Assembly: GCF_021502675.1 (NCBI RefSeq)
Contig: NZ_JAKFHA010000002.1
Span: 111,670-175,669 of the forward strand
Reading direction: 5' to 3'
From: Yinghuangia soli
GTDB taxonomy: Bacteria > Actinomycetota > Actinomycetes > Streptomycetales > Streptomycetaceae
Length of the DNA stretch: 64,000 bases
Shown: positions 1-64,000 of the stretch, in pieces
Position numbering within the stretch: the first letter of the stretch is position 1
How the letters are laid out: each line of letters opens with the position of its first letter
Made by a program: the position numbers and the translations under genes
The notes under the pieces: generated by a model
Told to the model about the DNA's origin: nothing
Seen by the model: only the letters and a program-made list of their open reading frames with translations
The model's database searches: none

Positions 1-72
1 GGTGGCGCCCCGCCCCAACCCCCCCGCCCGCCCCCCCGGGGGGCGGCGGGGGGCCCCCCCCCCGGCCGGCGT
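1..72. other. G/C homopolymer block, probable sequence artefact
   Basis: The first ~70 bases are only runs of C and G with no codon structure. Two similar blocks (16798-16910, 27629-27701) suggest failed base calling at a strong hairpin, or a contig edge, rather than real sequence. Confidence 0.6.
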
Positions 73-85
73 GTTCAGTTGTGCG

Positions 86-535
86 TCAGTGGCACTTCTG
101 GCCCGGTGCGCACGGCGAGCAGTTCAGCGCATCGCGTTCCCACAGCGGCCAGTCGATGGCGAACCCGTGCTGCTCGATCACAGCCGCCGTGCGCAGCACG
201 GTGCCGTCGAACCTGCGGTCGATCTCCGGGATGTGGTCGAGGAACCGGCCCTCGCCCATGTACCTCTCGCAGAACGCGCGATAGTTCCCGGTGTCGAGAA
301 TGAGCGCGTGCACACCCTCGTCGACCAGTTCGCCGCACCCGATCTCCATGCCGGGCTCGATGTCCCAGACCTCGAACGCGGTGATCAGGTAGCCCACGGC
401 CTGGCCGAGCACACGCTCGGCCATGACGCGGTCCCACATCCGCTTGTCACGGAGCATCAGGGTGATGGTGCGCACCCACAGGTCGTACCCGAGGAGTTCT
501 CTCGGGTCGCGCACCTGCACGTCGGTCACGATCAT
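86..535 (-). CDS. hypothetical protein with Cys-rich tail
   Basis: This 149-residue protein is not recognised. The ATG at 535 was chosen because GGGAGG lies just upstream at about 545-550. The open frame continues further upstream, but that part is proline/arginine-rich and does not look like protein. The N-terminal part (MIVTDVQVRDPRE) leads into an acidic, mostly helical sequence, and the end is LNCSPCAPGQKCH, a CxxCx5C cluster that could bind a metal. No signal peptide or membrane segment is visible. It is divergent from the HTH gene at 862, with 326 bases between. The stop falls close to the low-quality window edge, but the frame is intact. Confidence 0.6.
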   Translation of the reverse strand: MIVTDVQVRDPRELLGYDLWVRTITLMLRDKRMWDRVMAERVLGQAVGYLITAFEVWDIEPGMEIGCGELVDEGVHALILDTGNYRAFCERYMGEGRFLDHIPEIDRRFDGTVLRTAAVIEQHGFAIDWPLWERDALNCSPCAPGQKCH

Positions 536-861
536 GACGTATCGCCTCCCATATGTGGGCGGGTACGAACTGCCGAACCAAGCGCCCGCGACGCGGTGCG
601 CCGTCATGCGGTGGTTCTGTCCAGCCGCGGCCATTGAGGGCGGCTCGTGTGGCTGGACGATCTGGCGACGAGGTGGGGCGTGTGCTCGCGGGGTTTGGGC
701 CGTCCACGACGACCCGGACGGCGACGGGGTTTCGGGGTCGCCACTCGGACCGACGCAAGCCGAGACCACGACCGTGGTGTCGCCTTCCGTCTTGGCCACC
801 TGGCCAGGATGTTCCCGTATCCGCGATCGGCTCGACCCCGCGCCGGTAATCTCACAGTGAG
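536..861. other. divergent intergenic region
   Basis: No gene is supported here. Open frames on both strands are rich in Arg/Pro and look like GC-driven noise. The region must hold the promoters of the genes starting at 535 (minus) and 862 (plus), but no clear -10/-35 pair or inverted repeat stands out. Confidence 0.5.
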
Positions 862-1740
862 ATGGATTCTTTGACGCCGGGGGCGGCCATGGCCATCGAA
901 CTTCCCGAATGGGCTTGGCAGAAGCCGCAGGCCCGCTTGGCACTCCGGGCCCGCGACATCGGCGCCGTGTTCCGCCTCGCCCAGCAATACGGCGGATGCA
1001 GCCAGGGCCGGATCGCCGCCGCGGTCGACATGACGCAAAGCCGCGTGAACGAGATCATCAACGGCCGCCGGTCGGTCAGGGAACTCGAGGTGTTCGAGCG
1101 CGTCGCGGACGGTTTGACGATGCCGGACGACGCCCGCCACCTGCTCGGCCTCGCGTCGAACTCCCGTGTCCGGTCCGGAGGCCAGGCCTTGGACCTCGCG
1201 GCGTTACCGGAAGTCGTACGCGTCTATTCGGCGCAGGCGGCCGCAGCTGCCGATATCCAACGGCAGACCCGACAGGCCGCCGAGGTGGACGTACTCGCGG
1301 TCCGCGGACTCGGCTTGATCGGCCTCAACGACTCATTGCTGCGCGGGTGCCTGGTGCGCGACGACGGGCCGCCGCCACGGGTGCGGGTAGTGCTACTCGA
1401 CCCGGACTGCAATGCGGTCGCCGTCCGGGCCCAGGAGATCGGCGAGTCGCCGACCAGCCTGTCTGCCGGCATCCGCCTCGCGGAGGCCCGCCTTCGAGAA
1501 CTGTCGGACGTGTGCGACATCGAGGTGTACTGGTACCGGACGATCCCTACGTGGCGGCTCGTGCGCGTCGACGAGACGGTATACGTGTCAGCGTTCGATG
1601 CCGGGTGGGAGGGCCACGAGTCGGCAACGTACAAGGTGATGGAGACTCCATACGGGCCGCTGTACCGGGGGTTCCGGCGTATGTTCGACGCGCTTGTCGG
1701 CGACGCCGTCGCACGGTCCGACGCGGGAGGAACCCAGTGA
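862..1740 (+). CDS. XRE-family HTH protein with C-terminal effector-like domain
   Basis: Probable transcriptional regulator of 292 residues. An N-terminal helix-turn-helix is visible at about residues 35-75 (QGRIAAAVDMTQSRVNEIING). A linker follows, then a ~150-residue C-terminal domain with VRVVLLDPDCNAVAVRAQE and, near the end, PTWRLVRVDE and TPYGPLYRGF. That tail resembles the actinobacterial domain catalogued as DUF5919, fused to HTH modules (recalled, not searched). The first ATG at 862 is used, and an in-frame ATG at 889 is an alternative. The stop overlaps the GTG start of the next gene (GTGA at 1737-1740), so the two are almost certainly co-translated. The ligand is unknown. Confidence 0.8.
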   Translation: MDSLTPGAAMAIELPEWAWQKPQARLALRARDIGAVFRLAQQYGGCSQGRIAAAVDMTQSRVNEIINGRRSVRELEVFERVADGLTMPDDARHLLGLASNSRVRSGGQALDLAALPEVVRVYSAQAAAAADIQRQTRQAAEVDVLAVRGLGLIGLNDSLLRGCLVRDDGPPPRVRVVLLDPDCNAVAVRAQEIGESPTSLSAGIRLAEARLRELSDVCDIEVYWYRTIPTWRLVRVDETVYVSAFDAGWEGHESATYKVMETPYGPLYRGFRRMFDALVGDAVARSDAGGTQ

Positions 1741-2306
1741 TCGAAGCCGAACTCAAGGCGCGGGTGCGAGACCCGGAGGACGTCATGTCCCGGCTTGAGG
1801 GTCACGGCCCCGGGCGTGCCGAGGTCTACCAGGACACGTACTTCGACGACGCGTCGGGCACCCTCATGCGGGAGGACCGCGAGCTGCGCGTGCGCACTGT
1901 CCACGGGGCCGACGGCACCCGCAGCGTCCTCACCTACAAGGGCGCTCGACTGGATGCCTCGGGCTCGAAGCCCGAGCACGAGACCGCCGTCGACGACCCG
2001 GACTCCATGCGGGCCGTCCTCCTCGGTCTCGGCTACGTCGTCGCGATCTCCTTCGAGAAGCGCTGCCGGAACTACGTCTTCGACGCCTCCGGCCGGCGGA
2101 TGCTGGCGACGCTTGTACGGGTGAAGGAGCTGGACGAGACTTTCGTCGAGGTCGAGACGCTCGTCGGCCACGAAGCGGAGCTGAGCGGCGCGCTCGACGA
2201 TGTCCGCACCGTCTTGGCTGACCTCGGGATCGCTGAGCACGACTTGACGAGTGAGCTCTACACCGACGCTGTCCAGGCTCGCCGCGTCGGCAGGGCGACG
2301 CGGTAA
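1737..2306 (+). CDS. CYTH-domain protein (class IV adenylate cyclase-like)
   Basis: This 189-residue protein is a triphosphate-tunnel (CYTH) enzyme. It opens with the signature ExExK as IEAELKARV and continues with alternating charged strands (YFDD, RELRVR, LTYKG, FEKRCRNY, FVEVET) expected for the tunnel. CYTH proteins act on triphosphates with a divalent metal, for example adenylate cyclase IV or inorganic or thiamine triphosphatase activity; the sequence does not say which. The start is GTG at 1737 behind GGGAGG, overlapping the upstream HTH gene by 4 bases. That coupling suggests the HTH protein senses or controls the CYTH product or substrate, which is inference. Confidence 0.85.
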   Translation: MIEAELKARVRDPEDVMSRLEGHGPGRAEVYQDTYFDDASGTLMREDRELRVRTVHGADGTRSVLTYKGARLDASGSKPEHETAVDDPDSMRAVLLGLGYVVAISFEKRCRNYVFDASGRRMLATLVRVKELDETFVEVETLVGHEAELSGALDDVRTVLADLGIAEHDLTSELYTDAVQARRVGRATR

Positions 2307-2333
2307 GCGATCAGCCACTGGATCCTGAACCGG

Positions 2334-2522
2334 TCAGCCCGAGGCGTCCGGTTCGTCTGCGTCGGATCCCGGACGCGGCTCGTCGGCATCGTCGTGGACG
2401 TTTGCGCCGCACCACTCGCACGTCGCGGTCGCGGGTCGCTCGCGGAACTTGCCGCACTCGGGGCACACCCGGTCGAGCCAGCAGACCGGGTCGCCGCCGT
2501 GGTCGTCGTCCATGGCACCCAT
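2334..2522 (-). CDS. small zinc-ribbon protein
   Basis: A 62-residue protein with two CxxC knuckles, CPECGKF and CEWCGAN, spaced about 15 residues apart, which should fold as a zinc ribbon. Its acidic tail is rich in Asp/Glu/Pro (DEPRPGSDADEPDASG). ATG at 2522 is used, and the ATG at 2513 three codons in is equally possible. No strong ribosome site is visible for either. It is convergent with the CYTH gene and divergent from the gene at 2593. The role is unknown; such proteins often bind nucleic acid or a partner protein. Confidence 0.6.
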   Translation of the reverse strand: MGAMDDDHGGDPVCWLDRVCPECGKFRERPATATCEWCGANVHDDADEPRPGSDADEPDASG

Positions 2523-2592
2523 ACGACCATGGTGCGGCACGGCCTCCGGCCTGGGGCTTCCGTCCGAGGCTGCCTGCCCGCATGATGCGCGG

Positions 2593-3222
2593 ATGTCGCA
2601 CTTTGCCGTTGTCGACGCGGGCCGGGTGAGTGTCCCCGAGCCGGATCCGCTGATCGCCCCGCTCCTGTACGACGGGATCCTCCCGGTCGCCGCGGTACGC
2701 GACGTGGACCCCGGTACGGCGCCGCCCGAGATCCGCACGGTTTCGGGGCTCATGGTGTTCGTCTCCGCGGTTCAGCGCGCCGAATTGGAACGCTGGTGTG
2801 CCGACGAGGGCATTGCCGTACGCCGACGACCCGACGTCTGGGGCGACCTCCTTGAGCCTTACCTCGACACCGAGTTCACCGACCGCATGCGCGAAATCAC
2901 CGACGAGCGCCTGAGCGCGCGCGGACTCGGTCCGGAGGAAGTCGCCGACATCCGCGAGCGCGTGGCACCGCTCATGATCATCTTCAATGACTTCCTCTGG
3001 GACGAGTACCACCTCGGCCTCTGCGACCTGCTGGATGCGCTCGGCGGCGACGTCATCCCCGAAGCCTGGGCAGACGGGCGCTCCCTCGACGTAGCGGCGG
3101 CGCGGGTCAGGCTCATGGCGGGCTTCCCCGACCACGCCGCCTTTGTGGCCTGGGCGATGCGCATCGCCGACCTTGGCTATGCCGCCAACGCGACGGGCGC
3201 TGCATTGCCGCCGCCCCGCTGA
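2593..3222 (+). CDS. hypothetical protein
   Basis: Unrecognised 209-residue soluble protein. ATG at 2593 is the only plausible in-frame start near the coding-like part, and no clear ribosome site precedes it. The sequence is acidic and balanced, with helices in the second half (MREITDERLSARGLGPEEV, WDEYHLGLCDLLDAL) and no signal peptide or membrane span. Codon use is typical of the window. It is divergent from the zinc-ribbon gene and convergent with the TPR gene that ends 12 bases downstream. No function can be assigned from sequence. Confidence 0.65.
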   Translation: MSHFAVVDAGRVSVPEPDPLIAPLLYDGILPVAAVRDVDPGTAPPEIRTVSGLMVFVSAVQRAELERWCADEGIAVRRRPDVWGDLLEPYLDTEFTDRMREITDERLSARGLGPEEVADIRERVAPLMIIFNDFLWDEYHLGLCDLLDALGGDVIPEAWADGRSLDVAAARVRLMAGFPDHAAFVAWAMRIADLGYAANATGAALPPPR

Positions 3223-3233
3223 AGCCCTACTGG

Positions 3234-4604
3234 TCAGAAGGGTGGATCGTCCGTGTAACCGCTCTTCCCCGGCCGCCACGGGTCGTCGAGGGTGCACCCA
3301 TTCCCGGCGCGCTTCCGGGCGCGATGCAGCGCGACGGCTTCCCGCGGGCGTCCGGTCAGGATGAGCAACCGGGCCAAATAGACGTCGTCATAGTCGGTTT
3401 CGGCAGCCTCTTCGAGCAAGGCGACGGCCTCATCGACCCGGCCGGCAGCCTCAAGCACGCGGGCGATGCCGCCGGTTCGGCCGTACTCCTCTTCGGACCG
3501 CGCCTGCGCGGCCGCGAGGGCTTCCTCGTGGCGGCCGGCTTCGGAAAGCAACCACGGGCGGGTGCCGCCCGTGGCCGTGGCCAGAGCGGGATTGGCATCG
3601 GCGGCGTCGAGTACGTCGAGGGCCAGGTCGACGCGCTCGGCGTCGACCAACAGCTCCAGCAGGCCCAAGAGCATGCAGGGACAGGACGCCTTCTCCACCA
3701 CGGGTTTGGCTTCCTCGACGGCTTCGGCCAAGCGGCCGAGTTCGGCCAGTTGCATCACGAGCCGGGTCCCGGTCCAGGTGGCGTTCCGTGCAGCGGACGC
3801 GCGGAGGAAGGCGACTGCTTCGTCGGCACGATCCAGGACCACGAGCCTGTCCACCAGAGCCGGGGTCGCGGCGTCCGCGTAGCGGTCGGCCAGTGCGTAC
3901 AACTCCTCGAAGCGGTCGTGGCGGGCCAGCAGCCATGCCAACTCCCGTACGTTGTCCGCGCTGTCGGTCGCGGCGACGTGCGCGCGGAGCAACGCGGTCG
4001 CCTCGTCGGTACGCCCCGCACGGTCGAGTACCCGGGCCAGCATGATCGCTGCGTTTCGCGGCTCGCCGGTGCGCAGTCTCTGATCGGCCAAAGGTTCAAG
4101 GAGCGCGATCACTTCGGCATCACGACGTCCCGCATCAGTCGCCTCGACCAAGGCCTCCAGCAGGAGCGAGTCGTGCACATGCGGGCGCAACTCCGCTATT
4201 GCCTCGTCCACGCGCCCCACAGAGGCGAGTAGGCGTGCCGTCTCGCCTCGGGCAAAGCGCTGGTGCCCACCGACATAGCCGCGCAGCAGTTCCAGCGCGT
4301 CGTCGGTTCGCCGCCACTCCTGGAGCAGGGTCGCGGCTTCCCTGACCGCGTCCCACCAACCCGTCTCGACGTACGGAGCGAGGAGTTCCCATGCCTGCTC
4401 CCGCTGTCCCCGGTCGGCCAGTTCACGGACCGACCGCTGCGCGCAGAACCAGTCACCGGCCCGCGCGGCCTCGACAAGCGTGTCCAGATGACCGTGCTCG
4501 ACCAGCAGGTCCACGGTGATCGGCGGGACACCGGTGTACAGCTGCGACTGTCTCTCGAGATCTTCAGCATTCACCGCCCGGACGGTAGGCACCCGCACCG
4601 ACAT
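3234..4604 (-). CDS. tetratricopeptide-repeat protein
   Basis: A 456-residue all-helical protein made of repeated ~34-residue units with the TPR spacing of small and large hydrophobics. Examples are LAELGRLAEAVEEA, LLSEAGRHEEALAAA and VLEAAGRVDEAVALLEEA. Such repeats form a protein-binding solenoid, so a scaffold or regulatory partner role is likely, but the partner is not visible. It has no signal peptide. The start is uncertain: ATG at 4604 has no ribosome site, and GTG at 4574 (VNAEDLERQ) is an alternative. It is followed on the other strand by an unrelated gene, so it is probably monocistronic. Confidence 0.75.
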   Translation of the reverse strand: MSVRVPTVRAVNAEDLERQSQLYTGVPPITVDLLVEHGHLDTLVEAARAGDWFCAQRSVRELADRGQREQAWELLAPYVETGWWDAVREAATLLQEWRRTDDALELLRGYVGGHQRFARGETARLLASVGRVDEAIAELRPHVHDSLLLEALVEATDAGRRDAEVIALLEPLADQRLRTGEPRNAAIMLARVLDRAGRTDEATALLRAHVAATDSADNVRELAWLLARHDRFEELYALADRYADAATPALVDRLVVLDRADEAVAFLRASAARNATWTGTRLVMQLAELGRLAEAVEEAKPVVEKASCPCMLLGLLELLVDAERVDLALDVLDAADANPALATATGGTRPWLLSEAGRHEEALAAAQARSEEEYGRTGGIARVLEAAGRVDEAVALLEEAAETDYDDVYLARLLILTGRPREAVALHRARKRAGNGCTLDDPWRPGKSGYTDDPPF

Positions 4605-4657
4605 TGGAGGAAGGCCGGCGCGATCGAGGCCCGGCAGGCAGACCCGCCAGGACCGGC

Positions 4658-5251
4658 CTAAGGACAGCCAGGTCCGCTGCCCGCACCTGCGGTGATCAGG
4701 TCGGCGAGAGCTCCGACGGCCTGCTCCGGGGTCGTCCTGCCGCGGTTCAGTTCCGTGGCGATCGCCTCCGCGGCGCCCAGGATGCCGAGGCAGCGCAGGC
4801 GGAGTGCCTCGGGGGCGAGACCGGAGTACGGGGCCAGGGCGGTGCCCATCACCTCGGCATAGGCGTCCAACATCTCCTGTTGCAGCGACGCGACTTCGGG
4901 GTCGCCCTTCAGCGCCGCCGACACCGCGGTGAACTCCGGTACGTCGGTGGCGCACGCGAAGTACGCGGTGCTCAGCACGCGGGCGATGGCCTCGGCGTTC
5001 GCGGGGGCGGCCTTCAGCGCCTCGTCCAAGGCCTGCCGGTGGCGTTCGTCGAGGCGCCGGTAGAGCGCGAGCAGCAGCCCCGGGCGAGTGCCGAAGTGGT
5101 CGTACGCGATCGGCCTGCTCACCCCGGCCGCCTCGGCGAGCGTGACCAGTGTCAGCGCGTCCGCACCCTGGGCGCGGACGATTCCCAGGGCGGCGTCGAG
5201 CAGTTGCTCGCGCCGGGCGGCCTTGGTCAGCCGGGTCGGCGATGTGGTCAT
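4658..5251 (-). CDS. TetR-family regulator
   Basis: 197 residues. An N-terminal TetR helix-turn-helix is seen at residues ~10-55 (RREQLLDAALGIVRAQG, LAEAAGVSRPIAYDHFGTR). A variable helical ligand-binding domain follows. The gene is divergent from the Rossmann oxidoreductase at 5346, and the 94-base gap holds a near-perfect inverted repeat (5277-5323). The simplest reading is that this protein represses itself and its neighbour until a small molecule binds. The ATG at 5251 has AAGGAGGGGC just upstream. Confidence 0.9.
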   Translation of the reverse strand: MTTSPTRLTKAARREQLLDAALGIVRAQGADALTLVTLAEAAGVSRPIAYDHFGTRPGLLLALYRRLDERHRQALDEALKAAPANAEAIARVLSTAYFACATDVPEFTAVSAALKGDPEVASLQQEMLDAYAEVMGTALAPYSGLAPEALRLRCLGILGAAEAIATELNRGRTTPEQAVGALADLITAGAGSGPGCP

Positions 5252-5276
5252 GCCCCTCCTTGCGTTCCCCCGAGTC

Positions 5277-5323
5277 TACCTACACGATGTAACCTACGAA
5301 ATGTAGGTTACAAAATGTAGGTA
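5277..5323. promoter_or_regulatory. 47-bp inverted-repeat operator of the TetR/oxidoreductase pair
   Basis: Two 21-base arms, 5277-5297 and 5303-5323, are inverted copies differing at three bases and separated by GAAAT. The inner core is GTAACCTAC (5289-5297) with GTAGGTTAC (5303-5311); the outer arms are TACCTAC and GTAGGTA. The position between two divergent starts fits a TetR operator that could hold two dimers. Confidence 0.85.
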
Positions 5324-5345
5324 CGCCGCGAGCAGAGGAGCCACG

Positions 5346-6362
5346 ATGGGGAACATCAAGCCGGTACTGATCCTCGGCGGTTCGGGACAAGCAGGTTCGG
5401 CGACGGCAGCCCTCCTGCGCCGGTGGCACCCGGATCTGCCATTGGCCATCGCAGGCCGCGACCTCGGCCGTGCCCAGCGGGCGGCCCGCGAACTCGGTGC
5501 ATCGACCGCCCTCACCGTCGACATACAGCGCAGCGACCTCGGACTCCCCGCGGACAGCGGCGGCTACTCCGCCGTGGTCGCCGCGCTCTGGGACGGTCGG
5601 CTCAGCGGCCTGCGCTACGCGCAGGACCACGGGCTGCCCTATCTCAGCGTTTCCAGCGGTCTCGTCGACATCGCCACGGAGGTCGTCGCCGGTGCGCAAC
5701 GCCCGGGCGCCGCACCGGTCCTGCTGGCCAGTCACTTCTGTGCGGGCACCGTGGTGCTCGCGGCGCTGCACTGCGCCCGGGACTTCGGCCGCGTCGACCG
5801 CATACGCATCGGTGCCATCCTGGACGAAACCGACACCGGCGGCCCTGCGGGCGTGGCGGATCTGGAGCGTTGGTCCACGGCCACCACGGCCGGTCTCGTA
5901 CGCCGTGACGGAGTCTTCACCTGGGTCGCCGGTGCCGATGCGGAGACGGAGATCGCCTCCCTCGACGGCACCGTCCTGCCCGCGGCGCAGATCGCGGTCC
6001 TCGACGTCCCCAGCGTGGCGCTCGCGACGGGTGCGCCGGACGTCCGCTGCGACTTCGCGGTCGGCGAGTCCGCAGGCCGGCGCCGCGGCGGTGCGGCGTC
6101 GGTCGAGATCAGGATCGAGATCGACGGTGCCGACCACTCGGGAGAACCGCTGTCGGTACGCCGCTGCCTCGTCCACGACGCGGGCCAGCGGCCCCTGACC
6201 GCGCTCGGCATGGCGCTCGGCGTCGAGCGCTTGCTGGGTCTGCGCGGGGACGCCGCCGCACCGGGCGTCCACACCCCCGAGTCGCTGATCGATCCGGCTT
6301 ATGCGGCCGAGCGGTTGGCGGAGATCGGCGCGGTCTTCGCCGACGCCTCGGCTGTGCACTGA
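5346..6362 (+). CDS. saccharopine dehydrogenase-like NAD(P)-binding protein
   Basis: A 338-residue protein with an N-terminal Rossmann fold: a hydrophobic strand then GGSGQAGSATA at residues ~11-21, and the basic AGRDLGRAQRAARELG typical of NADP-binding saccharopine reductase-like proteins. The rest follows that family's layout, with SHFCAGTVVLAA in the catalytic region. Substrate cannot be told. ATG at 5346 follows AGAGGAG. It is probably controlled by the divergent TetR gene through the shared operator. The 3' end carries an 18-base tandem duplication covering the stop codon. Confidence 0.75.
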   Translation: MGNIKPVLILGGSGQAGSATAALLRRWHPDLPLAIAGRDLGRAQRAARELGASTALTVDIQRSDLGLPADSGGYSAVVAALWDGRLSGLRYAQDHGLPYLSVSSGLVDIATEVVAGAQRPGAAPVLLASHFCAGTVVLAALHCARDFGRVDRIRIGAILDETDTGGPAGVADLERWSTATTAGLVRRDGVFTWVAGADAETEIASLDGTVLPAAQIAVLDVPSVALATGAPDVRCDFAVGESAGRRRGGAASVEIRIEIDGADHSGEPLSVRRCLVHDAGQRPLTALGMALGVERLLGLRGDAAAPGVHTPESLIDPAYAAERLAEIGAVFADASAVH

Positions 6363-6399
6363 TCCTCGGCTGTGCACTGATCCACGAGTGCACTGATCC
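6346..6399. repeat. tandem repeat spanning a stop codon
   Basis: CCTCGGCTGTGCACTGAT occurs twice in direct tandem (6346-6363, 6364-6381). A third, decayed copy (GTGCACTGATCC) ends at 6399. The TGA stop of the oxidoreductase lies inside the first copy, so the later copies lie just 3' of the gene. Confidence 0.85.
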
Positions 6400-6428
6400 A
6401 CGCCTGGCCATCGGGACCACCGGGCCTC

Positions 6429-6461
6429 GCCTCCGGCTGCGCCTCTTGCGCGGCCGGAGGC
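6429..6461 (+). terminator. hairpin after the oxidoreductase gene
   Basis: GCCTCCGGC (6429-6437) pairs with GCCGGAGGC (6453-6461), and the loop holds a further GCGC/GCGC helix. It lies between convergent genes, so it may stop both transcripts. There is no T-run. Confidence 0.6.
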
Positions 6462-6505
6462 AAGTGCGCCTGTCTCGGCCGTCGAACCCCGTCGGCCGCG
6501 CTGCC

Positions 6506-7036
6506 CTACGCGGGACGGATCGGCGTGCTGCTCTGCCCCTGCGCGCGGCCGGACAACTCCGCGTCCAGGGTCTCCTGGGCGACGCGCATGGATTCGGCGT
6601 AGGCCGGCTCCTGCAGCCGCTGCCACATCTGGTCCTCGGGGACGTCCTCGACGTGGCAGGTCACCCACCAGATGTTGCCGAAGGGGTCCTTCACGCGGCC
6701 GCCGCGCTGGCCGAAGGCGCTGTCCGAGAGCGCCGTGACGACCTGGGCGCCCGCGGCGACCGCCCGAGCGAACGTGTCGTCCGCGTCGGCCACGAACACC
6801 CGCAGCAGGCTCGGCAGCGCGGGCCAGTCCGCGCGGCGGTCGAACGCCAGGACGACGGTGTCGCCGACGCGGATCTCGCCGTGCCCGATCCCGCCGTCCT
6901 CGGTCTGCACTCGCGCGATCTCCTCGCCGTCGAACACCGCGGCGACGAAGTCGAGGAAAGCCCCGGTGTCGTCGGTGACCACCCACGGCGCCACGCTGGT
7001 GTAGCCCGCCGGTACGGCACTGCTCTGGTCGGCCAT
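6506..7036 (-). CDS. VOC-superfamily (glyoxalase/PhnB-like) protein
   Basis: 176 residues with the VOC betaalphabetabetabeta pattern. Features are PWVVTDDTGAFLDFVAAVF near the start, a strand GEIRVGDTVVLAF, then VFVADADDTFARAVAAGA and the C-terminal VKDPFGNIWWVTCHVED. This family includes dioxygenase, glyoxalase and resistance proteins, and the PhnB-like subset is mostly of unknown substrate. ATG at 7036 has GGAAGGA at a good distance; an upstream in-frame ATG would add a poor N-terminus. It is followed downstream by the convergent hairpin at 6429. Confidence 0.8.
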   Translation of the reverse strand: MADQSSAVPAGYTSVAPWVVTDDTGAFLDFVAAVFDGEEIARVQTEDGGIGHGEIRVGDTVVLAFDRRADWPALPSLLRVFVADADDTFARAVAAGAQVVTALSDSAFGQRGGRVKDPFGNIWWVTCHVEDVPEDQMWQRLQEPAYAESMRVAQETLDAELSGRAQGQSSTPIRPA

Positions 7037-7129
7037 GGCATTCCTTCCGTCGGTCCTTGCTGCCGACGACGACGTTAGGCGGGATATAGGCAAGGTCTGT
7101 TCCTACTCATGAACGACTCGCCGTCAATG

Positions 7130-7807
7130 TCATGCCGCGGCGGCGTTGCCGAGGAGGACCTTCAGGAGTTCGTCCGGGGCATCCCGCATGACGTTGTGGC
7201 CGGAGTCGACCGCGCGAGCACGCCACGCGGGGTCCGCGGCGAGGCGTTCGTACGTCACCTTGAAGGGGGACTCCGTCGGCCAACCCGTCGCGTACACGTA
7301 GTCCTTCTGCCCGAACCGGTCGAGTGTGCCGGTCAGCCGGATCGCCTGCATGAGGGACGGCAGCGGGTGCGGGGTCGCCCGCGGGTCGAAGAAGTCGAGC
7401 GGGGCGCTGGTGTAGCCGTCCTCGCCGACGCCGTTCAGGTACCACTCGCGCTCGTTGTCGGTGACCAACGACCAGACGGAGTCGCCGTTTTCGGGCACAG
7501 TGGCGTCCACGTAGACGAGGCCGGCGACGCGGTCGGGCAGGCGGTCCGCAGCTCCGGTGATGACCATGCCGCCGTAGCTGTGCCCGACCAGGATCGCGTC
7601 GCTGATGTCCTCGTCTTCCAGCAGGTTCACGACGTCCGCGATGTGGGTGTCGAGGTTGATGCCCGCGTGCAAGAGGTGCTTGCGGGCGCCGATGCCGGTC
7701 AAGGTCACCGGGTACGCCTCGTGCCCTTCCGCGCGCAGACTGCGGGCGAGCGGCTCGAAGGTCCACGCGCCGTGCCAGGCGCCGGGGATCAGGACGAAGG
7801 TGGCCAT
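7130..7807 (-). CDS. alpha/beta hydrolase
   Basis: 225 residues with the hydrolase fold. The oxyanion strand is TFVLIPGAWHGAW, the nucleophile elbow is GHSYGG with Ser77, and the C-terminal catalytic His is in DSGHNVM (about 204). The pattern resembles the salicylate-esterase/methylesterase-like group common in actinomycetes, but the ester cannot be named. ATG at 7807 is preceded by AAGGAG eight bases away; a GTG three codons earlier is less well placed. It lies 57 bases downstream of the SnoaL-like gene on the same strand, so they probably share a transcript. Confidence 0.85.
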   Translation of the reverse strand: MATFVLIPGAWHGAWTFEPLARSLRAEGHEAYPVTLTGIGARKHLLHAGINLDTHIADVVNLLEDEDISDAILVGHSYGGMVITGAADRLPDRVAGLVYVDATVPENGDSVWSLVTDNEREWYLNGVGEDGYTSAPLDFFDPRATPHPLPSLMQAIRLTGTLDRFGQKDYVYATGWPTESPFKVTYERLAADPAWRARAVDSGHNVMRDAPDELLKVLLGNAAAA

Positions 7808-7863
7808 GGGACTCACTCCTTGCGTGAACTACCGGTGATCGCGGACGACTTGCGGGCCGCGGC

Positions 7864-8250
7864 CTATTCCGGGCGGGACTCCGGGCGGTCCAGAATGCGC
7901 AGCCAGGAGCCGTCCGGCTGCTGCCGGGCGACCTGGACCCGGGTGCCCGTGTCGTCGGCGGACTTCGTCGAGGTCAGCGCCAGGTCGCCGTACCGGACCG
8001 TGGGAAGCGGCTCCTCGACGGTGAAGGTCACGTCGCTGTGGTCGAGCATCCGGGCCATGACGGCGCGGATCGCCGCGCGCCCGACCGTCGAACTGCCGGG
8101 CGGGAACGCGAGGACGGCGTCCGGGGCGTAGAGCGCGGCGATGCCGTCCAGGTCACGGGCGTTGGCACGGGCCACGAACAGCCGGGCGATGTCCTCGGGG
8201 GTCCGGGCGGTCTCGTGCGGCACGGGCAGGGTCTCGTGGATCTCGGTCAT
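7864..8250 (-). CDS. SnoaL/NTF2-like protein
   Basis: 128 residues with the cone-shaped NTF2 fold signature. There is a helix with ARLFVARANARDLDGIAALY, then APDAVLAFPPG, an internal helix (GRAAIRAVMARML) and strands ending DGSWLRILDRPESRPE. Members act as isomerases, dehydratases or ligand binders. The best guess is a small enzyme working with the downstream hydrolase. GAGGAG lies upstream of the ATG. The divergent LysR gene 94 bases away is the likely regulator of this two-gene unit. Confidence 0.8.
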   Translation of the reverse strand: MTEIHETLPVPHETARTPEDIARLFVARANARDLDGIAALYAPDAVLAFPPGSSTVGRAAIRAVMARMLDHSDVTFTVEEPLPTVRYGDLALTSTKSADDTGTRVQVARQQPDGSWLRILDRPESRPE

Positions 8251-8344
8251 GGCGTGCTCCTCTCTCTTCTCTCGCTGTCCAGCCTGCGCCCGCCGTGATC
8301 AGAAGTCCAAGAGATGGTCGATCTGAGAACTAGAATCAGCAGTT

Positions 8345-9244
8345 ATGGAACTCCGGCAGCTCATGTACTTCGTGGCGGTGGCCGAGGAGCGGAACTTCAC
8401 CCGGGCCGCCGACCGCGTGCACGTCTCCCAGCCGGGCGTCAGCGCCCAGATCCGGCAGCTCGAACGGGAGCTGGGGGAGGAGCTGTTCGACCGGTCCGGG
8501 CGTACGGTCCGGCTGACCGAGGCCGGCGAGGCGGTCCTCCCGTACGCCCGCGCCGCCCTCGCCGCGGTCGATGGCGCGCGCCGGGCGGTGGACGAGCTGA
8601 CCGGGCTGCTCCGCGGGCACGTGGCCGTCGGCATGGTGACCTCGCACAATGTCGATCTCCCGGCGCTGCTGGCCGAGTTCCATGCCGCGCACCCTGCCGT
8701 GGAGATCACCCTGGGCGAGGCGGACAGCGACGCCCTGCTGGACGGGCTGCGGAGCGGCCGCTACGACGCGGCGATCGTGAGCGTCGGCGCCGGGAGCCCG
8801 GCAGGGCTCGGCATGCAGGTCGTGGAGGACCAAGCCCTGGTGGCCGCGGTCGCGTCCGGCCACGAACTCGCCGTCCACGACGCGATTTCGCTCGACTCCC
8901 TGCGCGACCGGCCGCTGATCAGCCTGCCGCGCGGCACCGGGATGCGGGCCCGGTTGGACGAAGCGTGCACGGCGAACGGCTTCAGCCCGAAGATCGCCTT
9001 CGAGGCCGGAACTCCCGAAGTCCTGGCCGAACTTGCCGCGCGCGGACTCGGGGTCGCGATCCTCCCGGAAGGCTTCGCCGCGGCCCGCGCCGACCGGCTG
9101 AAGTCCGTGCGAATCGGCCGGCCTGCGCTGCGCGGCCGACTGGTGTTCGCGTGGCGTGCCGAGGGACCGCAGGGGCCGGCCGGGCGGGCGTTCGTCGGCC
9201 ATGTGCGTGCCGCCCTGCGGGCCGGCAAGCGGCCGCGGTCGTAG
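8345..9244 (+). CDS. LysR-family regulator
   Basis: 299 residues. The N-terminal winged HTH is clear (MELRQLMYFVAVAEERNFTRA, VHVSQPGVSAQIRQLERELG), followed by the substrate-binding fold with VAVGMVTSHNVDLPALLAEF and the second lobe ending ARGLGVAILPEGF. It is divergent from the SnoaL/hydrolase unit, the usual LysR target arrangement. No convincing T-N11-A operator could be fixed by eye in the 94-base gap. The inducer is unknown. Confidence 0.9.
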   Translation: MELRQLMYFVAVAEERNFTRAADRVHVSQPGVSAQIRQLERELGEELFDRSGRTVRLTEAGEAVLPYARAALAAVDGARRAVDELTGLLRGHVAVGMVTSHNVDLPALLAEFHAAHPAVEITLGEADSDALLDGLRSGRYDAAIVSVGAGSPAGLGMQVVEDQALVAAVASGHELAVHDAISLDSLRDRPLISLPRGTGMRARLDEACTANGFSPKIAFEAGTPEVLAELAARGLGVAILPEGFAAARADRLKSVRIGRPALRGRLVFAWRAEGPQGPAGRAFVGHVRAALRAGKRPRS

Positions 9245-9288
9245 CGCCGCGGAATCCTGCGGCCGACGTCACCGCCGCATCGTGGGCG

Positions 9289-9489
9289 TCAGCCGAACGC
9301 GGACTGCACGTACACCGTGCGCGGCGCCTGGTACTCGACGATGGTGATCAGCTGCCCCACCTCGAAGCTCTCGCCGGGCGTGACCGGGTACGCGAGGAAC
9401 GCCTCCGAGCCGCCGCGCACCATGACCATGACCTCGCCGACCAGTCCGGGCCCGACCCGCCCGGTGACCTTGCCCCGCAACCCGACCAT
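9289..9489 (-). CDS. small OB-fold protein, NfeD-like
   Basis: A 66-residue protein that opens with MVGLRGKVTGRVGPGLVGEV and continues with GGSEAFLAYPV and VGQLITIVEYQAPRTVYV. Alternating strands and the G-x-V-G-x-V pattern resemble the C-terminal soluble OB domain of NfeD-like membrane proteins, but no membrane part is present. It converges with the LysR gene and is divergent from the thiC leader. ATG at 9489 has no strong ribosome site. Function is unknown. Confidence 0.65.
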   Translation of the reverse strand: MVGLRGKVTGRVGPGLVGEVMVMVRGGSEAFLAYPVTPGESFEVGQLITIVEYQAPRTVYVQSAFG

Positions 9490-9587
9490 GCGCCCATTGT
9501 GCGGCCCGCTCCGCATCCGGGGCAGCGGGATCCCCCTCTGGTCGCGGGGGCCGACCGTATGCCAGGGTGTATGTCGACAGATACACG

Positions 9588-11415
<1,828 letters not shown>

Positions 11416-11456
11416 CGCGCGCCGCCTGGCCGCACCTGACCCGCAGCACGTGAGCC

Positions 11457-11482
11457 GCCGCCCCGGACGCACCCGGGGCGGC
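11457..11482 (+). terminator. thiC terminator hairpin
   Basis: GCCGCCCCGG (11457-11466) pairs perfectly with CCGGGGCGGC (11473-11482) around a 6-base loop, 41 bases after the thiC stop. There is no T-run, as is common in high-GC actinomycetes. Confidence 0.75.
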
Positions 11483-11589
11483 ACTCCGCTGCCCGGCCTC
11501 CGGCGGCCGCGCCGCTCTTTCCCCGCACCCGGCACGCCCTCCACGGGGGTGAGGACATGCCGGACGCCGGCGCACAGCCCGACCGGAAT

Positions 11590-11637
11590 CACGAAGCGGC
11601 GGCCCGGCCCCATTCGGGACCGGACCGCCGCTTCGTG
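11590..11637 (-). terminator. long hairpin after the first LGFP gene
   Basis: Two 22-base arms (11590-11611 and 11616-11637) pair with two G-U-type mismatches around ATTC. It lies 48 bases beyond the LGFP stop. A related hairpin with the same GCGGCGG...CCGCCGC stem follows the second LGFP gene. Confidence 0.85.
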
Positions 11638-11684
11638 CCTGTTCGCCGGACGAATTGCCGCCCTACTGGATCGCTGCTCCGGAG

Positions 11685-13640
11685 TTATCCGGTGACGACG
11701 ATCTGGGTCTTGCCGGTGGCTGCCGTCCAGGTGATGTAGCCGTGCTCGAAGTCGGCACGCCGGCCGCCCGGGATGCCGTACTCCCCGCGCGTCGGGTAGC
11801 CGAGCGGACCGGAGTTCCAACCTTGCGAGGCCCAGGCCTGGCCGATGCCGCCGTAGATCTCGACGGCGCCGGTGGTGGCGGTCCAGAAGATGGAGCCGCG
11901 CTCGAAGACGACGTAGCGCCCCCGCTTATCGCCAGTGACCATCTCGTCGGTCAGCGGGAACCCGAGACCTGCGGGCCCGCCGAGCTCAAGCCAACGCGCC
12001 TTGATACCGCCGTGCAGCTCGTGCGGACCGGACGCGGCCGACCAGTAGATCGAGCCGCGCTCGAAGTGACTGACCCGCCCGTTGCCGATCGCCTGCTCCC
12101 CGGTGGTCGGGTAGCCGAGGAACCCGCGTTCCCCGCCGAGCTCCCACCACTTGTTGAGAATGCCGCCGTGGATCTCCTGGGCGCCCGTCTTCGGCGTCCA
12201 GTAAAAGCGGACCTTCTCGAACACCTGGTAGCGGCCGATGCCGTCAGGTGCCGCGAGTTCGTCGGTCGTGGCAGCGCCGTACCACCGCGCTCCGGCACTC
12301 CAGGCCGAGGCAATGGCATCGCGAACGGCGTGCGGCCGCCAGTTGCTCGGGCCCCACGTGAGGATGCCCTTCTCGAACGTCTGCTTGCGGCCCCTGCCAT
12401 CGCCGATGTCGGATTCATCGTCCTTGGGGTAGCCGAGGCCGGCGATTCCGCCCGAATCCCGCCACGACTGTCCGATGGCACCGAACAACAGGTGTGCCCC
12501 GCTTGTCGGGCTCCAGGCAAGGACTCCGCCACTGAAGTCCTGTACGTAGCCGTGTTGTGCCGAGCCGACCGGATTTTCCCGGGGGTAGCCGAGCCATCCT
12601 GATACGCCACCCAACTGCGCCACGCGCACCCAAATCGGCGCAGGGACGAAGGAGGCACCGCTTGCCGACGACCATACGAGTGCCGAACCGTCAGTCAGTG
12701 GTACGGACTTGCCAACGCCGTCAGGCAGGTTCGCGGTGACGCCCGCGGGACTCGGGAAGTTGCTGTTTGCCCGCTTCAGCTGCTCGAAGAGATCCAGGAG
12801 CGGACCGCACAGCTGATGTCCGTTGATGGTGCTGCAGGCCGCCCACGGGTCGATGGGGCTCGCTGGGACGGTGAAGGTGTACGAACCCTTGGTCTTGTTG
12901 CCGGCACGGTCCTGGGCCTGGACATTCAAGACATGCGTACCGGCTTGGTGGGGGTGCCACTGTATGTCGAGACGCCCCGAGGCATCTGCGAACAGACGGC
13001 AGTCGGAGCCCGGCGTAGGAGGAGAGTCGAATTGGTACTCGTAGCAGTAGATGTCCTCGCTGCCCGGATCGGGGGTCACATGGAAGATGCCCGTCTGGGA
13101 GACGCCCTTGCGCGGGATGCCGCCGTCCGAAGGCCAGTCCTCGGACGAGACGGTGAAGGTCGGCGTCGTGCTGTCCACGCTGAAAGGGCAACCGGTGGCG
13201 ACAGCCGAGGGCTCACCTCCGACGCGGGTCTGGACGGTCCAGCTGTACGTATGGCCGTCCTGCAGCGTCAGTACCTGGAAGCTGACGGCCGACGTGCTGA
13301 AGTACGTGGAGTCAGTGGTGTACTCGGTCCAGGGTGACCCCGGAGCAGTGAGGTCCTGAAGACGCAGGGTGGACTCGAAGCTGCGATTCAGATCGCGGGG
13401 CGCGATCTTCGCGGTGAGTCGTACGGCGGTCTTGTTGATCCAGCCGCAATTCGGCCCTGTCCCATTGCGAGGCGTCGGGCTGATCGTCAAATCGTAGGGC
13501 GCATCCAACTGCTGCGGCTCTGTATCGGCGGCCGCGGGTGTAGCGGACAACAGCCCGCCGACCAGTGCCAATCCGGCAAGGCCGGTCGCCACGATGGACT
13601 TGCCGAATCTTTGGTGCGTGCGTCGGATACGCACCCCCAC
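11685..13640 (-). CDS. secreted LGFP-repeat protein 1
   Basis: 651 residues, exported. The N-terminus is MGVRIRRTHQRFGKS, then a hydrophobic helix and a signal-peptidase site at TPAAADTEP. Residues ~45-250 form a fibronectin/immunoglobulin-like region ending in TFTVPASPIDPW. From ~320 to the end are six or seven ~52-residue LGFP repeats of the type LGGxxGxLGYP...GRxxxFExGxIYWS...GAxEIHGGI. LGFP modules are known from actinobacterial wall proteins and are thought to bind the cell wall. The GTG start at 13640 sits five bases after GGAGG. Its last 190 residues match paralogue 2 except for one His/Arg change. The ligand is unknown. Confidence 0.88.
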   Translation of the reverse strand: MGVRIRRTHQRFGKSIVATGLAGLALVGGLLSATPAAADTEPQQLDAPYDLTISPTPRNGTGPNCGWINKTAVRLTAKIAPRDLNRSFESTLRLQDLTAPGSPWTEYTTDSTYFSTSAVSFQVLTLQDGHTYSWTVQTRVGGEPSAVATGCPFSVDSTTPTFTVSSEDWPSDGGIPRKGVSQTGIFHVTPDPGSEDIYCYEYQFDSPPTPGSDCRLFADASGRLDIQWHPHQAGTHVLNVQAQDRAGNKTKGSYTFTVPASPIDPWAACSTINGHQLCGPLLDLFEQLKRANSNFPSPAGVTANLPDGVGKSVPLTDGSALVWSSASGASFVPAPIWVRVAQLGGVSGWLGYPRENPVGSAQHGYVQDFSGGVLAWSPTSGAHLLFGAIGQSWRDSGGIAGLGYPKDDESDIGDGRGRKQTFEKGILTWGPSNWRPHAVRDAIASAWSAGARWYGAATTDELAAPDGIGRYQVFEKVRFYWTPKTGAQEIHGGILNKWWELGGERGFLGYPTTGEQAIGNGRVSHFERGSIYWSAASGPHELHGGIKARWLELGGPAGLGFPLTDEMVTGDKRGRYVVFERGSIFWTATTGAVEIYGGIGQAWASQGWNSGPLGYPTRGEYGIPGGRRADFEHGYITWTAATGKTQIVVTG

Positions 13641-13700
13641 GCTTGCCTCCAGAAGTGTTTGAGTTTCCGCGTCTTCGCGCGGCGGTGCACACTATCGGGT
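13641..13700 (-). promoter_or_regulatory. shared leader/promoter of LGFP gene 1
   Basis: The 20 bases before the GTG (13641-13660, minus-strand ACTTCTGGAGG core) are the same before all three LGFP genes. Upstream lie a degenerate copy of the CACGCG palindrome (13667-13682) and GATAGTGTGCACC, a candidate -10 region also seen before gene 2. Confidence 0.6.
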
Positions 13701-13789
13701 GGTGCGGACAGGCGGTTGGGCACCCGGCCTTACCCCACTCGAATCATCCGAAGTTGGTCGGAGTTGTGCAGACTGAACGGGCATTTGAG

Positions 13790-13825
13790 GCGGCGGCCCG
13801 GCCCCTCTCAGGATCGGACCGCCGC
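13790..13825 (-). terminator. hairpin after the second LGFP gene
   Basis: GCGGCGGCCCG (13790-13800) pairs with CGGACCGCCGC (13815-13825), with one G-U in the transcript, 41 bases past the stop of LGFP gene 2. It is related in sequence to the hairpin after gene 1. Confidence 0.75.
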
Positions 13826-13865
13826 TTCACCTTTCGTGCCGTTTTACGAGCTTGTTCTTACCTGG

Positions 13866-16649
13866 TCAGCCGGTGACGACGATCTGGGTCTTGCCGGTGG
13901 CTGCCGTCCAGGTGATGTAGCCGCGCTCGAAGTCGGCACGCCGTCCGCCCGGGATGCCGTACTCCCCGCGCGTCGGGTAGCCGAGCGGACCGGAGTTCCA
14001 ACCTTGCGAGGCCCAGGCCTGGCCGATGCCGCCGTAGATCTCGACGGCGCCGGTGGTGGCAGTCCAGAAGATCGAGCCGCGCTCGAAGACGACGTAGCGC
14101 CCCCGCTTATCGCCAGTGACCATCTCGTCGGTCAGCGGGAACCCGAGACCTGCGGGCCCGCCGAGCTCAAGCCAACGCGCCTTGATACCGCCGTGCAGCT
14201 CGTGCGGACCGGACGCGGCGGACCAGTAGATCGAGCCGCGCTCGAAGTGGCTGACCCGCCCGTTGCCGATCGCCTGCTCCCCGGTGGTCGGGTAGCCGAG
14301 GAACCCGCGCTCGCCGCCCAGCTCCCACCACTTGTTGAGAATGCCGCCGTGGATCTCCTGGGCGCCGGTCTTCGGCGTCCAGTAGAAGCGGACCTTCTCG
14401 AACACCTGGTAGCGGCCGATGCCGTCAGGTGCCGCGAGTTCGGGAGTCGTGGCGGCTCCGTACCACTGCGGACCGGCAGACCAGGCGGTGCTGATGGGGC
14501 CGGTGATGATCTGCACGCCTGCCGACGGGCTCCAGGTGATGATGCCCTTCTCGAACGTCTGCTTCCGGCCCTTGCCGTCGCCGAGGTCGGATTCCTCGTC
14601 GACCGGGAATCCGAGTGCCGTCACGCCGCCGGCCTTCTCGTAGGCGATGCCGATTCCGCCGAAGACGACGCGCGCTCCGGTTTGCGGGCTCCAGTAGATG
14701 GACCCGGCCGGGATTCTGTCCGCGGAGAAGGTGGCGTACTGACCGCGGCCGTCGGCGGTCGGACGCTGATCGGACTTCGAGTCTCCGAAGCCCGAGTTCA
14801 GCCATCGCGTGTGAAGCGGTCCCCAGATGGCGAACTGGGGCCAGTACTCGTAGATTTGCCCGTTCTGGAACTCCTGTCGGGGAGGGATATTCCCGGCGTG
14901 TCCCCATGTATGGCTGGTCGGAAGGCCGACCACCGCCTCGCCGCCGAGCGCCTGCCACTTTTTCAAGATCCCAAAGCTGACCCAGAGTGGCTGTCCGTAT
15001 TGCACGACGGATGTGACCAGGACATTCTCGAACATCTGGATCTGCCCGTAGCCGGGCCGCAGTTCCGCATTGCCGAGCGGACGGCCCAGGGTGCCCTGGT
15101 ATGTCATGTACTGCTCGAGGAAGGGCGCCATCACCGCGGCGTACTTGCCGGCCACCGGGGTCTCGGTGACGAGGCCGTTCTGGAACGCGATGCTGGCGTA
15201 GGGCTGGCCGGGCCGGGTCGTGGGGTATCCCAGCGGCCCCCCGAGACCGCCCAGTTCCTGCCAAACCGCCAGGACCCCGGGGGAGAGCGCGACGGCGCCG
15301 CCCTCCGGCGTCGAGTAGATCGTGAACTTCGGGAAGGTGATGTACTGCGCCTTCCCGTCCGGCGTCGTGGTCAGCTCGGACGTCGGCGCGTCGGCCAGCG
15401 TCGGAGCAGGCACCTGCGCCCGGAAGGTCTCGGCGATCTTGCCGGTCAGGCTCCGGGTCTTGAAGCTCGGGTCGTTCGGGTTCCAGAAGACGATGCCCTT
15501 CTGGAACTGGATGGCCCCGGGCCAGTAGTAGGAGTACCCGTTCGGGTAGCCGAGCGGCCCGGCGATCCCGCCATTCGCCTCCCAGTACCTCCGAAGGTCG
15601 GCCTTCACGTCGCGCGCACCCGTGGTGGGCGACCAGTAAATGGCCGAACCGTCAGCGAGTTCGATATAGCGGCCGATCCCGTCCGGCGCGGTCAGCATGC
15701 CGCTGGTGACCTTCGGGAAGCTCGAGTACATGCCGCGGAAGAAGCGGTAGCGCTGGTAGAGCGATCCGCACAGCTCGACTTCGTACTCCGAACCGCAGAC
15801 ACTCCACGACCAGTCGTGAGTCGGCTTGCCGGCCGGCGGCTGGGGCGCGTCGAATTGGTACGTGGTCTCCCGCGACGCATGGCCGACCCCGTCGATGGCC
15901 CAGACCTTGAGCGTGTTGCGCCCGGCCTTGACACGGATGTGGGCCATGCCTTTGGCATCGACGCTCAGGTCCTGGTAGGACTCGTCGTTCAGCGCGTACC
16001 TATAGCGCAGGTCGGCGGGATCGGGTTCGTCCGGGTTCGAGAAGAAGAACGCGCCGAAATCGCCGCCGTAGGAAGCAGGCGGTGTCGAGCTGCCGACCGG
16101 CGGGAAGTCCGGCGAACGGACGACGGGGGCCGTCGGCGCCACGCTGTCGACCCGGAACCGGCACCCGACGGCGACTTCCGAGAAGTTGACGCCGTCGGAA
16201 ACCTGCGCCAGCGCCTCGAAAAGGTGGTTGTGCGGCAGCACGCCGGCGGAGGCGCTGCTGCGCGACCCGTTGGCGACGTCCTTCCAGCCGAGGTCGATGA
16301 CGGGCGAGCTCGGGTCGGTCAGATCCCGCAGGCGGAAATTGGCATGCAGGGTGGCGTCCTCGGGATCCGGATCCCGGAACGTCGCGGTCAGCTCGATCCC
16401 GCCGTTATTGCCGTACGGGTTGTACACCTTGCCGCAGACGCCCGCTTCGGCCACGGTGCTTGTCGGCGTCGGCCACACCGTGAAGTCCTTGGGTACGGAC
16501 GGGGCGTTTGCGCTTGCCGAGGCCGGAATTTCGTCCGCAGCGGCAGGGGTCGCACTCAGGACACCGGCAGCCAGAGCCAGACCGGTGATACCGGTGACCG
16601 CCAGGGATGTGCGGGATCTCGGGTGTGTGCGTCGGCTGCGCACCCCCAC
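13866..16649 (-). CDS. secreted LGFP-repeat protein 2
   Basis: 927 residues. The signal peptide ends TPAAADEIP. Residues ~35-270 form a beta-sandwich region containing FRLRDLTDPSSP and GRNTLKVWAIDG. More than ten LGFP repeats follow, with phrases such as GGIAGPLGYPNGYSYYWPG and FQKGIVFWNPNDPS. The N-terminal two thirds match paralogue 3, whereas the last 190 residues match paralogue 1 with one difference, so the gene is a mosaic. The GTG start at 16649 has the shared GGAGG leader. Likely role: cell-surface or extracellular binding protein; no catalytic domain is visible. Confidence 0.88.
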   Translation of the reverse strand: MGVRSRRTHPRSRTSLAVTGITGLALAAGVLSATPAAADEIPASASANAPSVPKDFTVWPTPTSTVAEAGVCGKVYNPYGNNGGIELTATFRDPDPEDATLHANFRLRDLTDPSSPVIDLGWKDVANGSRSSASAGVLPHNHLFEALAQVSDGVNFSEVAVGCRFRVDSVAPTAPVVRSPDFPPVGSSTPPASYGGDFGAFFFSNPDEPDPADLRYRYALNDESYQDLSVDAKGMAHIRVKAGRNTLKVWAIDGVGHASRETTYQFDAPQPPAGKPTHDWSWSVCGSEYEVELCGSLYQRYRFFRGMYSSFPKVTSGMLTAPDGIGRYIELADGSAIYWSPTTGARDVKADLRRYWEANGGIAGPLGYPNGYSYYWPGAIQFQKGIVFWNPNDPSFKTRSLTGKIAETFRAQVPAPTLADAPTSELTTTPDGKAQYITFPKFTIYSTPEGGAVALSPGVLAVWQELGGLGGPLGYPTTRPGQPYASIAFQNGLVTETPVAGKYAAVMAPFLEQYMTYQGTLGRPLGNAELRPGYGQIQMFENVLVTSVVQYGQPLWVSFGILKKWQALGGEAVVGLPTSHTWGHAGNIPPRQEFQNGQIYEYWPQFAIWGPLHTRWLNSGFGDSKSDQRPTADGRGQYATFSADRIPAGSIYWSPQTGARVVFGGIGIAYEKAGGVTALGFPVDEESDLGDGKGRKQTFEKGIITWSPSAGVQIITGPISTAWSAGPQWYGAATTPELAAPDGIGRYQVFEKVRFYWTPKTGAQEIHGGILNKWWELGGERGFLGYPTTGEQAIGNGRVSHFERGSIYWSAASGPHELHGGIKARWLELGGPAGLGFPLTDEMVTGDKRGRYVVFERGSIFWTATTGAVEIYGGIGQAWASQGWNSGPLGYPTRGEYGIPGGRRADFERGYITWTAATGKTQIVVTG

Positions 16650-16710
16650 GCTTGCCTCCAGAAGTGTTTGTGATCGCGCGTATTCGCGTGGCGGTGCACA
16701 GTATCGAGTG
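16650..16710 (-). promoter_or_regulatory. shared leader/promoter of LGFP gene 2
   Basis: It has the same GGAGG leader as its paralogues. CGCGCGTATTCGCGTG (16675-16690) is an imperfect copy of the 16-base palindrome upstream of gene 3. Minus-strand GATACTGTGCACC follows at 16693-16705 and matches the candidate -10 region of gene 1. Confidence 0.6.
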
Positions 16711-16797
16711 GCGCGAAAGAGCGGTTGGACACCCCGCCTTCTTCAGGAGAAGTCGTCTGCGGTTTGGCGGGGTTGTGGAGACTGGCCCTGCATGCGA

Positions 16798-16910
16798 AGC
16801 GGGGGGGGGGGGCGGGGGGGGGGGCGCCCCCGACCACTTTGTTGGGGGGTTTGTGGCGCGGCCCCGGGGGGGCGGGGGGGGGCCCCCCCCGGGGGGCCGC
16901 CCCCCCGCTT
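16798..16910. other. G/C homopolymer block replacing a terminator
   Basis: Runs of up to 12 G or C sit exactly where the GCGGCGG...CCGCCGC terminator of the paralogous genes would be. The left flank GCATGCGAAGC and right flank GCTTCACTTTTCGTGCC remain. It is most likely a failed read through a strong hairpin, so the true sequence is probably another LGFP terminator. Confidence 0.75.
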
Positions 16911-16948
16911 CACTTTTCGTGCCGGTTTACGAGCTTGTTCTTACCTGG

Positions 16949-19702
16949 TCAGCCGGTGACGACGATCCGGGTCTGGCCGGTGGCTGCCATCCACGTGATG
17001 TAGCCGTGCTCGAAGTCGGCGCGCCGGCCGCCGGGGATGGTGTACTCCCCGCGCGTCGGGTAGCCGAGCTTGCCGGAGTTCCAGCCCTGGGAGGCCCAGG
17101 CCTGGCCGATGCCTCCGTAGATCTCGACGGCGCCGGTGGTGGCGGTCCAGAAGATGGAGCCGCGTTCGAAGACGACGTAGCGGCCGCGGCCATCCGAGGT
17201 CGCCATTTCGTCGGTGAGCGGGAACCCGAGGCCGTTGGGGCCGCCGAGTTCGAGCCAGCGCTGCTTGATGCCGCCGTGCAGCTCGTGCGGGCCGGTCGCG
17301 GCGGACCAGTAGATCGAGCCGCGCTCGAAGTGGCTGACCCGCCCGTTGCCGATCGCCTGCTCATCGGTCGTGGGGTAGCCGAGGAATCCGCGTTCCCCGC
17401 CGAGCTCCCACCACTTGTTGAGGATGCCGCCGTGGATCTCGTGGGCGCCGGTCTTCGGCGTCCAGTAGAAGCGGACCTTGTCGAACACCTGGTAGCGGCC
17501 GACACCATCAGGCGCGGTGAGTTCCGCGGTCTTGGCGGCGCCGTACCACTGCGGCCCGACGCTCCAGGCCTTGGCGATGTCGTTGCGAATTGCGAGGGCC
17601 AGGTAGTCCGCCGGACTCCACGTGATGAAACCCTTTTCGAACGTCTGCTTGCGGCCCTTGCCGTCGCCGATGTCGGACTCTTCGTCGAGCGGGAACCCGA
17701 GCGCTTCGACACCGAGCTGCTGGTATGTGTAGCTGATCCCGCCGAACACGACGCGTGCCCCGGTCGCCGGGCTCCAATAGATGTACCCGTACGGCAGTGT
17801 CCCGCTGTAGAAGTAGGCGTACTGACCGACCCCGTCGGACGTCGAGGTTTGGTCGTAACCCAGGTCTCCGAGGCCCGAGGTCAACCATCGCTGATAGATG
17901 GGCCCCCATGTGGCGGACATCTTGGTGTTGGACCATTCGTAGATGCGCCCGTTTTGGAAGTGCTGCCGCGCGCCGGCCCCCCACACATCTCCGGCCGGAA
18001 GGCCGATGACGGCTTCACCGCCGACCGAGAGCCACTTCTCCCAGAACCGTCCCTGCACCGCGAAAGCGCTCTTCGCGGCGTCCGAGTAGGCCAACATGCC
18101 CTTCTCGAAGAGCTGGACCTGTCCGTAGCCGTCGCGCGGTTCAGCGGCGCCGACCGGGCGGCCCAGGGTCGAGCTCCAACGCGTGTAGGACTCGAGGAAC
18201 GGCGTCATGATGGCGACGTACTGGCCTGCGGTTGCGCTCTCGGTGAGGACACCGTTCTTGAACGCGGTGCTCCCGGCCGGCTTGCCGGCCCGGTTGACCG
18301 GGTAGCCCAGCGGACCGTCGATGCCGCCCGACGCCTGCCAGGCGTGCAGGACCTCGGGGGACAGCGCGACCGCGCCGCCCTCAGGGGTCGAGATGATCGT
18401 GAACTTCGGGAAGGTGATCATCTGCCCCTTGCCGTCCGGCGTCGGGAGCAGGTCGCTCGTCGGCGCGTCGGCAAGTGTCGGAGCAGGGACGACCGACCGG
18501 AAGGTGTCGGCGATCGCACCGGTGAGGCTACGGGTCTTGTACGACGCATCGTTCGGGTTCCAGAAGACGATGCCCTTCTGGAACTGGATGACGCCGGGCC
18601 AGTAGTACGAGTAGCCGTTCGGGTAACCGAGCGGCCCGGTGATCCCGCCGTTCGCCTCCCAGTACTGCCGGAGGCTTGCCTTCACATCGCGCGCGCCGGT
18701 TTTGGGCGACCAGAAAATGGCCGAACCGTCCGCGAGTTCGATGTAGCGGCCGATACCGTCCGACGCGGTCAGGACACCGCTGGTGACCTTCGGGAAGGTC
18801 GCGTGCATCCCGCGGAAGAATTCGTAGCGCTGGAGCAGCGGGCCGCACAGCTCGAACTCGTACTTGGAGCTGCAGAAACCCCAGGACCACTCGCCGGTCG
18901 GCCGGCCGACCGGCGGTGTGGGCGCGTTGAACACGTACGTGGTGGTCGGCGACACGTTGCGCGCGCCGTCGATGGCCCAGACCTTGAGCGTGTTGCGCCC
19001 GGCCTTCGTCAGGATCTGGGCGATGCCTTTGGCATCGACCTGCAGTTCCTGGGAATTGCCCTCATTGAGCGAGTAGTAGTAGCGCAGGTCGCCCGGTTCG
19101 GGGTCATTCGGCGTCGAGACGGAGAACGACCCGTAATCGCCGCCGTAGGAGGCGGCCGGTGTCGGGCTGCCCAGCGGCGGGAATTCCGTCGAGCTGACGA
19201 CCGGCGCCGCGGACGCCACAGCGTCGACGCGGAAGCGGCAGCCCACCGTGATCTCGGACAGGTTCGTGCCGTCCGAGACCTGCGCCGTCGCCTCGAACAG
19301 GTGACCGTTGGGCAGCTGGCCGGAGTCGACGGAGAGCGGCGACCCATTGGCGACGGTCTTCCAGCCGAAATCGACGGACTGGGCCGGGTCGGTCAGGTTC
19401 TTCAGGCGGAAATTCGCCAGCAGGGTCTTGTCCTCGGGATCGGCATCCCGGAAGACCGCCCAGACGCCGACCATGCCGCGCACCTTGCCGCAGACGCCCT
19501 CTTCGGGCAGGTTGCTCGTCGGCGCCGGCGACAGGTTGAAGTCGTGCAGTGTCGGCGCTTTGGTGCTGGTGGACGGCGGAATCTCATCCGCCGCCGCCGG
19601 GGTCGCGCTCAAAAGACCAGCAGCGATGGCCAGGCCCGTGAGGCCGGTGACTGCTATCGATGTGCGGGAACCAGGGTGTGTGCGTCGGCTGCGCACCCCC
19701 AC
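16949..19702 (-). CDS. secreted LGFP-repeat protein 3
   Basis: 917 residues with the same plan as paralogue 2: signal peptide ending TPAAADEIP, an N-terminal beta-sandwich region (FRLKNLTDPAQS, GRNTLKVWAIDGARN) and a long run of LGFP repeats to the C-terminus. It diverges from paralogues 1 and 2 at many positions in the last 190 residues, so it did not take part in their recent homogenisation. GTG at 19702 follows GGAGG at five bases. It is upstream-most in the cluster, and each gene has its own leader and terminator, so they are probably separate transcripts. No enzymatic domain is visible. Confidence 0.88.
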   Translation of the reverse strand: MGVRSRRTHPGSRTSIAVTGLTGLAIAAGLLSATPAAADEIPPSTSTKAPTLHDFNLSPAPTSNLPEEGVCGKVRGMVGVWAVFRDADPEDKTLLANFRLKNLTDPAQSVDFGWKTVANGSPLSVDSGQLPNGHLFEATAQVSDGTNLSEITVGCRFRVDAVASAAPVVSSTEFPPLGSPTPAASYGGDYGSFSVSTPNDPEPGDLRYYYSLNEGNSQELQVDAKGIAQILTKAGRNTLKVWAIDGARNVSPTTTYVFNAPTPPVGRPTGEWSWGFCSSKYEFELCGPLLQRYEFFRGMHATFPKVTSGVLTASDGIGRYIELADGSAIFWSPKTGARDVKASLRQYWEANGGITGPLGYPNGYSYYWPGVIQFQKGIVFWNPNDASYKTRSLTGAIADTFRSVVPAPTLADAPTSDLLPTPDGKGQMITFPKFTIISTPEGGAVALSPEVLHAWQASGGIDGPLGYPVNRAGKPAGSTAFKNGVLTESATAGQYVAIMTPFLESYTRWSSTLGRPVGAAEPRDGYGQVQLFEKGMLAYSDAAKSAFAVQGRFWEKWLSVGGEAVIGLPAGDVWGAGARQHFQNGRIYEWSNTKMSATWGPIYQRWLTSGLGDLGYDQTSTSDGVGQYAYFYSGTLPYGYIYWSPATGARVVFGGISYTYQQLGVEALGFPLDEESDIGDGKGRKQTFEKGFITWSPADYLALAIRNDIAKAWSVGPQWYGAAKTAELTAPDGVGRYQVFDKVRFYWTPKTGAHEIHGGILNKWWELGGERGFLGYPTTDEQAIGNGRVSHFERGSIYWSAATGPHELHGGIKQRWLELGGPNGLGFPLTDEMATSDGRGRYVVFERGSIFWTATTGAVEIYGGIGQAWASQGWNSGKLGYPTRGEYTIPGGRRADFEHGYITWMAATGQTRIVVTG

Positions 19703-19757
19703 GCTTGCCTCCAGAAGTGTTTGCGAACACGCGAATTCGCGTGATCGTGAACACTAG
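19703..19757 (-). promoter_or_regulatory. leader/promoter of LGFP gene 3 with perfect palindrome
   Basis: CACGCGAATTCGCGTG (19728-19743) is a perfect 16-base palindrome. Imperfect copies sit at the same place before genes 1 and 2. The minus-strand TAGTGT just upstream could be the -10 box, which would place the palindrome near the transcription start as an operator. Confidence 0.65.
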
Positions 19758-19833
19758 CGGTCGGCACAGACGGATTGTTGGTCACCCCTGGGGTTTTTTC
19801 GTGAAGAACGTGAAAGAACTCCGGCGGAGTTGT

Positions 19834-19874
19834 GCAGCGACGGTCGTTCCCGGTCGGGACCCGGCCGTCGCTGC
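19834..19874 (-). terminator. hairpin after the membrane-protein gene
   Basis: GCAGCGACGG (19834-19843) pairs with CCGTCGCTGC (19865-19874), and the loop is itself partly self-complementary. It lies 179 bases past the stop of the gene ending at 20053. The remaining ~180 bases before that gene show nothing else. Confidence 0.55.
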
Positions 19875-20052
19875 ATCTCCGCGCCGAACTGGAGTGTCGC
19901 TTTCATGCCCGTTTTGCCGTGTGCATTGTTGCCGTGCGTGTCGTCGTCGTGCGTTTTCCGGGATGGAAATGCCTTACCCGGGAATGCCGGTGCCCTCCGG
20001 GGCCGGACCGGTGTCGTCGGCTACGCGCACCGGTCGGGCGGCCCGCCGTGGA

Positions 20053-20793
20053 TCAGCGGGCGGCTCCGGTGGGTTGGTCGCCTTCCGGTTCGTGGTCGCG
20101 CTCGGGAGCGCGCCGGTCGCGGGAGCGGCGGCCGTTGCCGTTGCGCGGCGGCTGCAGCGGGACGACCCGCGGGTCGCCGCCGGCCGCGGCGGCGGCCAAC
20201 TGGGTGGACATGAAAGGCAGTACGCCTTGCGTGAGCAGCGCCTCGCGCCATTCCTCGCGGGCCTGCCGGACGTCGGTGTCCGGGGCCGGGTCGCGCTGGT
20301 TGCGGCCCGCGTGGAAGAGCATCGCGAGGCCGGCCAGCATGGCCGCCCCCAGTGCGATGGCCAGCGAGGCGAAGCCGGCCATCCGCATCGGAGCGACGCT
20401 CTTGTCGTGGTCGGTGGCCGCCTTGATCACGTAGTAGGCGGCCAGGAATACCGCCGCGGAGATGGCCGCGACGATGATGGTGATCGAGGTCGTCAGGGCG
20501 AACACCCCGACGCCTTCGGCCGTTTCGGCGAACGGTGAGGCGGATTGCTCACTGCGGCCGGCGGCCGCATGATCCTCGCTGTCCACCAGGCGCCGGTACT
20601 CGTCCGAGGCCTTCGCGGCAATGCCGTCCGCTTGGGCCAAGGTCGCCGTGCGCAGTTGCTCGGCGTTCATTCCGGAGGACGCCGTCAGCGCGTTCGCGGT
20701 GTCGTCGAGGTGCAGTGCCTCGTCGACCACCTGCTCGAATTGCCGCCGGTGTTCCTCGCGTAGGAACGGGTGAGGGTGCTGGTCGTTGTGCAT
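20053..20793 (-). CDS. two-span membrane protein of unknown function
   Basis: 246 residues. A soluble helical N-terminus (HRRQFEQVVDEALHLDD, EYRRLVDSED) is followed by two hydrophobic spans, VFALTTSITIIVAAISAAVF and FASLAIALGAAMLAGLAMLF. The basic C-terminal tail is rich in Arg/Pro (NGRRSRDRRAPERDHEPEG). With two spans, both termini should be on the same side, probably the cytoplasm. ATG at 20793 was chosen because the sequence upstream is Arg-rich noise. The family is not recognised. Confidence 0.65.
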   Translation of the reverse strand: MHNDQHPHPFLREEHRRQFEQVVDEALHLDDTANALTASSGMNAEQLRTATLAQADGIAAKASDEYRRLVDSEDHAAAGRSEQSASPFAETAEGVGVFALTTSITIIVAAISAAVFLAAYYVIKAATDHDKSVAPMRMAGFASLAIALGAAMLAGLAMLFHAGRNQRDPAPDTDVRQAREEWREALLTQGVLPFMSTQLAAAAAGGDPRVVPLQPPRNGNGRRSRDRRAPERDHEPEGDQPTGAAR

Positions 20794-21017
20794 CGGAAAC
20801 CCCCGATTTCGACCGCGCGATTGGGCCCGCGTCTGCCCCCGTTCCGCCGAACCCCCGGGTTCCAGGTGGCGACGCGTCGGAGACCGGTACGACCGGCTCG
20901 GGTCGATCGTGCGCCCGCCTCGCTGCCCGGCAGCGGCGGTGCGGATAACCCGATGGTAGAGGGCAGTTGGGGGGATTTGCGCCGGGGAATTCCCTCTTGT
21001 CGGGCGGATTTCGGCGG

Positions 21018-21938
21018 TCAGCCGTAAGCGGGGTCGTCGTCGATGTCGTAGACCATGGCGAGCGTCTCGTCGTCCGCCCCGCTGACCACCGTGCGCCGCT
21101 CCTGCAACGGCAGTCGCGCGACCAGGCACGGGCCGCCGAGGTAGATGCCGCCGTCCAGGTTGATGACCTGGCCCTCGGCGTAGACGCGCGGTCCGGAGAT
21201 CGTCGCCGGGTCCTCGCCGGTCTGGTACGGGATCGGGGTGTGGCCGTGCACGATGTGCCGGCCGCCCAGCTCGCCGAGCAGGTCGGCGGCGGCGTCCGCG
21301 CCGGAGTCGCCCATGAACGCGCCGCGCCGGGTCAGGTTGCGGAACAGGTCCCAGCAGGGCAGCGGTTCGGGGTCGCGCAGGAGGTCGGCGACCTCGGCGT
21401 CGATGTCCTCGATGGTGCTGCCGTACTCCAGGTACGCGTTGCTGTCCGAGTGGATCAGCAGGTAGCCGTCGACCACCGCGGCGACCGGCTGGGAGGCCAG
21501 CCACTGCGCCTGCGCGTGGGTGAACCGGTCGAGGTCCCACTGCAGGCCGCCGTTGCGCAGCCAGATCTCCCGGAAGGTGGTGGCGCCGCCCGCCACCGGG
21601 ACCGGATGGTCGCCGAAGAAGTACACCCCGAGCAGCAGGATCTCGTGGTTGCCGAGCAGCATGCGGGCACTGCCGCCGACCTCGGCGGCCTCCTCGGCCA
21701 GCCGCATCGCCAGCTCCACGACGCCGATGCCGTCCGGGCCGCGGTCGGTGAAGTCGCCCAGGAACCACAGCCGCGCGGCGCCGCCGGTCCAGGCGCCCTC
21801 GTCGTCGATGAGGCCCTGGTCGCGCAGGGCCGCCTCGAGGCGGTCGAGGTGGCCGTGCACGTCGCCCACCACGTACAGCGGCGCGTCCTCGACGTCGACC
21901 GCGCCGACGGTGCCCGGCGCTCCCGAGGCGATGCTCAC
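21018..21938 (-). CDS. PPP-type metallophosphoesterase
   Basis: 306 residues with all metal-site motifs of calcineurin-like PPP phosphatases in order: GDVHGH (~25), GDFTDRG (~63), GNHE (~95), and later HSDS and HGHTP. These bind two metal ions and hydrolyse phosphate monoesters, on either proteins or small molecules; the sequence does not decide. The C-terminus ends in an acidic MVYDIDDDPAYG. The start is GTG at 21938 with AAAGGAA upstream. It lies 224 bases upstream of the membrane-protein gene on the same strand, and co-transcription is possible. Confidence 0.88.
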   Translation of the reverse strand: MSIASGAPGTVGAVDVEDAPLYVVGDVHGHLDRLEAALRDQGLIDDEGAWTGGAARLWFLGDFTDRGPDGIGVVELAMRLAEEAAEVGGSARMLLGNHEILLLGVYFFGDHPVPVAGGATTFREIWLRNGGLQWDLDRFTHAQAQWLASQPVAAVVDGYLLIHSDSNAYLEYGSTIEDIDAEVADLLRDPEPLPCWDLFRNLTRRGAFMGDSGADAAADLLGELGGRHIVHGHTPIPYQTGEDPATISGPRVYAEGQVINLDGGIYLGGPCLVARLPLQERRTVVSGADDETLAMVYDIDDDPAYG

Positions 21939-22305
21939 GAGACGATTCCTTTCTTCTGCCGCCCCCGTACCGGCCGACGGCCGCCAGTGGGGGGTGACGC
22001 CTGTCATGAAGCATGACGCACTGCGGGGCCGAACGGCTGCGGTGGTCGGGGTACGAATCCGGTCCGGTGCGGACGCCGTGCGGCGACCGTATCTTGCGCG
22101 GGCGAATCGGGGAACGGTACGGCACAGTGACGTGATCCGTGCCGCGCATCCGGAACAGTGCGCGCGGACCGCGGCGGGACCGGGTAGCACCGCGCGAAAG
22201 TGCGTGGGGAACCCGTCCGGCGCGGGCCCGCGGCAGGGTTGCGGCCGGGCGCGCGGCATCCGGCGGACCGCCCGCGCGGTGCCGGGCGGATCGTCGGACA
22301 AACCG
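21939..22305. other. intergenic region without a gene
   Basis: 367 bases between the phosphoesterase start and the LacI stop. Apparent frames are Arg/Pro-rich. GC-rich partial inverted repeats near 22255-22300 could terminate the LacI transcript, but none is perfect enough to call. Confidence 0.4.
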
Positions 22306-23373
22306 TCAGGAGCCGCTGCCGCCACGGCGTGTCGAGGCCCGCACGGACAGCCGGATGGGCACCGTGCGCTGCGCCGGGATCCGCGGGCCGGGGCGGGCCG
22401 CGTCGTCCTCGATCACCCCGACCAGCAGCTCGACCGCGCTGCTGCCCGCGACGCGCGGCTGCAGGCTCAGCGTGGTCAGGGCCGGCTCGGCGGCCGCCGT
22501 GTGCGGGGAGTCTTCGCCGCAGCAGGCGATCAGCAGGTCCTCGGGCACCCGCAGCCCGCGCGACCGGGCTGCGGCCAGCAGTTCGGCGCCGCCGCCCTCG
22601 TGCAGCCCGTAGACCGCGTCGGGGCGATCGCCGGGTGCGCGGTCGAGCAGGCGCGCGGCCGCGGCACCGGCCGCACCCGGGGCGCCGACCGGGTACGACT
22701 CGACCAGCGGAGCCCGCTCCTGCGCCGCACACCACTCCTGGTACGCCTCGACGCAGCGCCGCGAGTAGGTCCCCTCCTCGGCGGCCAGCAGCGCGATGCG
22801 CCGCGCGCCGCCCTCGGCGAGGTGGTCGAGCACGGTCTCCATGGCGAGCGCGTGGTCGATGTCCACCCACCCGTGCACGGTGCTGTCGCCGGGGTGGCCG
22901 CCGGTGACCACCGGCACGCCGCGCCGCAGCAGTTCGCGGACCATCGGGTCGTCCTCGGCCGGGTCCACGACGATGGTGCCGTCCAGCGCGACGTTGCTCC
23001 ACACGTCGTGCCGCGAGGAAGTGGGCAGCACCACCAGGGCGTAGCCGCGGTCCAGCGCGGCGCCGGTGGCGGCCCGGACCAGCTCGGTGAACCAGCCGTA
23101 CTCGCTGAGCGCGAACGGCTCGGCGGCGTGGTTGGTGGTGGTCAGCCCGATGAGCCCGGAGCGCCCGGTGCGCAGCGTGCGGGCCGCGGCGGACGGGCGG
23201 TAGCCCAGCCGGTCGGCGACCTCGCGCACGTGCACGCGGGTGGTGTCCGGGAGGCGCCCCTTGCCGTTGAGCGCATCGGAAACGGTCGTGATGGACACCC
23301 CGGCCGCCGCGGCCACGTCGCGAATGCCGACGCGTGCGGGCCGACGCCCGGGGACCCCCTGGTCAACAGTCAT
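22306..23373 (-). CDS. LacI-family regulator
   Basis: 355 residues. The LacI helix-turn-helix is clear at residues ~16-42 (VGIRDVAAAAGVSITTVSDA LNGKG), followed by the hinge region and GRSGLIGL. A periplasmic-binding-like domain follows with DGTIVVDPAEDD and VVTGGHPGD. The effector is unknown and there is no sugar operon next to it. ATG at 23373 fits the usual LacI N-terminus. The divergent hisC gene begins 257 bases away. I recall a regulator at the same position beside hisC-cydA in Streptomyces coelicolor. Confidence 0.88.
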   Translation of the reverse strand: MTVDQGVPGRRPARVGIRDVAAAAGVSITTVSDALNGKGRLPDTTRVHVREVADRLGYRPSAAARTLRTGRSGLIGLTTTNHAAEPFALSEYGWFTELVRAATGAALDRGYALVVLPTSSRHDVWSNVALDGTIVVDPAEDDPMVRELLRRGVPVVTGGHPGDSTVHGWVDIDHALAMETVLDHLAEGGARRIALLAAEEGTYSRRCVEAYQEWCAAQERAPLVESYPVGAPGAAGAAAARLLDRAPGDRPDAVYGLHEGGGAELLAAARSRGLRVPEDLLIACCGEDSPHTAAAEPALTTLSLQPRVAGSSAVELLVGVIEDDAARPGPRIPAQRTVPIRLSVRASTRRGGSGS

Positions 23374-23629
23374 CGCCTTCGACAGTAGGGCTGCGGGGGT
23401 CGCGGAGTGCCGGGCATGGTCTTCCTTTTGCGAAGAAACCATTCTCCGCATACCTGGTCCTGAAGACGCCCTGAAGATGGGTGAACGATGCCCTATACAC
23501 CGACTCCGGAGGCACCGGCTCCGGCGGCCGCCCGGGCCCGGGCGGCCCGGCGTCGCCCGGCGGACCGCCCCCTTGCGCGGAAACGTAAGGTGAGCGCGGG
23601 GGACGAACCGCAACTTCTGGAGGACGACG

Positions 23630-24721
23630 GTGACCACGCACGACAACGCCGGCCGCACCGGGCCCCGGCTGCGCGGTGTGCTCGACACCCTGCCCGCCTA
23701 CAAGCCCGGCAAGCCCGCCGCGGCCGGGTCGGGGGCGCCGTCGTACAAGCTCTCCTCGAACGAGAACCCGTACCCGCCGCTGCCCGGCGTGCTGGAGCAG
23801 GTCACCGCCGCCGCGGGCAGCTTCAACCGCTACCCGGACATGGCCTGTTCGGCGCTCACCGCGGAGCTCGCGGAGCGCTTCGGCGTGCCCCAGGAGCACA
23901 TCGCCACCGGCACCGGCTCGGTCGGCGTCGCGCAGTCGCTGCTGCAGGCCACCGCGGGCCCCGGCGACGAGGTCGTGTACGCGTGGCGGTCCTTCGAGGC
24001 GTACCCGATCATCACGCAGATCTCCGGGGCCACCTCGGTGCAGGTGCCGCTGCTGCCGGACGAGAGCCACGACCTGGACGCGATGGCCGCCGCGGTCACC
24101 GACCGGACCCGGCTGATCTTCGTGTGCAACCCGAACAACCCCACCGGCACCGCGGTGCGCCGCGACGCGCTGGTCCGGTTCCTGGACCGGGTGCCGTCCG
24201 ACGTACTGGTGGTCCTGGACGAGGCGTACAAGGAGTTCGTGCGGGACGAGGAGATCCCGGACGGCGTCGAGCTGTACCGGGACCGGCCGAACGTCGCCGT
24301 GCTGCGCACCTTCTCCAAGGCGTACGGCCTGGCCGGCCTGCGGGTCGGCTTCGCCATCGCGCACGAGCCGGTGGCCGAGGCGCTGCGCAAGACCGCGGTG
24401 CCGTTCGGGGTCAGCCAGCTCGCGCAGGACGCCGCGGTCGCCTCGCTGCGCGCCGAGGACGCCCTGCTCGAGCGTGTCGAGGCGCTGGTCGGCGAGCGCA
24501 CCCGGGTGGCCGGCGCGCTGACCGCGCAGGGCTGGACGGTGCCCGACACGCAGGCCAACTTCGTGTGGCTGCGGCTGGGTGCGCGGACTCTGGAGTTCGC
24601 CGAGGCGTGCGCCGCGGCGGGCGTGACGGTCCGGCCGTTCGCCGGCGAGGGCGTGCGCGTCACGATCGGCGAGAAGGAAGCGAACGACCTGTTCCTGGAG
24701 GTCGCCGCGGGCCTGGTCTGA
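23630..24721 (+). CDS. hisC: HisC-type PLP aminotransferase
   Basis: 363 residues of the class I/II aminotransferase fold, close to histidinol-phosphate aminotransferases. Features are [12 protein letters not shown] near the N-terminus, the CNPNNPTGT loop, the VLDEAYKEF strand that places the PLP ring, and the Lys-containing [14 protein letters not shown] at about residue 230. It probably transfers amino groups to histidinol phosphate or an aromatic 2-oxo acid. It is not in a his operon, so it may be a second copy with aromatic preference. The GTG start at 23630 follows TGGAGGA. It ends before a strong terminator and the cyd genes. Confidence 0.85.
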
Positions 24722-24761
24722 GCCGCGCGGAGGCACCGCCGAAGCACCGCAGCACGACCTC

Positions 24762-24807
24762 CCGGGGGTCGGTACGCAAGGCCCAAAGGCCGCGTACCGA
24801 CCCCCGG
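24762..24807 (+). terminator. hisC terminator
   Basis: CCGGGGGTCGGTACGC (24762-24777) pairs perfectly over 16 bases with 24792-24807, and the 14-base loop can form a small GGCC helix. It isolates hisC from cydA. Confidence 0.9.
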
Positions 24808-24837
24808 TGCATTGCCCCGGGAAGCCCTCGCTAGGGT

Positions 24838-24882
24838 TTGTGAACGGATGCACAAGCGCAACTTTGTGAATGCATGCACAAA
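24838..24882 (+). promoter_or_regulatory. two Rex-like operators upstream of cydA
   Basis: TTGTGAACGGATGCACAA (24838-24855) and TTTGTGAATGCATGCACAAA (24863-24882) match the Rex operator form TGTGAA-N4-TTCACA, with the right arm as GCACA. The centres are 26 bases apart. Rex is the NADH/NAD+-sensing repressor known to control cyd genes in Streptomyces. High NADH should release it and raise cydAB expression. Confidence 0.85.
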
Positions 24883-25052
24883 GTCGTGCTGCCCTGCCGT
24901 GGGTCCGTCCGTACCCGTTCATCCGGGTATCGCACCCGCGGCGTGGCGTGCCTGAGCCCCGGCAAAACGGCGTGCATCGTGATCAAACAGCAGTAAGCAC
25001 AACAGACCACCATGCATACCGCCCAGAACGACTCTTTCGGAGGAGGTCGTCC

Positions 25053-26507
25053 GTGGACCTCGCCCTCGATCCGCTCGACATCGCCCGCTGGCAGTTCGGC
25101 ATCACGACCGTCTACCACTTCCTGTTCGTCCCGCTGACGATCGGCCTGTCCACGCTCGTCGCGTGCCTCCAGACCGCGTGGTACCGGACCGGGAAGGAGC
25201 ACTACCTCAGGGCCACCAAGTTCTGGGGGAAGCTCTTCCTCATCAACTTCGCGATGGGCCTCGTCACCGGCATCGTGCAGGAGTTCCAGTTCGGCATGAA
25301 CTGGTCCGACTACTCGCGCTTCGTCGGCGACGTCTTCGGCGCCCCGCTGGCCATCGAGGCGCTGGTCGCGTTCTTCCTGGAGTCGACCTTCCTGGGCCTG
25401 TGGATCTTCGGCTGGGAGAAGCTGCCGAAGAAGCTCCACCTCGGGGCCATCTGGGCCGCGGCGATCGGCACCATGCTCTCCGCGTACTTCATCCTCGCCG
25501 CCAACTCGTGGATGCAGCACCCGACCGGCTACAAGCTGAACCCCGAGACCGGCCGCGCCGAGCTCACCGACTTCATGGCGGTGCTCACCCAGAACACCGC
25601 GGTCAGCGCGTTCGCCCACGTCATCACCGCGGCCTTCCTGACCGCCGGGGCGTTCCTGATCGGCATCAGCTGCTGGCACCTGCGCAAGCGCAACGAGGTC
25701 GAGGTCTTCCGGCCCTCGCTGCGGCTCGGCCTGTGGGTCGCGGTCGTCGCCGGGCTGGGCGTCGCCATCACCGGCGACTTCCAGGGCAAGATCATGTACG
25801 AGCAGCAGCCCATGAAGATGGCCTCCGCCGAGGCCCTGTGGGAGACCTCGAAGCCGGCGCCGTTCTCGCTCTTCGCGATCGGCGACGTCAACGAGGGCCA
25901 CAACAAGGTCGCCATCGAGATCCCGGGCGCACTGTCCTTCCTGGCCAAGAGCGACCCCAATGCCGAGCTGCCGGGCATCAACGACATACAGCGCGAGATG
26001 CAGGAGAAGTACGGCCCGGGCGACTACCGGCCCAACATCCCGGTGACGTACTGGACGTTCCGCTTCATGATCGGCTTCGGCATGACGTCGTTCGCGGTCG
26101 GCGCCATCGGCCTGTGGCTGACCCGCAAGAAGCGCGAGCTGCCCACCAACAAGTGGATCTGGCGGATCGGCCTGTGGACCATCGCCTTCCCGCTGCTGGG
26201 CAACTCCTTCGGCTGGATCTTCACCGAGATGGGCCGCCAGCCGTGGGTGGTGTTCGGCGTCCTCAAGACCGAGGCCGCGGTCTCGCCCAGCGTCTCGGCG
26301 GGCGAGGTGCTCACCTCGCTCATCGTCTTCACCCTCTTGTACGGCGTGCTCGCGGTCGTCGAGTTCGGGCTGCTGCGCCGCTACGTGATCGCCGGTCCGC
26401 CGGAGATCGAGAAGGAGAAGCCGCGCGGTCCCGAGGGCCCCGACGGCCCGGACGGCACCTCCGGCAGCGACGACGACGCCGACCGCCCGCTGGCGTTCGC
26501 GTACTGA
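25053..26507 (+). CDS. cydA: cytochrome bd oxidase subunit I
   Basis: 484 residues, membrane protein of about nine spans. Subunit I carries haems b558, b595 and d and oxidises menaquinol while reducing oxygen to water. Visible motifs are DIARWQFGITTVYHFLFVPL at the N-terminus, NSWMQHPTGYKL, and GWIFTEMGRQPW near the end. GTG at 25053 was chosen because GGAGGAGG lies six bases upstream and the family begins at this point. cydB starts 41 bases later. The two Rex-like sites lie ~170 bases upstream. The C-terminal tail is acidic and proline-rich. Confidence 0.95.
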   Translation: MDLALDPLDIARWQFGITTVYHFLFVPLTIGLSTLVACLQTAWYRTGKEHYLRATKFWGKLFLINFAMGLVTGIVQEFQFGMNWSDYSRFVGDVFGAPLAIEALVAFFLESTFLGLWIFGWEKLPKKLHLGAIWAAAIGTMLSAYFILAANSWMQHPTGYKLNPETGRAELTDFMAVLTQNTAVSAFAHVITAAFLTAGAFLIGISCWHLRKRNEVEVFRPSLRLGLWVAVVAGLGVAITGDFQGKIMYEQQPMKMASAEALWETSKPAPFSLFAIGDVNEGHNKVAIEIPGALSFLAKSDPNAELPGINDIQREMQEKYGPGDYRPNIPVTYWTFRFMIGFGMTSFAVGAIGLWLTRKKRELPTNKWIWRIGLWTIAFPLLGNSFGWIFTEMGRQPWVVFGVLKTEAAVSPSVSAGEVLTSLIVFTLLYGVLAVVEFGLLRRYVIAGPPEIEKEKPRGPEGPDGPDGTSGSDDDADRPLAFAY

Positions 26508-26547
26508 CCGGCCGACACGGAACCGAAGGAACCGAAGGACTTCCGCG

Positions 26548-27564
26548 ATGGAACTCACCACCGTCTGGTTCATCCTGATCGCCGTCTTGTGGATCGGATA
26601 CTTCTTCCTCGAGGGCTTCGACTTCGGGGTCGGCATCCTCACCAAGGTGCTGGCCCGGAACGAGACCGAACGCCGCGTGCTCATCAACACCATCGGCCCC
26701 GTCTGGGACGGCAACGAGGTGTGGCTGCTGACCGCGGGCGGCGCGACTTTCGCGGCGTTCCCGGAGTGGTACGCGACCCTCTTCAGCGGCTTCTACCTGC
26801 CGCTGCTGCTCATCCTGGTGGCGCTCATCCTGCGCGGCGTGGCGTTCGAATACCGCGCCAAGCGGAACGACGACGCCTGGAAGCGCAATTGGGAGCAGGC
26901 CATCTTCTGGGGCTCGCTGGTCCCGGCCTTCCTGTGGGGCGTGGCGTTCGCGAACATCGTGCGCGGCGTCAAGATCGACTCCCAGAAGGAGTACGTCGGC
27001 AACCTGTTCGACCTGCTCAACCCGTACGCGCTGCTCGGCGGCCTGGTCACGCTCGTGCTGTTCACCTTCCACGGCGCGGTGTTCGTCGGCCTCAAGACGG
27101 TCGGCGACATCCGGGTGCGGGCCAATGCGCTGGCCTTCAAGCTCGGGCTGGCCACCGCCGTGCTGGCGCTCGTCTTCCTGGTCTGGACGCAGGCCGACAC
27201 CGGCAACGGCAAGAGCCTCGCCGCGATGATCGTCGCGGTGGCGGCGCTGGTCGCCGCGCTCGGGGCGAACCGGGTGGGCCGCGAGGGATGGGCGTTCGTG
27301 CTGTCCGGCGTGACGATCGTCGCGGCGGTCGCGATGCTCTTCCTGACGCTGTTCCCGAATGTCATGCCGTCGAGCATCGACTCCGCGTACAACCTGACCA
27401 CCACCAACGCGGCGTCGTCGCCGTACACCCTCAAGATCATGACCTGCGTGGCGGTGATCATGACCCCGGTCGTGCTCTGCTACCAGGGCTGGACCTACTG
27501 GGTGTTCCGCAAGCGCATCGGCACCAAGAACATCCCGACCACGGTGCCGCACGGCGCCGGCTGA
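26548..27564 (+). CDS. cydB: cytochrome bd oxidase subunit II
   Basis: 338 residues, polytopic membrane protein. The start WFILIAVLWIGYFFLEGFDF is diagnostic of CydB, as are GPVWDGNEVWLLTAGGA and the helix-rich body. It forms the bd oxidase with CydA. The spacing after cydA (41 bases, with GAAGGA before ATG) indicates one transcript. A 17-base hairpin follows at 27572, so read-through or a separate promoter may be needed for cydCD. Confidence 0.95.
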   Translation: MELTTVWFILIAVLWIGYFFLEGFDFGVGILTKVLARNETERRVLINTIGPVWDGNEVWLLTAGGATFAAFPEWYATLFSGFYLPLLLILVALILRGVAFEYRAKRNDDAWKRNWEQAIFWGSLVPAFLWGVAFANIVRGVKIDSQKEYVGNLFDLLNPYALLGGLVTLVLFTFHGAVFVGLKTVGDIRVRANALAFKLGLATAVLALVFLVWTQADTGNGKSLAAMIVAVAALVAALGANRVGREGWAFVLSGVTIVAAVAMLFLTLFPNVMPSSIDSAYNLTTTNAASSPYTLKIMTCVAVIMTPVVLCYQGWTYWVFRKRIGTKNIPTTVPHGAG

Positions 27565-27571
27565 CCGACCG

Positions 27572-27610
27572 GGCGGCCGCCGGGGCTCACGCCGAGCCCT
27601 GGCGGCCGCC
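27572..27610 (+). terminator. cydB terminator hairpin
   Basis: The 17-base arms 27572-27588 and 27594-27610 (GGCGGCCGCC core) pair with one G-U around ACGCC, eight bases after the cydB stop. Confidence 0.85.
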
Positions 27611-27720
27611 GGCACTGCACCAGGTACCGGGGGGGGGGCCCGCGGGCGGGCCCCCCCGGGGGGGCCGCCGGCCCCCCCCCCCCCCCCCCCCGGCCCCCCC
27701 CGGCACTGCACCAGGTACCG
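27611..27720. repeat. 19-base duplication flanking a G/C homopolymer block
   Basis: GGCACTGCACCAGGTACCG occurs at 27611-27629 and again at 27702-27720. Between them are only runs of G then C up to about 22 long. The pattern looks like an assembly joint or failed read, with one true copy of the 19-mer. Confidence 0.7.
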
Positions 27721-27724
27721 CACC

Positions 27725-27763
27725 GGGGGATCGCACGGCGGGGGATCGCACTGTGGGGGATCG
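27725..27763 (+). repeat. three GGGGGATCG direct repeats before cydCD
   Basis: Copies lie at 27725-27733, 27740-27748 and 27755-27763, with an exact 15-base period, ending 9 bases before the cydCD ATG. They may be a slippage product or a binding site. No good ribosome site is otherwise visible. Confidence 0.6.
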
Positions 27764-27772
27764 AGAAGAGCC

Positions 27773-30700
27773 ATGAAGCCTGTAGACCCGCGCCTGCTCC
27801 GCCACGCCCGAGCCACCCGGGGATTCCTCGCCCTCACGGTCGTCCTGGGGGTGGCCGGCGCCGGGCTGGTCATCTTGCAGGCCGGGCTGCTCGCCACCTT
27901 GATCGTCGGGGCGTTCGAGGACGGCAAGTCGCTCGCCGACCTGCGGACGCCACTCGTCGGGCTGGCCCTCGTCGCGGCCGGCCGGGCGCTGATCGCCTGG
28001 CTCACCGAGGTCGCCGCGCACCGCACGTCCGCGGCGGTCAAGTCCCAGCTGCGGCGCAAGCTGCTCGCGCACGTCATGCGGCTCGGCCCGGCCTGGCTCA
28101 CCGGGGCCCGCAGCGGCGAGCTGACCACCCTGGCCACCCGCGGAATCGATGCGCTGGACGGCTACTTCGCGCGCTACCTGCCGCAGTTGGTGCTGGCCGT
28201 GGTGGTGCCGGTCGCCGTGCTTGCCCGCATCGTCACCGGCGACTGGATCTCGGCGGCCACGATCGTGGTCACGCTGCCGCTGATCCCGCTGTTCATGGCG
28301 CTGATCGGCATGGCCACGCAGAAGTACATGGACCGGCAGTGGGACGTGCTCGCCCGCCTCGCCGGGCACTTTCTCGACGTGGTGGCCGGGCTGCCGACCC
28401 TCAAGGTCTTCGGCCGCGCCAAGGCGCAGGCCAAGTCGATCCGCACCATCACGGACGACTACCGCAAGGCGACGCTCAAGACCCTGCGGGTCGCGTTCCT
28501 GTCGTCCTTCGCCCTTGAACTGCTGGCCACCATCTCGGTGGCGCTGGTCGCGGTCGGCGTCGGACTGCGCCTCGTGGACGGCGACTTGGACCTGTACACC
28601 GCCCTGGTGGTGCTGATCCTCGCGCCGGAGGCCTACCTCCCGCTGCGCCAGGTGGGCGCGGAGTACCACGCGAGCGTCGAGGGACTCACGGCCGCGGAAC
28701 GCGTGTTCGCGGTCGTGGAACAGGAGCCGGGCGTGCCGGGCGGGACGCTTCCGCCGCCGGCCGCGGGGCGGGCGGTCGTGCGGGTCGAGGACCTGGTGGT
28801 CCGGCATGCCGACCGCAGCACGCCGTCGGTGTCCGGTGCGTCGCTGGTGCTGCGGCCGGGAGAGACGACGGCTTTGGTCGGGCCCAGCGGGGCGGGCAAG
28901 TCGACGGTGCTGGCGGCGCTGCTCGGGTTCGTGCGTCCGGATGCGGGACGCATTACCGTGGACGGCGCCGAGCTCGGCGAGTTCGACGCGGAGGCGTGGC
29001 GCGCGCAGATCGCCTGGGTGCCGCAGCGGCCGTACCTGTTCGCGGGGACGGTCGCGGACAACCTGCGGCTGGCCGACCCGGCGGCGGACGACGCGCGCCT
29101 GCGCGAGGCGCTGCGGTCCGCGCACGCCGAGGAGTTCGTGGCGGCCGCGGGCGGCCTGGACACGGTCCTGGGGGAGGACGGCGCGGGTCTGTCGGCGGGG
29201 CAGCGGCAGCGGCTGGCGCTGGCGCGCGCGTTCCTGGCCGACCGGCCCGTCCTGCTGCTCGACGAGCCGACCGCGAACCTGGACGGCGAGAGCGAGGCGG
29301 CGGTCGTGGACGCGGTCCGCACGCTCGCGCAGGGCAGGACGGTGCTGCTGGTCGCGCACCGGCCGGCGCTGGTGGCGGTGGCGGACCAGGTCGTGCACTT
29401 GGCCGGACCGGTGGTCGTTGCCGAGCCTGCGCGCGCCGGTCATCCGCAAAGCCGGTCCGACAATCGGACCGCCGGTGCCGAAGTTGCTCCGGTCGACGGC
29501 CCCACGACCCAAGACTCCGCCCCCGATCCCCGCGACGCATCCGGCGGCACCCTCCGCCGCCTCCTCCGCCTCGCCCGTCCCGTCCGCTCGCGTCTCGCGC
29601 TCGCCGTGCTCCTCGGCGCGATCGCCCTCGGCAGCTCGGTCGGCCTCATGGCCACTTCCGCCTGGCTGATCTCGCGCGCCTCGCAGCACCCGCCTGTGCT
29701 CACGCTCATGGTCGCGGTCACCTCGGTCCGCGCGTTCGGCATCTCCCGTGCCGTCTTCCGCTACGCCGAGCGCCTCGTCTCGCACGACGCCGCGTTCCGG
29801 ATCCTCGCCGACCTGCGGGTCCGCGTGTACGAGCGGCTCGAACGCCTCGCGCCCGCCGGCCTGCCCGCCTTCCGCCGCGGCGACCTGCTCTCCCGCCTGG
29901 TCGCCGACGTGGACGCCGTCCAGGACTTCTTCCTGCGCGCCCTCCTGCCCGCCGCCGTCGCCGCCGCGGTCGGCCTCGCCGCGGTCGGCGTCACCGGCGC
30001 GTTCCTCCCCGAGGCCGGCGCGGTGCTCGCCGCCGGACTGCTCGCGGCCGGGGTCCTCGTCCCGTGGATCGCGGCCCGGTTCGCCCGGCGCGCGGAACGC
30101 CGCGTCGCCGCGGTCCGCGGCGACCTCTCCACCGGCATCGCCGAACTCCTGCGCGGCGCCCCCGAACTCATCGCCGCCGGTGCCGCCCCCGCCCGCCTGG
30201 CCGCGGTCGACGCCGTCGACGACCGGCTGCGCCGCACCGAGGCCCGGCAGGCCCAGGGCGCCGGGCTCGGATCCGGCCTGGCCGCGCTCGCCGCCGGTGC
30301 AACAGTGTGGGGCTGCACGGCAGTCGGTGTCGCCGCGGTCGCCGCGGGGCGCCTGGACGGCGTCCTGCTCGCGCTCGTCGTCCTCACGCCGCTCGCCGCG
30401 TTCGAGGCCACCGCGGTCCTGCCATCCGCGGGCCGCCATCTGGAATCGTCGCGCCGCGCCGCGGCCCGGGTCTTCGAGGTCGTCGACGCCCCGGCCCCGG
30501 TCCGCGAACCGGCCGCCCCGCAGCCCGTACCGCCCGGCCCGCACACCCTCGGCGTCCGTGCCCTGAAAGCCCGTTGGACGCCCGCAGCGCCCCTCGCCCT
30601 CGACGGCGTCGACCTCGACCTGGCCCCCGGACGCCGCATCGCGGTCGTCGGCCCCAGCGGCTCGGGCAAGACCACACTCGCCCAGGTCCTGCTGCGCTTC

Positions 30701-31324
30701 CTCGACCCCGCGGACGGCAGCATCCGCCTCGCCACCGCCCCGGGCACTCCCGGTACGCCCGGCACGTCGGCCGAACTCGCCGACCTCGACGGCGACGACG
30801 TACGCCGCGTCATCGGCCTCTGCGCCCAGGACGCGCACGTCTTCGACAGTTCGGTGCGCGAGAACCTGCGCCTCGCCCGCCCCGGCTGCGACGACGCCGC
30901 CCTGCGCGACGCCCTCGCCCGGGCCCGCCTCCTCGACTGGGTCGACAGCCTCCCGCGGGGCCTGGACACGATGGTCGGGGAGCACGGCGCCCGCATGTCC
31001 GGCGGGCAGCGCCAACGCCTGGCCCTCGCCCGCGCGCTGCTCGCCGACTTCGACATCCTCGTGCTCGACGAGCCCGCCGAGCACCTCGACCTGCCGACGG
31101 CCGACGCCCTGACCGCGGACCTGCTGGCCGCGACCGAGCACCGCACCACGGTCCTGATCACCCACCGGCTGGCCGGCCTGGACGCGGTCGACGAGATCGT
31201 CGTGCTCGACCGGGGCCGCATCGTGCAGCGCGGCACCTGGCCGGAACTCATGGCATCCGAAGGCCCGTTCCGCGACCTGCGCGAACGCGAGGCGGCCGCG
31301 GACCGGGTGCTCGAAGGATCCTGA
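27773..31324 (+). CDS. cydCD: fused CydD-CydC ABC exporter
   Basis: 1183 residues: two complete ABC half-exporters joined head to tail. The first half has an N-terminal membrane domain, Walker A GPSGAGKST (~370), signature LSAGQRQRLALARA and Walker B VLLLDEPTANLD. The second half starts near residue 580 and has Walker A GPSGSGKTT (~957), MSGGQRQRLALARA and LVLDEPAEHLD. CydDC exports reductant (cysteine or glutathione-type thiols, in E. coli) or haem-related compounds needed to assemble cytochrome bd. The fusion is typical of actinobacteria. The low-quality block upstream makes the promoter uncertain. Confidence 0.95.
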   Translation: MKPVDPRLLRHARATRGFLALTVVLGVAGAGLVILQAGLLATLIVGAFEDGKSLADLRTPLVGLALVAAGRALIAWLTEVAAHRTSAAVKSQLRRKLLAHVMRLGPAWLTGARSGELTTLATRGIDALDGYFARYLPQLVLAVVVPVAVLARIVTGDWISAATIVVTLPLIPLFMALIGMATQKYMDRQWDVLARLAGHFLDVVAGLPTLKVFGRAKAQAKSIRTITDDYRKATLKTLRVAFLSSFALELLATISVALVAVGVGLRLVDGDLDLYTALVVLILAPEAYLPLRQVGAEYHASVEGLTAAERVFAVVEQEPGVPGGTLPPPAAGRAVVRVEDLVVRHADRSTPSVSGASLVLRPGETTALVGPSGAGKSTVLAALLGFVRPDAGRITVDGAELGEFDAEAWRAQIAWVPQRPYLFAGTVADNLRLADPAADDARLREALRSAHAEEFVAAAGGLDTVLGEDGAGLSAGQRQRLALARAFLADRPVLLLDEPTANLDGESEAAVVDAVRTLAQGRTVLLVAHRPALVAVADQVVHLAGPVVVAEPARAGHPQSRSDNRTAGAEVAPVDGPTTQDSAPDPRDASGGTLRRLLRLARPVRSRLALAVLLGAIALGSSVGLMATSAWLISRASQHPPVLTLMVAVTSVRAFGISRAVFRYAERLVSHDAAFRILADLRVRVYERLERLAPAGLPAFRRGDLLSRLVADVDAVQDFFLRALLPAAVAAAVGLAAVGVTGAFLPEAGAVLAAGLLAAGVLVPWIAARFARRAERRVAAVRGDLSTGIAELLRGAPELIAAGAAPARLAAVDAVDDRLRRTEARQAQGAGLGSGLAALAAGATVWGCTAVGVAAVAAGRLDGVLLALVVLTPLAAFEATAVLPSAGRHLESSRRAAARVFEVVDAPAPVREPAAPQPVPPGPHTLGVRALKARWTPAAPLALDGVDLDLAPGRRIAVVGPSGSGKTTLAQVLLRFLDPADGSIRLATAPGTPGTPGTSAELADLDGDDVRRVIGLCAQDAHVFDSSVRENLRLARPGCDDAALRDALARARLLDWVDSLPRGLDTMVGEHGARMSGGQRQRLALARALLADFDILVLDEPAEHLDLPTADALTADLLAATEHRTTVLITHRLAGLDAVDEIVVLDRGRIVQRGTWPELMASEGPFRDLREREAAADRVLEGS

Positions 31325-31394
31325 AGCGCGGCGCACCGCAGACCGCCTCCCGGACAATCGTCCGCAGGCCGACCGGATTCCGAAAGGACACCTC

Positions 31395-32429
31395 ATGCCG
31401 AGCAGCGAGCCGCCGGCACCGTGGGGCGAGATCGCCGCGTACCGCGGTGAACTGACCGGCTACTGCTACCGCATGCTGGGCTCCCCGTTCGAGGCCGAGG
31501 ACGCGGTGCAGGAGACGCTCCTGCGCGCATGGCGGGCCGCCGACCGCTTCGAGGGCAGGTCCGGCGTACGTACGTGGCTCTACCGGATCGCCACCAACGT
31601 CTGCTTCGACGCACTGGAGGCCGGCCGGCGCCGGGCACGACCGGTGGACCTGGCGTCGCCGGTCAGCGGCGCCACCGGCCCGGGCGAGCCGTGGGACGAC
31701 GCGCTGCTCGTCGGCCCGTTCCCCGGCAACGGCTCCGGCACCGGTTCCGCGGCCGCGGACGGGCACCTGGGCGCGGCGGGCGATCCCGCCGCTGTCGTCG
31801 CCGCGCGGGAGTCCGTGCACCTGGCCTTCATCGCCGCACTGCAATACCTGCCGTCGACGCAGCGGTCGGTCCTGCTGCTGCGCGAGGTGCTCGGCTTCTC
31901 CGCCCGCGAGGTCGCCGACCTGCAGGGCACCAGCGTTGCAGCGGTGAACAGCGTCCTCCAGCGGGCCCGTACGACGCTTGCCGCGCACCACGGTCCGCCG
32001 CACGAGGCCTCCACCGCAGCCGGGGACGACGTGCAGCAGGCCCTCGCCACCCGGTACGCCGACGCGTTCGCCCGCTACGACATGGAGGCGCTGGCCATGC
32101 TGCTGCACGTCGACGCCACGATGTCGCTGCCGCCGTACGCCACCTGGATGCGCGGCCCTGCGGACATCCGGGCCTGGCTGACCGGGCCCGCCGTGGGCTG
32201 CCGCGACTCGCGGCTGATCCCGACGGCGGCCAACGGCGTGCCCGCGTTCGCCCAGTACCGGCCGGCGCCGGACGGCGGCCACGCCGCCTGGGGCCTCCAT
32301 GTGGTCGAGACGGCCGGCGGCCGGATCACCGGCATCACCGTCTTCCGGGACACCGAGCGGCTGTTCCCGCTCTTCGGCATGCCCGGCCGACTGGCCCCCG
32401 GCACCCCGGACGGGGCCGTGTGCAGCTGA
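31395..32429 (+). CDS. ECF sigma factor with SnoaL-like C-terminal domain
   Basis: 344 residues. Region 2 is seen at ~12-85 (CYRMLGSPFEAEDAVQETLL, WLYRIATNVCFDAL) and region 4 at ~150-210 (LPSTQRSVLLLREVLGFSA, then VAAVNSVLQRART). Between them is a Gly/Pro-rich linker. The last ~120 residues form a SnoaL/NTF2-like domain (ATRYADAFARYDMEALAMLL), as in SigG/TIGR02960-type factors, where the domain replaces a separate anti-sigma control. No anti-sigma gene adjoins it. ATG at 31395 follows AAAGGA. It converges with the VOC gene 8 bases downstream. Confidence 0.9.
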   Translation: MPSSEPPAPWGEIAAYRGELTGYCYRMLGSPFEAEDAVQETLLRAWRAADRFEGRSGVRTWLYRIATNVCFDALEAGRRRARPVDLASPVSGATGPGEPWDDALLVGPFPGNGSGTGSAAADGHLGAAGDPAAVVAARESVHLAFIAALQYLPSTQRSVLLLREVLGFSAREVADLQGTSVAAVNSVLQRARTTLAAHHGPPHEASTAAGDDVQQALATRYADAFARYDMEALAMLLHVDATMSLPPYATWMRGPADIRAWLTGPAVGCRDSRLIPTAANGVPAFAQYRPAPDGGHAAWGLHVVETAGGRITGITVFRDTERLFPLFGMPGRLAPGTPDGAVCS

Positions 32430-32437
32430 CGGCGCGG

Positions 32438-32872
32438 CTACGCCGACACGCAGAACTCGTTGCCCTCGGGGTCGAGCAGCGTCACCCACGACGACGGGCC
32501 GACCCGCCCGCGGTGCGAGAAGGTCGCGCCGCGTTCGATCAGCTGCTCGGCGACCTTCTCGATGTCGTCCGCCCCGACGCGCACGTCGAGGTGCATGCGG
32601 TTCTTGACGGTCTTGGCCTCGGGCACCGTCTGGAACAGCACGCGCGGTGCGCGGGCCAGTCCCTCGGGGTGCCGGATCGCCTGGCCGAGCTTCCACACCA
32701 GGACGCCGTTGTGCGTCTTGGTGTCGTCCTCGCTCGCATGCCCGGCCGCGACCAGGCCGCGGATCATCGCCTCGTCACTGGGCTCCACCTCCCACCCCAG
32801 CGTCTCGGCCCACCAGTCGGCGAGGGTGTGCGGATCGGCGGCATCGACGGCGACCTGGAACTCGTAAGCCAT
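32438..32872 (-). CDS. VOC-family protein
   Basis: 144 residues with a glyoxalase-like fold: FQVAVDAADPHTLADWWAET at the start, RMHLDVRVGADDIEKVAEQL in the middle, and WVTLLDPEGNEFCVSA at the end. This short VOC type is common in actinomycetes and mostly uncharacterised. It is convergent with the ECF sigma gene and divergent from the sensor kinase. ATG at 32872 is the natural family start. No catalytic assignment is possible. Confidence 0.8.
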   Translation of the reverse strand: MAYEFQVAVDAADPHTLADWWAETLGWEVEPSDEAMIRGLVAAGHASEDDTKTHNGVLVWKLGQAIRHPEGLARAPRVLFQTVPEAKTVKNRMHLDVRVGADDIEKVAEQLIERGATFSHRGRVGPSSWVTLLDPEGNEFCVSA

Positions 32873-33035
32873 GCCGCGACGCTACCCGCGGACCCCCTGC
32901 CGAAGCCCGGATTGCGGACCGCGCCACGCCGTCGATTTCGAACAGAATTTCGAATCGAGCCGTCCGGCCCACCCACTGACGATCAGCGGTCCCTTCGTGT
33001 TGTCCGGAGAAAAGCGATCAAATGGCCGTAATGTC

Positions 33036-34781
33036 ATGACCATGCTGGACGCATCCGATCCCGGCCGTGCGCAAGCGGGCACCCCCGGCGACGCCAGCCG
33101 GCTGCCCGAGCTCGCCGCGCTCGGCCTCGACGACCTGGTCGCCGAGGTCGTCGAGCGCCTGCAGAGCGCGGCGGCGACCGGCGACAAGCTGCAGGGCCTG
33201 CTGGAAGCCGTGGTCTCGGTCGGCGCCGACCTCGACCTGCACGCCACGCTGCACCGGATCGTCGAGGAGGCCGTCGACCTGGTCGACGCCCGCTACGGCG
33301 CGATCGGCGTGCTCGGCCCGGAGGGCGCTGACCGGCACCTCGTCGACTTCATCACGGTCGGCCTCGACGAGGAGCAGGCCGCCCGGATCGGCGATCTGCC
33401 GCACGGCCGCGGCATCCTCGGGCTGCTGATCGACGACCCCGAGCCGCTGAAGCTGGACGACCTCACGCTGCATCCGGCGTCGTACGGCTTCCCGGCCGAC
33501 CACCCGCCGATGCACTCGTTCCTGGGCGTCCCGATCCGGCTGCGCGACGAGGTGTTCGGCAACCTCTACCTCACCGAGAAGCGCGGCCGTCCCGGCTTCA
33601 CCACCGAGGACAAGCAGGTCGTGCGCGCGCTCGCGGCGGCGGCCGGCGTAGCGATCGAGAACGCCCGGCTCTACGCCCAGGCCCGCGAGCGCGAAGAGTG
33701 GATCCAGGGCTCGATGGACATCACCACGACCCTGCTGAGCACCGAGGATCCGGACGAGGCGCTGCAGGTCGTCGCCAAGCGGGCGCGGGCGCTCGCCGAG
33801 GCGGACTTCGCGGCCATATACCTGCCGCAGCCGGGCGGTTCGTACCTCGTCGAGATCACCGACGGCGAGGACAAGTCGTCGCTGGGCGGCACGGTGATCC
33901 CGCAGGGGTCGCCGCTGGCCTTGGCGATCGATGCGGGGCACAGCATGTTCATCGCGGACATGAGCACCGACCCGCGCGTGATGCTCGAGCAGTCCCGGGC
34001 GTTCGGCCCCGGGCTGTTCGTCCCCCTGGCCGCGGGCGACCGTGTGCTCGGCGCCCTGGAACTGGACCGCAGCATCGGGGCGGTGCCCTTCACCGACACC
34101 GAGCAGGCGATGTTCCAGGCTTTCGCGGGGCAGGCCGCGATCGCGCTGATGCTGGCCGGCGCGCAGCGCGACCGGTCGCGGCTCGCGGTCTACGAGGACC
34201 GCGACCGGATCGCGCGCGACCTGCACGACCTGGTCGTGCAGCGGCTTTTCGCGACCGGGATGATGCTGCAGGGCGCGGCCCGGCTGGCCCAGGTGCCCGA
34301 GGTGATCCGGCGCGTGAATCAGGCCGTGGACGAGCTGGACGCGACCATCCGCGAGGTGCGCAGCACCATCTTCGCGCTGCAGCAGGGGCCGGAGGACGCC
34401 GGTCCCGGGGTGCGCGCCAGGCTGCTGCGGGAGGCCTCGTCGGCGTCCACCACGCTGGGGTACGAGCCGTCGGTGACGTTCGTCGGGCCGGTCGACTCGC
34501 GAATCCCGGAAGAGGTGGCCGACAACATGCTGGCCGCGCTGCGCGAGTCGCTCTCCAACACCGCCCGGCACGCCGAGGCCACGCGCGTCGAGGTGGCGCT
34601 CGTGGTCGAGGACGACGCCGCGCTCACCGTGACCGACAACGGCAAGGGCATCCCGGAGGGCGGCCGGCGCAGCGGCCTGGACAACATGCGCCGCCGTGCG
34701 GAAGGCCTCGGCGGCAGCATGGAGTACGGCCCGGGCCCGAGCGGCAAGGGCGCCCGCATCGTGTGGCGCGCCCCGGTCTGA
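33036..34781 (+). CDS. devS: DevS/DosT-like GAF sensor histidine kinase
   Basis: 581 residues, soluble. Two GAF domains lie at ~70-205 (RYGAIGVLGPEGADRHLVDF, SFLGVPIRLRDEVFGNLYLT) and ~230-385 (ADFAAIYLPQPGG, LGALELDRSIG). A HisKA_3 dimerisation domain with DRIARDLHDLVVQRLFATGM (phosphorylated His ~397) and an HATPase domain (GLDNMRRRAEGLGG) follow. In mycobacteria the homologous sensors bind haem and respond to oxygen, NO or CO; haem binding here is not shown by sequence alone. ATG at 33036 (or 33042) is used, without a strong ribosome site. The response regulator is encoded convergently just downstream. Neighbouring cyd and bkd genes fit a role in hypoxia or redox. Confidence 0.88.
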   Translation: MTMLDASDPGRAQAGTPGDASRLPELAALGLDDLVAEVVERLQSAAATGDKLQGLLEAVVSVGADLDLHATLHRIVEEAVDLVDARYGAIGVLGPEGADRHLVDFITVGLDEEQAARIGDLPHGRGILGLLIDDPEPLKLDDLTLHPASYGFPADHPPMHSFLGVPIRLRDEVFGNLYLTEKRGRPGFTTEDKQVVRALAAAAGVAIENARLYAQAREREEWIQGSMDITTTLLSTEDPDEALQVVAKRARALAEADFAAIYLPQPGGSYLVEITDGEDKSSLGGTVIPQGSPLALAIDAGHSMFIADMSTDPRVMLEQSRAFGPGLFVPLAAGDRVLGALELDRSIGAVPFTDTEQAMFQAFAGQAAIALMLAGAQRDRSRLAVYEDRDRIARDLHDLVVQRLFATGMMLQGAARLAQVPEVIRRVNQAVDELDATIREVRSTIFALQQGPEDAGPGVRARLLREASSASTTLGYEPSVTFVGPVDSRIPEEVADNMLAALRESLSNTARHAEATRVEVALVVEDDAALTVTDNGKGIPEGGRRSGLDNMRRRAEGLGGSMEYGPGPSGKGARIVWRAPV

Positions 34782-34892
34782 GATCCCGAGCTGGAAGCTC
34801 CGGCCCCGAGGCCCGGGACCAGGGAGCACCGGTCGGCAGAAGTGCCGGGCACCGCGGTGCGGCGCCCGGCACGTGCGTACTCCCGGCCGTGA

Positions 34893-34945
34893 CTTACTGG
34901 CGGCCGTGACTTACTGGCCGGGTCTTACTGGCCAGGACTTACTGG
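34893..34945. repeat. four CTTACTGG repeats at the devR stop codon
   Basis: Copies begin at 34893, 34910, 34924 and 34938. The last contains the stop codon of the response regulator. Longer shared flanks (GGCCGTGACTTACTGG) show tandem duplication of the gene's 3' end into the gap between the convergent devS and devR genes. Confidence 0.8.
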
Positions 34946-35601
34946 TGGTGGTGCTGCTCGGCCTTGGTGCGGGCCACGTATGCCGCCGCCTGCGTGCGGC
35001 GCTCCATGCCCAGCTTGGCCAGCAGGCTCGACACGTAGTTCTTCACGGTCTTCTCGGCCAGGTGCAGCTCGCCGCCGATCTGGCGGTTGGTCATGCCCTC
35101 GCCGATCAGGTCGAGGATCTTGCGCTCCTGCTCGCTGAGCGCGGCGAGCCGGTCGTCCTCCTTGGCGCCGCCGCGCAGCCGCTCCAGGACCCGGGCGGTG
35201 GCCACCGGGTCGAGCAGCGACTTGCCGGATGCCACGTCGCGCACCGCGCCGACCAGGTCCGAGCCGCGGATGTCCTTGAGGACGTAGCCGGAGGCGCCCG
35301 CCATGATCGCGTCGAACAGCGCCTCGTCGTCGGAGAACGAGGTGAGCATCAGGCAGCGCACGTCGGGCAGCGCGGAGCGGATCTCGCGGCACACCTCGAC
35401 CCCGCTGCCATCCGGCAGCCGGACGTCCAGGACGGCGACCTGGGGGCGGGTGGCGGGGATCCGCACCAGCGCCTCGGCGGCCGTGCCGGCCTCGCCGACG
35501 ACCTCGATGTCGTCCTCGAGGGACAAGAGCTCGAACACGCCCCGACGGACCACCTCGTGGTCGTCGAGGAGAAACACCCGGATGGTTCCATTGTCAGTCA
35601 C
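34939..35601 (-). CDS. devR: DevR/DosR-like response regulator
   Basis: 220 residues. The receiver domain shows [13 protein letters not shown] (acidic pair at 13-14), phospho-acceptor Asp59 in [11 protein letters not shown], the LTSF switch and YVLKDI with the conserved Lys. The C-terminal LuxR-type HTH lies at ~155-215 ([37 protein letters not shown]). The linker and HTH are very close to the mycobacterial DevR pattern. It is the evident partner of the convergent GAF kinase, an unusual order since such pairs are normally co-directional. The ATG sits beside the 390-base region upstream of bkdA, so the two promoters are divergent. Confidence 0.92.
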
Positions 35602-35990
35602 TTATACAGATTCGCATGGGAACGTCCGACTTGCCCGCACCGGGTCCCCGACAGGCCCGTGAACAGGGGGGTTCGGGGGTCTGCACGGGTGGCGCGGGAC
35701 GGTTGTTGTGGGCGTCCGACAAACGGCGCAGGACTTCTCGGGGCGGTTGACGCTATCTGCCGAGCTGACTGCCGGGTAACGTTCCCGTGTGCAGCCTTCG
35801 GGTGATCCCGAACTGCATGCCTGTGCGCAGGTGCCATCCCGGATTTACCCGGGAATTCCTAGGAAATCCTAGGAGTACAGCCACCACGTCGTGGCCCGGT
35901 ATGTCGCGCACACCCCGCGCGGCGACCGGACCCGGCAAGCCGGATTCGGAACGCGGCGATCCCGCGGGCCGGACAGACCGAGGAGAGAAC
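35602..35990. promoter_or_regulatory. devR/bkdA divergent control region with twin CCTAGG boxes
   Basis: The palindrome CCTAGG occurs at 35858-35863 and 35868-35873, exactly one helical turn apart. Just 5' is a CCCGGATTTACCCGGG segment. This AT-richer patch, ~120 bases before bkdA, is a likely regulator site. TTGACG at 35747 is a candidate -35, but no matching -10 at 17 bases was found. No gene is seen in this stretch. Confidence 0.5.
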
Positions 35991-37151
35991 GTGGCAGTGG
36001 ACCATGTGGGAGGGCCCGCAACGGGCGCCGGCCTCCCCGATCCGGTACGGCCGGATCTGGACACGAGTCAGACTCCGGGGCTGGTCCAACTCCTCACCCC
36101 CGAGGGTGAGCGAGTGGAGCACCCGGACTGGTCGATCGACCTCACCGACGACGAGTACCGCGGGCTCTACCGCGACCTCGTCCTGGTCCGCCGCTTCGAC
36201 GCCGAGGCCACCGCGCTGCAGCGGCAGGGCGAGCTGGGCCTGTGGGCCTCGCTGCTCGGCCAGGAAGCCGCGCAGGTCGGCTCGGGCCGTGCCCTGGGGG
36301 CCGCGGACTACGCGTTCCCCACGTACCGCGAGCACGGCGTCGCCTGGTGCCGCGGTGTCGACCCGCTGAACCTGCTGGGCATGTTCCGCGGCGTCAACCA
36401 CGGCGGGTGGGACCCGAACAGCAACAACTTCCACCTCTACACGATCGTCATCGGCTCGCAGGCTTTGCACGCGGTCGGTTATGCGATGGGGCAGCAGCGT
36501 TCCGGTACGGACGGTGCGGTGGTGGCCTATTTCGGTGACGGCGCCTCCAGCCAGGGCGATGTCAACGAGGCGTTCACGTTTGCCGCGGTCTTCAATGCGC
36601 CGGTCGTGTTCTTCTGCCAGAACAACCAATGGGCCATTTCCGAGCCCACCGAACGCCAGATGCGCGTTCCGCTGTACCAGCGCGCGGCCGGATTCGGATT
36701 CCCCGGCGTGCGCGTCGACGGCAACGACGTGCTGGCCTGCCTCGCGGTCACGCGCGGCGCGCTGGAGCGCGCCCGCCGCGGCGAAGGCCCGATGCTGATC
36801 GAGGCGTTCACCTACCGCATGGGTGCGCACACCACCTCGGACGACCCCACCCGCTACCGGCTCGCCGCCGAGCTGGAGGCGTGGAAGCTCAAGGACCCGA
36901 TCGAGCGCCTCAAGGCCTACCTGCACAAGAACGGCCTGGCCGACGCGGAGTTCTTCGCCGACCTGGAGGCGGAGAGCGACGAGCTCGCCAAGCGCGTCCG
37001 GCACGGGGTCCGCAACATGCCCGACCCCGACCCGACCCTCATGTTCGAGCACGCCTACGCCGAGCCGCACCGGCTCGTCGACGAAGAGCGCGCCGAATTC
37101 ACCGCGTACCACGCGTCCTTCAAGGACCAGGGCCAGGAGGGCGGGCACTGA
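35991..37151 (+). CDS. bkdA: branched-chain 2-oxoacid dehydrogenase E1 alpha
   Basis: 386 residues. With E1 beta and TPP, it decarboxylates branched-chain 2-oxo acids derived from Val, Leu and Ile, feeding acyl-CoA primers and propionyl units. The TPP-binding motif runs from YFGDGASSQGDVNEAFTFA (~180) to CQNNQWA. The regulated-loop region is YRMGAHTTSDDPTRYR. The product could also be a pyruvate-type E1, but the phrases LGQEAAQVGSG and SQGD fit branched-chain complexes. GTG at 35991 was chosen since AGGAGAG lies just upstream. The stop overlaps bkdB by one base. Confidence 0.9.
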   Translation: MAVDHVGGPATGAGLPDPVRPDLDTSQTPGLVQLLTPEGERVEHPDWSIDLTDDEYRGLYRDLVLVRRFDAEATALQRQGELGLWASLLGQEAAQVGSGRALGAADYAFPTYREHGVAWCRGVDPLNLLGMFRGVNHGGWDPNSNNFHLYTIVIGSQALHAVGYAMGQQRSGTDGAVVAYFGDGASSQGDVNEAFTFAAVFNAPVVFFCQNNQWAISEPTERQMRVPLYQRAAGFGFPGVRVDGNDVLACLAVTRGALERARRGEGPMLIEAFTYRMGAHTTSDDPTRYRLAAELEAWKLKDPIERLKAYLHKNGLADAEFFADLEAESDELAKRVRHGVRNMPDPDPTLMFEHAYAEPHRLVDEERAEFTAYHASFKDQGQEGGH

Positions 37152-38152
37152 TGGCCGGTATTTCGGGCGGGAAGCCCACCCAGATGACGATGGCGCAGGC
37201 CATCAACGCGGGCCTGCGGCGCGCTCTCGAGGACGACGCCAAGACCCTGATCATGGGCGAGGACGTCGGCAAGCTCGGCGGCGTCTTCCGGGTCACCGAC
37301 GGCCTGCAGAAGGACTTCGGCGAGGACCGCGTCGTCGACACGCCGCTCGCCGAGTCCGGCATCGTCGGCACCGCGATCGGCCTCGCGCTGGCCGGCTACC
37401 GGCCGGTCGTGGAGATCCAGTTCGACGGCTTCGTGTACCCGGCGTACGACCAGATCGTCTCGCAGCTCGCCAAGATGCACGCGCGGGCGCTCGGGCACGT
37501 GAAGATGCCCGTCGTCGTCCGCATCCCGTACGGCGGCGGCATCGGCGCGGTCGAGCACCACAGCGAGTCGCCCGAGGCGTACTTCGCGCACACCGCAGGT
37601 CTGCGCGTGGTCTCGCCGTCGAACCCGGTGGACGCCTACTGGATGATCCAGCAGGCCATCAAGTCCGACGACCCGGTCGTCTACTTCGAGCCGAAGCGCC
37701 GCTACTGGACCAAGGCCGAGATCGACCCGGCCGCGGCCCCCGACCCGCTGCACAGCGCCCGCGTGGTGCGCGAGGGCACCGACTGCACGCTGGTCGCGTA
37801 CGGCCCGATGGTGCAGACCTGCCTGGACGCGGCCGGCGCGGCCGCCGCCGACGACGGCCGCAATCTGGAGGTCATCGACCTGCGGTCCCTCTCGCCGGTC
37901 GACTTCGACACCATCGAGGCGTCGGTCAAGCGCACCGGACGCCTGGTCGTGGTGCACGAGGCGCCCACCTTCCTGGGCATGGGCTCGGAGATCGCGGCGC
38001 GCATCACCGAGCGCTGCTTCTACCACCTGGAGGCCCCCGTCCTGCGGGTCGGCGGCTACCACTCGCCCTATCCGCCGTCCCGGATCGAGGAGGAGTACCT
38101 GCCGGACCTGGACCGGGTGCTCGACGCCGTCGACCGCTCGCTGGCCTGGTGA
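37151..38152 (+). CDS. bkdB: branched-chain 2-oxoacid dehydrogenase E1 beta
   Basis: 333 residues, the partner of E1 alpha. Typical transketolase pyrimidine-domain motifs are MTMAQAINAGLRRALEDD, MGEDVGKLGGVFRVTDGL, DTPLAESGIVGTAIGLA and the IPYGGGIGAVEHHSESPEA loop. The C-terminal domain begins near VREGTDCTLVAYGPM and includes VIDLRSLSPVDFDT. ATG at 37151 shares a base with the bkdA stop (TGATG), so translation is coupled. It is followed 11 bases later by the E2 gene. Confidence 0.95.
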   Translation: MAGISGGKPTQMTMAQAINAGLRRALEDDAKTLIMGEDVGKLGGVFRVTDGLQKDFGEDRVVDTPLAESGIVGTAIGLALAGYRPVVEIQFDGFVYPAYDQIVSQLAKMHARALGHVKMPVVVRIPYGGGIGAVEHHSESPEAYFAHTAGLRVVSPSNPVDAYWMIQQAIKSDDPVVYFEPKRRYWTKAEIDPAAAPDPLHSARVVREGTDCTLVAYGPMVQTCLDAAGAAAADDGRNLEVIDLRSLSPVDFDTIEASVKRTGRLVVVHEAPTFLGMGSEIAARITERCFYHLEAPVLRVGGYHSPYPPSRIEEEYLPDLDRVLDAVDRSLAW

Positions 38153-38163
38153 GGGAGACCGAC

Positions 38164-39576
38164 ATGGCGCAGATCAGGCAATTCGTGATGCCCGACGTCG
38201 GTGAAGGCCTCCTGGAGGCGGACATCGTGGCGTGGCAGGTCGCGGTGGGCGACAAAGTGACCGACGGGCAGGTGATCGTCGAGGTCGAGACCGCCAAGGC
38301 GGTCGTCGAACTGCCCTGCCCCTTCGACGGGGTGGTGGCCGAACTGCTGGCCGCCGAGGGCGACACCGTGCCGGTCGGCTCGCCGATCATCCGGGTCGCG
38401 GTCGAGGGCGAGGCGCCCGCCGCCGAGGCACCGGCCGCGCCGGCCGAACCCGCGGCGGCCGCCGCGGGTTCGAAGGCCGGCGACGACAACCCGGGTGCGG
38501 GCCGCGAGGCGGTCCTGGTCGGGTACGGCGTCCGCGCCACCAGCGCGCACCGCCGCCCGCGCAACAAGCCCGCGGGCCCGTCCTCGTCCCCGGCCCCCGG
38601 CCGGCCGGCGAGCCCCGCCGCGGCACCCGCGGCACTGCCGGTGCGCACCCCGGTGCCGCCCGTACCGCCGCCGTCCGGCAGCGTGCTGGTGCTGGCCAAG
38701 CCGCCGGTGCGCAAGCTCGCCAAGGACCTCGGGGTGGACCTGGCGAGCCTCGTCCCGACCGGTCCCAACGGGGTGGTGACGCGCGATGACGTGCACGCCG
38801 CCGCGGCCGGGCTGACCCTGGCGACGGCTCCGTCGGCCGGCGGCGCGGCCATGGTGGGCGACGTCTCGTTCGCGGGCGGCGAGCGGCGCGTGCCGGTCAA
38901 GGGGGTCCGCAAGGCGACCGCGCAGGCGATGGTGGCCAGCGCGTTCACCGCGCCGCACGTCACCGAGTGGGTGCAGGTCGACGTCACCCGGACCGTGAAG
39001 CTGGTCGCCAAGCTGCGGGCGCTGCCGGAGTTCGCCGAGGTCAAGGTCTCGCCGCTGCTGCTGGTCGCGAAGGCGCTGCTGGGCGCGGTGCGCCGCAACC
39101 CGGACGTCAACGCGTCCTGGGACGAGGCGAACCAGGAGATCGTCTACAAGGAGCAGGTGAACCTGGGCATCGCGGCGGCCACGCCGCGTGGCCTGATCGT
39201 GCCGAACATCAAGGACGCGGGCGGCCTCGGCCTGGTCGGTCTGGCCCGTGCGCTGGGCGATCTCACCGCGACCGCCCGGGCCGGCAAGACGCAGCCCGCG
39301 GAGCTGTCCGGCGGCACGATCACCATCACCAACGTCGGGGTCTTCGGAATCGACGGCGGTACGCCGATCCTCAACCCGGGCGAGGCGGCGATCCTCGCGG
39401 TGGGGGCCATCCGCGACATGCCGTGGGTGCACAAGGGCAAGGTGAAGCCGCGCAAGGTCACCACGCTGGCCCTGTCGTTCGACCACCGCCTGGTGGACGG
39501 CGAACTGGGCTCGAAGGTGCTCGCGGACACCGCGTCCGCACTGGAGTTCCCGGAGCGGCTGATCGCCTGGGGCTGA
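38164..39576 (+). CDS. bkdC: branched-chain 2-oxoacid dehydrogenase E2 (lipoamide acyltransferase)
   Basis: 470 residues. One lipoyl domain at 1-80 has the lipoylated Lys45 in VEVETAKAVVELP. Then come an Ala/Pro linker, a peripheral subunit-binding domain near 180-215 (PPVRKLAKDLGVDLASLVPT), and the catalytic acyltransferase core ending in SFDHRLVDGELGS with active His ~442. It transfers the acyl group to CoA and forms the complex core. No lipoamide dehydrogenase (E3) gene is nearby, so E3 must come from elsewhere. GGAG precedes ATG 38164. A perfect terminator follows. Confidence 0.93.
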   Translation: MAQIRQFVMPDVGEGLLEADIVAWQVAVGDKVTDGQVIVEVETAKAVVELPCPFDGVVAELLAAEGDTVPVGSPIIRVAVEGEAPAAEAPAAPAEPAAAAAGSKAGDDNPGAGREAVLVGYGVRATSAHRRPRNKPAGPSSSPAPGRPASPAAAPAALPVRTPVPPVPPPSGSVLVLAKPPVRKLAKDLGVDLASLVPTGPNGVVTRDDVHAAAAGLTLATAPSAGGAAMVGDVSFAGGERRVPVKGVRKATAQAMVASAFTAPHVTEWVQVDVTRTVKLVAKLRALPEFAEVKVSPLLLVAKALLGAVRRNPDVNASWDEANQEIVYKEQVNLGIAAATPRGLIVPNIKDAGGLGLVGLARALGDLTATARAGKTQPAELSGGTITITNVGVFGIDGGTPILNPGEAAILAVGAIRDMPWVHKGKVKPRKVTTLALSFDHRLVDGELGSKVLADTASALEFPERLIAWG

Positions 39577-39616
39577 CGCACCGCGCGGCTCCCGGCCGCA
39601 TCTGCAGCACACGCCG

Positions 39617-39646
39617 AAGGGCGGGCCGTCGCAGCGGCCCGCCCTT
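39617..39646 (+). terminator. bkd operon terminator
   Basis: AAGGGCGGGCCG (39617-39628) pairs perfectly with CGGCCCGCCCTT (39635-39646) around six bases, followed by TTTCG. It can also serve the convergent gene at 39673. Confidence 0.9.
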
Positions 39647-39672
39647 TCGCGTCGTCCGGTGGCCCGGTGCGG

Positions 39673-40164
39673 CTACTCCTGGATCGAGTGGACCAGCACC
39701 ACGCAGCTGTCGTCGATGTCCACGAGGGTCTGGCAGCCTCCCGCCGAGCCCGTGTTGGTCTGGTCGACCTCCACCACGCGGATGGTGGTGCGCAGTTGCG
39801 CGGCGTCGTCGTCGGTCAGCTTGATCTGGTAGGGGAAGCTGGCCACTTCGCCGGGGTTCAGGTCGGCGACGTAGAAGTACTCGCGGTTCCGCTCGTCGCA
39901 CTCGCTGTTGTTGACCACATCGGTCGAGTAGCAGGCCCGGCTGACCGCGCGCAGCACCAGGCCGGTGGCCTTGGCTTTGCCTTCGTTCTTGACGTCGACG
40001 TCGTAGATGACGTTGCTGGAGTCGCCGATGAGCGGGCCGTGCGCATCCACGATGATCTTGACCGTCCCGCCGATCTGCGGCTGGGCCTGCGCGGTGCCGG
40101 GGCCCGCGAGGCCGAGCGCGAGCAGCGGCGGAATGGCGGCCAGGAGTGCGGTCTTGCGGCGCAT
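39673..40164 (-). CDS. secreted protein of unknown function
   Basis: 163 residues with a signal peptide: MRRKTALLAAIPPLLALGL and cleavage near AQAQPQ. The mature part is a beta-rich domain of about 135 residues (VKIIVDAHGPLIGD, VIYDVDVKNEGKAKATGLVL, NPGEVASFPYQIKL), like the immunoglobulin-type CARDB/DUF11 fold used in surface proteins. Four cysteines (SRACYST, NSECDE, GGCQTL, DSCVVL) could form two disulfides. GAAGGGA precedes the ATG at 40164. It is convergent with bkdC and divergent from the M64 peptidase; no partner is evident. Confidence 0.75.
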   Translation of the reverse strand: MRRKTALLAAIPPLLALGLAGPGTAQAQPQIGGTVKIIVDAHGPLIGDSSNVIYDVDVKNEGKAKATGLVLRAVSRACYSTDVVNNSECDERNREYFYVADLNPGEVASFPYQIKLTDDDAAQLRTTIRVVEVDQTNTGSAGGCQTLVDIDDSCVVLVHSIQE

Positions 40165-40481
40165 GGGTGTCCCTTCGGTCGCGACCGGCCGCCCCGGCGG
40201 ACTGCCCGGCGGCCGGCGCCCCCGCGCGTGCGTGGGCGGGTGCCGCACCAGCGTGGGTGTCCGATCCGGTACGGAAAACCGCTGAAAGGGTGATGTTCAA
40301 GTGATTTCATGCAATCAGTGTTAAAGGAGATAAAATTGATGCGCTGATCGAGCGAAAACTCTCCACGCGGCGACTAGGACGAAAAGTCCGCGGGGTAGTC
40401 GGCCACCGCTGAGGCCTCCCGGGCGCCTGCCCGCGGCCGATGCGTGCCCGGCCCGATGCCCCGATGGAGAGTGATACGCCC
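40165..40481. promoter_or_regulatory. divergent promoter region of two secreted-protein genes
   Basis: 317 bases, including an AT-rich island (about 40285-40345), rare in this window, likely holding promoter elements for the peptidase at 40482. AAAGGAG at 40324 precedes an ATG whose frame ends after two codons, so no gene is called. Nothing else is recognised. Confidence 0.45.
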
Positions 40482-41765
40482 ATGCGCCGCTCGCGTAAGA
40501 ACCGGATGCGGGTGCTGGCCGCCGCACTGGCCGCCTCGCTGCTGCCGCTGTCCTCGGCCTTCGCCGCCCCGGACGAGCCGAACGGCCCGAAGGGCGAAGA
40601 GGGCGCCTGGTACGAGGTCTTCTCCCAGGACGGCCGCATCACGCTGGAGCGCGCCAAGGGCGGCGACACGAAGCCGGAGACCCGGGCGGTCGGCGATGCC
40701 AAGCTCACCACGTTCGCGGCGAACGGCCCCTCGGTGAACCGCATGGACTTCGTCTTCGAGGGCGACGGCTACACCAAGGACCAGCTGCCCGCGTTCGCGC
40801 AGCAGACCCAGGCCGCCTGGAACGCCCTCTTCTCGCACGAACCCCTCAAGACGTACGCCAAGTTCGTCAACGGGCACCGCATCGACATCGAGTCCTCGGT
40901 CTCCGGCATCTCCGCGGACGGCAACCGCAGCAACGTCAAGCAGACGCCGCTGGGCATGCGCTTCTGGTGCCACGGCATCGAGCGCCTGCTGTGCGTGGAC
41001 ACCGACAAGGCCGAGAAGTACGCGAAGATGGCGCCCGCGGCCAACAAGATCATCACGATCGCCAACACCTCGACCTACGGCGGCGCGGGCGGTGGTGTGA
41101 CCACGGCGACCGGCAGCAACCAGTTCTCCAACCAGGTCTTGGTGCACGAGATGGGCCACTCGCTCGGCGCGCTCGGCGACGAGTACGACACCCCGTTCGG
41201 CTCGGGCGGCGGCGAGGAGCCCGCGTTCCCGAACGTCACCGCGTTCACCGAGCAGCAGATGCGCGAGCGCAACACCAAGTGGACCAAGTGGCTCGGCGCG
41301 GACTCGGTCGACAACGCCAAGATCGGCGTGCACCAGGGCGCGAACTACTACACCAGCGGCTTCTACCGGCCCACCCCGGACTCCGTGATGCGCACGCTGG
41401 GCAAGGAGTTCAACAACGTCAGCATCGAGGCGCTGATCAAGGGCATCTACAACATCGTCCGCCCGATCGACGGCTCGACGTACGAACCGCGCGGCTACCT
41501 GCTGCCCGACCAGCAGGTCTCCACTTCGGTGCAGTCGCTGCCCAACGGCCAGATGCAGGTCTACTGGGCGCTCAACGGCCAGGCGATCCCCGGCACGGTC
41601 GGCAAGCTGCAGATCAACTTGAAGGACTACGCGAACCTGATCAAGAAGGGGCAGTACAACAGCCTCTCGGTGACGGCCCGCGACACCACGCCCTGGGTCA
41701 AGGACGAGGAATTCCGCAACGCCAAGATGACCCAGACCGACTCCTGGTGGGTCTGGGGCGGCTGA
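40482..41765 (+). CDS. secreted M64-type metallopeptidase
   Basis: 427 residues. The signal peptide is MRRSRKNRMRVLAAALAAS with cleavage near AFAAPDE. The zinc site is VLVHEMGHSLGALGDEYD at about residue 222, the HExxH plus GxxDEY pattern of the IgA-peptidase M64 family. The neighbouring FVFEGDGYTKDQ and the C-terminal beta-rich part also fit. It probably cleaves extracellular protein; the substrate is unknown. ATG at 40482 with GGAGAG upstream gives a proper signal peptide; earlier in-frame starts only add extra residues. Confidence 0.9.
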   Translation: MRRSRKNRMRVLAAALAASLLPLSSAFAAPDEPNGPKGEEGAWYEVFSQDGRITLERAKGGDTKPETRAVGDAKLTTFAANGPSVNRMDFVFEGDGYTKDQLPAFAQQTQAAWNALFSHEPLKTYAKFVNGHRIDIESSVSGISADGNRSNVKQTPLGMRFWCHGIERLLCVDTDKAEKYAKMAPAANKIITIANTSTYGGAGGGVTTATGSNQFSNQVLVHEMGHSLGALGDEYDTPFGSGGGEEPAFPNVTAFTEQQMRERNTKWTKWLGADSVDNAKIGVHQGANYYTSGFYRPTPDSVMRTLGKEFNNVSIEALIKGIYNIVRPIDGSTYEPRGYLLPDQQVSTSVQSLPNGQMQVYWALNGQAIPGTVGKLQINLKDYANLIKKGQYNSLSVTARDTTPWVKDEEFRNAKMTQTDSWWVWGG

Positions 41766-41795
41766 TCACCGGCTGCTGCAGCGCGCTCGTGACCG

Positions 41796-42614
41796 CTACA
41801 GCGTGACGGCGATGTTGGCGAGGATCCGGTCGGCGGCCTGGCGGTCGCCTTCCACCTTCAAGTCGGCCGCGGCCGGCCGGATCCGCCCGCACATCAGGCG
41901 CGCGAACGTCTCCCAGTCGGTGGCCAGCACGGCCAGCGGCGCAAGCGGGACCTGCCCGCCGATCGAGGCCCGGCCGCCCGGTCCTACGGTGACCGTGCGC
42001 ATGAACTCCAGCGGCCCGTGCACGTCGAACACCACGGCGTGTCCCGCGCCTATCCGGGCGTCCTCGGCCACGACCCTGGGCAACTGCCCGAGCAGGAAGT
42101 CGCGCGAAATCTGCGCCGCGGCGGAGTCGAGGCCGCCGGGCCGCCCCATCGCCCGGCGCACGTCCTGCTCGTGCGTCCACACGTCGAACGCGCGCGACCG
42201 CAGCAGGTGCTTGTACGGGGTGCTTCGGCCCATCATGCCGCGCACCTCGGTCTCGGGGCGGCAGTCGCTGTCCCGCAGCATGCGCAGCCGGCGCCCCACC
42301 ACGTAGGAGAGTTCGCCGGTCATCTCGGCTGCGGTGTGGCAGCGCCGCACATCCACGGGTATCTCGCAATAGCGGCTGAACTCGTCGCCCGGCCGCACGT
42401 GCGCGAGGTCGCTCGGCAGGTTGTGGATCGGCCGGGGATCGCCGAGCAACTCCAGTTCGACGCCGATCACATGCGACACGACGTCGCGGATCGACCAGCC
42501 GGGGCACTCGGTCGCGCGGTTCCACTGGCCTTCGGTCAGGCCGTGGCAGACGTCGGAGAGCGCACGTACGGACTGCTCCCACGCGTCGACGAGATACTGG
42601 AGATCATTGCTCAC
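41796..42614 (-). CDS. mycothiol-dependent maleylpyruvate isomerase-like (DinB/MDMPI) protein
   Basis: 272 residues. The N-terminal DinB-like four-helix domain has WNRATECPGWSIRDVVSHVI with the expected metal-binding His48, and VWTHEQDVRRAMGRP in a later helix. The C-terminal domain (LKVEGDRQAADRILANIAVTL) is SCP2-like. Relatives use mycothiol as cofactor or act as metal-dependent transferases, and some carry out maleylpyruvate isomerisation. No aromatic-degradation genes adjoin it, so the true reaction is open. It is convergent with the peptidase and divergent from the carbon-nitrogen hydrolase. Confidence 0.82.
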   Translation of the reverse strand: MSNDLQYLVDAWEQSVRALSDVCHGLTEGQWNRATECPGWSIRDVVSHVIGVELELLGDPRPIHNLPSDLAHVRPGDEFSRYCEIPVDVRRCHTAAEMTGELSYVVGRRLRMLRDSDCRPETEVRGMMGRSTPYKHLLRSRAFDVWTHEQDVRRAMGRPGGLDSAAAQISRDFLLGQLPRVVAEDARIGAGHAVVFDVHGPLEFMRTVTVGPGGRASIGGQVPLAPLAVLATDWETFARLMCGRIRPAAADLKVEGDRQAADRILANIAVTL

Positions 42615-42783
42615 GGCGAAACCTCATGGGTGTCGGGACGCCCCCTCCCGGCCCGTCCTGAGGCCCTGACGTCCATGCAGGCACGTTACGCTGCGAAGTA
42701 GGCCCAGGGAGCGGGTTCGCGGGAAGCGGCCCGCGCTTCGCGGGCGTTCGGACGGTAACGGTCAGCGGGATGTGGTGGTCTGC

Positions 42784-43563
42784 ATGCGGGTGTCCCTGAT
42801 TCAGCTCGAAGTGGACCTTTCCGTGCCCGCGGCCGACCGGCTGGCCGAGGCCGCGGAACTGGTCCGCGGCCGCGCGGGCGACCATCTGGTGGTGCTCCCC
42901 GAGCTGTGGCTGGCCGGCGGCTGGGACTACGCGCGCTGGGACGAGGACGCCGAGGCGCTCGACGGCCCGACCGCCCGCACGATGGCGGACGCCGCGCGCG
43001 ATGCGGGCGTGTGGCTGCACGCGGGCAGCATCGTCGAGCTGGGCCCGGACGGCGCGCACTACAACACGTCGCTGCTGATCGGCCCGGACGGCCTGCGGCG
43101 CGCTGCGTACCGCAAGATCCACCGGTTCGGCTTCGACAGCGGCGAGGCGGCGCTGATGGGCCCGGGCGACGAGATCGTCACCTGCCCGACGCCGTTCGGC
43201 ACGATCGGCCTGGCGACCTGCTACGACCTGCGGTTCCCGGAGATGTTCCGGCTGCTGCTCGACCAGGGCACCGAGGTGCTCGTGGTGCCCGCCGCGTGGC
43301 CGGCCCGCCGGGTCGAGCACTGGCGCTTGTTCGCGCGTGCCCGCGCGGTCGAGAACCAGGTCTTCGTGCTGGCCTGCAACACCGCGGGCGAGCAGGCCGG
43401 CCTCGCGCAGGGCGGGCACAGCATGGTGGTGGACCCCTGGGGCGAGATCCTCGCCGAGGCCGGCACGGGCTTCCAGGTGCTGACCGCCGAGATCGACACC
43501 GCACTGGTCGCCAAGACCCGCGCCGACTTCCCGGTCCTGAAGGACCGCCGCCTCGGCCGCTGA
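42784..43563 (+). CDS. carbon-nitrogen hydrolase (nitrilase superfamily)
   Basis: 259 residues with the complete catalytic triad of the superfamily: Glu in VVLPELWLAGG (~39), Lys in AYRKIHRFGF (~110) and Cys in LATCYDLRFPE (~145). Also present are RARAVENQVFVLACN and VVDPWGEIL, like omega-amidase or Nit-type enzymes that deaminate small amides. The substrate is not determined. ATG 42784 is preferred; an in-frame GTG at 42772 is also possible. A strong bidirectional terminator follows. Confidence 0.9.
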   Translation: MRVSLIQLEVDLSVPAADRLAEAAELVRGRAGDHLVVLPELWLAGGWDYARWDEDAEALDGPTARTMADAARDAGVWLHAGSIVELGPDGAHYNTSLLIGPDGLRRAAYRKIHRFGFDSGEAALMGPGDEIVTCPTPFGTIGLATCYDLRFPEMFRLLLDQGTEVLVVPAAWPARRVEHWRLFARARAVENQVFVLACNTAGEQAGLAQGGHSMVVDPWGEILAEAGTGFQVLTAEIDTALVAKTRADFPVLKDRRLGR

Positions 43564-43575
43564 GCGCAGGTACGA

Positions 43576-43611
43576 CGAAGCCCCGCCCTCCGACCGGAGG
43601 ACGGGGCTTCG
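43576..43611. terminator. bidirectional terminator
   Basis: The 17-base arms 43576-43592 and 43595-43611 (CGAAGCCCCG/CGGGGCTTCG) pair with one mismatch. It lies between convergent genes ending at 43563 and 43625. Confidence 0.85.
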
Positions 43612-43624
43612 CGGATTCCCGGCG

Positions 43625-43897
43625 TCAGCGCGCCTTGAGAGCGTCCGTCATCACGGCCCACGAGGACGGGGCGACGGTGAGCATCCCGCGCGCGGGGTCC
43701 TTGCTGTCCCGGACCGGGACGACGGGGAATCCGTCGGCGACCTCGACGCAAGCTCCGCCGTCAGCGTTGGAGTACGACGACTTGCGCCACTTGGTTGCGA
43801 AGCCGTCGGCGACCTCGACACAGGCGCCGCCGTCGTCGTTGGAGTAGGACGACTTGCGCCACGCGGAGGCGCAGACGTCGGGCGTGATTCGCTTCAT
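43625..43897 (-). CDS. DUF397 protein with internal duplication
   Basis: 90 residues. DUF397 proteins are small partners of DUF5753-type XRE regulators in actinomycetes. The motif WRKSSYSNDDGGACVEVADGF appears twice, with a second copy WRKSSYSNADGGACVEVADGF 22 residues later, followed by the usual VPVRDSKDP and FTV-like tail (VAPSSWAVMTDALK). A normal DUF397 has one copy (~65 residues), so this gene carries a partial tandem duplication. Its ATG overlaps the stop of the XRE gene by four bases. The pair probably forms a two-protein regulatory unit. Confidence 0.88.
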   Translation of the reverse strand: MKRITPDVCASAWRKSSYSNDDGGACVEVADGFATKWRKSSYSNADGGACVEVADGFPVVPVRDSKDPARGMLTVAPSSWAVMTDALKAR

Positions 43898-44727
43898 GTC
43901 TCGTACTCCTTGATGACCGCCGTGATTAAGTCCGCCGTCTGCCCTGGTGTGAGGGCTTCTGCACGTACTCGATCGTATGTCCGTTGGTGGCTCCGAACAG
44001 TCGAAGGTTCGTCAATGATTTGGTCGTTCGTGACGCCTTCGAGGTACGCCATCCGGCCGTAGGGGTCCGGCAGCGTCAGCAGGATCAGAGGTCCTCCGAG
44101 CATGCACCGGCCTCCGCGCGCGAGCGGGGCGATCTGGAGAACCGAGTGGCGCGTGTCCACGAACGGGAGCAGGGCGGTGAGTTGATCGCGCATGATCTCC
44201 GGTCCGCCGATGACTCGGCGGATGACCGACTCGTCGAGGATGGCGGAGAGGAACGGAGGGTCGTCGCTGCGCAGGCGTTCCTGGCGTGCCATACGCCGCG
44301 CGACCTTGGAACCGATCTCTTCCGGAGTCGCGTCCGGCGCTGCGGCAATGTGCGCCGCCTGTGCGTAATCGCGTGTCTGCAGCAGGCCTGGAATCCAGTA
44401 CGGCGTGTACTCGAAGATCTCTTCCGCGCGGGCCTCTTCGCTCATGTAGTCCTGGTAGCGGTCCGGGAAAGCCTCGTCCTTGACCGTCTCCCAGAGGATG
44501 ACGAACATTCCGTGTGTACCCAGCTCTTCGTCCAGCTGGGCGGGCAGTTTCGGCGGGATCGGGCTGCCGTTCTCGTAGCGCGACCACGCTGACGTCGAGT
44601 AGCCGAAAAGGTCCGCGGTGTCCGCGAGGCTCATCCCGCGCCGTTCGCGCTGCTGCCGGATGGCCTGTCCGAAGCGGTGCAGCCGCTTGGCGTGCTCGCC
44701 AGGGTCGTTGGGCCGGAATCGTGCCAT
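43894..44727 (-). CDS. XRE regulator with DUF5753 domain
   Basis: 277 residues. The N-terminal HTH is at ~15-70 (GQAIRQQRERRGMSLADTAD, YSTSAWSRYENG). The long C-terminal DUF5753 effector domain shows YTPYWIPGLLQTRDYAQAAH and ILDESVIRRVIGG, typical phrases of this family. These proteins regulate development and secondary metabolism in streptomycetes (WhiJ-like systems). ATG 44727 follows GGAGGGGAG. Overlap with DUF397 shows co-translation. It is divergent from a small Cys-rich peptide and methyltransferase, which may be its targets. Confidence 0.9.
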   Translation of the reverse strand: MARFRPNDPGEHAKRLHRFGQAIRQQRERRGMSLADTADLFGYSTSAWSRYENGSPIPPKLPAQLDEELGTHGMFVILWETVKDEAFPDRYQDYMSEEARAEEIFEYTPYWIPGLLQTRDYAQAAHIAAAPDATPEEIGSKVARRMARQERLRSDDPPFLSAILDESVIRRVIGGPEIMRDQLTALLPFVDTRHSVLQIAPLARGGRCMLGGPLILLTLPDPYGRMAYLEGVTNDQIIDEPSTVRSHQRTYDRVRAEALTPGQTADLITAVIKEYET

Positions 44728-44867
44728 GCGCTCCCCTCCGTATCCCACCCCTGGGCGGGACGGAATCCCGTCGCAAGCGGGGACGGGCCGTCACTGCACA
44801 GCGTAGAACCGGACAGTCAGGATGGGCACACGGAACGTGAAGATGCCTGGCAGGGAAGGCGCGCAGA

Positions 44868-45056
44868 ATGACCGACGATGACCGGCCGCCCGGCCGGCGC
44901 CGCACGAGCCGGATGACGATCCGGGTCTACCAAGCCGGCACGGAAGGCGGCGAGCCCGCCCAGGTGGTCCGTCAGCGCGACCCGACGATGGTGCCGATCT
45001 CGCCGTTCGCGTGGGAGGCCTGCGTGTGCCCGAGGTGCACCCGCCACAGCTCGTGA
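44868..45056 (+). CDS. small peptide with CxCxxC tail
   Basis: 62 residues: basic N-terminus (PPGRRRTSRM), then TIRVYQAGTEGGEPAQVV, and a C-terminal FAWEACVCPRCTRHSS. The CxCxxC group could bind zinc or serve as a cross-linking site. AGGGAAGG lies eight bases before the ATG. Small proteins ending in WxxCxCPxC occur beside XRE regulators in other actinomycetes, as I recall, with no known function. It is divergent from the XRE/DUF397 pair, upstream of the methyltransferase and probably in its transcript. Confidence 0.65.
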   Translation: MTDDDRPPGRRRTSRMTIRVYQAGTEGGEPAQVVRQRDPTMVPISPFAWEACVCPRCTRHSS

Positions 45057-45102
45057 GCAGCCCGTCCGATGACGCACCCAAGCCGCAGAAGGAGGGCACG
45101 CG

Positions 45103-45132
45103 ATGCCCGACACGAAGCACAAGAAGCCGTGA
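45103..45132 (+). CDS. nine-residue leader peptide, coupled
   Basis: ATG at 45103 after the near-perfect ribosome site AAGGAGG (45089-45095 region) reads MPDTKHKKP and stops at 45130-45132. The stop overlaps the methyltransferase GTG (GTGA). It may only be a device to load ribosomes onto the downstream gene. The alternative is that it is part of a longer methyltransferase N-terminus starting at 45069 in another frame. Confidence 0.4.
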   Translation: MPDTKHKKP

Positions 45133-46133
45133 AGCGCGTCCACCAGCGGGACTTCATCCCGGACGTCATCTGGCCGTTCGACACGGAAACCGACACCTGC
45201 GGAACGGCCGTGGACCGCAAGGTGACTCCCGGCAAGTGGAGCGAACTCGTCTCCGCCGACATCCCGTTGGTCACCCAATGGGACGACGGTGCGCACACCG
45301 GCCCCGAACCGGGGTCACTTGCCTCGTCGTCCGCGTCGATGCCCGGGGTTGTCGCCACCATGCTCGCGGCGCTCGCCCCGCGCGAGGGCCAGGCGATCCT
45401 CGACATCGGGACCGGCACCGGCTACACCGCGGCGCTCATCGCCGAAGCGGTCGGCCCCGCAGGGTTCGTCACCACGCTCGAAGTCGACCCCGCCGTCGCC
45501 GCAGCCGCCCGCAGCAACCTGGAACGGGCCGGGATCGCCAACGCCGAAGTGGTCACCGGTGACGGCTTCGAGGGCTGGGCGGCTCGCGGACCGTACGACG
45601 CCGTGCACGTGACCTGCGGCATCCGGCGTATCTCGCCTGCTTGGGTCGGCCAGTGCCGGCCCGGCGCGCGCATCGTCCTCCCTTGGGGCACCGACTACAC
45701 CCAGCACGACCGGCTGCTGACCCTCACCGTCCACGGCGACGGATCGGCATCCGGGGGCGAGCACGGCCGTCGAAGCGACAGCGACCTGACGAGATCCGAG
45801 GCCCAGGAGGTGATCGGCCACGACGGCGGCTTCGCCGTCGGACTCCGCGTCCCGGACTGCTTCGTCGACCCGGCGTCCACCGGCGAGGACGCGGTCGCGC
45901 TCTGGCTCTACTCGACCCGCGACCGGTCCGTGGCGTACGCCGGGTTCCGAGACGGCCACGCCCCCGACATCGCCGAGGCCGGACCGCGCTCGTTGTGGAC
46001 CGAGGCCGCCCACGCCCGCGCATGGTGGGTGCGGCACGGCCGCCCCGGTCCCGAGCGCTTCGGCCTCACCGTCACCGCGACCGGGACGCGCGCGTGGCTG
46101 GACCGCCCGGACGGCGAATCCTGGGCGCTGTGA
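45129..46133 (+). CDS. PCMT-like SAM-dependent methyltransferase
   Basis: 334 residues. The N-terminal motif VHQRDFIPDVIWPFDTETD and VTQWDDGAHTG match the protein-isoaspartate methyltransferase-like family of actinomycetes. SAM motif I is ILDIGTGTGYTAALI, and acidic motif II is TLEVDP. The family acts on peptides or proteins, including RiPP maturation enzymes (FxLD and ATP-grasp systems), but no dehydratase or ATP-grasp gene is nearby. The start is uncertain between GTG 45129, coupled to the nine-residue frame, and ATG 45069. The usual N-terminus is longer, so this copy may be shortened. A 16-base hairpin follows. Confidence 0.82.
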   Translation: MKRVHQRDFIPDVIWPFDTETDTCGTAVDRKVTPGKWSELVSADIPLVTQWDDGAHTGPEPGSLASSSASMPGVVATMLAALAPREGQAILDIGTGTGYTAALIAEAVGPAGFVTTLEVDPAVAAAARSNLERAGIANAEVVTGDGFEGWAARGPYDAVHVTCGIRRISPAWVGQCRPGARIVLPWGTDYTQHDRLLTLTVHGDGSASGGEHGRRSDSDLTRSEAQEVIGHDGGFAVGLRVPDCFVDPASTGEDAVALWLYSTRDRSVAYAGFRDGHAPDIAEAGPRSLWTEAAHARAWWVRHGRPGPERFGLTVTATGTRAWLDRPDGESWAL

Positions 46134-46145
46134 GCCACCCGGACC

Positions 46146-46185
46146 GCCCCGCCCGCACCGTCTCCCCACACGGTGCGGGCGGGGC
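46146..46185 (+). terminator. methyltransferase terminator
   Basis: GCCCCGCCCGCACCGT (46146-46161) pairs perfectly with ACGGTGCGGGCGGGGC (46170-46185) around eight bases. Confidence 0.92.
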
Positions 46186-46255
46186 ACCCGCACGCCGCGA
46201 AGCCGCCTCTTGTCGGTGCTCCGAATCCGGGTCCCGAGGTGTTTGACTGGGGATC

Positions 46256-48124
46256 ATGAGCGAGTCGAAGCGTCGCGTTCGGGTCCGCGCCCCTGAGCTT
46301 GTCGGCCGCGGCGGGTGGATCAACACGGGTGGCAAGGACCTCACCCTGGCGGACCTGCGGGGCAAGTGCGTCGTCGTCGATTTCTGGACGTTCTGCTGCA
46401 TCAACTGCCTGCACGTGCTGGACGAACTCCGGGCGCTGGAGGAGAAGTACCGCGACGTCCTGGTCGTCATCGGGGTCCACTCGCCCAAGTTCGCGCACGA
46501 GACCGACCACGAGGCGGTGCGCGCCGCCGTCGAGCGGTACGAGGTGCGCCACGCGGTCCTCGACGACCCCGACATGGCCACCTGGAAGCAGTACGCGGTG
46601 CGCGCCTGGCCGACCCTGGTCGTCATCGACCCGGAGGGGTATGTCGTCGCGCAACTGGCCGGCGAGGGCCACGGGCACGCGGTGGACGCGCTGGTCGCCG
46701 AGCTGGTCGGCGAGCACGAGGACAAGCGCACGCTGCACCGCGGCGACGGCCCGTACGTCCCGGCCGAGGTGGCGCGCACCGACCTGCGGTTCCCCGGCAA
46801 GGTGCTGCGGCTGCCGTCCGGCACCCTGCTGGTCGCCGACTCCGGCCACCACTCGCTGGTCGAACTCGCGGACGACGGCGTGACCGTGCTGCGCCGCATC
46901 GGCTGCGGCCGCCGCGGGCTCGTGGACGGCGGTCCCCGGCATGCCGAGCTCGCCGAGCCGCAGGGCCTTGCCCTGCTGCCCGCCGAGGTCGCCGCGCACG
47001 TCGGCTACGACGTCGTGGTCGCGGACACCGCCAACCACGCGCTGCGCGGGGTCTCGCTGGCCACCGGAACCGTGCGCACGGTGGCGGGCACCGGACGCCA
47101 GTGGTGGCAGGGTGCGCCGACGTCGGGCGCGGCCCGCAGCGTCGACCTCTCCAGCCCGTGGGACGTGGCGTGGTTCGGCGGCCGCGTGGTGGCCGCGATG
47201 GCCGGTGTGCACCAGCTGTGGGAGTTCGACCCGGTGGGCGAGGCGCTCGACGTCCTGGCCGGCACCACGAACGAAGGCCTGGAGGACGGGCCGGTGGAAA
47301 CCGCGTGGTTCGCCCAGCCGTCCGGCCTGGCCGTCTCGCCGGACGGGCACACGCTGTGGGTCGCGGACTCCGAGACCTCGGCGCTGCGCGAGCTGACCGA
47401 CGGCCAGGTGACCACCGCGGTCGGCGAAGGTCTCTTCGACTTCGGGCTGCGCGACGGCGACGCGAACCAGGCGCTGCTGCAGCATCCGCTCGGCGTGACG
47501 GTCCTGCCGGACGGCTCGGTCGCGGTCTCCGACACGTACAACAGCGCGCTGCGCCGCTACGACCCGGTCACCCGGACCGTGAGCACCCTGGCCACCGGGC
47601 TGCACGAGCCGTCGGACGCGGTCGTGGTCGCGGACGACGACGGCGTGTACGTGATGGTCGTGGAGTCCGCGGCGCACAAGCTCACCCGCATCCGCATCCC
47701 GGACGAGGCCCTGACGGTGCCCGAGGCGGCGCACCGCACCCGCCGCCCGGCCGTCGACATCGCCCCCGGCAACGTCCTGCTGACCGTGGTGTTCGACGCG
47801 CCGCCCGGCCAGAAGCTCGACGACCGGGCCGGACCTGCCACCCGCCTGCTGGTGGAGGCCAGCCCGCCCGCGCTGCTGCTGTCCGGCGAGGGGCCGGGCA
47901 CCGAGCTGACGCGCACGCTCGTGCTGGACGACTCGGTCACCGAGGGAGTCCTGCACGTCTCGGCGCACGCGGCATCCTGCGATGCGCTGGGGCCGGACGG
48001 AAAGCCGGTGGAGTACCCGGCCTGCCACATCCACCAGCAGGACTGGGGCGTCCCGATCCGCATCACCGCGAGCGGCGCGGCGGAACTGCGCCTGGTCCTG
48101 TCGGGCATCGAGCCGCCGGAGTAG
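46256..48124 (+). CDS. thioredoxin-like/NHL-repeat protein
   Basis: 622 residues. The N-terminal thioredoxin fold (~1-155) has FWTFCCINCLHVLDELRA, where CxxC-type cysteines (CCINC) form the redox site, and AWPTLVVIDPEG with the cis-Pro. Residues ~170-480 contain NHL beta-propeller repeats (LPSGTLLVADSGHHSLV, VVVADTANHALRGV, VSDTYNSALRRYDP). A C-terminal DsbD-like beta domain ends GAAELRLVLSG. The architecture matches NHLRC2-type proteins, function largely unknown, no signal peptide, so cytosolic redox or scaffold role is likely. ATG 46256 follows TGGGGATC. Confidence 0.88.
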   Translation: MSESKRRVRVRAPELVGRGGWINTGGKDLTLADLRGKCVVVDFWTFCCINCLHVLDELRALEEKYRDVLVVIGVHSPKFAHETDHEAVRAAVERYEVRHAVLDDPDMATWKQYAVRAWPTLVVIDPEGYVVAQLAGEGHGHAVDALVAELVGEHEDKRTLHRGDGPYVPAEVARTDLRFPGKVLRLPSGTLLVADSGHHSLVELADDGVTVLRRIGCGRRGLVDGGPRHAELAEPQGLALLPAEVAAHVGYDVVVADTANHALRGVSLATGTVRTVAGTGRQWWQGAPTSGAARSVDLSSPWDVAWFGGRVVAAMAGVHQLWEFDPVGEALDVLAGTTNEGLEDGPVETAWFAQPSGLAVSPDGHTLWVADSETSALRELTDGQVTTAVGEGLFDFGLRDGDANQALLQHPLGVTVLPDGSVAVSDTYNSALRRYDPVTRTVSTLATGLHEPSDAVVVADDDGVYVMVVESAAHKLTRIRIPDEALTVPEAAHRTRRPAVDIAPGNVLLTVVFDAPPGQKLDDRAGPATRLLVEASPPALLLSGEGPGTELTRTLVLDDSVTEGVLHVSAHAASCDALGPDGKPVEYPACHIHQQDWGVPIRITASGAAELRLVLSGIEPPE

Positions 48125-48167
48125 TACTCCGGCGGCCCGGTCCCGGCGTCCGGCCGGGTCCTCCCGC

Positions 48168-49457
48168 TCAGCTCTCCAGGAACGCGTTCATCGCCGACGC
48201 CAGCAGGTACGGGTCGGATGCCCCGCACAGTTCGCGCGCCGAGTGCATCGACAGCTGCGCGATGCCGACGTCCACGGTCTCCACGCCGAGCCGCGTCGCG
48301 GTGATCGGGCCGATCGTCGACCCGCACGGGATGGAGTTGCGGCTCACGAAGGTCTGCCACGGCACGCCGGCCCGCTCGCAGGCCGCCGCCCACATCGCCC
48401 GGCCGTTCGCGTCGGTGGCGTAGCGCTGGTTCGCGTTGACCTTGAGGATCGGGCCGCCGTTGGGCACCGGGTGGTGGTCCGGGTCGTGCCGCTCGGGGTA
48501 GTTCGGGTGCACCGCGTGGCCCACGTCGCTGGACAGGCACATCGTGTCGGCGAACGCCCGGGCCTGGTCGTCCCAGTGCCCCGAGCCGACGATGCGCCGC
48601 AGCGTGTTCTCCAGCAGCGGCCCGGCCGCGCCGGTGGTCGACGCGCTGCCGATCTCCTCGTGGTCGAACGCCGCGAGCACCGGGATGTGCGTCAGGTCCG
48701 GAGACCCGGCGGCGGCGAGCAGTGCGGCCAGACCGGCGTGCACCGACACCAGGTTGTCCAGGCGCGGCGCGGCCAGCAGCTCGCGGTCGCGCCCGAGGTA
48801 GGCGGGCGGCTGCACGTCGTGGACCATCAGGTCCCAGCCGGCCACGTCGGCGGCCGAGACTCCGGCCTCCTTGGCGACGTACTCGACGAGTTCGCCCTCG
48901 ACGACCGGGCCGAGGCCCCACACCGGGGTCATGTGGGTCTGCTTGTCGAGCGTCATGCCCTCGTTGACCGCGCGGTCCAGGTGGATCGCCAGCTGCGGGA
49001 CGCGCAGCAGCGGCCGGTCGACGATGACCAGGCGCTCGGAGCCGTCGCGCAGCGCGAGGCGGCCGGAGAGGCCCAGGTCGCGGTCCAGCCAGGTGTTGAG
49101 CAGCGTGCCGCCGTACAGCTCGACGGCGACCTGCCGCCAGCCCGCGCGCCCGGTGTCCGGACGCGGCTTCACCCGCAGGTTGGGCGAGTCGGTGTGCGCG
49201 CCGACGATCCGGAAGCCGGTCGCCTCGGAGGCCCCCTCGGGCACGTACCAGGCGATCAGCGCACCGCCGCGCAGGACGAAGCGGCCGCCCGGGCCGCCCT
49301 CCCACCGGTCGTTCTCGGCCAGGCGGCGGAAGCCGAGCGCGGTCAGGCGCTCGGCCGCGTTCGCGGCCGCGTGGTACGGCGACGGGCTGGCCGCGATGTA
49401 GCGGATCAGGTCGTCGGTGTGCGCACGGTCGAACCGGTGTCCCAGGGGTGACGTCAT
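48168..49457 (-). CDS. apeB: M18-family aminopeptidase
   Basis: 429 residues, typical for M18 (DAP family). Metal-site motifs: GAHTDSPNLRVKP (His ~87), WLDRDLGLSGR, FDHEEIGSAS with the catalytic Glu pair, VGHAVHPNYPERHDP, and the C-terminal IAQLSMHSARELCG with the final His. It is a cytosolic zinc dodecamer that removes N-terminal acidic or neutral residues. ATG 49457 has AGGAGCACC before it. It converges with the NHL gene; the membrane-protein gene upstream is on the same strand after 97 bases. Confidence 0.92.
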   Translation of the reverse strand: MTSPLGHRFDRAHTDDLIRYIAASPSPYHAAANAAERLTALGFRRLAENDRWEGGPGGRFVLRGGALIAWYVPEGASEATGFRIVGAHTDSPNLRVKPRPDTGRAGWRQVAVELYGGTLLNTWLDRDLGLSGRLALRDGSERLVIVDRPLLRVPQLAIHLDRAVNEGMTLDKQTHMTPVWGLGPVVEGELVEYVAKEAGVSAADVAGWDLMVHDVQPPAYLGRDRELLAAPRLDNLVSVHAGLAALLAAAGSPDLTHIPVLAAFDHEEIGSASTTGAAGPLLENTLRRIVGSGHWDDQARAFADTMCLSSDVGHAVHPNYPERHDPDHHPVPNGGPILKVNANQRYATDANGRAMWAAACERAGVPWQTFVSRNSIPCGSTIGPITATRLGVETVDVGIAQLSMHSARELCGASDPYLLASAMNAFLES

Positions 49458-49554
49458 GGTGCTCCTGTCCGCGGCCGGACACCGCGGCCCGCGGCTTGCC
49501 CGGGCGGCCGGCCGTCGATCTTGATGCGGGCTCGCTGCCGAGGGTACGCCCGGA

Positions 49555-50208
49555 TCAGTGGAAGAGCAGGATCCCGCCCGCCGAGCCGGCCAGCATGCCG
49601 ACGAAGGCGACCGCGCAGAACCCGCAGCCGTCGAGCGGGACCTTGGCCTTGGTCGACTCGGGTGCGGAGTCCACCGCCTCGGTCGCGGCACGTTCCGCCC
49701 AGTACGCGTCGGGGGCGGTGATGATCTTGGCGCCCCACGCCTCGGTCGGCCGGAAGCGCACCACGATGATGCCGCCGACCCGGTAGTCCGGGATGTCGAC
49801 GAGGTTGATCGGCTGGGTCAGCGAGACGCGGAAGGCCGGGCCCTCGTCGGGGGCCACGGTCAGGTCGAACTCGACGGGGATGTCGCCGGTCTCGGAGGAG
49901 AGCGCCTTGCGGCTCTCGATCCGGGCCAGGGCCAGGACCGGCTCGGGGCGCGGTCCCTGGATCCGCCGCCGCCGCTTGGTGCCGACCATGAACCACACGA
50001 GGTTCACGGCGAGGAGCGCGGCACCGGTGGCCGCCGCGGTCCCGCCGCCGCTGCCCACACCGGCCATGATCAGGCAGGTGATGCCGCCGCCGAGGGTGAT
50101 CCCGGTGGCGAGGCCGCGGGCCATGGCCCCGGGGCCCTTGAAGGCCGCGGGGTCCACGCGGCCGGGGTGCTGCGGTGCGCCCGCTGCATCGGAGGGTCTG
50201 CTCGTCAT
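49555..50208 (-). CDS. membrane protein with three hydrophobic segments
   Basis: 217 residues. The N-terminal part is polar (MTSRPSDAAGAPQHPG). It is followed by spans LATGITLGGGITCLIMAGVG and AAATGAALLAVNLVWFMVG, then a basic stop (TKRRRRIQG). A ~110-residue soluble beta domain comes next (VEFDLTVAPDEGPAFRVSLT, IIVVRFRPTEAWG), and a C-terminal span FCAVAFVGMLAGSAGGILLF. Not recognised. It is probably co-transcribed with the M18 gene downstream. The upstream hairpin at 50280 belongs to the preceding acyl-CoA dehydrogenase gene. Confidence 0.7.
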   Translation of the reverse strand: MTSRPSDAAGAPQHPGRVDPAAFKGPGAMARGLATGITLGGGITCLIMAGVGSGGGTAAATGAALLAVNLVWFMVGTKRRRRIQGPRPEPVLALARIESRKALSSETGDIPVEFDLTVAPDEGPAFRVSLTQPINLVDIPDYRVGGIIVVRFRPTEAWGAKIITAPDAYWAERAATEAVDSAPESTKAKVPLDGCGFCAVAFVGMLAGSAGGILLFH

Positions 50209-50279
50209 GGCGGCGATTCTGGCGGCCCCGACCGGCCCGGGTGGCGTCCGGTGTGAAACCGGTACCGGACCCGGACACA

Positions 50280-50323
50280 AACGTTCCCCCGCACCCGGGA
50301 CGGAAAGGGTGCGGGGGAACGTT
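50280..50323 (-). terminator. acyl-CoA dehydrogenase terminator
   Basis: AACGTTCCCCCGCACCC (50280-50296) pairs perfectly over 17 bases with 50307-50323 around a 10-base loop, 44 bases past the stop. Confidence 0.93.
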
Positions 50324-50366
50324 CGCGGCAAACCGCCGGCCTGCCGGAGCCGGCCTCAGGCGCGGA

Positions 50367-52199
50367 TCAGAACGCCTCGACCGGCAGCTCCATGAGCGAG
50401 TTGTCGGTCTGCTCGGCCATCACGCGCTGCGGCGTGAGCAGCGGCAGCACGCTCTGCGCGAAGTGCTTCGCCGCGGCGATCTTGCCCTGGTAGAAGGCCT
50501 TGTCGCGGTCCTTCGCGCCGTCCAGCTTGGCGAGCGCGACGGAGGCCTGGCGGAGCAGCAGCCACGCGACGACCAGGTCGCCGGAGGCGAGCAGCAGGCG
50601 GGTGGTGTTCTGGCCCACCTTGTAGATCGAGGTGATCTCCTGCTCGGACGCCATCAGCTGGGTGATGAGCGTGCCGACGATGCCCTGCACGTCCTCCGCG
50701 GCGCGGGCCAGCAGCGCCTTCTCCGCGGCCAGCGTCTCGCCGCCCGCGTCCGAGGCGATGAACTCCTGGATCTCGCCGGCCACCTGGGTCAGCGCGGCGC
50801 CCTGGTCCCGGACGATCTTGCGGAAGAAGTAGTCCTGGCCCTGGATCGCGGTGGTGCCCTCGTACAGGGTGTCGATCTTGGAGTCCCGGATGTACTGCTC
50901 GATCGGGTACTCCTGCAGGAAGCCGGAGCCGCCGAAGATCTGCAGCGACTGGGCCAGCTGCTCGTACGACTTCTCCGAGCCGTAGCCCTTGACGATCGGC
51001 AGCAGCAGGTCGTTGACCCGCTCGGCCAGCTCGTCGCGGGTGCCCTCGGCCTCGGCCTGCGCGATGCGGTCCTGCCAGGTGGCGGTGTAGAGCACCAGCG
51101 CGCGCATGCCCTCGGCGTACGCCTTCTGGGTGAGCAGCGAGCGGCGCACGTCCGGGTGGTTCGTGATCGGGACGCGCGGCGCGGCCTTGTCGGTCATCTG
51201 CGCGAGGTCGGCGCCCTGCACGCGCTCCTTGGCGTACTCCAGCGCGTTGAGGTAGCCGGTGGAGAGGGTGGCGATGGCCTTCGTGCCGACCATCATGCGC
51301 GCGTACTCGATGATCTTGAACATCTGCGCGATGCCGTTGTGCACCTCGCCGACCAGCCAGCCGACGGCCGGCACGCCTTCCTTGCCGCCGAAGGTGACCT
51401 CGCAGGTCGTGGAGACCTTGAGGCCCATCTTGTGCTCGACGTTGGTGACGAAGGCGCCGTTGCGCTCGCCCAGCTCGCCGCTGTCCCAGTCGAAGTGGAA
51501 CTTCGGCACGATGAACAGCGAGAGGCCCTTGGTGCCCGGCCCGGCGCCCTCGGGGCGGGCCAGCACCAGGTGCACGATGTTCTCGGTCATGTCCTGGTCG
51601 CCCGAGGTGATGAAGCGCTTCACGCCCTCGATGTGCCAGGTGCCGTCCTCCTGGCGGACCGCCTTGGTGCGGCCGGCGCCGACGTCCGAGCCGGCGTCCG
51701 GCTCGGTGAGGACCATGGTGGAGCCCCACTGGCCGTCGACCATGCGGGCCGCGACCTTCTTCTGCTCGTCGGTGCCGAGCGCGTGCACGACGTGCGCGAA
51801 GTCGGGGCCGGCGGCGTACATCCACAGCGCCGGGTTGGCGCCCAGCACCAGCTCGGCGACGGACCAGCGCAGCGACAGCGGGCACGCGGTGCCGCCCATG
51901 TCCTCGGGCAGCGCCAGGCGCCACCACTCGGAGTCCATGTACGCCTTGTAGCTCTTCTTGAACGACTCGGGCAGCGTGGCGCTGTGCGTCGTGGGGTCGA
52001 AGACCGGGGGGTTGCGGTCGGCGTCCGCGAAGGAGTCGGCGAGCTCGTTGACGGCCAGCCGCTCGACCTCGGCGAGGATCGAGCGGGCGGTGTCCACGTC
52101 CATTTCTGCGAACGGGCCACTGCCGTAGACCTGCTCGCGGCCGAACACCTCGAAGAGGTTGAACTCGAGGTCGCGGAGATTCGACTTGTAGTGACCCAT
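50367..52199 (-). CDS. acyl-CoA dehydrogenase
   Basis: 610 residues, the long form (FadE5-like) of the FAD enzyme that introduces the first double bond in fatty-acid beta-oxidation. The FAD/substrate regions are [20 protein letters not shown] and [16 protein letters not shown]. The helical C-domain has [20 protein letters not shown] and [15 protein letters not shown] with the catalytic Glu. The extra ~150 C-terminal residues are typical of this subgroup. ATG 52199 follows GGAG. It is monocistronic, with a strong terminator and a divergent SseB-like gene upstream. Confidence 0.95.
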
Positions 52200-52320
52200 G
52201 GTGTGGCTCCGCCTGTTCGTTTCCGGCATCGTACTGACTGGTAACCCAATGATCCTACCCGCCGGTAACTTTGGCAATCCCCGACACGGGCCAAACGTCC
52301 CCCGGAAGGCGCTAATCTCG
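52200..52320. promoter_or_regulatory. divergent region with candidate fatty-acid regulator site
   Basis: CTACCCGCCGGTAAC (52255-52269) is a CTACC/GGTAA imperfect inverted repeat, and a second GGTAAC lies at 52240. The form resembles TetR-type lipid-metabolism operators built on TTACC/GGTAA arms. The assignment is inference. Confidence 0.4.
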
Positions 52321-52725
52321 GTGCTCGTGTACGGCTACGCGACCGAGGAACCCCAGGTACGGGCAGACGGCCCGAACCTGACCGACGCCGTGCGCGCTTT
52401 CGCGACCGGGATGATGAACGGCGAGGACTTCCAGTCCGTCTTCATAGCCTCGAAGGTCTTCTGCCCGCGCGGCGAGCGCCCGGGCTTCCTGGCCCTGCAC
52501 AACACCCCCGAGCCGGTCATCCCGATGTTCTCCTCGCTGGAGGAGCTCAAGCGGTACGCCGGCGAGGAGTCCCGGCACTTCACGGTCACCGGGGCCGAGG
52601 TCCTGGACCTGCTGCCCAACGGCTACGGCTTCGTCCTGGACCTGGACGGCGAGCACCGTGTGATGTTCGACGCCAAGGCCATCGAGCAGATGATCAACTT
52701 CGCGATGCGCCGGATGTACGGCTGA
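52321..52725 (+). CDS. SseB-like protein
   Basis: 134 residues resembling the N-terminal domain of SseB proteins. There are small beta strands and [20 protein letters not shown], then [25 protein letters not shown] and the helix [17 protein letters not shown]. The actinomycete versions are of unknown function. GTG 52321 is used with GGAAGG upstream; GTG 52327 is also possible. It is divergent from the acyl-CoA dehydrogenase and lies 119 bases before the BenE transporter on the same strand. Confidence 0.75.
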
Positions 52726-52844
52726 CCCCGGCGGCGATCCGTCCGGGCCACCGGTGCGGTTTTGGCCCTTGCCGGGCGTGTTCGCCCCCTTGTTAGCCTG
52801 ACGCCCTTCGACAGGCGCATTTGCCGTGGGCACGGGGGCGGACC

Positions 52845-54167
52845 ATGACGACCGGCACGACGGAGTCCACCGGCCCGGGCGGCCTGCCTGAGGCCTCCCG
52901 GCCTGCTGCTCCGTCCGCGCCGGAAGCGCCCCCGCCCCGCGGATTCTGGCGCGACTTCTCGCTGCCCGCGGTGCTGGCCGGCCTGATCGCCGTCGTCGTC
53001 TCGTACTCCGGCCCCTTCGTGATCATCCTCACCGCCGCCGCCGCGGGCGGGCTGACCGAGGCGCAGACCGGTTCGTGGGTGTGGGCGATATCCATCGGCA
53101 GCGGCGCGACCTGCCTCGGGCTGAGCCTGCTGACCCGGATGCCGGTGATCACCGCCTGGTCCACGCCCGGGGCCGCGCTGCTGGTCACCAGCCTCGCGGA
53201 CTACCCGTACCGGGAGGCGGTCGGCGCCTTCCTGGTCACCGGCGTGCTGATCACCGTGATCGGCGTCTCGGGGGTCTTCGGGTGGCTGACCCGCCAGGTC
53301 CCCGCGGCGGTGGTGTCGGCGATGCTGGCCGGGATCCTCTTCGGGTTCGGCACCACCGTCTTCACCTCCCTCAAGGGCGCGCCGCTGATCGCCGGCACCG
53401 TCCTGGGCGCGTACCTGGTCGCCAAGCGCTGGACGCCGCGCTACGCGGTGCCGGTCGCGCTGCTCCTGGGCCTGGCCGCGGCGGCCGCCGACTCGCGGCT
53501 GCACGTGACCGTGGAGCGCTTCGAGCTGGCCCGCCCCGAGCTGACCTCCCCGGCGTTCTCGCTCACCGCGACCATCGGCATCGCGGTACCGCTGCTGCTG
53601 GCCACCCTGGCCTCGCAGAACGCCCCGGGCATGGCGGTGCTCGCCGCCTCCGGCTACCGCGCCGACGACCGCCTCCTCATCGGCTCCACCGGACTGGTCT
53701 CCACGGTCCTCGCGCCGTTCGGCTCGCACGCGGTCAACCTGGCCGCCATCACCGCGGCGATCTGCACCGGCCCGGAGGCGCACCCGGATCCGCGGCGCCG
53801 CTACATCGCGGGCGTCTCGGCGGGCTTCTTCTACCTGCTGATCGGCACACTCGGCTCGACCGTCGTGGTGCTGTTCGCCGGCCTGCCCAAGGAACTCGTG
53901 GCCGCGGTCGCGGGAGTGGCCCTCTTCGGCGCCCTGCTCGGCGGCCTGGCCGGCGCGATGGCGGACGAGAAGGACCGCGAGCCGGCCCTGGTCACCTTCC
54001 TCGCCACCGCGTCGGGCATGACCCTCTTCGGCATCGGATCCGCCTTCTGGGGCCTGGTCTTCGGCATGGCCGCCCACCTGATCCTGTCCACCTCCCCGCT
54101 CGCCGCGCTGCGGGCCCGGCGCGCGGCGAAACCGGCCGGGGCTCCGGCGGACGAGGGCGACGCGTAG
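52845..54167 (+). CDS. benE: BenE-type benzoate/H+ symporter-like transporter
   Basis: 440 residues, about eleven membrane spans. Signature phrases of the BenE family are GFWRDFSLPAVLAGLIAVVV near the N-terminus, ITAWSTPGAALL, LASQNAPGMAVLAASGYR and FGSHAVNLAAITAAICTG. It probably imports an aromatic acid with protons. No benzoate-degradation enzymes are nearby, so the substrate is uncertain. ATG 52845 is used, with a polar Pro-rich N-terminal tail of ~40 residues. An 11-base hairpin follows at 54188. Confidence 0.9.
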   Translation: MTTGTTESTGPGGLPEASRPAAPSAPEAPPPRGFWRDFSLPAVLAGLIAVVVSYSGPFVIILTAAAAGGLTEAQTGSWVWAISIGSGATCLGLSLLTRMPVITAWSTPGAALLVTSLADYPYREAVGAFLVTGVLITVIGVSGVFGWLTRQVPAAVVSAMLAGILFGFGTTVFTSLKGAPLIAGTVLGAYLVAKRWTPRYAVPVALLLGLAAAAADSRLHVTVERFELARPELTSPAFSLTATIGIAVPLLLATLASQNAPGMAVLAASGYRADDRLLIGSTGLVSTVLAPFGSHAVNLAAITAAICTGPEAHPDPRRRYIAGVSAGFFYLLIGTLGSTVVVLFAGLPKELVAAVAGVALFGALLGGLAGAMADEKDREPALVTFLATASGMTLFGIGSAFWGLVFGMAAHLILSTSPLAALRARRAAKPAGAPADEGDA

Positions 54168-54187
54168 TCACGACGGGCCAGTCGGCG

Positions 54188-54226
54188 CCCTCCGAGTGGG
54201 CCATCGGGGATGGTGCACTCGGAGGG
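54188..54226 (+). terminator. benE terminator
   Basis: CCCTCCGAGTG (54188-54198) pairs with CACTCGGAGGG (54216-54226). The loop holds a further CCATC/GATGG helix. Confidence 0.85.
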
Positions 54227-54333
54227 TGGGGTGTCTCGATACGGAAACAGAGTCGAGATCAGCCGTCCGGGCTACCCGTTGCGTGGTGTGCGGGCCGGGC
54301 GAGCGGGCTAGGCTTCATGGCGAACTGCCATAC

Positions 54334-54344
54334 GGCACATTGCC
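54334..54344 (+). promoter_or_regulatory. candidate operator GGCACATTGCC
   Basis: It sits within the inverted repeat TACGGCA-CAT-TGCCGTA (54331-54347), ~65 bases before the XRE gene. The exact reverse complement GGCAATGTGCC recurs at 55375-55385 on the other side of that gene. It is a likely site for the XRE protein itself. Confidence 0.6.
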
Positions 54345-54409
54345 GTACGTTTGATCGATTCGGTCTGATCGACTGCATGTGCCGACCACCAAGGAAGCTG
54401 GGGAGCATC

Positions 54410-55261
54410 ATGCCGGAGAGTCCTGATCCACTGGTCGCCTGGCGACGTCTGCGGATCGAACTTCGGCGGCTACGCGAGCACAAGGGCGATACGCAGCAGC
54501 AGGTCGCGGATGCGATGGACTGGTCGCTGTCCAAGCTGATCCGCATCGAGACCGGCCGTATCCGCATCTCCACCAACGATCTTCGCGTGCTGACGAGTTA
54601 CTACGGCGTCGAGGGCGACGCGCGCGAGGAGCTCATCGAGCTGTCGCGCGACTCGCGCCGCCAGCCGTGGTGGGAGCCCTTCCGCGAGTACATCTCGCCG
54701 GAGTACGCGACGTTCGTGGCCTGCGAGACGGACGCCTCGGAGATCCGCAACTTCGAGCCGAACGTCGTCCCCGGCCTGCTGCAGACCCCGGCGTACGTGG
54801 CCGCTGTGATGGGCAACGCCCCCCAGGACCGGTTCGTTGCCCAGAAGAAGGCCGAACTGCGTTTGCGCAGGCAGCAGTTGCTTGAGCGGCACGATATGCC
54901 CAAAGTGCGGTTCATCATCGACGAGTCGGTGGTCCGCCGGGTGGCCGGCGGCCGGGACGTCATGCGCGAGCAGCTGCGGCATCTGCGGGCCATGGCCGGG
55001 CACCCCGATGTGACGTTGCTGGTGGCCCCGTTCGCCATCGGGCTCTACCGGCTGCACCGCCGCGGGTACGTCGTCTTCCGGTTCGCCGACGAGTCGCCGA
55101 TGATCCTCTACCTGGCCGGCGGCGAGGGCGAGATGCTGACCTCCGACGTACGCGACGAGCGCCCGGTCATCTACCTGGAGGCCTTCGACGAGTTGGCCGG
55201 CAAGCTGTCCGAGGAAGAGTCGCTGAAGATCATCGACGACGCCCTCCAGCAGCTCGGCTGA
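54410..55261 (+). CDS. XRE regulator with DUF5753 domain
   Basis: 283 residues. The HTH lies at ~12-65 (LRREHKGDTQQQVADAMDWS-like stretch followed by LSKLIRIETGRIRIS). The DUF5753 domain has FEPNVVPGLLQTPAYVAAVM, ERHDMPKVRFIIDESVVRRV and EGEMLTSDVRDERPVIYLEA. It is the same regulator type as the one at 43894 but not a close copy. ATG 54410 follows GGGGAG at five bases. Here no DUF397 gene follows in the same direction; the DUF397 at 55526 faces it instead. Confidence 0.9.
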   Translation: MPESPDPLVAWRRLRIELRRLREHKGDTQQQVADAMDWSLSKLIRIETGRIRISTNDLRVLTSYYGVEGDAREELIELSRDSRRQPWWEPFREYISPEYATFVACETDASEIRNFEPNVVPGLLQTPAYVAAVMGNAPQDRFVAQKKAELRLRRQQLLERHDMPKVRFIIDESVVRRVAGGRDVMREQLRHLRAMAGHPDVTLLVAPFAIGLYRLHRRGYVVFRFADESPMILYLAGGEGEMLTSDVRDERPVIYLEAFDELAGKLSEEESLKIIDDALQQLG

Positions 55262-55374
55262 CCCGGCCGGCCGACTGGCGATCTTCCTTGGCGGCCAAGG
55301 GATTTCCCTGCATTTCCTGCGCATGCCTGTGCAGCTCTTGTCACCGGTTGGTCCATACGGTTCCATGATGGGCA

Positions 55375-55385
55375 GGCAATGTGCC
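55375..55385. promoter_or_regulatory. second candidate operator GGCAATGTGCC
   Basis: This is an exact reverse complement of the site at 54334. It sits in a TGCC/GGCA-rich patch (55372-55415) that looks like a promoter region. The nearest good start downstream on the plus strand is GTG 55460 after GAGGGAGG, but that frame is not convincing. Confidence 0.5.
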
Positions 55386-55525
55386 ACATGGCAGACAGGT
55401 CATATGGCATACCGACCTGAGGCGTTCAGCCACGTGGTCGGCGCGGGATCCCGAGGGAGGTGGGGGACGTGCATTCGACCGGAGAACTGCGGTCGGCAGC
55501 GGGGGTGTGCACGTCCCCCGGCCCC

Positions 55526-55723
55526 TCAGTGCAGCGCGGAACGGGCCATGGCGGCTCCGAGTTCGCGCCACGCAGCGGTGGCGAACCTCAGTTCGCCGTG
55601 ATCCGCGCGCCGCGAGTCGCGGACCCGGACCGGTGCGGCGAGGAGCACCTCGACGCACTGGTCGTCGTCGTCGCTGTACGAGCTCGTACGCCACGTTCCC
55701 TCGGTCTTGCTCGGCTCGGCCAC
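55526..55723 (-). CDS. DUF397 protein
   Basis: 65 residues, normal DUF397 length and layout: WRTSSYSDDDDQCVEVLLAA, VRVRDSRRAD, then the C-terminal FATAAWRELGAAM. The single conserved Cys is present. It starts with GTG at 55723, with GGAG upstream. Its probable XRE partner at 54410 lies on the opposite strand and converges, so the usual XRE-DUF397 order is broken. Confidence 0.82.
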   Translation of the reverse strand: MAEPSKTEGTWRTSSYSDDDDQCVEVLLAAPVRVRDSRRADHGELRFATAAWRELGAAMARSALH

Positions 55724-56154
55724 GCCTCGTCTCCCTCACCCATGGACATGAGAAGTCGCCGCAGCGGGGTTCGTGGCATCGTCGGCACGGGTTCCGCAAC
55801 GGATGACGGCAAAAGCCGTCGTAGGGAGGAGGATTCCCACAATCCGCTGCGGATTCCACACTGCCGGACCGACCAACGCCTCCCCCCAAGGCGCCTGCAC
55901 ACACGACAAGGGGCGAAGCGCCGACTAGGCCTCGGTGCCCCGCCCCTACCGCCGAACCACCTGGAGCGGCCGACGCCACACCCGGAGATCCGAGACAGGT
56001 TTCCAGGCTATCGAAGGCTGCGACCGCTGATAAGGGTCCGCTCGGAGTCGGCCGAAAGCGCTTGCGCGCCAAGGCGGTTCCGGACGGCCCCGACCCTCCC
56101 GCCCGCGTCGGCGCGGCCGTCGGGGCGGGGCAGCACCGAGCCCTGGGAGTCCCT
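55724..56154. other. intergenic region without a gene
   Basis: 431 bases; the plus-strand frames are Arg/Pro-rich and unconvincing. AT-richer patches (about 55795-55850) may hold the DUF397 promoter. No repeat or hairpin stands out. Confidence 0.4.
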
Positions 56155-56574
56155 GTGTTCACGGAAAGATCGATCCGGGTTCCGCACGGATCAACTGTCA
56201 CTGTCCATACGCCCCACGAGCCGGGCTGGATGTGGCCCGGCGTGCTGGCCGCCGTTCTCGTTCTCGCCGCGGTGGGCGCGGTACGGGGCGACGGCGGCGA
56301 CAAGCAGCCCGCCACCCCGCGCATCGCGCCGATAGCGCAGCAGGGCGGCAGCGTCCTGTTGGCCGAACCGGCGCAGGGCGCGGCCAAACTGGCCGATCTG
56401 CCGTACGGAATGAAGGTCGAGGTGCTGTGCCACACCAGGGGACCCGAGACCTCTGGATGGGGCGGCACCAGCAAGGTCTGGGACAAGGTCAAGGCCGGCG
56501 GAGCGACCGGCTTCGTCCCGGACGTGGCGGTCAACACCGTCGTGAACGTCGGCGAGATCGCCCCGCGCTGCTGA
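56155..56574 (+). CDS. membrane-anchored SH3-like protein
   Basis: 139 residues. A short cytoplasmic start is followed by one span, WPGVLAAVLVLAAVGAV, then a ~100-residue outside domain with GGSVLLAEPAQGAAKLADLP, KVEVLCHTRGP, and TGFVPDVAVNT, the pattern of a bacterial SH3b domain. It may bind cell-wall peptide. GTG 56155 was chosen with GGGAG six bases upstream. No close partner is visible; a perfect hairpin follows. Confidence 0.75.
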   Translation: MFTERSIRVPHGSTVTVHTPHEPGWMWPGVLAAVLVLAAVGAVRGDGGDKQPATPRIAPIAQQGGSVLLAEPAQGAAKLADLPYGMKVEVLCHTRGPETSGWGGTSKVWDKVKAGGATGFVPDVAVNTVVNVGEIAPRC

Positions 56575-56668
56575 CCGCGGCGCGGGTGCGGCGGCCGGCG
56601 GCAGGACCCCGGGCGACGGCCCGGAACCTGTCCCGCACCGCGCGGTCCGCGGTGCGGGGCCCGTCCCC

Positions 56669-56704
56669 GCGCAGGGGCCCTACGTAGCCGAAGGGCCCCT
56701 GCGC
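56669..56704. terminator. bidirectional terminator
   Basis: GCGCAGGGGCCCT (56669-56681) pairs perfectly with AGGGCCCCTGCGC (56692-56704) around 10 bases. It lies between the SH3-like gene and the convergent bL37 gene. Confidence 0.9.
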
Positions 56705-56729
56705 AGAGGGCTGTTCCGCGGCCGGCCGG

Positions 56730-56801
56730 TCAGGCGGGCCGCTTGCCGTGGTTGGCGCGGTTCTTGCGGCGGGTCTTCCGTTTCCTCGTCTTCTTGGACA
56801 C
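56730..56801 (-). CDS. ribosomal protein bL37 (very small)
   Basis: A 23-residue, strongly basic peptide starting MSKKTRKRKTRRKNR and ending ANHGKRPA. The NHGKRP end and Lys/Arg-rich body match bL37, the short extra protein of the actinobacterial 50S subunit first seen in mycobacterial ribosome structures. The GTG start at 56801 follows GGGGAG at six bases. The gene is shorter than common annotation limits, so it is easily missed. It stands alone, followed by the perfect hairpin at 56669. Confidence 0.85.
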   Translation of the reverse strand: MSKKTRKRKTRRKNRANHGKRPA

Positions 56802-56912
56802 GGTTTCTCCCCTCGACGGTCCGGGAGCGTTACCCCCGGTCAATCTGCTTTACCCGCAAGGGACTTCCCGTGTCCATCCGGATCATGGCGAACGGCCGCC
56901 GGGCGTCCGGCG

Positions 56913-58610
56913 TCAGCCCGCGGTGCCGTGCCGGAGCAGCTTGCCGGAGTGCACGCCGAGTTCCTTGTCGTCCTCGACCGTGACCTGGCCGTTGACCAGG
57001 ATGTAGCGGTAGCCGCTGGCGTCGATGACGGTCCGCAGCTGCTCGGCGGGCAGGTCGTGCTTGAACTCCGGGTCGCCGTAGCCGAGCCGGTCGTAGTCGT
57101 ACACGATGATGTCCGCCGCGGCGCCCTCGCGCAGGATGCCGCGGTCGGCGAACCCGGCGGCGTGCGCGGGCAGCGCGGACAGGCGCCAGTGCGCCCGCTC
57201 GAGCGAGGTCCAGCCGTGCCTGCGCACGTACTCGACGATGTACTCGGTGCCGTACATGCCCGCGCTGAGGGTCTTGAGGTGCGCGCCGCCGTCCGACAGG
57301 CCGGGGATCAGGTACTCGTAGTCGACGAGTTCCTTGAGGCCTTCGAGCGAGGCATTGAACTGGCCGGTGTGCACCTCGGTGAGCAGGCCGTCCGCGATCG
57401 TCACGTCGCACAGCACGTCGATCGGGTGCCGCCCGAGCTTCTCGCCGATCTCCTTGAAGCGCAGCCCTTCGAACTGCTTGTACTCCTCGGTGAACGTCTT
57501 GTGCAGCCGCATGTCCGGGTACGCGTGGTACACGAACGGGTCGAACTCCTTGAGCTCGGCCCGGATCTGCGGGTCGTTCAGGAGCGCGATCTTCTCCTCG
57601 ACCGTCCCGGCCTCGAAGACGGTCGCGACCGGCGGCCGGACGCTGAGGCCGCCGTACAGCCAGCTGAACGGCACCGGCACGTCGGTGGTCATGGCCTGGC
57701 CGTAGATCGGCAGGCCCTTCTCCTGGCAGCGCTTGAGCCACTCGATCTTGCGCTGGTAGAGGCCGCCGCTGCGGGTGTTGGCGATGACCGCGTTCCAGAT
57801 CAGCGGGCGGCCGCTGACCTCGACGAGGTTCTCGTACTCCTCCTCGCCGATCGAGGTGCCGGACAGCTGCATGAAGCCGCGGCCGAGCGCGGCGAGCGCC
57901 TCGGCCAGCGCGAGGCGGGTCTCCGGCCACATGACGTCGGTGGGCATCGGGGTGCCGTCGAAGTCGCCCTGCATCAGCCGGTCCTCGGGGTGCCCGGGAC
58001 GGCCCAGGCACTGCGCGGACCAGCCGCCGGCGCCCGCCTCCAGCGCCTCGGTGAGGATGCGCGCGATCTCCGCGTTCTCCTCCTCGGTCGGCTTGTCCCC
58101 GGCCTTGGCGCGCTCCAGCCCCAGCACCCACACGAGCAGCGGGTTGAGCGGCACGTACGGCAGGACGTTGACCGCCTTGGGAGTGCGGTCGAGGCTGTCC
58201 AGGTACTCCGGGAAGGACACCCAGTCCCACGGCAGGCCCTGCCGCAGCGTCTCGGTGGGGATGTCCTCGACCGCGGTCATCGAGAGCATCGCGCGCTCGC
58301 GCTCGTCGGGGCGCACCGGGGCGAAGCCGAAGCCGCAGTTGCCGGTGACCACCGAGGTGACGCCGTGCCAGCCCGAGGTCGTGACGTACGGGTCCCAGAA
58401 GACCTGGGCGTCGTAGTGCGTGTGCAGGTCGATGAAGCCGGGCGCGACGATCAGCCCGCGCGCGTCGATGACCCGCTCGCCTTCGTCGGCGGCGATGCGG
58501 CCGATCTTGGCGATGCGGTCGCCGGCGACCCCGATGTCGCCGCGGAAGCGCGGGTTGCCGGATCCGTCGACGACGATGCCGTCCTTGATGACGATGTCGT
58601 AAGTGGCCAT
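56913..58610 (-). CDS. N-acyl-D-amino-acid deacylase-like amidohydrolase
   Basis: 565 residues of the amidohydrolase superfamily (D-aminoacylase group). It opens YDIVIKDGIVVDGSGNPRFR; the metal-binding HxH is in APGFIDLHTHYDAQ, and the later metal and catalytic residues are in SDGGAHL. The C-terminal small barrel contains GAAADIIVYDYDRL. It probably removes an acyl group from N-acyl amino acids or a related amide. It is divergent from a TetR gene over a 25-base palindrome, so it is likely repressed until substrate appears. ATG 58610 has GAGG upstream. Confidence 0.85.
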   Translation of the reverse strand: MATYDIVIKDGIVVDGSGNPRFRGDIGVAGDRIAKIGRIAADEGERVIDARGLIVAPGFIDLHTHYDAQVFWDPYVTTSGWHGVTSVVTGNCGFGFAPVRPDERERAMLSMTAVEDIPTETLRQGLPWDWVSFPEYLDSLDRTPKAVNVLPYVPLNPLLVWVLGLERAKAGDKPTEEENAEIARILTEALEAGAGGWSAQCLGRPGHPEDRLMQGDFDGTPMPTDVMWPETRLALAEALAALGRGFMQLSGTSIGEEEYENLVEVSGRPLIWNAVIANTRSGGLYQRKIEWLKRCQEKGLPIYGQAMTTDVPVPFSWLYGGLSVRPPVATVFEAGTVEEKIALLNDPQIRAELKEFDPFVYHAYPDMRLHKTFTEEYKQFEGLRFKEIGEKLGRHPIDVLCDVTIADGLLTEVHTGQFNASLEGLKELVDYEYLIPGLSDGGAHLKTLSAGMYGTEYIVEYVRRHGWTSLERAHWRLSALPAHAAGFADRGILREGAAADIIVYDYDRLGYGDPEFKHDLPAEQLRTVIDASGYRYILVNGQVTVEDDKELGVHSGKLLRHGTAG

Positions 58611-58626
58611 GCCGGGGAACCTCCTC

Positions 58627-58651
58627 GTATTAAAGAAGGTTTTTAATACGG
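58627..58651. promoter_or_regulatory. palindromic operator of the amidohydrolase/TetR pair
   Basis: CGTATTAAA (58627-58635), spacer GAAGGTT, TTTAATACG (58643-58651): perfect 9-base arms. It is strikingly AT-rich for this genome and sits in the 89-base divergent gap. Confidence 0.85.
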
Positions 58652-58699
58652 CGGACCGCCAAGGTCAAGGCATGCGCCGGGCCTCGCTATCCTCCGGAC

Positions 58700-59326
58700 A
58701 TGCCCCGCGACTCCGGACCGACGCGCCGGCTGCTCATCGACGCAGCCGAGCAGCTCTTCGTCGAGAAGGGGCTCGACGTCCCGCTCGGCGAGATCACCAA
58801 GGCCGCGGGCCAGCGCAACACCGGTGCCGTGCACTACCACTTCGGCGGCCGCGACGGCCTGCTGCGGGCGATCCTGGACCGGCACGTCCCCGTCATGGCG
58901 GCCCGCCGCGGGGCACTGCTCACCGAGGCCCTGGCCACCCCCGCCGACCCGGTCGGCTACGCCCGCGCCCTCGTCCTCCCGGTCACCGACCTGCTCTACG
59001 GCCCCCCGGCGGACCGCGCGTACCTGCAGATCTCGGTACGCCTGATCGGCGACCCCACGTCCAGCGTCGCCGCGTACCTGGGCGGCGACGACGTCCTTGC
59101 CGTGGTCGACGCCGCCATCACCGCGCTGCGGCCCCCGGACGCCGAGGCCTTCCGCGAGCGCGTCTTCCTGGCCGTCCAGATGGTCGGCCTGCTCAGCGCC
59201 CAGCGCGCCGCCCGCGGCGACGCGGCTCCGCGCCCCGACGCGATCGTCCGCACCGGCGAGTTGACCCGCCCCGAATACGAGGCCCACCTCGTCGCGATCC
59301 TCACCGGAGCGCTGTCCGTCGCCTGA
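58700..59326 (+). CDS. TetR-family regulator
   Basis: 208 residues. The HTH is at ~8-55 (RRLLIDAAEQLFVEKGLDVP, ITKAAGQRNTGAVHYHFGGR). The C-terminal ligand domain is of the type annotated TetR_C in many catabolic repressors. It is divergent from the amidohydrolase gene with the palindrome between, so auto- and cross-repression is likely; the inducer is perhaps an acylated amino acid or fatty acid (inference). Confidence 0.9.
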   Translation: MPRDSGPTRRLLIDAAEQLFVEKGLDVPLGEITKAAGQRNTGAVHYHFGGRDGLLRAILDRHVPVMAARRGALLTEALATPADPVGYARALVLPVTDLLYGPPADRAYLQISVRLIGDPTSSVAAYLGGDDVLAVVDAAITALRPPDAEAFRERVFLAVQMVGLLSAQRAARGDAAPRPDAIVRTGELTRPEYEAHLVAILTGALSVA

Positions 59327-59708
59327 GCGGGGCAACACCCTGACCGTGCAGATCGGCCCCCGATTCCTGCACGCGTTGCACATGATCTCTGCGCGCTGTG
59401 CGGACCCAAGTGGTGCCGATTCCCGGCAGAGTGGCCAGCACGCCAAGGACCGCGATGTCGGGGGCCTGGTCGAGGACGGCAATTCTCATGGCCGAGCTTG
59501 GCGTACCGCGCTGTTCCCGCCCACCGGGAGCGGCGTGCACGGGGGAGCAGGCTGCCCTGGCAGTGCGGCCACGGGGGAGCAGGCTGCCCGGGCAGGCTCG
59601 ACGGCCGGCGCGGCGTCTGGATCACGCCGCGTCGGCTGCGGTGCGGGCCTGCCGAATATGGCCGAATGTCTACTTTCCGGCGGCCTCTTCCTCCAGCAGC
59701 ATCGTCCG
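59327..59708. repeat. intergenic region with a 20-base direct repeat
   Basis: CACGGGGGAGCAGGCTGCCC occurs at 59538-59557 and 59570-59589, a 32-base period. Otherwise no gene is supported. The region is upstream of the AraC gene, so the repeats could be its binding sites. Confidence 0.55.
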
Positions 59709-60716
59709 ATGCCCGACGACGAGACCCCTGGTGGGAGACCGGTTCCCGCCGAGGTCAGCACCGACTGCGTGCCGCAGGCCGAACGGTGGAGCTGGTGGGG
59801 CGAGTTCTCCGGACGCGAGCTGATGGCGTCGACCATCAGCAGCCCGTACGCCGACCGCTTCCACGGCGCCATGCAGGCCATCGGCACGCCCGAAGCCCAG
59901 GCCGCGGCGGTCACCGTCTCGCCCCTCACCGCCCTGCGCACCGCGGCCCACATACGCCGCGACGACCCCGAGAACTACTACCTCGTACTCGTCCGCGACG
60001 GCCGCGTCCGCATCGAACAGGAGCGCGGCACCGCCTGCACCGAAGTCGGCGAGCTGGCCCTCTTCTCCACATCGCACCCACTGGCCTGCGAGTTCGTCGA
60101 CCTGGGCCGGCACACCGAAATGACGCTGCTGCGCATGCCCCGCACCGACTTCCCCCTGCGCGGCGGCCGCGCCGACGGCCTCCTCGGCACCACCCTGGAC
60201 ACAAGCTCCGGAGCCGGCGCCCTCCTGGCCGGATACCTCGCAGACCTGCCCCACGCCGTCCGCACCTCAGGCCCCGCGGAAGCCGCCAAACTCGCCGCCA
60301 TCGCCGCCGACTTGGCCGCCACCGCGATCGCCGTCCAGATCGACGCCGAGGACCGCCTGCCCCCGGAAAGCCGCAACGCCGCCCTCCTCGCCCGGATCCG
60401 CGCCTTCATCGACCTCCACCTGGCCGACCCGGACCTGGACCCCGCAGCGATCGCCGCGCACCACCACATCTCGGTACGCACCCTGCACAGCCTCTTCGCC
60501 GCCGAACCGGAGACCGTCGCCGCCTCGATCCGCAGCCGCCGCCTCCGCCGCTGCCACGCCGACCTCACGGACCCGGCATCCGGCCACCGCACCGTCGCCG
60601 CCATCGCCACCCGCTGGGGCTTCCGCCACCCCGGCGACTTCAGCCGCGCCTACCGCACCGCCTACGGCCACTCCCCCACCGAAACCCGCACCCGGGCCCG
60701 ATCCGGCCGCCCCTGA
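59709..60716 (+). CDS. AraC-family regulator
   Basis: 335 residues. The N-terminal cupin-like domain starts near RWSWWGEFSG and includes NYYLVLVRDGRVRIEQERG. The C-terminal AraC double HTH spans ~235-330 (LDPAAIAAHHHISVRTLHSL, IATRWGFRHPGDFSRAYRTA YGHSP). The layout matches the AraC_binding_2 group found in actinomycetes. The target is unknown; the nearest operon is edd-glk-eda on the opposite strand. ATG 59709 is the likeliest start; ATG 59658 in frame is possible and neither has a strong ribosome site. Confidence 0.85.
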   Translation: MPDDETPGGRPVPAEVSTDCVPQAERWSWWGEFSGRELMASTISSPYADRFHGAMQAIGTPEAQAAAVTVSPLTALRTAAHIRRDDPENYYLVLVRDGRVRIEQERGTACTEVGELALFSTSHPLACEFVDLGRHTEMTLLRMPRTDFPLRGGRADGLLGTTLDTSSGAGALLAGYLADLPHAVRTSGPAEAAKLAAIAADLAATAIAVQIDAEDRLPPESRNAALLARIRAFIDLHLADPDLDPAAIAAHHHISVRTLHSLFAAEPETVAASIRSRRLRRCHADLTDPASGHRTVAAIATRWGFRHPGDFSRAYRTAYGHSPTETRTRARSGRP

Positions 60717-60753
60717 CGCAAACCCCGGGGCAAACCGTCCCGGAAAACGGAGA

Positions 60754-60782
60754 GGCCGGCTCTCCTCGCCGAAGAGCCGGCC
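60754..60782 (+). terminator. hairpin after the AraC gene
   Basis: GGCCGGCTCT (60754-60763) pairs perfectly with AGAGCCGGCC (60773-60782) around nine bases. Confidence 0.8.
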
Positions 60783-60795
60783 GATCGCGGTGTCA

Positions 60796-60850
60796 GGCAG
60801 GTCGAACCCTCATACGACCTGCCAGGGGGAGTCGAACCCTCATACGACTC
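60796..60850. repeat. two hairpins with identical 10-base loops and different stems
   Basis: Hairpin A: GGCAGGTCG (60796-60804), loop AACCCTCATA, CGACCTGCC (60815-60823). Hairpin B: GAGTCG (60829-60834), the same loop, CGACTC (60845-60850). The outer stem bases differ but both stay paired, as if by compensatory change. Confidence 0.75.
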
Positions 60851-60865
60851 GTTCCGCGGTCCGTA

Positions 60866-60908
60866 CCCCTGGCGCACCTCAGGGCAGAGCGCGCCAGGGG
60901 ACGTTTTT
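60866..60908 (+). terminator. terminator with T-run
   Basis: CCCCTGGCGC (60866-60875) pairs perfectly with GCGCCAGGGG (60891-60900), followed by ACGTTTTT. It lies between the AraC gene and the convergent eda gene; eda stops at 60912 so it can serve both. Confidence 0.88.
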
Positions 60909-60911
60909 GTG

Positions 60912-61553
60912 TCAGGCGGGGGTGCCCCCCGCCGTCTTGTCGCGCAGCCGGGACGCGGCCCGGGCGAGCGCTTCGATCTGCCCCCAGTCGCGCGCGGCGA
61001 CGGAGGCGCCGGGGAGCATCCACGAGCCGCCCACGCACGCCACGTTGGGGAGTGCGAGGTAGGACGGGGCGCTCTCCGGGGTGATCCCGCCGGTGGGGCA
61101 GAAGCGCACGTCCGGCACCGGCGAGGCCAGCGACTTGAGGAACGGCGCTCCGCCCGCGGCTTCCGCCGGGAAGAACTTCATCTCGCGGATGCCCAGTTCG
61201 CGCAGCCGCAGGACCTCGGAGACGGTGGAGGTGCCGGGCAGGAAGTCCAGTCCGGTCTCCTGCAGGGCGCCGACCAGCGACTCGGTGGTGCCCGGGGTGA
61301 CCAGGAAGGTCGCGCCTGCGGCGGCGGCCGCCTTGGCCTGCTCGGGGGTGAGGACGGTGCCGGCGCCGACCCGGGCGCCTTCGACCTCGGCGGCGATGCG
61401 CTCGATGGCGCCGAGGGCGGCCTCGGTGCGCAGCGTCACCTCGACGGCGGGCAGGCCGCCTGCGACGAGGGCGCGGGCCAGCGGGACGGCGGCCTCGACG
61501 TCGTCCAGGACGACGACGGGGACCACGGGTGCGAGGTCGAGCGGGGAGGTCAT
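60912..61553 (-). CDS. eda: KDPG/KHG aldolase
   Basis: 213 residues, normal size. It cleaves 2-keto-3-deoxy-6-phosphogluconate to pyruvate and glyceraldehyde 3-phosphate, the last Entner-Doudoroff step. Motifs are [11 protein letters not shown] (catalytic Glu ~38), [11 protein letters not shown], and the Schiff-base Lys126 in [21 protein letters not shown] binds phosphate. ATG 61553 overlaps the glk stop by four bases. It is the last gene of edd-glk-eda and is followed by the hairpin cluster. Confidence 0.95.
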
Positions 61554-62572
61554 GCGGGCACCGCCTCACGGGTGTCGCTGTGCGATTCGAGCCACGCGCG
61601 CGCACCCAGCAGGGCCGGGTACGGCGCGGTCACCAGGACCGTGGAGATGCGGTGCAGGTAGGCGGCCATGGTCGGGTTGGTCTCGAAGCCCTCGCGGAAT
61701 TCGCTCTTGACCAGGAGTTCGGCGATGCGCGGCAGGACGCCGCCGGCCAGGAACACGCCGCCGCGGGCGCCGAGCGTCAGCGCGACGCCGCCGGCGAAGG
61801 TGCCCAGGAGGCGGCAGAACGCCTCGATGGTCGAGGAGCACAGGTGGTCGGTGCCGGCCAGCGCGCGGGCCGAGATGTCGGCGGGCGAGAGGGCTTCGGC
61901 GTGTTCGCCCTGCGAGCGGGCGACATAGCGGTAGAGGCGCGTCAGGCCGGGGCCGGACAGGATGTGCTCGGCGGTGACCATGCCCAGGCCGCCGCGCTCG
62001 CCGCGCAGGACGTCGATCGCCTCGGCGTCCTCGCCGTGGCCCGGGCGCAGCAGCATGTGGCCGCCCTCGCCGGGCAGCGGCACGTAGCCGCCGCCGGGGA
62101 TCGGGACCAGTCCGGCCACGCCGAGTCCGGTGCCCGGGCCGAGGACGGCCATCGGGAGGGACGTGTCGGGTCGGCGGTCGCCGATGACCAGCAGGTCGTC
62201 GTCGCGCAGGTGCGGCAGCGAGAGCGCGAGCGCCTCGAAGTCGTTGATCAGGTGCAGCGCTTCGACGCCGAGGCGGCTGCGCGTCTCGGAGATGGACAGG
62301 GCCCAGGTGCCGTTGGTGAAGCGGAAGCGGTCACCGGTGACGGGACCCGCGACCGCCGCGCACATGGCGCTCGGGCGGCCGTCCACGCCGACCGCGGACA
62401 GGTACTGCCCGACGGCCGACTCCAGGTCGGGGTGCTCGGCGGCGCGCAGCACGAGGATGCGCTCGGCACGGCCGCCGGGGCGGGTGATCAGGCCGAAGCG
62501 GGCGTTGGTGCCGCCGATGTCGGCGACCAGCCAGGGGCGTTCGGCGGAGGGCAGCGGGATCTCGCGGCTCAC
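61550..62572 (-). CDS. glk: glucokinase
   Basis: 340 residues. It phosphorylates glucose to glucose 6-phosphate with ATP. The ATP-binding motif [13 protein letters not shown] is near residue 17. The sugar-binding region is [15 protein letters not shown], and [12 protein letters not shown] with [10 protein letters not shown] fits the proteobacterial-type Glk rather than the ROK glucokinase more usual in Streptomyces. GTG 62572 overlaps the edd stop by four bases; GGGAGG lies upstream. Its place between edd and eda suggests an operon for glucose use by the Entner-Doudoroff route. Confidence 0.93.
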
Positions 62573-64000
62573 GGCGCGCCTCCCGCCACGTGGTCGAGCG
62601 GGCTGCCGAGCGTGCCGGCGCCCAGGTCGGCGGGGCCGACGCCGGCGCGCAGCGCGGTGAACAGCTCGCGTCCGGTGCCCACCCACTCGGTGTCGGACGG
62701 GGCCGCACCGGTGGCCGGGCGGGCCGCGAACTCGGCCTCCGGGACGTCGATGCGGAGCGTGCCGGCGACCGCGTCCAAGGTCACCACGTCGCCGTCCCGC
62801 ACCCGGGCGAGCGGACCGCCGGCGGCCGCTTCGGGGGTGCAGTGGATGGCGGCGGGGATCTTGCCGGACGCACCGGACAGGCGGCCGTCGGTGACCAGCG
62901 CGACCGCGTGGCCGCGGTCCTGCAGGACGCCGAGCGCCGGGATGAGCTTGTGCAGTTCGGGCATGCCGTTGGCGCGCGGGCCCTGGTAGCGCAGCACCGC
63001 GACGACGTCGCGGTCCAGCTCGCCGGCCTCGAAGGCGGCGGTGAACTCGGCCTGGCCGTCGAAGACCCGGGCAGGCGCGCTGACGATGTGGTGCTCGGCG
63101 GCGACCGCGGAGACCTTCACCACGGAACGGCCCAGGTCGCCGTCCAGCATGCGCAGGCCGCCGTCGGGCGCGAACGGGTCGTCGTACGGGCGCAGCACGT
63201 CCGTGTCCAGGCTCTTCGCCGGGCCGTCGCGCCAGGCCAGCTTGCCGTCCTCGAGGTACGGCTCCTGGCGGTAGCGGTCCAGGCCGGGGCCCGCGACCGT
63301 CTTGACGTCCGCGTGCAGCAGCCCGCCGTCGAGCAGCGTGCCGATCAGGAACGCGGTGCCGCCCGCGGCGTGGAAGTGGTTGATGTCCGCCGGTCCGTTC
63401 GGGTACATCCGGGCCAGCAGCGGGACCACCGTGGACAGTTCGGCGAAGTCGTCCCAGGTGAGCTGGATGCCCGCGGCCGCGGCGATGGCCACCAAGTGCA
63501 GCGTCAGGTTGGTCGAGCCGCCCGTGGCGAGCAGCGCGACGACCGCATTGACCAGGGCCTTCTCGTCGACGACCTCGGCAATCGGGGTGTAGTCGCGCAC
63601 CAGCGTCGCCGGGTCGCCGAGCGCGGTGGTCGCGGCGACGCGCGCACCTGCGGCGTCGGTCAGCGCGGCGCGCAGCGGCTGGTCGGGGTGCACGAAGCTG
63701 GCACCGGGGAGGTGCAGGCCGAGCACCTCCATGAGGAGCTGGTTGGTGTTCGCGGTGCCGTAGAAGGTGCAGGTGCCGATGCCGTGGTACGCCTTGGCCT
63801 CGGCATCCAGCAGCTCCTCGCGGGTGGCCTTGCCCTCGGCGAAGCGCTGGCGGACCCGCGCCTTCTCCTTGTTGGGGAGGCCGGAGGACATCGGACCGGC
63901 CGGCACGAACACGGTCGGCAGGTGCCCGAAGGACAGCGCGCCGATGACCAGGCCCGGCACGATCTTGTCGCACACGCCGAGCATCAGCGTGCCGTCGAAC
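62569..64000 (-). CDS. edd: phosphogluconate dehydratase (N-terminus outside window)
   Basis: 477 residues visible; the full enzyme is ~600, so the start lies beyond 64000. It dehydrates 6-phosphogluconate to KDPG with an iron-sulfur cluster (IlvD/Edd family). Visible motifs are [12 protein letters not shown], the cluster-region [13 protein letters not shown], and [48 protein letters not shown]. The choice of Edd over IlvD rests on the context with eda and glk and on the [21 protein letters not shown] stretch. It is the first gene of the operon as far as the window shows. Confidence 0.93.

Follow-up and report, generated by a model that had tools for sequence, protein, structure and literature searches.

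The last gene of a tandem array of three LGFP-repeat genes in Yinghuangia soli is a mosaic whose front has diverged far from that of its neighbor and whose tail is nearly identical to it. We conclude that this structure very probably arose by non-reciprocal segmental homologous recombination (gene conversion) within the array, with the tail of the second gene copied over that of the last. The window analyzed, to which the positions below refer, is a stretch of 64,000 nt (assembly GCF_021502675.1, contig NZ_JAKFHA010000002.1, 111,670-175,669, forward strand). The three open reading frames lie on its minus strand at 11685-19702 and are transcribed in the order p3 (16949..19702, 917 aa), p2 (13866..16649, 927 aa), and p1 (11685..13640, 651 aa), p2 being the likely donor and p1 the likely acceptor of the tail. 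The converted tract in p1 (11688..12261, minus strand) starts at codon 460, partway through an LGFP repeat, and ends with the last sense codon; it matches 13869..14442 (minus strand) in p2. On the other side, p1 adjoins a convergent gene at 9676-11415 (+), which we take to be thiC from its protein.

The array was compared within a genus sample of three genomes, including that of Y. soli itself (G000), which is represented by one strain. The sister species (G001), the one related genome with a comparable array, carries two tandem homologues, q1 (L031:3601-5535) and q2 (L031:5556-7841); the third genome (G002) gave weaker matches to p1 only, the best at E 6e-48. At 644 aa, q1 is close to p1 in length, both lack the middle insert, and both are last in their arrays, whereas q2, as read from the alignment, has part of the extra middle sequence of p2 and p3. 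The thiC-side flank is not comparable with G001, because thiC has no match there at E 1e-100.

From column 2279 of the codon alignment to its end, p1 and p2 differ at 12 of 574 coding nucleotides; 11 of the differences are synonymous and one exchanges His and Arg. The sequence-only reading had proposed that p1 and p2 are set apart by one position in their C-terminal 190 residues and p3 by many, and this was borne out: across the C-terminal 189 residues (from AAPDGIG, p1 residue 463) the single difference is the H/R exchange at 11743, and p3 is 91.5% identical to p1 and 91.0% to p2. The same reading held that p2 elsewhere resembles p3 and not p1, in agreement with amino acid identities in the N-terminal part of 66.2% for p2/p3 and 38.2% for p1/p2. 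In the tail, nucleotide identities are 97.9% (p1/p2), 89.2% (p1/p3), and 88.9% (p2/p3), compared with 53.1, 51.9, and 74.8%, respectively, in the N-terminal part. Equal identity along the whole genes, which would have spoken against an exchange, is therefore not what p1 and p2 show. From the N-terminal part to the tail, dS falls from 0.925 to 0.083 for p1/p2, from 1.028 to 0.331 for p1/p3, and from 0.486 to 0.341 for p2/p3.

The near identity includes silent sites. Between the upstream part and the tail, fourfold-site differences drop from 61/121 to 8/113 for p1/p2 (Fisher 8.2e-14) and from 61/117 to 25/103 for p1/p3; there was no significant drop for p2/p3 (96/289 to 27/103, p 0.22) and none for q1/q2 of the sister species (69/140 to 34/69, p 1). 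These Fisher values are descriptive, because the split points were picked after inspection of the data (the MaxChi edge for p1/p2, a profile for the L043 pair described below); MaxChi with shuffles allows for such a choice. MaxChi placed the p1/p2 break between codon-alignment columns 2278 and 2279, with a signal reached by 0 of 1000 shuffles. The longest run of polymorphic sites at which p1 equals p2 spans 27 sites, compared with at most 11 in 5000 shuffles, and at third positions only it spans 17, compared with at most 10. For p2/p3, we noticed a long shared run in the N-terminal part (1/5000 shuffles) and a weak MaxChi signal at the 5′ end (19/1000).

Strong purifying selection could in principle have kept the two tails alike since duplication with no exchange at all. 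The tail is indeed better conserved than the N-terminal part at the protein level in all 10 pairs compared, and dN/dS for p2/p3 is about 0.18 in the tail and about 0.53 in the N-terminal part, indicating a stronger protein-level constraint on the tail. Third positions are likewise more similar toward the tail in p2/q2 and p3/q2 (MaxChi 0/1000 each) and in p1/q2 (1/1000), and therefore part of the tail likeness is general; p3/q2 also has a mild tail drop at fourfold sites (p 0.029). Against this explanation, p1 and p2 differ at 8 of 113 fourfold sites in the tail, whereas the figures are 27/103 for p2/p3, 34/69 for q1/q2, and 40/91 for p1/q2, and the trees of the two parts conflict. On the fourfold sites we reject selection as the sole cause, and an origin without exchange is extremely unlikely.

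The N-part tree is ((p2,p3),(p1,(q1,q2))), in which p2+p3 are split from the rest with support of 100/100, and q1+q2 receive 77/85 to 87/90. A p1+p2 grouping is rejected in this part (AU 7.8e-19 for protein, 1e-4 for DNA), and p1+q1 and p1+q2 are neither favored nor rejected (AU 0.07-0.18). The tail tree is (q1,(q2,(p3,(p1,p2)))), with p1+p2 supported at 99/97 for protein and 100/99 for DNA. Here, p2+p3 is rejected (AU 0.008 for protein, 0.0008 for DNA), as are p1+q1 (0.003, 0.0004) and p1+q2 (0.0006, 2e-12). Adding nine further LGFP proteins of the genus left the order of the tail tree the same (AU 0.007 for p2+p3, 0.0003 for p1+q1). The trees of tract and flank thus conflict significantly: p1 groups across species by its front but within the genome by its tail. 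Because the N-part tree favors neither p1+q1 nor p1+q2, the proposed correspondence of p1 with q1 draws on length, the absent middle insert, and gene order.

Both edges of the tract were located. The left edge falls between 12262 and 12261 in p1, at residue 460 and 13 residues before VFEKVRF, in line with the earlier placement of the boundary near that motif; in the structural model of p1, this point falls within a single repeat, between a helix (451-454) and a strand (470-474). The right edge coincides with the stop codon: in the alignment, p2 and p3 stay alike for about 50 nt beyond the last codon, whereas p1 parts from both at the final base of its last sense codon and differs from there on. 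With two edges, a patch replacement is therefore favored over one crossover, although similar hairpins farther downstream of the p1 and p2 tails make this less certain. The alternative is that p1 was a hybrid gene from the start, born when a single partial tandem duplication or unequal crossover put the 3′ end of p2 behind a different N-terminal part. Such an origin would fit the different copy numbers (two genes in G001, three here) and the leader and hairpin that are alike at p1 and p2. A single crossover, however, would have brought along the 3′ flank of p2, whereas p1 already differs from p2 and p3 in the base just ahead of the stop codon, and p1 is near q1 in length and shares with it the lack of the insert. 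The right edge disfavors a single unequal crossover as the source of the p1 tail, and we regard a hybrid-gene origin as improbable.

The hairpin downstream of p1 (11590..11637, minus strand) is GC-rich and terminator-like, lies 47 nt after the p1 stop codon between the convergent p1 and thiC, and has an unbroken stem of 22 pairs that includes two G-U pairs. None of 200 shuffled sequences was as stable (z −6.75), compared with 1 of 200 for the p2 counterpart (z −2.82), and the two hairpin sequences are 88% identical over 42 nt. It is perhaps a two-way terminator for p1 and thiC. Upstream, an identical 24-base leader that ends in the GTG start codon and contains a ribosome-binding-site-like GGAGG precedes p1 (13638..13661), p2 (16647-16670), and p3 (19700-19723), all on the minus strand; a search of the genome allowing up to three mismatches returned three matches, all exact. 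About 26-28 nt before each start codon lies a palindrome-like CACGCGAATNCGCG motif (13668-13681, 16677-16690, and 19728-19743), of which the p1 copy has two mismatches. Although the 64-kb window shows no enrichment for the motif (7 matches, 7.82 expected), its equal placement before the three genes could mark an operator. Whereas p1 and p2 are each followed by a clean hairpin, the p2-p3 spacer contains about 105 bases (16801-16906) composed largely of long runs of G and of C, which has the appearance of an error of sequencing or assembly at a GC-rich hairpin.

That damaged-looking spacer, together with a draft assembly of 91 contigs and an exact p1/p2 run of up to 146 nt, raises the question of whether a repeat was mis-resolved. 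Against an artefact, both copies are in one contig with different flanks, and private differences are spread along the tract: with p3 as the reference, five of the 12 are private to p1 and seven to p2. We also know of no way in which an assembler would equalize two diverged tails yet keep 12 differences. An assembly artefact is therefore very unlikely.

The tract alone cannot tell donor from acceptor, but the distances to p3 point to copying from p2 to p1. The p2 tail is as far from p3 (dS 0.341) as the p1 tail is (0.331), which makes p2 the simpler donor; a copy in the other direction would have put the p2 tail at a dS of about 1.03 from p3, as in the N-terminal part of p1. The p2 tail instead stands at a normal distance from p3 (0.486 in the N-terminal part). 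Grouping of the p1 tail with q1 or q2 is rejected as well, and copying from p1 to p2 would call for p1 to have received a p3-like tail beforehand; we consider this direction unlikely. At three of the seven p2-private sites, p2 has the q1/q2 state and p1 the p3 state, a hint that p3 may have contributed. There is perhaps also an older conversion layer directly upstream of the tract in p1 (12262..12389, minus strand), where the sequence is of the p2/p3/q2 type and not of the q1 type: over 44-45 codons, a few bases of which overlap the tract, amino acid identity is 63.6% for p1/p2, 60.0% for p1/p3, 54.5% for p1/q2, and 34.1% for p1/q1, and MaxChi places a p1/p3 edge at column 2129.

Together, the runs, MaxChi, the trees, and the fourfold sites strongly support the earlier suggestion of a mosaic from recombination within the genome between p1 and p2, whereas its description as recent holds in a relative sense: the tail dS is 0.083, compared with 0.341 for p2/p3, and the event is not very recent. 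In the gene conversion that we favor, a segment of about 570 nt from the end of p2, which encodes three complete LGFP repeats and part of another, would have replaced the homologous 3′ end of p1 after the split between p2 and p3, and five changes in p1 and seven in p2 would have followed. Recombination between neighboring copies, presumably RecA-dependent, needs long similar stretches. The repeat-coding 3′ end, kept similar by purifying selection, could supply them, and conversion would then copy silent sites too. The exchange would take place where the paralogues are alike enough and end with the homology, upstream in a diverging repeat and downstream at the stop codon.

PF08310 is the only Pfam family above the cut-off in each of the three proteins, with scores of 282.5, 341.4, and 366.2 bits compared with a curated cut-off of 22 (E 9.2e-86 for p1); none of them matched an enzyme family of either Pfam or NCBIfam. 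An AlphaFold2 model of p1 (mean pLDDT 85.9, pTM 0.57) has low-confidence residues 1-43, probably a signal peptide as far as the model indicates, then two β-sandwich regions and, from residue 279, seven helix-plus-sheet repeats. A Foldseek search matched the repeat part to the C-terminal LGFP domain of Corynebacterium glutamicum MytA (PS1; 6swz) with a TM-score of 0.89 by target length, an rmsd of 1.9 over 217 columns, and 34% identity, placing the one protein modeled in the MytA LGFP fold; weaker matches included FN3 tandems. MytA also has a mycoloyltransferase domain, whereas p1-p3 match no enzyme family and p1 has two β-sandwich domains before its repeats. Binding of the MytA LGFP domain to peptidoglycan-arabinogalactan has been reported, as cited in the accessible part of PMC11299179, and by this homology the p1-p3 tails may serve as MytA-like wall-binding stalks. 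We consider it quite unlikely, although conceivable, that the tandem genes form a loose cassette system, in which identical leaders and homogenized tails would act as recombination arms that swap N-terminal β-sandwich domains between loci over a common anchoring stalk.

The genome of Y. soli contains a second tandem LGFP pair, L043 (G000:C1:371000-382000; 2606-5755 and 5948-9103), in which silent divergence also falls toward the 3′ end. Its fourfold differences drop from 133/344 upstream to 28/163 in the LGFP part, a weaker drop than in p1/p2, compared with 143/285 to 53/120 between one member and its sister-species relative. MaxChi was significant for this pair (0/1000), with an edge well upstream of the chosen split, and the longest-run test was not (1123/5000). 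In G001, the pair tested out of the three LGFP frames of a second array, s51a/s51b, went from 120/262 to 45/101, and MaxChi gave 62/1000 for this pair and 148/1000 for q1/q2; a mild tail drop appeared in s51b/c12x (p 0.03). Of the pairs tested, one in each of two Y. soli arrays thus showed 3′ homogenization, and the two from G001 did not. Recurrent concerted evolution, as 3′ homogenization in related genomes, was not found in q1/q2, the array of the one related genome that has it. When the Y. soli genome was searched with the p2 tail (40 of 269 candidates scored), p1 matched at 98% and p3 at 89%; among 12 other matches, those spanning 170 nt or more reached 64-70%, and four shorter matches of 37-136 nt reached 74-86%. 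Genome-wide homogenization of LGFP tails was not seen among the candidates scored.

The earlier suggestion that recombination keeps a wall-binding module uniform agrees with these data in part. The weaker 3′ drop in the L043 pair and the stronger protein constraint on the tail are in its favor; against it, the p3 tail differs by about 11% in DNA, q1/q2 show no drop, and the tract begins inside a repeat and ends where homology ends. Selection for a uniform anchor could favor conversion events, but would not be required to explain them.

Homologues of p1 at E 1e-40 occur in 3 of 297 family genomes, its own included, all of the same genus, and a scan of genome contigs added one distant Mycolicibacterium locus. 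PF08310 was found in 16 of 121 family genomes at E 1e-12 and in 6 of 149 phylum genomes at E 1e-18, with Y. soli counted in both. The repeats are expanded in the genus, with 33, 39, and 8 matches in G000, G001, and G002 (E 1e-12) compared with 1-7 in 13 other family genomes and 0 in 105 of the 121. A crude motif filter applied to 17 stretches yielded 17 frames, none from L045, L054, or L059; nine of the frames are the tree outgroups and eleven entered the model alignment. Applied to four separate stretches from three other family genomes, the filter gave a single frame each in L061 and L063 but no frame in L060 or L062; it misses members, because the PF08310 search lists LGFP matches in L060 and L062. 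L060 (G005:C6:50000-66000), from another genus, holds a tandem pair with internal LGFP repeats (3705-6680 and 8147-12058) that is 80% alike over about 2.2 kb toward the front and differs at the ends, the reverse of the p1/p2 arrangement. Read directly, the two frames have tails of another repeat type, which we take to be FG-GAP/VCBS-like, and they fall outside the tail comparison because they have no LGFP end.

The p1/p2 tail offers a well-bounded tract with edges where homology ends; a sister species allows comparison, and one other tandem LGFP pair in the Y. soli genome shows a similar but weaker trend. It makes LGFP tails risky for orthology assignment in such expanded families, and it provides a small test case of whether the anchoring parts of surface proteins are homogenized by selection or merely by leftover homology. 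The process itself, ordinary recombination, is not new, and we present the tail as a clean example of it; our literature search returned no paper joining LGFP and gene conversion. Segmental conversion between adjoining surface-protein genes is described for the Brucella omp2a/omp2b porins in the accessible part of PMC7050475, which resembles p1/p2, although the porin genes have opposite orientations and exchange segments that include loop-coding ones, whereas p1 and p2 share a strand and one 3′ tail. The closest known pattern is the 3′ concerted evolution of Helicobacter pylori babA/babB. That system, as far as the available portion of PMC3960876 describes it, extends over many strains and ties bab conversion to expression, whereas the tract described here is a single clear one, seen in one genome and shared by tandem LGFP genes, with no counterpart in the sister pair. 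In babA/babB and homA/homB, according to the same portion, the 5′ part is alike between strains and the 3′ part within a strain, much as the 5′ part of p1 follows its lineage and the 3′ part its genome.

Follow-up and report, generated by a model that had tools for sequence, protein, structure and literature searches.

Does the small cysteine-tailed peptide encoded ahead of a SAM methyltransferase in Yinghuangia soli serve as the substrate of that enzyme, and what is the role of the nine-residue frame that lies between them? We addressed this question in a window comprising the whole stretch of 64,000 nucleotides. Overall, we consider it probable that the locus combines an XRE/DUF397 switch, a cysteine-tailed small protein that accompanies the switch, and a shrunken pamtide/imiditide unit.

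Gene content, control region and mobility of the cassette

The peptide, the methyltransferase, the nine-residue frame and the divergent XRE/DUF397 genes noticed in the preliminary description were all confirmed at their positions. On the minus strand, a gene for an XRE regulator with HTH_31 and DUF5753 domains (43894–44748; PF13560, 1.3e-10; PF19054, 1.3e-48) is overlapped at its end by a gene encoding two fused DUF397 repeats (43625–43897; PF04149, 2e-28, in two stretches). This arrangement, an XRE/DUF5753 gene followed by DUF397, is that of the XRE-DUF397 regulator pairs Scr1/Scr2, to which the window locus adds a divergent cysteine protein. Beyond a control region (44749–44867), the plus strand encodes the 62-aa cysteine peptide (44868–45056), the nine-residue frame (45103–45132) and the methyltransferase (45129–46133; 334 aa from the coupled GTG), and the cassette is bordered by nitrilase-like and NHL genes. 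Elsewhere in the window, a second XRE/DUF5753-like match (plus strand, 153 bits) is found at 52892–55735, with a DUF397-like frame on the minus strand nearby.

The control region was compared across six loci of the genus. The sister copies share a block containing the inverted repeat TGAGTGAC-N6-GTTACTCA ahead of AGGAGG, the ribosome site of the peptide gene. The window copy has diverged from this block, which would fit relaxed control without proving it. A consensus scan for promoters and terminators revealed none, including no sigma-70-like promoter in the control region.

The sister species G002 lacks the whole cassette (43566–46255): 84 bp lie there between the nitrilase-like and NHL/thioredoxin-like genes that border it in the window (84% and 86% identical in the two species), and 2,692 bp separate them in the window. 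Since the flanking genes are adjacent in G002, the cassette was gained or lost as a unit. Such presence and absence between sister species would also fit a toxin-antitoxin-like mobile unit, with the XRE protein as antitoxin, DUF397 or the peptide as toxin, and the pamtide pair as cargo. XRE-DUF397 pairs have been proposed as toxin-antitoxin systems, according to the citation of PMC2701414 in PMC10364602, and relatives of the peptide occur near recombinases in viral-collection contigs. However, the pairs of S. coelicolor are reported to regulate antibiotic production (PMC6262351, PMC10364602), and we regard a toxin-antitoxin unit as rather improbable here.

The methyltransferase and its relatives

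The methyltransferase carries a PCMT domain (PF01135, 102.8 bits). Its predicted structure (mean pLDDT 90.9) comprises a PIMT fold with a C-terminal domain and matches 1DL5 (Z 22.1, rmsd 6.3, 277 residues aligned), the T. maritima PIMT, whose C-terminal domain marks RiPP-associated PAMTs (PMC10787088). The WxxxGxP motif, described in the literature along with the acidic loop of NmaM, a loop needed for modification (PMC10787088, PMC13001092), is kept as WVRHGRP at residues 320–326. The best NCBIfam match is TIGR04188, the methyltransferase of Group 13 graspetides, loci of which may also carry DUF397/DUF5753 (PMC13097080), but the window enzyme scores 195 bits against a curated cut-off of 380; for TIGR04364, of the FxLD system, it scores 121 bits against 320. 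Searches of the window with models built here detected neither ATP-grasp nor radical SAM genes. Scores so far under both curated cut-offs, along with the lack of an ATP-grasp gene in the window, rule out a standard FxLD or graspetide locus, as the preliminary description had anticipated. A defence system was likewise rejected, PADLOC having returned only a partial match of the PCMT domain to the MADS2 model.

In a tree of 59 sequences, the methyltransferase copies of the genus form one clade (support 100/98), which includes the window copy, three sister copies that follow a cysteine peptide and one without the peptide, and which is nested inside the ATP-grasp-free PAMTs. Among the nearest named relatives without ATP-grasp, 14 of 18 have a tiny ORF rich in G/P/D/K/H/E/N/Q immediately ahead of the methyltransferase; the same test was positive for 0/22 ATP-grasp-linked relatives and 2/329 other genes of the same loci. 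Type I pamtides/imiditides are encoded in two-gene loci of this layout, a tiny precursor and then the PAMT (PMC10787088, PMC13001092). With the described SpaA-SpaM and NmaA-NmaM pairs, the window unit shares the order of precursor and PAMT, the lack of any other RiPP enzyme among those searched (ATP-grasp and radical SAM), the PIMT fold with its C-terminal domain, WxxxGxP and the basic precursor tail. We place the window methyltransferase among the aspartyl O-methyltransferases (PAMTs) that modify RiPPs of the type I pamtide/imiditide class. The earlier suggestion of a minimal peptide-modification system was therefore right in kind, although the cysteine peptide is most doubtful as the substrate.

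The nine-residue frame and the state of the precursor-PAMT pair

The nine-residue frame, MPDTKHKKP, has AGAAGGAGGGC upstream, a strong ribosome site; it starts at ATG 45103 and ends at TGA 45130–45132, overlapping the methyltransferase GTG 45129 as GTGA. Compared with a precursor of about 45 aa that is rich in Gly/Pro/Asp and adjacent to a PAMT, it has 9 aa, and, unlike the precursors of type I pamtides, it has no G/P-rich core. The paralogue C1, in the same genome, encodes MPDLKHKDQNPRPEPKPATPPNPDQRQPPPANDPKHKKP, a Pro-rich precursor of 39 aa, at the matching ribosome site CAGAAGGAGGGCACG and with the same GTGA overlap; MPDTKHKKP corresponds to its first residues joined to its last residues. 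In a base-by-base pairwise alignment that resolved the flanks, two GAAGCACAAG repeats coding for KHK bound a 90-bp in-frame deletion in the window copy. Because C1 has the full precursor with the same ribosome site and the same overlap, the nine-residue frame is best read as the vestige of a type I pamtide/imiditide precursor that has lost its core.

GTGA at the methyltransferase start is also found in C1, in C78, another copy of the same genome, and in the sister-genome copy. The alternative start at ATG 45069, which would extend the methyltransferase frame to 354 aa and, as previously considered, make the nine-residue frame irrelevant, is disfavoured because this coupling recurs in the sister copies. 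Immediately ahead of every sister methyltransferase copy lies a precursor ORF of its own. In C78 this is a DnaJ-type precursor with two CxxCxGxG motifs, MAKRRKPVPCTLCGGKGFKEISQDGKVEKKSCGRCNGTGIVG, characteristic of type II pamtides/cysimiditides such as FcaA-FcaM, preceding a PAMT of the same clade; the copies in C73 (own genome) and in the sister genome carry type I precursor peptides. At the C73 locus, L270, the type I pamtide pair (MGDHSKDNDTPQQGNEKDGKSDTIGGGNTGTRRKPKEGGK) is intact and its PAMT falls in the same clade; an XRE-like gene is present there and a cysteine peptide is not. Within one genome, paralogues in the same layout carry a complete precursor of type I, one of type II or a remnant of nine residues, and so offer a natural deletion series for testing the needs of the enzyme.

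The window PAMT also lacks a 29-residue segment (GPFGGG..FMKMRAQR..) found in the other genus copies and conserved in its relatives. The loss is located after ASG, at about residue 229 of the 354-aa frame, at the head of the C-terminal domain, and removes the FMxLRxQR segment, whose M and R positions show 90%+ conservation in an alignment of 24 sequences. The structure model is least confident at this point (mean pLDDT 47–60, residues 231–250). WDDDG of the paralogue adjoins the deletion and is altered in the window copy; this acidic stretch may be equivalent to the acidic loop to which the binding of basic precursors has been ascribed. Relative to the paralogue, the window PAMT shows a dN of 0.169 and a dS of 0.787, a dN/dS of about 0.2, which indicates past constraint on the methyltransferases and cannot date the loss.

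Together, the precursor collapse and the 29-residue loss in the PAMT indicate a pair that has probably decayed or become minimal. The assembly is a draft of 91 contigs, in which an error might be concealed at the deletions, although collapse of a 10-bp repeat is rare. There is evidence against lost activity, since the methyltransferase frame is open and constrained and the tiny ORF keeps its ribosome site, its Asp and its basic tail. Together with the retained Asp-Thr and GTGA coupling, these features could mean that the nine residues still work as a minimal imiditide precursor lacking a leader, with Asp3 and the KHKKP tail, and that the trimmed PAMT has adapted to it. NmaA tolerates leader truncation (PMC13001092), and the frame of a Streptomyces achromogenes relative has 18 residues, MGKHPPPSPPPDPKRKKG; however, the PAMT lost a segment conserved in its relatives at the same time, and none of the other precursors found is this short. 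We therefore judge a functional minimal precursor unlikely and favour the reading of a remnant, according to which the locus would exhibit a recently defined RiPP class undergoing erosion.

In the model that we propose, the cassette has three parts: the divergent XRE/DUF5753-DUF397 switch, the cysteine-tailed small protein and a two-gene pamtide/imiditide unit. In this unit, the tiny precursor would be translated first and the PAMT would start on its stop codon, at GTGA, which would couple production of the enzyme to that of its substrate. Where the sister copies are functional, a single Asp of the basic Pro/Gly-rich precursor is expected to be methylated by the PAMT, leading to aspartimide/isoAsp. 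In the window copy, with the precursor collapsed to MPDTKHKKP and the PAMT short of 29 residues, the modifying output has probably been lost or much reduced, and what is left is the switch with its cysteine protein. A further difference from known type I pamtides is that the unit is placed under an XRE/DUF397 switch and accompanied by an additional cysteine protein.

The cysteine peptide and its association with XRE regulators

The peptide has the C-terminus ACVCPRCTRHSS and ends in CVCPRCTRHSS, with a single CxCPRC motif; the family can be described as TxRV...[WY]PxCxCPR[CH]. Homologues were detected by a profile search (E <= 1e-3) in at least 34 of 395 genomes of the family, and the back-translated pattern [WY]P[PA]CxCPRC matched in at least 55 of 298 genomes, against 4 matches in all for the reversed pattern, these being lower bounds that depend on related genomes, our own models and a simple gene caller. 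As homologues are present in family genomes and the motif pattern is far above its reversed control, the peptide is not a chance ORF. The Y. soli genome encodes five copies. Library searches assigned the peptide to no Pfam, NCBIfam or PHROGs family, and no description of the cysteine family was found, under the terms used, in the open-access papers searched. The peptide was absent from the phage records searched, with two weak matches in Streptomyces plasmids, and an AlphaFold prediction from a five-row alignment (pLDDT 58.6) gave no usable model.

Among 79 retrieved loci in which the peptide was identified with confidence, which come from related genomes and are not independent, XRE/DUF5753 lies upstream of the peptide in 45 and downstream in 0, while DUF397 lies upstream in 41 and downstream in none. 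Any XRE-type regulator was found upstream in 55 of these loci, the other 24 having no XRE by the models built here. A PAMT is within reach in only 11/79. In 23/79 a convergent gene comes next, at a distance of less than 400 bp, so that in these loci no co-transcribed enzyme follows. Downstream neighbours vary, from pamtide pairs in the same genus to two proteins of about 100 aa without a match in another genus and radical SAM genes in a few loci. On this distribution, the cysteine peptide constitutes a separate, uncatalogued family in Streptomycetaceae-like genomes that is tied to XRE regulators.

The same order and adjacency in four genus copies would be expected if the peptide were a new RiPP precursor modified by the methyltransferase, and a few loci (L080 and L233) pair the peptide with radical SAM, with or without a PAMT, in the absence of a known precursor. 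Against this, most homologues lack a methyltransferase neighbour, the peptide was found beside 0/80 independently retrieved methyltransferase relatives, and each sister methyltransferase is fronted by its own precursor. The clade member L270 has no peptide, and the peptide itself has no conserved Asp in a P/G context. The homologue search thus speaks against the peptide as substrate: its distribution rules out an obligate one, and we consider a substrate role very unlikely in any form. A type II pamtide precursor was also rejected, as it would contain two CxxCxGxG motifs around a conserved Asp and the peptide has a single CxCPRC.

The XRE association, the variable downstream genes and the rarity of PAMT neighbours instead lead us to read the peptide as a partner of the regulator. 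The last ligand of CxCPR[CH] is C in 74 and H in 5 of the 79 loci, the exchange expected of a metal ligand, and we therefore infer metal binding through this motif. As a standing neighbour of the switch, the small protein would bind Zn or a similar metal and act with or on the regulator. A metal-binding co-regulator, the other role offered by the preliminary description, is accordingly the more likely one for the peptide, judging from motif and gene neighbourhood. More tentatively, in Streptomycetaceae-like genomes and in certain mobile elements, the CxCPR[CH] family might form a third, metal-binding part of XRE switches and so make up a three-part mobile switch of which the downstream output (pamtide pair, radical SAM or gene pairs) is exchanged between loci. 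The mode of action of XRE/DUF397 switches is unsettled, and a small protein that recurs next to them, and that none of the family libraries checked contains, offers a tangible starting point for their study.

Further arrangements were observed among the peptide loci. In L080 and L233 the cysteine peptide is slightly upstream of the radical SAM gene, followed in L080 by a PAMT; 249 rSAM-PAMT pairs without a known substrate have been reported (PMC10787088). Four viral-collection contigs (L273, L274, L275 and L276) encode Asp-box-like versions of the peptide, RVSRDGGRTW...CxCPRC/H, and their neighbours are integrase/recombinase genes, XRE or TPR genes, or phage lysis genes. In one genus (L051–L056, L060, L065, L068, L071 and L072), one or two proteins of about 100 aa (clusters c4 and c2), without a Pfam match, are encoded after the peptide. 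A protein of 57–86 aa (cluster c6, ...VLIDLGRxxPxxxxxLTDLLR) lies between XRE and the peptide in 18/79 loci, for example L061, L069 and L073. Finally, in L079 the cysteine peptide, a 45-aa ORF and a JmjC/cupin-like gene follow one another in this order and may make up a further unit for a small modified peptide.
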